Shown one piece after another: positions 1 to 10,936 of a stretch of 10,936 nt of DNA. The stretch lies in NCBI GenBank assembly GCA_009936885.1, contig JAACDT010000152.1:1-10936 (forward strand), given 5' to 3'. The stretch is from Alphaproteobacteria bacterium (GTDB lineage Bacteria > Pseudomonadota > Alphaproteobacteria > Puniceispirillales > Puniceispirillaceae). Every line of letters begins with the position of its first letter. Within the stretch, counting starts at the first letter, position 1. The position numbers and the translations under genes are program-made. Under the pieces are notes generated by a model. That model made no database searches and was not told the DNA's origin. It worked only from the letters and a program-made list of their open reading frames with translations.

Positions 1-948
1 CACAAAACCGCAGTCTATACTATCAATATCGAAAGACATATATACCATGTCGGTATCTTTCCACGCTAGCTCCAATGCCATTTCTATTGTCTTATCAATT
101 CCTAATTTTTCTACGTCACTCATTGTTAAAATATTGGTGTTGCGCTCTCGTGCTACTTCTACCGCCTCTCTTGGCACTTGCCATCCGCCGATACCGACCT
201 GTACTAAATTTTCAGGTCTAACATTTTCAAGATTGGTTGCATGGAACCATGGTGTTGTATGCATTCTCTCATCTAAATCTTTTTCTTGAATATCAGCGTG
301 CCGATCAAAATGAATGATGCCTATTCTTTTGGATGTACACTCCGCAATCCCTCTTACTGTTGGAAAGCCAATAGAATGATCCCCGCCTAAAATAACAGGC
401 AATGAGCCACTAGAGAAAACATGAGAACACGCACGAGAAATTTGATCGAAAGTCTTCTCAATATTAGCAGGAATTGTGAAAATATCGCCAGCATCGCACA
501 AAGACATCTGCTCTCGTAAATCAACGCCCATTTCGTAATTATAAGGCGTATATAATGCAGATATTTTTCGAATTCCTTGAGGCCCAAACCTGGTTCCTGG
601 CCGGTAAGTTGTCCCGCCGTCAAATGGTGCCCCTAATATTGTGGCGTCATAGTTTTTAACATCTTTCACATTTTCTGCATAAGGCGCTTTCAAAAACGTA
701 TTTATCCCAGCGAAGTGAGGAAGCTCTCCGCGTGAGAATGTGGGTATTGAGCGGTCCTCAATACTGTCAGCGCCTGTTAGCCCCATCTTTAGAGCCCATG
801 ATTTTTCTTCATTTAGTCTATCTTTTGGGATATTTTTCTCATCCCGTGCAGCTTTCCATCCTTGAAGCTCATCCAGATTAGGATGATGGTATCTCTTCTC
901 TCTTTTATTCTTAAAATGCAAAACCTGTTCGATGGTAGCAGATGACAT
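1..948 (-). CDS. gdmH: Ureohydrolase, GdmH-like guanidine hydrolase (3' end outside window)
   Basis: Reading the minus strand from ATG at 948 gives 316 codons with no stop before the window edge, so the C-terminus is missing. All six metal ligands of the arginase/agmatinase fold are visible: H191 in GGDHS, D215, H217 and D219 in HFDRHAD, and D307 and D309 in SFDIDS, so a two-metal hydrolase is expected. The core starts only near residue 100 (DATILGAPFDGG), leaving an N-terminal extension of about 90 residues. This extension, Arg instead of Ala in the HFDxHxD motif, and the segments TYRPGTRFGPQGIR, ALYTPYNYEMGVDLRE and MHTTPWFHATN match my memory of Synechocystis Sll1077, the Ni-dependent guanidine hydrolase that yields urea and ammonia. 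Alternatives are hydrolases of a substituted guanidine such as methylguanidine or guanidinobutyrate. The start is supported by AAGGA seven bases upstream. It is divergent from the amidase operon. Ureohydrolase family is near certain; the guanidine specificity is probable. Confidence 0.85.
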   Translation of the reverse strand, partial: MSSATIEQVLHFKNKREKRYHHPNLDELQGWKAARDEKNIPKDRLNEEKSWALKMGLTGADSIEDRSIPTFSRGELPHFAGINTFLKAPYAENVKDVKNYDATILGAPFDGGTTYRPGTRFGPQGIRKISALYTPYNYEMGVDLREQMSLCDAGDIFTIPANIEKTFDQISRACSHVFSSGSLPVILGGDHSIGFPTVRGIAECTSKRIGIIHFDRHADIQEKDLDERMHTTPWFHATNLENVRPENLVQVGIGGWQVPREAVEVARERNTNILTMSDVEKLGIDKTIEMALELAWKDTDMVYMSFDIDSIDCGFV

Positions 949-955
949 TTAATTT

Positions 956-960
956 TCCTT
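956..960 (-). promoter_or_regulatory. Ribosome binding site of the ureohydrolase gene
   Basis: On the minus strand AAGGA lies seven bases upstream of the ATG at 948. It fixes the start of this gene, and no in-frame alternative with a comparable site is seen upstream. Confidence 0.7.
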
Positions 961-988
961 CTAAAAAACAAATTGGCTAAAATAATAA

Positions 989-1007
989 CATACACTCCTT
1001 ATGTATG
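989..1007. promoter_or_regulatory. Inverted repeat, candidate operator
   Basis: CATACA (989-994) and TGTATG (1002-1007) form a perfect 6-base inverted repeat with a 7-base spacer, placed in the shared control region of the divergent ureohydrolase and amidase genes. A dimeric helix-turn-helix protein such as the GntR regulator at the other end of the window could bind it. The half-sites point outward (ACA...TGT), not in the TGT...ACA order common for GntR operators, and I see no second copy near the regulator gene, so the assignment is speculative. Confidence 0.3.
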
Positions 1008-1087
1008 ATGATGTTTTTATTGCATCACTCTGACATAAATTTAGCACATGACTGTAGATAAAAAAAAAGCTACATTAATAAATAATA

Positions 1088-2593
1088 ATGTCAACAGTCA
1101 ACATATTAGGTATGAATAAAAAAGCCACACCGTTAGAATCAGATGAACTTTGTGCGAAAAGTGCCGTAGATTTAGTCTCGCTTATCAAAACGAGAGAGAT
1201 TAGTTGCGTCGATTTGATGGAAAGCTGCATTCACAGATACGAACAAGTAAATGGGGCGATTAACGCGGTTATAGAAACAAATTTTGAAAACGCATTATCC
1301 GTAAGCAAAGATGTTGACAAAAATTTTGAGCAAAGAATAGCAAACGAGCGTTTTCTTCCTATACCCATTGGGATCAAAGACTTAAATGATGTTGCGGGGA
1401 TGAAGACCACTTATGGCTCTCCTCTCTTCCAAAATAATAAGGTTGAAAATGACGATGATGTCGTTGCTCATTTAAAAGATGCATCAGTAATGATTTTTGG
1501 AAAAACCAATGTTCCTGAACATGGTTTTGGCGCGACAACAACAAACCCATTACAAGGCAGTACTGGCAATCCATTTAATCCGTTACTTAGCGCGGGTGCT
1601 TCAACCGGAGGAGGTGCTGCTGCCGTTGCAGCTGGAATAGTGCCGCTTGCAACAGGTTCTGATTTTGCAGGGTCACTTAGAACGCCCGCCAGCTTTTGCG
1701 GGATAGCTGGAATGAGACCATCTAACGGTATTGTGGGAACTGGCAGGCGCTCAAACATTTGGTCTCCGTTCGATGTTGAAGGACCAATGGCAAAAACTGC
1801 TGCAGACTGCAAGCTTCTGCTCGGTCATATGGCAAAATCGCATCCCTTAGACCCATTTTCGAAATCGCAGTCTGTTGTGCTACTTCAACCAGCCGAAGAA
1901 ATTGACTTAAAAAAGCTAAAGGTTGCTGTATCACATGATCTTGGTTTTGCGATTATGTCAAAATCCTACGAGCATACATTTTACACGAAACTAAAAAAAT
2001 TTAGTTCCTTATTTGCCCTTACTAAAACAGCGCATATGGATCTCTCAGCCGCCTATAAAACGTTTATGACTTTGCGGAGCATTGGATTTCTGGGTGATTT
2101 TGGGCTTATGGAGAAAGAATTTGGAGACGAATTAGGCGACGTAATCATAAAAGAGCTCGAACTTGCAAGGAAGTTATCTTCGCAGAATATTGCCAATGCC
2201 TTTTTAGAACACAGCAGCATTGTGCGCCAAAGTGATGCTTTTTTTGATGAGTTTGATTTGTTAATAACACCTGCTGCGTCAGTGTCACCATTTGAACATG
2301 AGCTTGAATATCCATCAAATATCGATGATGTGGTTTATGAAGGCTATCTCGACTGGGAAGCAATTAGTTGGGGCATCACGCTAACACAATGTCCAGCAGT
2401 AGTTATCAATTGCGGTATGGATGAATTCGGCATGCCATTCGGTATTCAGATTATCGCCAAACAGAATAGAGACGCATTTTTACTTGATGCGGCTCATTCT
2501 ATTGAAAAAGCATTTTTGGGAAGTGAGGAATTATCCAGACCAATCCCAAATTTAGAAAAGTTGGTCGCTATGAAAGCGTTGACTTTAAATTAA
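1088..2593 (+). CDS. Amidase-signature family hydrolase
   Basis: This 501-residue protein belongs to the amidase signature (AS) family, which hydrolyses carboxamides through a Ser-cisSer-Lys triad. The triad is complete: K97 in GIKDLND, S172 in GASTGGG, and nucleophile S196 in FAGSLRTPASFCG. The spacings of 75 and 24 residues equal those of the well-studied family member FAAH (142, 217, 241). The glycine/serine motif is slightly unusual, with Thr173 and Gly176 where Ser is common. There is no signal peptide, so it acts in the cytoplasm. It is too short and lacks the C-terminal domain for allophanate hydrolase, and I see nothing that marks it as GatA, so the substrate is open. No good ribosome binding site precedes the ATG at 1088; a second ATG at 1112 (residue 9) is an alternative start. 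It is the first gene of the plus-strand operon and ends 18 bases before the binding protein gene. In this context it probably deaminates an imported amide or a pathway intermediate. Confidence 0.9.
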   Translation: MSTVNILGMNKKATPLESDELCAKSAVDLVSLIKTREISCVDLMESCIHRYEQVNGAINAVIETNFENALSVSKDVDKNFEQRIANERFLPIPIGIKDLNDVAGMKTTYGSPLFQNNKVENDDDVVAHLKDASVMIFGKTNVPEHGFGATTTNPLQGSTGNPFNPLLSAGASTGGGAAAVAAGIVPLATGSDFAGSLRTPASFCGIAGMRPSNGIVGTGRRSNIWSPFDVEGPMAKTAADCKLLLGHMAKSHPLDPFSKSQSVVLLQPAEEIDLKKLKVAVSHDLGFAIMSKSYEHTFYTKLKKFSSLFALTKTAHMDLSAAYKTFMTLRSIGFLGDFGLMEKEFGDELGDVIIKELELARKLSSQNIANAFLEHSSIVRQSDAFFDEFDLLITPAASVSPFEHELEYPSNIDDVVYEGYLDWEAISWGITLTQCPAVVINCGMDEFGMPFGIQIIAKQNRDAFLLDAAHSIEKAFLGSEELSRPIPNLEKLVAMKALTLN

Positions 2594-2600
2594 ATAGAAT

Positions 2601-2605
2601 AGGAG
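2601..2605 (+). promoter_or_regulatory. Ribosome binding site of the binding-protein gene
   Basis: AGGAG lies six bases before the ATG at 2612. It is the best Shine-Dalgarno sequence in the operon, in line with the usual need for binding protein in excess over the membrane permeases. Confidence 0.7.
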
Positions 2606-2611
2606 AAGAAA

Positions 2612-3430
2612 ATGTTAAGAATATTATTTGTTGGTCTTATAGCCACTCTGTTGCCATTTAAAATGGTAACAGCTGATACGCTAAGTGATATAAAAGCTAG
2701 TGGTAAACTAGTGTTTGGTCTTGAGGCTGGTTATAAACCATTCGAATTTCTGGACGAAAATAACAACCTAGTAGGATATGATATCGATGTTGGAACCCAA
2801 ATCAGTAAACGCCTTGGCGGTCTTGAGCCAACCCCGAAAGACACAAATTGGTCAACTGTTATTCAATCACTATATAATGGAGATTTTAATCTGATTTTGG
2901 GTGGTATGACAGCCACTGAAGAGAGATATAAGCGGGTTAACTTTTCATATCCATACATGGATGCAAGTTCGGGATTGTTAGTTATGAAGGATTCAGGAAT
3001 TACGTCTCCCGCGATGCTTGGCGGAAAAGTTGTATCAGCTGGAGCCGGCACACCACAAATTAATCAGCTTTCACTTGCCGCCAAAGAAAACGGTATAACT
3101 TATGACGGTGAAATCAAAACTTATGATAAAGATGAAGTGGCATATGCAGCAATGCGTTCTGGTCGTCTTGATGCTTATGCATCAACACTTGTAAGCCTCC
3201 TCGCTTTTGCGCAAACAAGTGATGATTTTACTGTCATTCCATTTACGTCTAACATGTGGAAAGCAGAATTTACATCAATGGCATTTCGTAAGGAAGACGA
3301 GTCATTTAGGTCTGCAGTCAATCAGATTATCGTAGATATGAAGGCAGATGGCACATTGGCATCATTACAAGAAAAATGGTTTGGTCAGTCTTTTGTTGAT
3401 TTACTGCCAGATGAGGCACCAACTTGGTAA
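2612..3430 (+). CDS. ABC transporter periplasmic substrate-binding protein, family 3 (polar amino acid type)
   Basis: The 272-residue precursor starts with a hydrophobic signal peptide (about residues 1-21, likely cut after VTA). The mature part is a type II periplasmic binding protein of the SBP_bac_3 family: KASGKLVFGLEAGYKPFEF at the N-terminus, the LVGYDIDVG segment, and TATEERYKRVNFSYPY. Arg105 in the last is the family's ligand-carboxylate-binding arginine. The second lobe keeps GAGTPQI and GRLDAYAS. The Asp that holds the ligand's alpha-amino group in HisJ/LAO proteins lies five residues after D187; here it is Thr192. The ligand may therefore carry a carboxylate without a standard alpha-amino group, but this is inference from one position. 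There is no lipobox cysteine, so the protein is expected to be free in the periplasm. Two permease genes follow directly. The fold and role are secure; the ligand is unknown. Confidence 0.93.
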   Translation: MLRILFVGLIATLLPFKMVTADTLSDIKASGKLVFGLEAGYKPFEFLDENNNLVGYDIDVGTQISKRLGGLEPTPKDTNWSTVIQSLYNGDFNLILGGMTATEERYKRVNFSYPYMDASSGLLVMKDSGITSPAMLGGKVVSAGAGTPQINQLSLAAKENGITYDGEIKTYDKDEVAYAAMRSGRLDAYASTLVSLLAFAQTSDDFTVIPFTSNMWKAEFTSMAFRKEDESFRSAVNQIIVDMKADGTLASLQEKWFGQSFVDLLPDEAPTW

Positions 3431-3457
3431 GCCCCTGCTCATAAGTGAAATCATATT

Positions 3458-4135
3458 ATGGATTTCATTTTTATCATAGACCAAATGCCCCGGCTTTTGC
3501 CGGGGCTAATGCTTACTATAGAATTAAGCTTGCTTGGGTTCTTTATAGCCACAGTTATTGGTGTGCCTTTTGGCATTCTAAGAGCTTATAAAATTCCGTT
3601 TTTAGTATCTATAATAATTGATTTTTATGTGTTTGTAGTTAGAGGTACGCCAATCCTTGTCCAAATCTATGCTGCTTATTTTTTGCTGCCAGTCTTTGGT
3701 CTTAAAATATCTCCATTCTGGATAGGTATTGTGGTTTTGTCTTTTAATAGCGCTGGCTATCAGATTGAAATTGCAAGAGCCGCAATTCTGTCTATGGATG
3801 ATGGACAGTATGAAGGCGCTTTTGCGCTTGGGCTTGGAAAATTTCATACGCTCTTTTTCGTGATACTGCCTCAGGCAGTTTTAAGAATGTTGCCCCCAAT
3901 GGCTAATGAGATGTCAAATCTCATTAAAGCATCATCTGTTTTATCTGTAATTACCGTTTTTGAACTTCATAAGGCTGCGAATGCGATCATTTCTGATAGT
4001 TTTAAATTTCTTGAAATGTTATTTGCTCAGGCAGTATTATATGTTGCCTTTGTTGTTGCTATGACACAATTATCTATTTATCTGGAAAAAAGAATTGGCA
4101 TAAGTCTCCAGGTTAAAAATCTGTCTCAACGCTGA
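3458..4135 (+). CDS. ABC transporter permease, HisM/ArtQ-type (first of pair)
   Basis: This 225-residue inner-membrane protein has about five hydrophobic segments (roughly residues 16-41, 48-75, 82-104, 155-175 and 186-208) and the features of the amino acid permease family. These are VRGTPILVQIY at 61-71 and the ATPase-contacting EAA loop at 119-150 (EGAFALGLG followed by LPQAVLRMLPPMANE). The start at 3458 gives the usual family N-terminus (hydrophobic, then LLPGLMLTIELSLL). An in-frame ATG at 3485 lies directly before a strong hairpin and would cut this off. The upstream Shine-Dalgarno is weak. It pairs with the next gene to form the heterodimeric channel for the ligand delivered by the upstream binding protein. 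No cognate ATPase gene lies in the operon. Confidence 0.93.
   Translation: MDFIFIIDQMPRLLPGLMLTIELSLLGFFIATVIGVPFGILRAYKIPFLVSIIIDFYVFVVRGTPILVQIYAAYFLLPVFGLKISPFWIGIVVLSFNSAGYQIEIARAAILSMDDGQYEGAFALGLGKFHTLFFVILPQAVLRMLPPMANEMSNLIKASSVLSVITVFELHKAANAIISDSFKFLEMLFAQAVLYVAFVVAMTQLSIYLEKRIGISLQVKNLSQR
3487..3506. repeat. Strong GC-rich hairpin inside the start of the first permease gene
   Basis: A perfect 8-base stem (GCCCCGGC pairing with GCCGGGGC) closed by a TTTT loop stands out against very AT-rich surroundings. It lies 57 bases after the binding protein stop codon and about 30 bases into the permease reading frame, where it encodes part of the MPRLLPGLM segment. No T-tract follows, so it is not an ordinary intrinsic terminator. 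It could protect the upstream binding protein message from 3' decay or slow permease translation, lowering permease relative to binding protein. Confidence 0.6.
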
Positions 4136-4158
4136 TTATAGGAACCAAGGGATAGAAA

Positions 4159-4809
4159 ATGACTTTAGATTTAGCGTTCATGTACCAGATATTGCCAGAT
4201 ATGCTAGCTGCATTTTGGCTAACTATAAAAATCAGCTTGATTACAGTGATTGCATCAGTGATTATAGGTATTGTACTTACTGCGTTTCGTATGATGGGCG
4301 GCAGAATATCTCGTTATCTTATTATTGCGTTTGTCGAGTTTACCAGAGGTGCACCTCCTTTAGTTCATATATCAAGTATTTACTTTCTGTTTCCAGAATT
4401 TGGGATTGTCTTTAACGAATTTTGGACAGGTGTTGTTGCTCTCTCTCTTATTGGTGCTGGCTATTCAGTTGAAATTTTCAGAGGCGCTATTGATTCAATT
4501 GGAGCATCGCAGGTAGATGCATCAAGGGCAATTGGACTGTCGCGGATTCAAACATTCAGGTTAGTGTTAATTCCTCAGGCTCTAAGGCTAAGTCTTCCGC
4601 CGCTAACCAACGAATTAGCAAATGTTATTAAAGCTTCTTCATTGCTATCCGTAATTTCGGTAAATGAGCTAACAAAAGTTGCAAATGACCTCATTTTTGT
4701 TCATTTTGTAGTCATTGAAGTACTTATCGAGCTTACCTGTCTTTATCTTTTGATAGTTGGATTTTTGATGTTTTTGTCGAAATATATGGAAGCAAAATTC
4801 AAATATTGA
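4159..4809 (+). CDS. ABC transporter permease, HisM/ArtM-type (second of pair)
   Basis: This 216-residue inner-membrane protein is homologous to the preceding permease and forms the second half of the channel. It has about five hydrophobic stretches, FTRGAPPLVH at 61-70 in place of the usual RGTPLLVQ, and an EAA loop region at 120-152 (DASRAIGLSRIQ, then IPQALRLSLPPLTNE). Position one of the EAA loop is Asp instead of Glu. The gene starts 23 bases after the first permease, with an AAGGGA ribosome site a few bases upstream, and ends 9 bases before the M16 gene. The SBP-permease-permease order is typical of ectoine- and amino-acid-type importers, which normally also carry a short GlnQ-like ATPase gene; none is present here. 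Confidence 0.93.
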   Translation: MTLDLAFMYQILPDMLAAFWLTIKISLITVIASVIIGIVLTAFRMMGGRISRYLIIAFVEFTRGAPPLVHISSIYFLFPEFGIVFNEFWTGVVALSLIGAGYSVEIFRGAIDSIGASQVDASRAIGLSRIQTFRLVLIPQALRLSLPPLTNELANVIKASSLLSVISVNELTKVANDLIFVHFVVIEVLIELTCLYLLIVGFLMFLSKYMEAKFKY

Positions 4810-4818
4810 AATGTAGTA

Positions 4819-6042
4819 ATGATACCGATGGAACAAACGAAAATTTCTGAATTATCCAACTTGTTAAAGGTTGCAAGCCACTATGATGCCACCGTATCAA
4901 GCACAACCTTATGCTTATGGGTGAAATCTGGAAGTAGCTCTGACCCACTGGGGAAAAACGGTCTAGCCCATTTATTAGAACATACTTTATTTGGGGCATA
5001 TTCACATACCCATCGCTCTGATATTTATTCTGGAATTGTAAATCGGGAATTTACGCTTACGGCATTCACCGAGTTAGAGAATACATGCTTTGTTATTAAT
5101 TTCATAAACCGAGACAAGCTTCAGGCATGTGTGGATGTATTATGGAATATTTTTTCTGGAACATGGTTATCCGAACAAGGCTTGATTGATGCTAAATCTG
5201 ATATCTGCAAAGAAATAGATACATTATCGCAAGATAAGGATGAAACACTATTTGACTCACTTAATGCGATTTGCTTCCCTAAACAGTCGTATGGACGCCC
5301 TATCGCGGGTTCTTATAAGACTATATCAGAGTTACAAATCGAAGATTTACAAGATTTTCTAAAACAAGAATACGTCGCCGCAAATACGTTAATTTGCATG
5401 GCAGGTAATATAGAGCATCAACAGCTTGTTGATTGTGTCGATAATAAATTTGCGACCTTGCCATTCTTAAGCAAGTGCTTGGTGGGTGCGCCGCAATGGG
5501 GAGGTGGTGTTAAAAAGCTGGAGCAAGAAGACAATCAAACAAGGGTAGCTATTAGCCTTGCTTTTAAGGCTAGCAGTGCGCGGGATTATTATTTGTTTTG
5601 GCTTGCATCCTATATATTAGCAGCCGAAACAGTAACTGGGTTTCAGGGCGCTTTGAATCTGAATTCCTCGGATCGTCGCGATCTGTTTATCTATCCTGAA
5701 TTTTTATCAAATCTTGGTAGAATGAATTTTTATTTCAGGGTGCAGTCTTCGAATGGTGTAGCTGTAATAGATAAAATTCGGTATCAGCTTCGCAGCAATA
5801 CAAGAACCAAATTAACAAACCTGATTGCGCAATTAAAGCAGTCAGATATTAAACAGTTCTTACAGTCCATTGAATTAAAAAATAGTAAGTTGGAGCATCT
5901 TACAATGTGCTTGAGCCATTATCAATTATTGCCAAGTGATGTTCCTTTGCCTCACGCACATATCGAGATGCAGGATAGTCTTATTTCAATTTTAGAAAGT
6001 TTGTACACGCCAGATCTAGAAGCTATTGCGTATACCGCTTAG
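4819..6042 (+). CDS. M16 family (insulinase/pitrilysin-like) zinc metallopeptidase homologue
   Basis: The 407-residue product has the inverted zinc motif HLLEH at 51-55. A further glutamate, E132 in CKEIDTL, follows with 76 residues between, which is the exact spacing of the HxxEH-x76-E zinc site of M16 peptidases. The catalytic base (E54) and all three ligands are therefore present. Residues about 25-195 form the active M16 domain (TTLCLWVKSGSSSDP, TAFTELENTCFVI, SYGRPIAGSYKTISEL), and about 200-400 form a weaker, inactive-type second M16 domain. The length matches single-unit members such as mitochondrial-processing-peptidase beta-like proteins, which act as dimers. There is no signal peptide, so a cytoplasmic location is expected. 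ATG at 4828 (residue 4) is an alternative start. It sits in a transporter/aminotransferase operon, 9 bases after a permease gene, which suggests action on a small imported peptide or peptide-like compound, but the substrate is unknown. Confidence 0.85.
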   Translation: MIPMEQTKISELSNLLKVASHYDATVSSTTLCLWVKSGSSSDPLGKNGLAHLLEHTLFGAYSHTHRSDIYSGIVNREFTLTAFTELENTCFVINFINRDKLQACVDVLWNIFSGTWLSEQGLIDAKSDICKEIDTLSQDKDETLFDSLNAICFPKQSYGRPIAGSYKTISELQIEDLQDFLKQEYVAANTLICMAGNIEHQQLVDCVDNKFATLPFLSKCLVGAPQWGGGVKKLEQEDNQTRVAISLAFKASSARDYYLFWLASYILAAETVTGFQGALNLNSSDRRDLFIYPEFLSNLGRMNFYFRVQSSNGVAVIDKIRYQLRSNTRTKLTNLIAQLKQSDIKQFLQSIELKNSKLEHLTMCLSHYQLLPSDVPLPHAHIEMQDSLISILESLYTPDLEAIAYTA

Positions 6043-6083
6043 GTATCAGACAGCATTGCTGGCACTATCAGGGAAAGAGTTTA

Positions 6084-8039
6084 ATGTCAGAATTTGATAA
6101 GAATATTGGGTTTCTGTGGCCATGCGATGGCTTGAATGATCAGGAATACTGGCATTTTCTTCCTGATAATATCGGATGGCTTACAGCAAGGTATGACGCT
6201 GGTACGCAAACAGAGGCGTTAACGCATCATAATTTAGAGCAATATGCCTCTCTTGAAACATTGAGAAGGGCCGCAAGTATTTTTAAATCTGTTAAGCTTG
6301 ATGCGGTTGCTTGTGGTGATCATGCAGCTAGTTTTATTCTTGGAAAAAAACACGAAGAATATTTGATTGAGAAACTACAAGAATTTGCAGAATGTCCAGT
6401 AACGTTTCCTAGTAGGTCAATCGTTAAATTAGCCCAAAAAAACAATCTTGGAAATATATTGCTGATTTCGCCCTACACAAAAACCATAACCAAAAACTGT
6501 GTGAATTATCTCTTGGAATATGAGATTAATACGCTGTCCTCTTTATCGCTTGATGCAAACGATGAGATACGCATAAATACTTTTTCTCCAACAATCTTAT
6601 TGGAGAAGATTGTTGAATTTGTGCAACAGAGCGCACAGACACCAGATGCGTTAGTAATAGCGGGAGGTGGGCTATCATTTTCTTCACAAATTGCCAAACT
6701 TGAGATGCTCATCAACCTACCTGTGTTGACGGCCGTTGGTGCGCTTGTAAAAGATGTCGTTGAATTAACAGGTAATAGGTATAATAAAAATGGGTTAGGC
6801 AGATTATTTATGATGCCTGTAACATCTGGTCTGAAAAATATTAGAGATAGGCTATCATCTGGAACCAAAAATTTCTCGCTAATGGAAACCCCGCCGATCT
6901 TCAGCGATGGTGTTGGCTCCGTATTGATAGATGAAACTGGCAAATCCTATTTAGATTTTGCTTCTGGGTCAGGCACTACTGCTCTAGGCCATGGTCATAA
7001 GGCGTTATTAAGGTCAGTCCAAGAACAGCTTCAAACAGGCATTTTTCATATTGGCCCACATTTTAATACAAGTACTCAGGCAGCACTTTATTCTGAATTA
7101 AGTACTATTCTGCCTGCTGAGTTATGCAGGTTTCACCCTTCAATCAGCGGGTCTGAAGCAACAGAAATAGCAATAAAATCTGCTATGCATTTTACAGGAG
7201 CTAATAAATTTGTTGGGTTTACGGGGGGGTATCACGGCCGAACCCTCGGCGCACTTGCTGTTTCAGGCGAAAAGGGCAAAAATATTTCTCTTGGACCATT
7301 TTATCCAGATACTAAAATTATTGATTTTCCAACTAATGGTGGCGACCTGACGGCTAGCCTATCCGAATTAGAAAATCAACCATTATCAGGTGCCATAATT
7401 GAACCTATTCAAGCAACAGCAGGTTTAAAATTTGTAAGTAAGCAGTCACTCCATGAGCTAAGAGAATTTGCTAATATGAAAAAAATCCCGTTAATTTTTG
7501 ACGAGACTTTTACAGGCTTTGGACGCACGGGCAAGATATTTGCGTTTCAGCATTATGACATCATCCCTGATATGATTATTTTTGGTAAAGCATTATCTGC
7601 TGGGTTTCCTGCTGGTCTTGTGGTGTCAAATGAAGCGATATTAACCCATTGGGAAAAAGGAACACAATCATCTACGTTTCAGCTTAACCCAGTTGCAGCT
7701 GCGGCTTCGCTGTTTTTTCTCGACCAGATTAAAAATGGGGATATTCTGACAAATATAGATAATAACGCGATTGATTTCGATAAAATGTTGAGTGAGATTA
7801 AAAACTTATCTGGAGTAGTTGATGTAAGAGGTGTTGGAAGCTTTTTTGTGGTGGAGTTTGTGTCTGCCGAGATAAACAAAAAAGTCCGCCAGCTTGCACT
7901 CAGTCAGGGTCTTATCACATGGGAGTGCGGTGAATTTGGAGAATGTTTGGGTCTTGTGCCGCCACTAAACATTGATGCGGTGCTGGTCAAAAAAGGGTGT
8001 GAGATTATTGTAAAAACGATCAACGAAATCTGTCATTAA
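6084..8039 (+). CDS. Fusion protein: degenerate Asp/Glu racemase/arylmalonate decarboxylase-like domain plus class III aminotransferase
   Basis: The 651-residue product has two parts. Residues about 1-245 resemble the maleate isomerase/arylmalonate decarboxylase/EutA group: IGFLWPCDG near the N-terminus, LDAVACGDHAASF at 72-84, PDALVIAGGGL at 187-197, and LPVLTAVGALVKDVVELTG at 212-230. The two positions that hold catalytic cysteines in this superfamily align to D79 and G194, so it is probably not a normal racemase; C77 lies two residues away and could matter if my alignment is shifted. Residues about 265-651 form a complete PLP-dependent class III aminotransferase: SGSEA at 355-359, GGYHGRTLG at 381-389, FDETFTGFGRTGK with D473, Schiff-base lysine K502 in FGKALSAGFP, and STFQLNP at 530-536. 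The usual substrate-carboxylate arginine near the C-terminus is Gly623 (ECLGLVPPL). AGGGA at 6070-6074 serves as ribosome site. It is the last gene of the operon, and its 3' end overlaps the opposing aminotransferase gene by 20 bases. Confidence 0.88.
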   Translation: MSEFDKNIGFLWPCDGLNDQEYWHFLPDNIGWLTARYDAGTQTEALTHHNLEQYASLETLRRAASIFKSVKLDAVACGDHAASFILGKKHEEYLIEKLQEFAECPVTFPSRSIVKLAQKNNLGNILLISPYTKTITKNCVNYLLEYEINTLSSLSLDANDEIRINTFSPTILLEKIVEFVQQSAQTPDALVIAGGGLSFSSQIAKLEMLINLPVLTAVGALVKDVVELTGNRYNKNGLGRLFMMPVTSGLKNIRDRLSSGTKNFSLMETPPIFSDGVGSVLIDETGKSYLDFASGSGTTALGHGHKALLRSVQEQLQTGIFHIGPHFNTSTQAALYSELSTILPAELCRFHPSISGSEATEIAIKSAMHFTGANKFVGFTGGYHGRTLGALAVSGEKGKNISLGPFYPDTKIIDFPTNGGDLTASLSELENQPLSGAIIEPIQATAGLKFVSKQSLHELREFANMKKIPLIFDETFTGFGRTGKIFAFQHYDIIPDMIIFGKALSAGFPAGLVVSNEAILTHWEKGTQSSTFQLNPVAAAASLFFLDQIKNGDILTNIDNNAIDFDKMLSEIKNLSGVVDVRGVGSFFVVEFVSAEINKKVRQLALSQGLITWECGEFGECLGLVPPLNIDAVLVKKGCEIIVKTINEICH

Positions 8040-9285
8040 TAATGGTTGCTAGCTTGCTTAAGTTATCTGATAGTAATTCTTCAGAAATATTTATGGGTGG
8101 TACTAGCATTAAACACTCACCACCTAAACCCCCGCCATAGGTTAATATATTAGCCTTGTCCATTGCAAGCCTTTGTATATCGTTTGCAATCTGTGCATTT
8201 TCGAATGTAATCGCACATTGAGCGCCGACACACCTAATTTGCCCGATGTTTTTATCATCTATGAGGCTCTGTGCAAGCCGTAAAAAACAGGGTTCTATGA
8301 CATCACTGACATGGTCAATTAGACTGGATTCTTCAATTTCTAGTAGCGTAGCTGATGCGGCAGCACAGGCAAGAGGATTGCCTTGAAATGTTGATGTATG
8401 AGCGCCAGCCTTCCATTGTTTTAATAAATCCCCCTTTGCAATTACTGCAGAAAGTGGAAGAGATGCAGACAATCCCTTTCCCATAACGATAAGGTCAGGC
8501 GTAATATCAGAATACTGAAAAGAAAATTTCTTTCCAGATCTGCCTAATCCAGACCAGATTTCATCCACTATAAGCAAGCATCCATAACTGTCTGCAAGCT
8601 TGCGAAGTTCATTTAGAAATTCTGGGAACGGGCCCCAAACACCAGATACGCCCTGAATAGGTTCAACTAATAATCCAGCAATTGGCTCACCTTCTCTCTT
8701 ACAATGCTCAAAAAGCATGGCGCAATGCTGCAAACAGTTTTGGACTTGTGATGTATCTCGAGGGTAGGGTGAAAATGAAACAAAATCGCCTATTTCCCCG
8801 ATAAACGGAAGTCTGATATTCTCAGAATGTGTGACACTTAATGCGCCCAATGTACGACCGTGATAACCTCCTTCAAACGCAATAAATCGCTTATTTCCCG
8901 TTATAAAACGAGTAAGCTTAATGGCGGTTTCAATAGCTTCGGACCCAGAATTAGACAGATGAATTGATATATCTTGAATTCCTGCGTAGTGACTAAGTTG
9001 GTCATAAAGTGCTGCTCTAAACGGCGATATAAGACGTGTACCAGTATGAAGAATGCCGCTATCAAGCGCATTTTTTATGGCGTTTATTTGGGCTGGGTGA
9101 TTATGTCCAAGGTTAGATGTCGCAGAACCACAAACAAGGTCTAGATATGCTACATCATCTTCCGTATATAACCAGGGCCCATCTCCTCTTACAAACACAG
9201 GCGGAGTATCTGATAATTTGAACGTATTTACAGCCGTACTTTCAAATGTTTTGGTGATTGATAAATTGTCTACATGTTTAATCAT
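8020..9285 (-). CDS. Class III pyridoxal-phosphate aminotransferase
   Basis: The 421-residue enzyme has all class III markers: SGSEA at 113-117, GGYHGRTLGALS at 139-150, VDEIWSGLGRSGK with PLP-contacting D241, the Schiff-base lysine K270 in VMGKGLSASLP, and STFQGNPLACAAA at 298-310. It would move an amino group, usually from a terminal amine or omega-amino acid, to a keto acid. It is clearly related to the aminotransferase half of the fusion protein on the other strand: both begin with TPPxF, share GIxHxG and AALYxxLS segments, and end in GECLxLVPPxNI. Here the usual carboxylate-binding arginine is Met393. It starts inside the end of the ATPase gene (8-base overlap), with no visible Shine-Dalgarno, so its translation is probably coupled. 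The exact substrate is not readable from sequence. Confidence 0.93.
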   Translation of the reverse strand: MIKHVDNLSITKTFESTAVNTFKLSDTPPVFVRGDGPWLYTEDDVAYLDLVCGSATSNLGHNHPAQINAIKNALDSGILHTGTRLISPFRAALYDQLSHYAGIQDISIHLSNSGSEAIETAIKLTRFITGNKRFIAFEGGYHGRTLGALSVTHSENIRLPFIGEIGDFVSFSPYPRDTSQVQNCLQHCAMLFEHCKREGEPIAGLLVEPIQGVSGVWGPFPEFLNELRKLADSYGCLLIVDEIWSGLGRSGKKFSFQYSDITPDLIVMGKGLSASLPLSAVIAKGDLLKQWKAGAHTSTFQGNPLACAAASATLLEIEESSLIDHVSDVIEPCFLRLAQSLIDDKNIGQIRCVGAQCAITFENAQIANDIQRLAMDKANILTYGGGLGGECLMLVPPINISEELLSDNLSKLATIINDRFR

Positions 9286-10330
9286 AAATTATATGAAGCT
9301 CATTATGTGTTAAATTTACGTAAACTTGTTCTGACAAATCTGGCAAAATGTACTTTCTGGGAACATCTATGTCCAACAGTAACCCATTTTCAAATTCCAC
9401 AGTTAAAAGGTTACTTGTTCCTTTTGTAATAATATCAAAAACTTTCGCTTTGAGCTGATTTTTAGAAGTTATTCGTTGCTCAGCAATTGCCAGAAATTCG
9501 GGTCGGATGACAGCTCTAGCGTTGTTTGATTCTAGCTTAATTGCTGTTTTACAGGGCACGTTAGTGTGCTCTAGCAGTAATTTTTCTGTATCTTTTTTAC
9601 TTCTAATTATTGGCCAAAGAGCACATTTTCCAAAGAAATTTGCTACAAATTCAGAAGCTGGTTTATCATAAAGTTCATTTGGAGTTCCGATTTGTTCTAT
9701 CTGACCATCGTTTAGAATTGCAATTCGGTCGCTTAGCGCCATGGCTTCTTCTTGGTCATGTGTTACACAAATAAAAGTGGTTCCGATCTGCTTATGTATC
9801 TTTCGTAGCTCTTCTCGCAGTCTGATCCGAAGATTAGCATCTAACGCGCTTAAAGGCTCATCAAGGAGGAGTATTTTTGGATTGGTTATTAGAGCCCTAG
9901 CTAGCGCAACTCTTTGTCTTTGTCCCCCTGATAATTCTGATGGAAATCGGTTCTGAGTGTTAGAGAGTTGCATTGTCTCGAGCCATTGGGCAGCCTGCTT
10001 TTCCCGCTCTGTCTTGCAAACCCCTCTCATACGTAAGCCGTAAGACACATTCTCTATTATTGTCATATGAGGAAACAGTGCATAATCCTGAAACATTATC
10101 GAAATATCCCGTTTTGTTGGATTTAGATTCGTAATATCAACATCTTCTAGCTGGACAACTCCACAAGTAACATTTTCTAATCCAGCAATAATTCTTAAAA
10201 TGGTTGTTTTTCCGCAACCAGATGGTCCAAGGAGAGTTAAAAATTCGCCGTTCTCTATTTTGAGCGAAACATTATCTACAGCTAGGGTTTTCCCAAATTT
10301 TTTCGTAATATTTTGTAACTTCATAGACAT
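9278..10330 (-). CDS. ABC transporter ATP-binding protein, PotA/UgpC/CysA-type with C-terminal TOBE domain
   Basis: Counting from ATG at 10330 gives 350 residues. The nucleotide-binding domain is intact: Walker A GPSGCGKT at 35-42, Q-loop Q81, signature LSGGQ at 133-137, Walker B ILLLDEP at 153-159, D-loop SALD, and H-loop H191. After about residue 235 comes a TOBE-type regulatory domain (AVIRPEFLAIAE and following), which puts it with the ATPases of spermidine, sugar-phosphate, iron and sulfate importers. It is not one of the short GlnQ/HisP proteins that normally serve HisM-type permeases. It could energise the plus-strand permeases or belong to another transporter outside the window. A TTG at 10354 in the same frame would add eight residues, and an ATG at 10324 would remove two; family N-termini favour 10330 or 10324. 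It is the promoter-proximal gene of a two-gene unit with the downstream aminotransferase and is divergent from the GntR gene. Confidence 0.93.
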   Translation of the reverse strand: MSMKLQNITKKFGKTLAVDNVSLKIENGEFLTLLGPSGCGKTTILRIIAGLENVTCGVVQLEDVDITNLNPTKRDISIMFQDYALFPHMTIIENVSYGLRMRGVCKTEREKQAAQWLETMQLSNTQNRFPSELSGGQRQRVALARALITNPKILLLDEPLSALDANLRIRLREELRKIHKQIGTTFICVTHDQEEAMALSDRIAILNDGQIEQIGTPNELYDKPASEFVANFFGKCALWPIIRSKKDTEKLLLEHTNVPCKTAIKLESNNARAVIRPEFLAIAEQRITSKNQLKAKVFDIITKGTSNLLTVEFENGLLLDIDVPRKYILPDLSEQVYVNLTHNELHIIYD

Positions 10331-10395
10331 TTTTGACTTACCATGTAATTTCAATTAGATTTCCGTATAAATGCTATTTCTGATGGTCGAGGCTC
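10331..10395. promoter_or_regulatory. Divergent intergenic region between ABC ATPase and GntR regulator genes
   Basis: This 65-base gap must hold the promoters of both divergent genes and is the natural place for an autoregulatory GntR operator. It is AT-rich. I see no clear inverted repeat in it, and no copy of the CATACA/TGTATG repeat found upstream of the amidase. Confidence 0.4.
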
Positions 10396-10936
10396 ATGCT
10401 CCTACCCAAACTTCCGACGACAATTTCTGATTATATTTTCACTGACCTCAGGGAAAATATTATTGATGGTACTCTCAAGCCAAACCAAACTCTCCGAGAA
10501 GAAGAGATAAGTATTCGCTTCGGCTCCTCTAGAGGACCTATCCGTGAGTCTCTCAGATTGCTGCTGCAAACAGGTTTGGTCGTGCATCAACCGAGAAAAG
10601 GGTTTAAAGTCAGAGATTACACACCCAAACAAATTAGACAAATTTATACGCTTAGAGCTAATCTCGAAGGACTTGTTATCATAGAGTTTGAAGGCAAGGA
10701 TCTTAACAGCCTGATCGCCACGCTCAAGGAATCCAACCAAAGAATGGAGGCTTCTTTTCAGAAAAATGATATTTATAAGTATTTTCAGGAAAATATTTTT
10801 TTTCATCAAATGATAATTGATTTTGCTGATAATGACATTCTGAAAAAAACAATAGCCCTTGTAAATGAAGTTTCTCTTCCGGTTCGATATCAGCTCATGC
10901 ATCATTCTCTTCCCTCTCGAAGGTCTCTTACTTATC
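10396..10936 (+). CDS. GntR family transcriptional regulator, FCD subfamily (3' end outside window)
   Basis: Translation from ATG at 10396 gives 180 residues, open to the window edge. A stop codon 15 bases upstream in frame makes this the only likely start; GAGG at 10389-10392 is a close-spaced ribosome site. Residues about 8-73 form the GntR winged helix: LRENIIDGTLKPNQTLREEE, then the recognition helix GSSRGPIRESLRLL and the wing QPRKGFKV. From about residue 78 the helical FCD ligand-binding domain begins (QIRQIYTLRANLEGL). In the metal-binding DxxFH-type segment, H137 is kept but the Asp position appears to be Asn133. Such regulators sense small organic acids or amino acid metabolites. Its place beside the ATPase and aminotransferase genes suggests local control. 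Fewer than the usual 220-240 residues are visible only because the window ends. Confidence 0.88.
   Translation, partial: MLLPKLPTTISDYIFTDLRENIIDGTLKPNQTLREEEISIRFGSSRGPIRESLRLLLQTGLVVHQPRKGFKVRDYTPKQIRQIYTLRANLEGLVIIEFEGKDLNSLIATLKESNQRMEASFQKNDIYKYFQENIFFHQMIIDFADNDILKKTIALVNEVSLPVRYQLMHHSLPSRRSLTY

Follow-up and report, generated by a model that had tools for sequence, protein, structure and literature searches.

The hallmark of the Asp/Glu racemase superfamily is a two-cysteine mechanism (one-cysteine in arylmalonate decarboxylase, AMDase), and the locus analysed here raises the question of what a domain of this superfamily that lacks both cysteines does at the front of an aminotransferase. 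The window, i.e., the whole stretch of 10,936 nucleotides that was analysed, corresponds to C24:1-10936 of a 1.86-Mb draft genome (339 contigs, 80% complete), and its closest titled relative is an Alphaproteobacteria bacterium MAG (L002, with 94% in the best-matching segment); SAR116 cluster genomes come next. It contains an intact reading frame of 651 amino acids (6084-8039, + strand), of which residues 1-245 (6084..6818, + strand) form a domain of the Amdase/maleate-isomerase fold without both catalytic cysteines, and residues 259-651 (6858..8039, + strand, stop included) a class III PLP aminotransferase domain with Lys502 as PLP lysine. This two-domain order, proposed by an earlier reading of the letters (hereafter the sequence-only reading), is borne out by the Pfam search, which returns Amdase (PF17645) at residues 57-242 with 51.1 bits, above the gathering score of 25.9 and thus sufficient for family membership, and then Aminotran_3 at residues 274-646 (3.4e-80). 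The structure of the N-terminal domain was predicted alone, because a model of the whole protein gave, in the fold search, only class III PLP enzymes among the best 50 matches listed. The predicted domain adopts an Asp/Glu-racemase-type fold and matches 4fq5 over approximately residues 4-248, a wider stretch than the one recognised by Pfam. A pseudogene or an assembly artefact was ruled out, as the fused reading frame is found again in independent records and is under purifying selection.

The placement of Asp79 and Gly194 at the positions of the catalytic cysteines also stood: the codons (6318..6320 and 6663..6665, both + strand) read as had been claimed, and the MAFFT alignment agrees with the PDB stretches added to it. 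Asp79 falls on the first catalytic cysteine, Cys98 of 2xec, and on position 74 of AMDase (Gly74; the aligned stretch is that of the G74C mutant), while Gly194 falls on the second, Cys216 of 2xec and Cys188 of AMDase. Subtracting 22 from the 2xec numbering gives Cys76 and Cys194 in the published numbering of maleate isomerase, and the title of 2xed names C194S; Cys76, Cys194, Asn14 and Asn163 are the residues characteristic of this enzyme. Asp15 (6126..6128, + strand) aligns with Asn14, and Glu161 (6564..6566, + strand) with Asn163 and with Val156 of AMDase. The domain belongs to one clade of the Amdase family, in which Asn14-Cys76-Asn163-Cys194 read Asp15-Asp79-Glu161-Gly194.

How constant these replacements are was counted in a sample of fused proteins: 7998 candidates were scored, and 56 of the 120 listed among 523 matches carry both Pfam domains. 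Fifty-five of these 56 were aligned together with the window (P0058 was left out), and 55 of the resulting 56 rows were counted, the remaining one having both Pfam domains but too little of the N-terminal domain. A separate MAFFT alignment comprised 18 distant PF17645 members and 13 of the 21 close stand-alone forms (P0121-P0141). Asp79 and Gly194 each occur in 55/55 fused rows and in 13/13 aligned stand-alone forms, so that their presence can hardly be due to chance, and none of the fused rows has even one of the two cysteines on which thiol chemistry would depend. Among the distant members, the Asp79 column holds Cys in 16/18 (His in P0144, Tyr in P0159) and the Gly194 column Cys in 14/18 (Gly in P0144 and P0159, Ala in P0156 and P0158).

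The remainder of the predicted pocket is frozen as well. Asp15, Glu21, Arg36, Ser129-Pro130-Tyr131, Glu161 and Gly194-195-196 are each found in 55/55 fused rows and Asn18 in 54/55; Glu21 and Arg36 are not diagnostic of the clade since they are also common outside it. Fused and stand-alone domains are only about 30% identical, yet Asp79 is present in every clade row examined, and Asp15, Tyr131, Glu161 and Gly194-196 are likewise kept in all 13 aligned stand-alone forms, except for an Arg at 196 in P0140. The conserved Tyr131 and Gly195 align with Tyr126 and Gly189 of AMDase, which are part of the dioxyanion hole, Val156 being part of the binding pocket, according to PMC4996985. The pocket roles proposed for positions 15 and 161 are drawn from the alignment and one table in that paper.

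The sequence-only reading had offered Cys77 or His80 as possible residues of a new chemistry, and neither is conserved enough to be likely as a general catalytic residue. Cys77, present in 39/55 fused rows and 0/13 stand-alone forms, was ruled out as a substitute nucleophile, and His80, present in 46/55 fused rows (Phe in 6, Cys in 3; Cys in 13/13 stand-alone forms), as a universal catalytic residue. Nor did another active-site cysteine emerge, an observation that would have counted against the proposed loss: no cysteine of the N-terminal domain is conserved among the 55 fused rows (Cys14 in 21/55, Cys104 in 36/55, Cys139 in 2/55), and the domain has no invariant histidine. The loss of both cysteines together with the invariance of pocket residues supports the earlier suggestion that the domain was turned to binding or to a cysteine-free chemistry. 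Ka/Ks ratios of the N-terminal domain are 0.208 (against L002), 0.161 (L003) and 0.073 (L004), and those of the aminotransferase 0.142, 0.132 and 0.112, respectively, the synonymous sites being near saturation in the comparison with L004.

Cysteine loss by itself does not set the clade apart, and was discarded as its unique mark on recount: in P0144, P0159, L033, L035 and L043 both aligned positions hold residues other than Cys. P0144 has His and Gly at these positions and a Cys at 193, P0159 has Tyr and Gly, and L033, L035 and L043 carry a Cys one residue earlier (78), with indels lying nearby. Furthermore, among the 19 genome loci read besides the window, L042 and L050 are without the first cysteine and L036 and L038 without the second; Asp at 79 occurs in none of these 19, the window being the only one of the 20 loci with the motif read to have it. 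These loci come from a class-wide sample of 385 genomes, in 131 of which the domain profile finds a match. The eight genomes known to carry the form of the clade give best matches of 229 to 377 bits, to be read knowing that they or close relatives helped to build the profile; the best other genome among the 385 reaches 211.6 bits (L056/L032, with both cysteines) and the next 137.7. No second case was thus seen in this sample within the 20 loci read.

The acidic residues at positions 15 and 161 have a wider distribution than Asp79. L056 keeps both cysteines, yet it has Asp15, Asn18 and Glu161. The 12 EutA-type loci all retain both cysteines (12/12), with Asp at position 15 in 11/12 and Asp (10/12) or Glu (1/12) at position 161; in L060, the sole one to exceed the cut-off of the EutA model, both positions are Asp. 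An acid at 161 is also found in the cysteine-bearing P0142 and L042. Because cysteine-bearing members have them, the acids at 15 and 161 are by themselves no argument for a cysteine-free chemistry. L057, a cysteine-bearing locus where the gene has an amidase and a ureohydrolase as well as a class III aminotransferase next to it, was considered as an ancestral version of the cluster and rejected: this aminotransferase reaches only 28% identity, and does so with a cluster aminotransferase that is not the fusion, and the Amdase protein of the locus falls apart from the clade in the tree.

The architecture is not special to the window but belongs to a family that includes unfused, two-gene versions. 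Patterns derived from the aminotransferase retrieved 29 loci in genome contigs, 28 of which carry the domain. It is fused in 25/29, counting L012, where the contig edge leaves residues 209-651 only, and L016, where the ORF call has 537 amino acids and the match covers residues 7-647. In 3/29 it is a separate gene directly upstream (L026 and L027 in Hyphomicrobiales, L029 in Gammaproteobacteria), and in L029 the two genes overlap, stop codon on start codon. The domain is therefore tied to the aminotransferase either by fusion or as the adjacent upstream gene. The exception is L030 (Pelagibacteraceae), where two related aminotransferases stand without an adjoining domain of this kind, and where the sole family match at E <= 1e-10 in the 1.0-Mb genome is a cysteine-bearing EutA-like protein; the domain is thus not needed everywhere. 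In a tree of 44 rows, the 29 rows of the clade are split from all others by a single branch (100/99), the closest outgroup row being L056 (100/97). The group labelled 'cys' (15 rows) is everything outside the clade, including P0144, P0159 and P0156, and P0155 and P0159 are flagged as long branches. The starred branches force at least three changes of the fused label, and likewise of the solo label, which implies that fusion or fission recurred; the root is drawn at the midpoint, so the tree does not tell the direction between the two.

The genomic surroundings point to catabolism of an imported compound. The fusion gene closes a tight row of six + strand genes, separated by 9 to 41 bases, which forms an apparent operon opening with an amidase-signature amidase (1088..2593, in 27/30 loci) and continuing with an amino-acid-type ABC solute-binding protein (SBP_bac_3; 2612..3430, in 26/30), two ABC permeases (3458-4135 and 4159-4809, permease in 28/30) and a single-unit M16 metallopeptidase (4819..6042, in 14/30), from which 41 bases lead to the fusion gene. 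Convergent to it, a second class III aminotransferase (AT2; 8020..9285, - strand, in 25/30 loci, window included) overlaps its 3' end by 20 bases; at higher coordinates lie a polyamine-type ABC transporter ATPase (9278..10354, - strand, in 25/30) and a GntR/FCD regulator that the window edge truncates (10396..10935, + strand, in 18/30). At the other edge, equally cut, lies a ureohydrolase (1..948, - strand). These counts come from tblastn searches of 30 loci including the window, which also gave the aminotransferase in 30, the domain in 29, RidA and an aldehyde dehydrogenase in 24 each, a class I PLP enzyme in 22, the permeases of a second importer in 16 each, a 134-aa orphan and a polyamine-type binding protein in 12 each, and a double Cyclase-domain protein in 11; most are lower bounds, as many loci end at contig ends. 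Each stretch was named by its best query, so that paralogues (permeases, the polyamine-type ATPase) may be loosely named, and L020, L021, L024, L025, L028 and L030 have several ATPases or one of a different kind. Counts were taken from tblastn because ORF calls in high-GC loci include long antisense ORFs (clusters c20-c23) and the M16 peptidase was clustered with the aminotransferase by linkage. In the genome of the window, more of the set is found on contig C70, where RidA lies approximately 100 bases before the contig end, and in L002 the two halves of the cluster are contiguous.

What the cluster acts on is indicated to a limited extent by its enzymes. The orthologue of the ureohydrolase in L010 has its best PDB matches in 7esr (518 bits) and 9fek (513), the next match being at 176; 7esr/7oi1, titled 'Probable agmatinase 2' in the PDB, is presumably GdmH, the nickel-containing guanidine hydrolase from Synechocystis. 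Guanidine hydrolase GdmH exists as an enzyme, as reported in PMC11399263. That a homologue of guanidine hydrolase occurs in 15/30 loci hints at a guanidino compound as the substrate of the cluster. That it is found in only half of them runs counter to the hint. No substrate could be derived from the matches of the class I PLP enzyme, which lie far below both NCBIfam cut-offs (archaeal Asp aminotransferase, 152.7 versus 550; GntC, 150.1 versus 415) and whose best PDB relative is an aspartate aminotransferase, and none was obtained from comparisons of the solute-binding proteins.

As the sequence-only reading had it, the PLP residues of the aminotransferase half are kept: all those checked (Lys502, Asp473, Tyr383-His384-Gly385-Arg386 and Thr531) are present in 72/72 rows, in line with a class III PLP enzyme. 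Thr445 (55/55) stands where PuuE and the Thermus acetylornithine aminotransferase have Glu, and Gly623 (53/55) where PuuE has Arg. These PuuE residues are the gate Glu and the 2-oxoglutarate-binding Arg of GABA/ornithine-type aminotransferases, a pair that the fusion lacks, and the acceptor of the fusion aminotransferase may therefore be other than 2-oxoglutarate. Relatives of the second aminotransferase have Val and Met at the equivalents of positions 445 and 623 in the four rows examined.

Taken together, we consider it probable, at roughly 60%, that the gene encodes a working two-domain enzyme of a catabolic cluster and not an aminotransferase fused to a dead remnant, with an acidic pocket that would accept a cationic group and a front domain that would present, sense or process the compound. 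The ring of hydroxyectoine carries a cationic amidine. Since the asparagine positions of the isomerase are now acids, as in EutA-type proteins, and since EutA was proposed to act on hydroxyectoine (PMC5924519), the pocket is most likely occupied by a positively charged group (amine, amidine or guanidinium) belonging to the compound on which the aminotransferase acts. In such a pathway, a nitrogen-rich compound bearing an amide would be taken up, the amidase would hydrolyse it, the two class III aminotransferases would transaminate the product, RidA would clear imines and the aldehyde dehydrogenase would oxidise the aldehyde, while the cysteine-free domain would handle the cationic group of a shared intermediate. 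It may either present or sense the compound, or process it by a one-sided acid/base step, Asp79 taking the role of a cysteine; such a step, immediately preceding or following transamination, would be an epimerisation, a tautomerisation or another shift of a proton. We give catalysis by the N-terminal domain about even odds, leaning slightly towards it because Asp79 is unvaried in every clade row examined.

The strongest competitor, with a probability somewhat short of even, is that the domain performs no chemistry and is purely a binding module, serving the aminotransferase as an allosteric sensor or by delivering or channelling its substrate. The missing acid/base cysteines on both sides of the pocket would suit such a role, as would the variation at position 80 and the occurrence of the aminotransferase without the domain in L030; Asp79, however, is invariant despite the low identity between fused and stand-alone forms, which is more than sensors usually keep, and the two parts were repeatedly fused or split, as is often the case with consecutive enzymes. 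The three invariant acids at pocket positions, Asp15, Asp79 and Glu161, might alternatively form a carboxylate triad binding a divalent metal, and thereby make a hydrolase or lyase on the racemase fold. This seems improbable for a domain without an invariant histidine and with a variable position 80, and Asp15 and the acid at 161 are shared with cysteine-bearing EutA-type proteins.

Still less credit can be given to a degenerate remnant, a functionless ancestral racemase retained as a structural appendage of the aminotransferase: the loss of both cysteines and the domain-free aminotransferases of L030 would be expected of it, but the Ka/Ks ratios are well under 1 and about those of the aminotransferase, the polar pocket residues are invariant, and the same residues are kept in stand-alone genes. 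Least probable of all, in our view, is an ectoine/hydroxyectoine utilisation cluster with a diverged EutA domain, even though acids 15 and 161 are shared with EutA and an importer, an aminotransferase, a semialdehyde-type dehydrogenase and a GntR-type regulator also occur in ectoine clusters, as described in PMC5924519. By the models tested the cluster is not an ectoine cluster: EutA scores 48.7 bits on the window domain against a cut-off of 318, EhuB 63.3 against 190.9 and EhuD 139.2 against 205.2. Moreover, ectoine hydrolase (DoeA/EutD) and DABA deacetylase (DoeB/EutE) were not seen among the annotated neighbour clusters (mostly those of neighbours present in three or more loci), and the fusion domain lacks both EutA cysteines.

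Beyond the working two-domain enzyme, we tentatively put forward a more specific scenario, at odds clearly below even: a cysteine-independent enzyme in the Asp/Glu racemase superfamily, where, in an EutA-like pocket that still had its cysteines, as in L056, acids 15 and 161 would first have brought about a fit to a cationic substrate, an amidine or a guanidine, and the replacement of the cysteines by Asp79 and Gly194 would then have led to a new acid/base reaction, one-sided and coupled to transamination; the cluster would represent an undescribed guanidino/amide route in marine and other bacteria. A clade without both cysteines, with the other pocket residues frozen and a living cysteine-bearing outgroup, offers a stepwise case of a fold changing its chemistry or turning into a binding module, and the natural unfused versions make its function easy to test. 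The cluster is found repeatedly in SAR116 and in bacteria of the Rhodobacteraceae type, and is indicative of a nitrogen compound with a breakdown that we could match to no described route.

Within the known members of the fold, the domain differs from the characterised types compared here. The statement of the sequence-only reading that no characterised protein is known to have this architecture still holds for the papers listed from one open-access library (titles and beginnings of abstracts), where no such protein is named and no account of the fusion or of the Asp/Gly branch was found. Maleate cis-trans isomerase (Nocardia 2xec, Pseudomonas 4fq5) has Cys76/Cys194 and Asn14/Asn163 where the fusion has Asp79/Gly194 and Asp15/Glu161. 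Class III aminotransferases of the GABA, acetylornithine and putrescine type share the PLP residues checked (GABA aminotransferases with 24-28% identity to the fusion aminotransferase in the fold search), whereas the fusion carries an extra front domain of 245 residues. OpaE, a recently solved atypical member, uses both cysteines (PMC12661438). AMDase of Bordetella bronchiseptica (NF052327) has Cys188, Thr75 and Ser76, as given in PMC4996985, where the fusion has Gly194, His80 and Ala81; its model scores 64.4 bits on the window domain against a cut-off of 225, and neither 'aminotransferase' nor 'fused' occurs as a word in the same paper. The closest parallel is EutA (TIGR02990), and it proved stronger than the sequence-only reading could know: besides the family fold and clusters combining import, aminotransferase and aldehyde dehydrogenase, both carry an acid at position 15 and another at 161, namely Asp and Glu in the window and two Asp in L060. 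The EutA-type proteins examined, in contrast, keep both cysteines, and EutA is encoded by a separate gene in ectoine clusters, whereas the domain described here has lost both and is joined to its aminotransferase.

The loss of cysteines is found elsewhere in the Amdase family. Neither aligned catalytic position holds a cysteine in PF17645 members from three other loci (L033, L035 and L043), which read FC[QL] and PGGNM there, or in the protein records P0144 (GHAAS and CGTG) and P0159 (AYTAS and GGNG). Inspection by eye of a fused homologue (L021:5031-7040) showed FGCGI in the second-cysteine region, its cysteine lying one residue past the usual position.

A Pelagibacteraceae genome (L030) lacks the cysteine-free domain at this locus but encodes a RidA, an aldehyde dehydrogenase and a class I PLP enzyme, along with a pair of related class III aminotransferases. 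The same genome (L059:6954-8872) carries a cysteine-bearing EutA-like gene (209.7 bits against a cut-off of 318) immediately preceding a DoeA/EutD-like gene (456.1 bits against a cut-off of 613), which suggests that this organism uses ectoine.

Regarding the other PLP enzymes, the second class III aminotransferase of the window (8020-9285, minus strand) falls within a single long-branched clade of eight rows in the tree (support 100/100, branch 1.62), and four of its relatives have Val and Met at the positions of the PuuE Glu and Arg. For the cluster's class I PLP enzyme (L002:16733-17815 in a close MAG relative), the second-best NCBIfam model was GntC, a hydroxyarginine cyclodehydratase, well under its cut-off.

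Further cluster genes, 86-98% identical to those of L002, lie on contig C70 of the window's own genome (L058, 9868-17003). Since this segment stops close to the contig edge, beside RidA, the two contigs may be neighbours in the genome. Within the amino-acid import operon lies a single-unit M16 peptidase (4819-6042, plus strand) with the sequence HLLEH, which fits the HxxEH zinc motif; it is present in 14 of the 30 loci, namely the window, SAR116-titled genomes and two titled only Alphaproteobacteria.

In relatives, the ureohydrolase adjoins a 134-aa protein (L002:3208-3612) that neither Pfam nor NCBIfam models matched at the cut-offs applied. The orthologue of the window's ureohydrolase fragment (1-948, minus strand) matched two PDB 'agmatinase 2' entries, 7esr (518 bits) and 9fek (513 bits), versus 176 bits for the next PDB relative; 7esr is the guanidine hydrolase GdmH.
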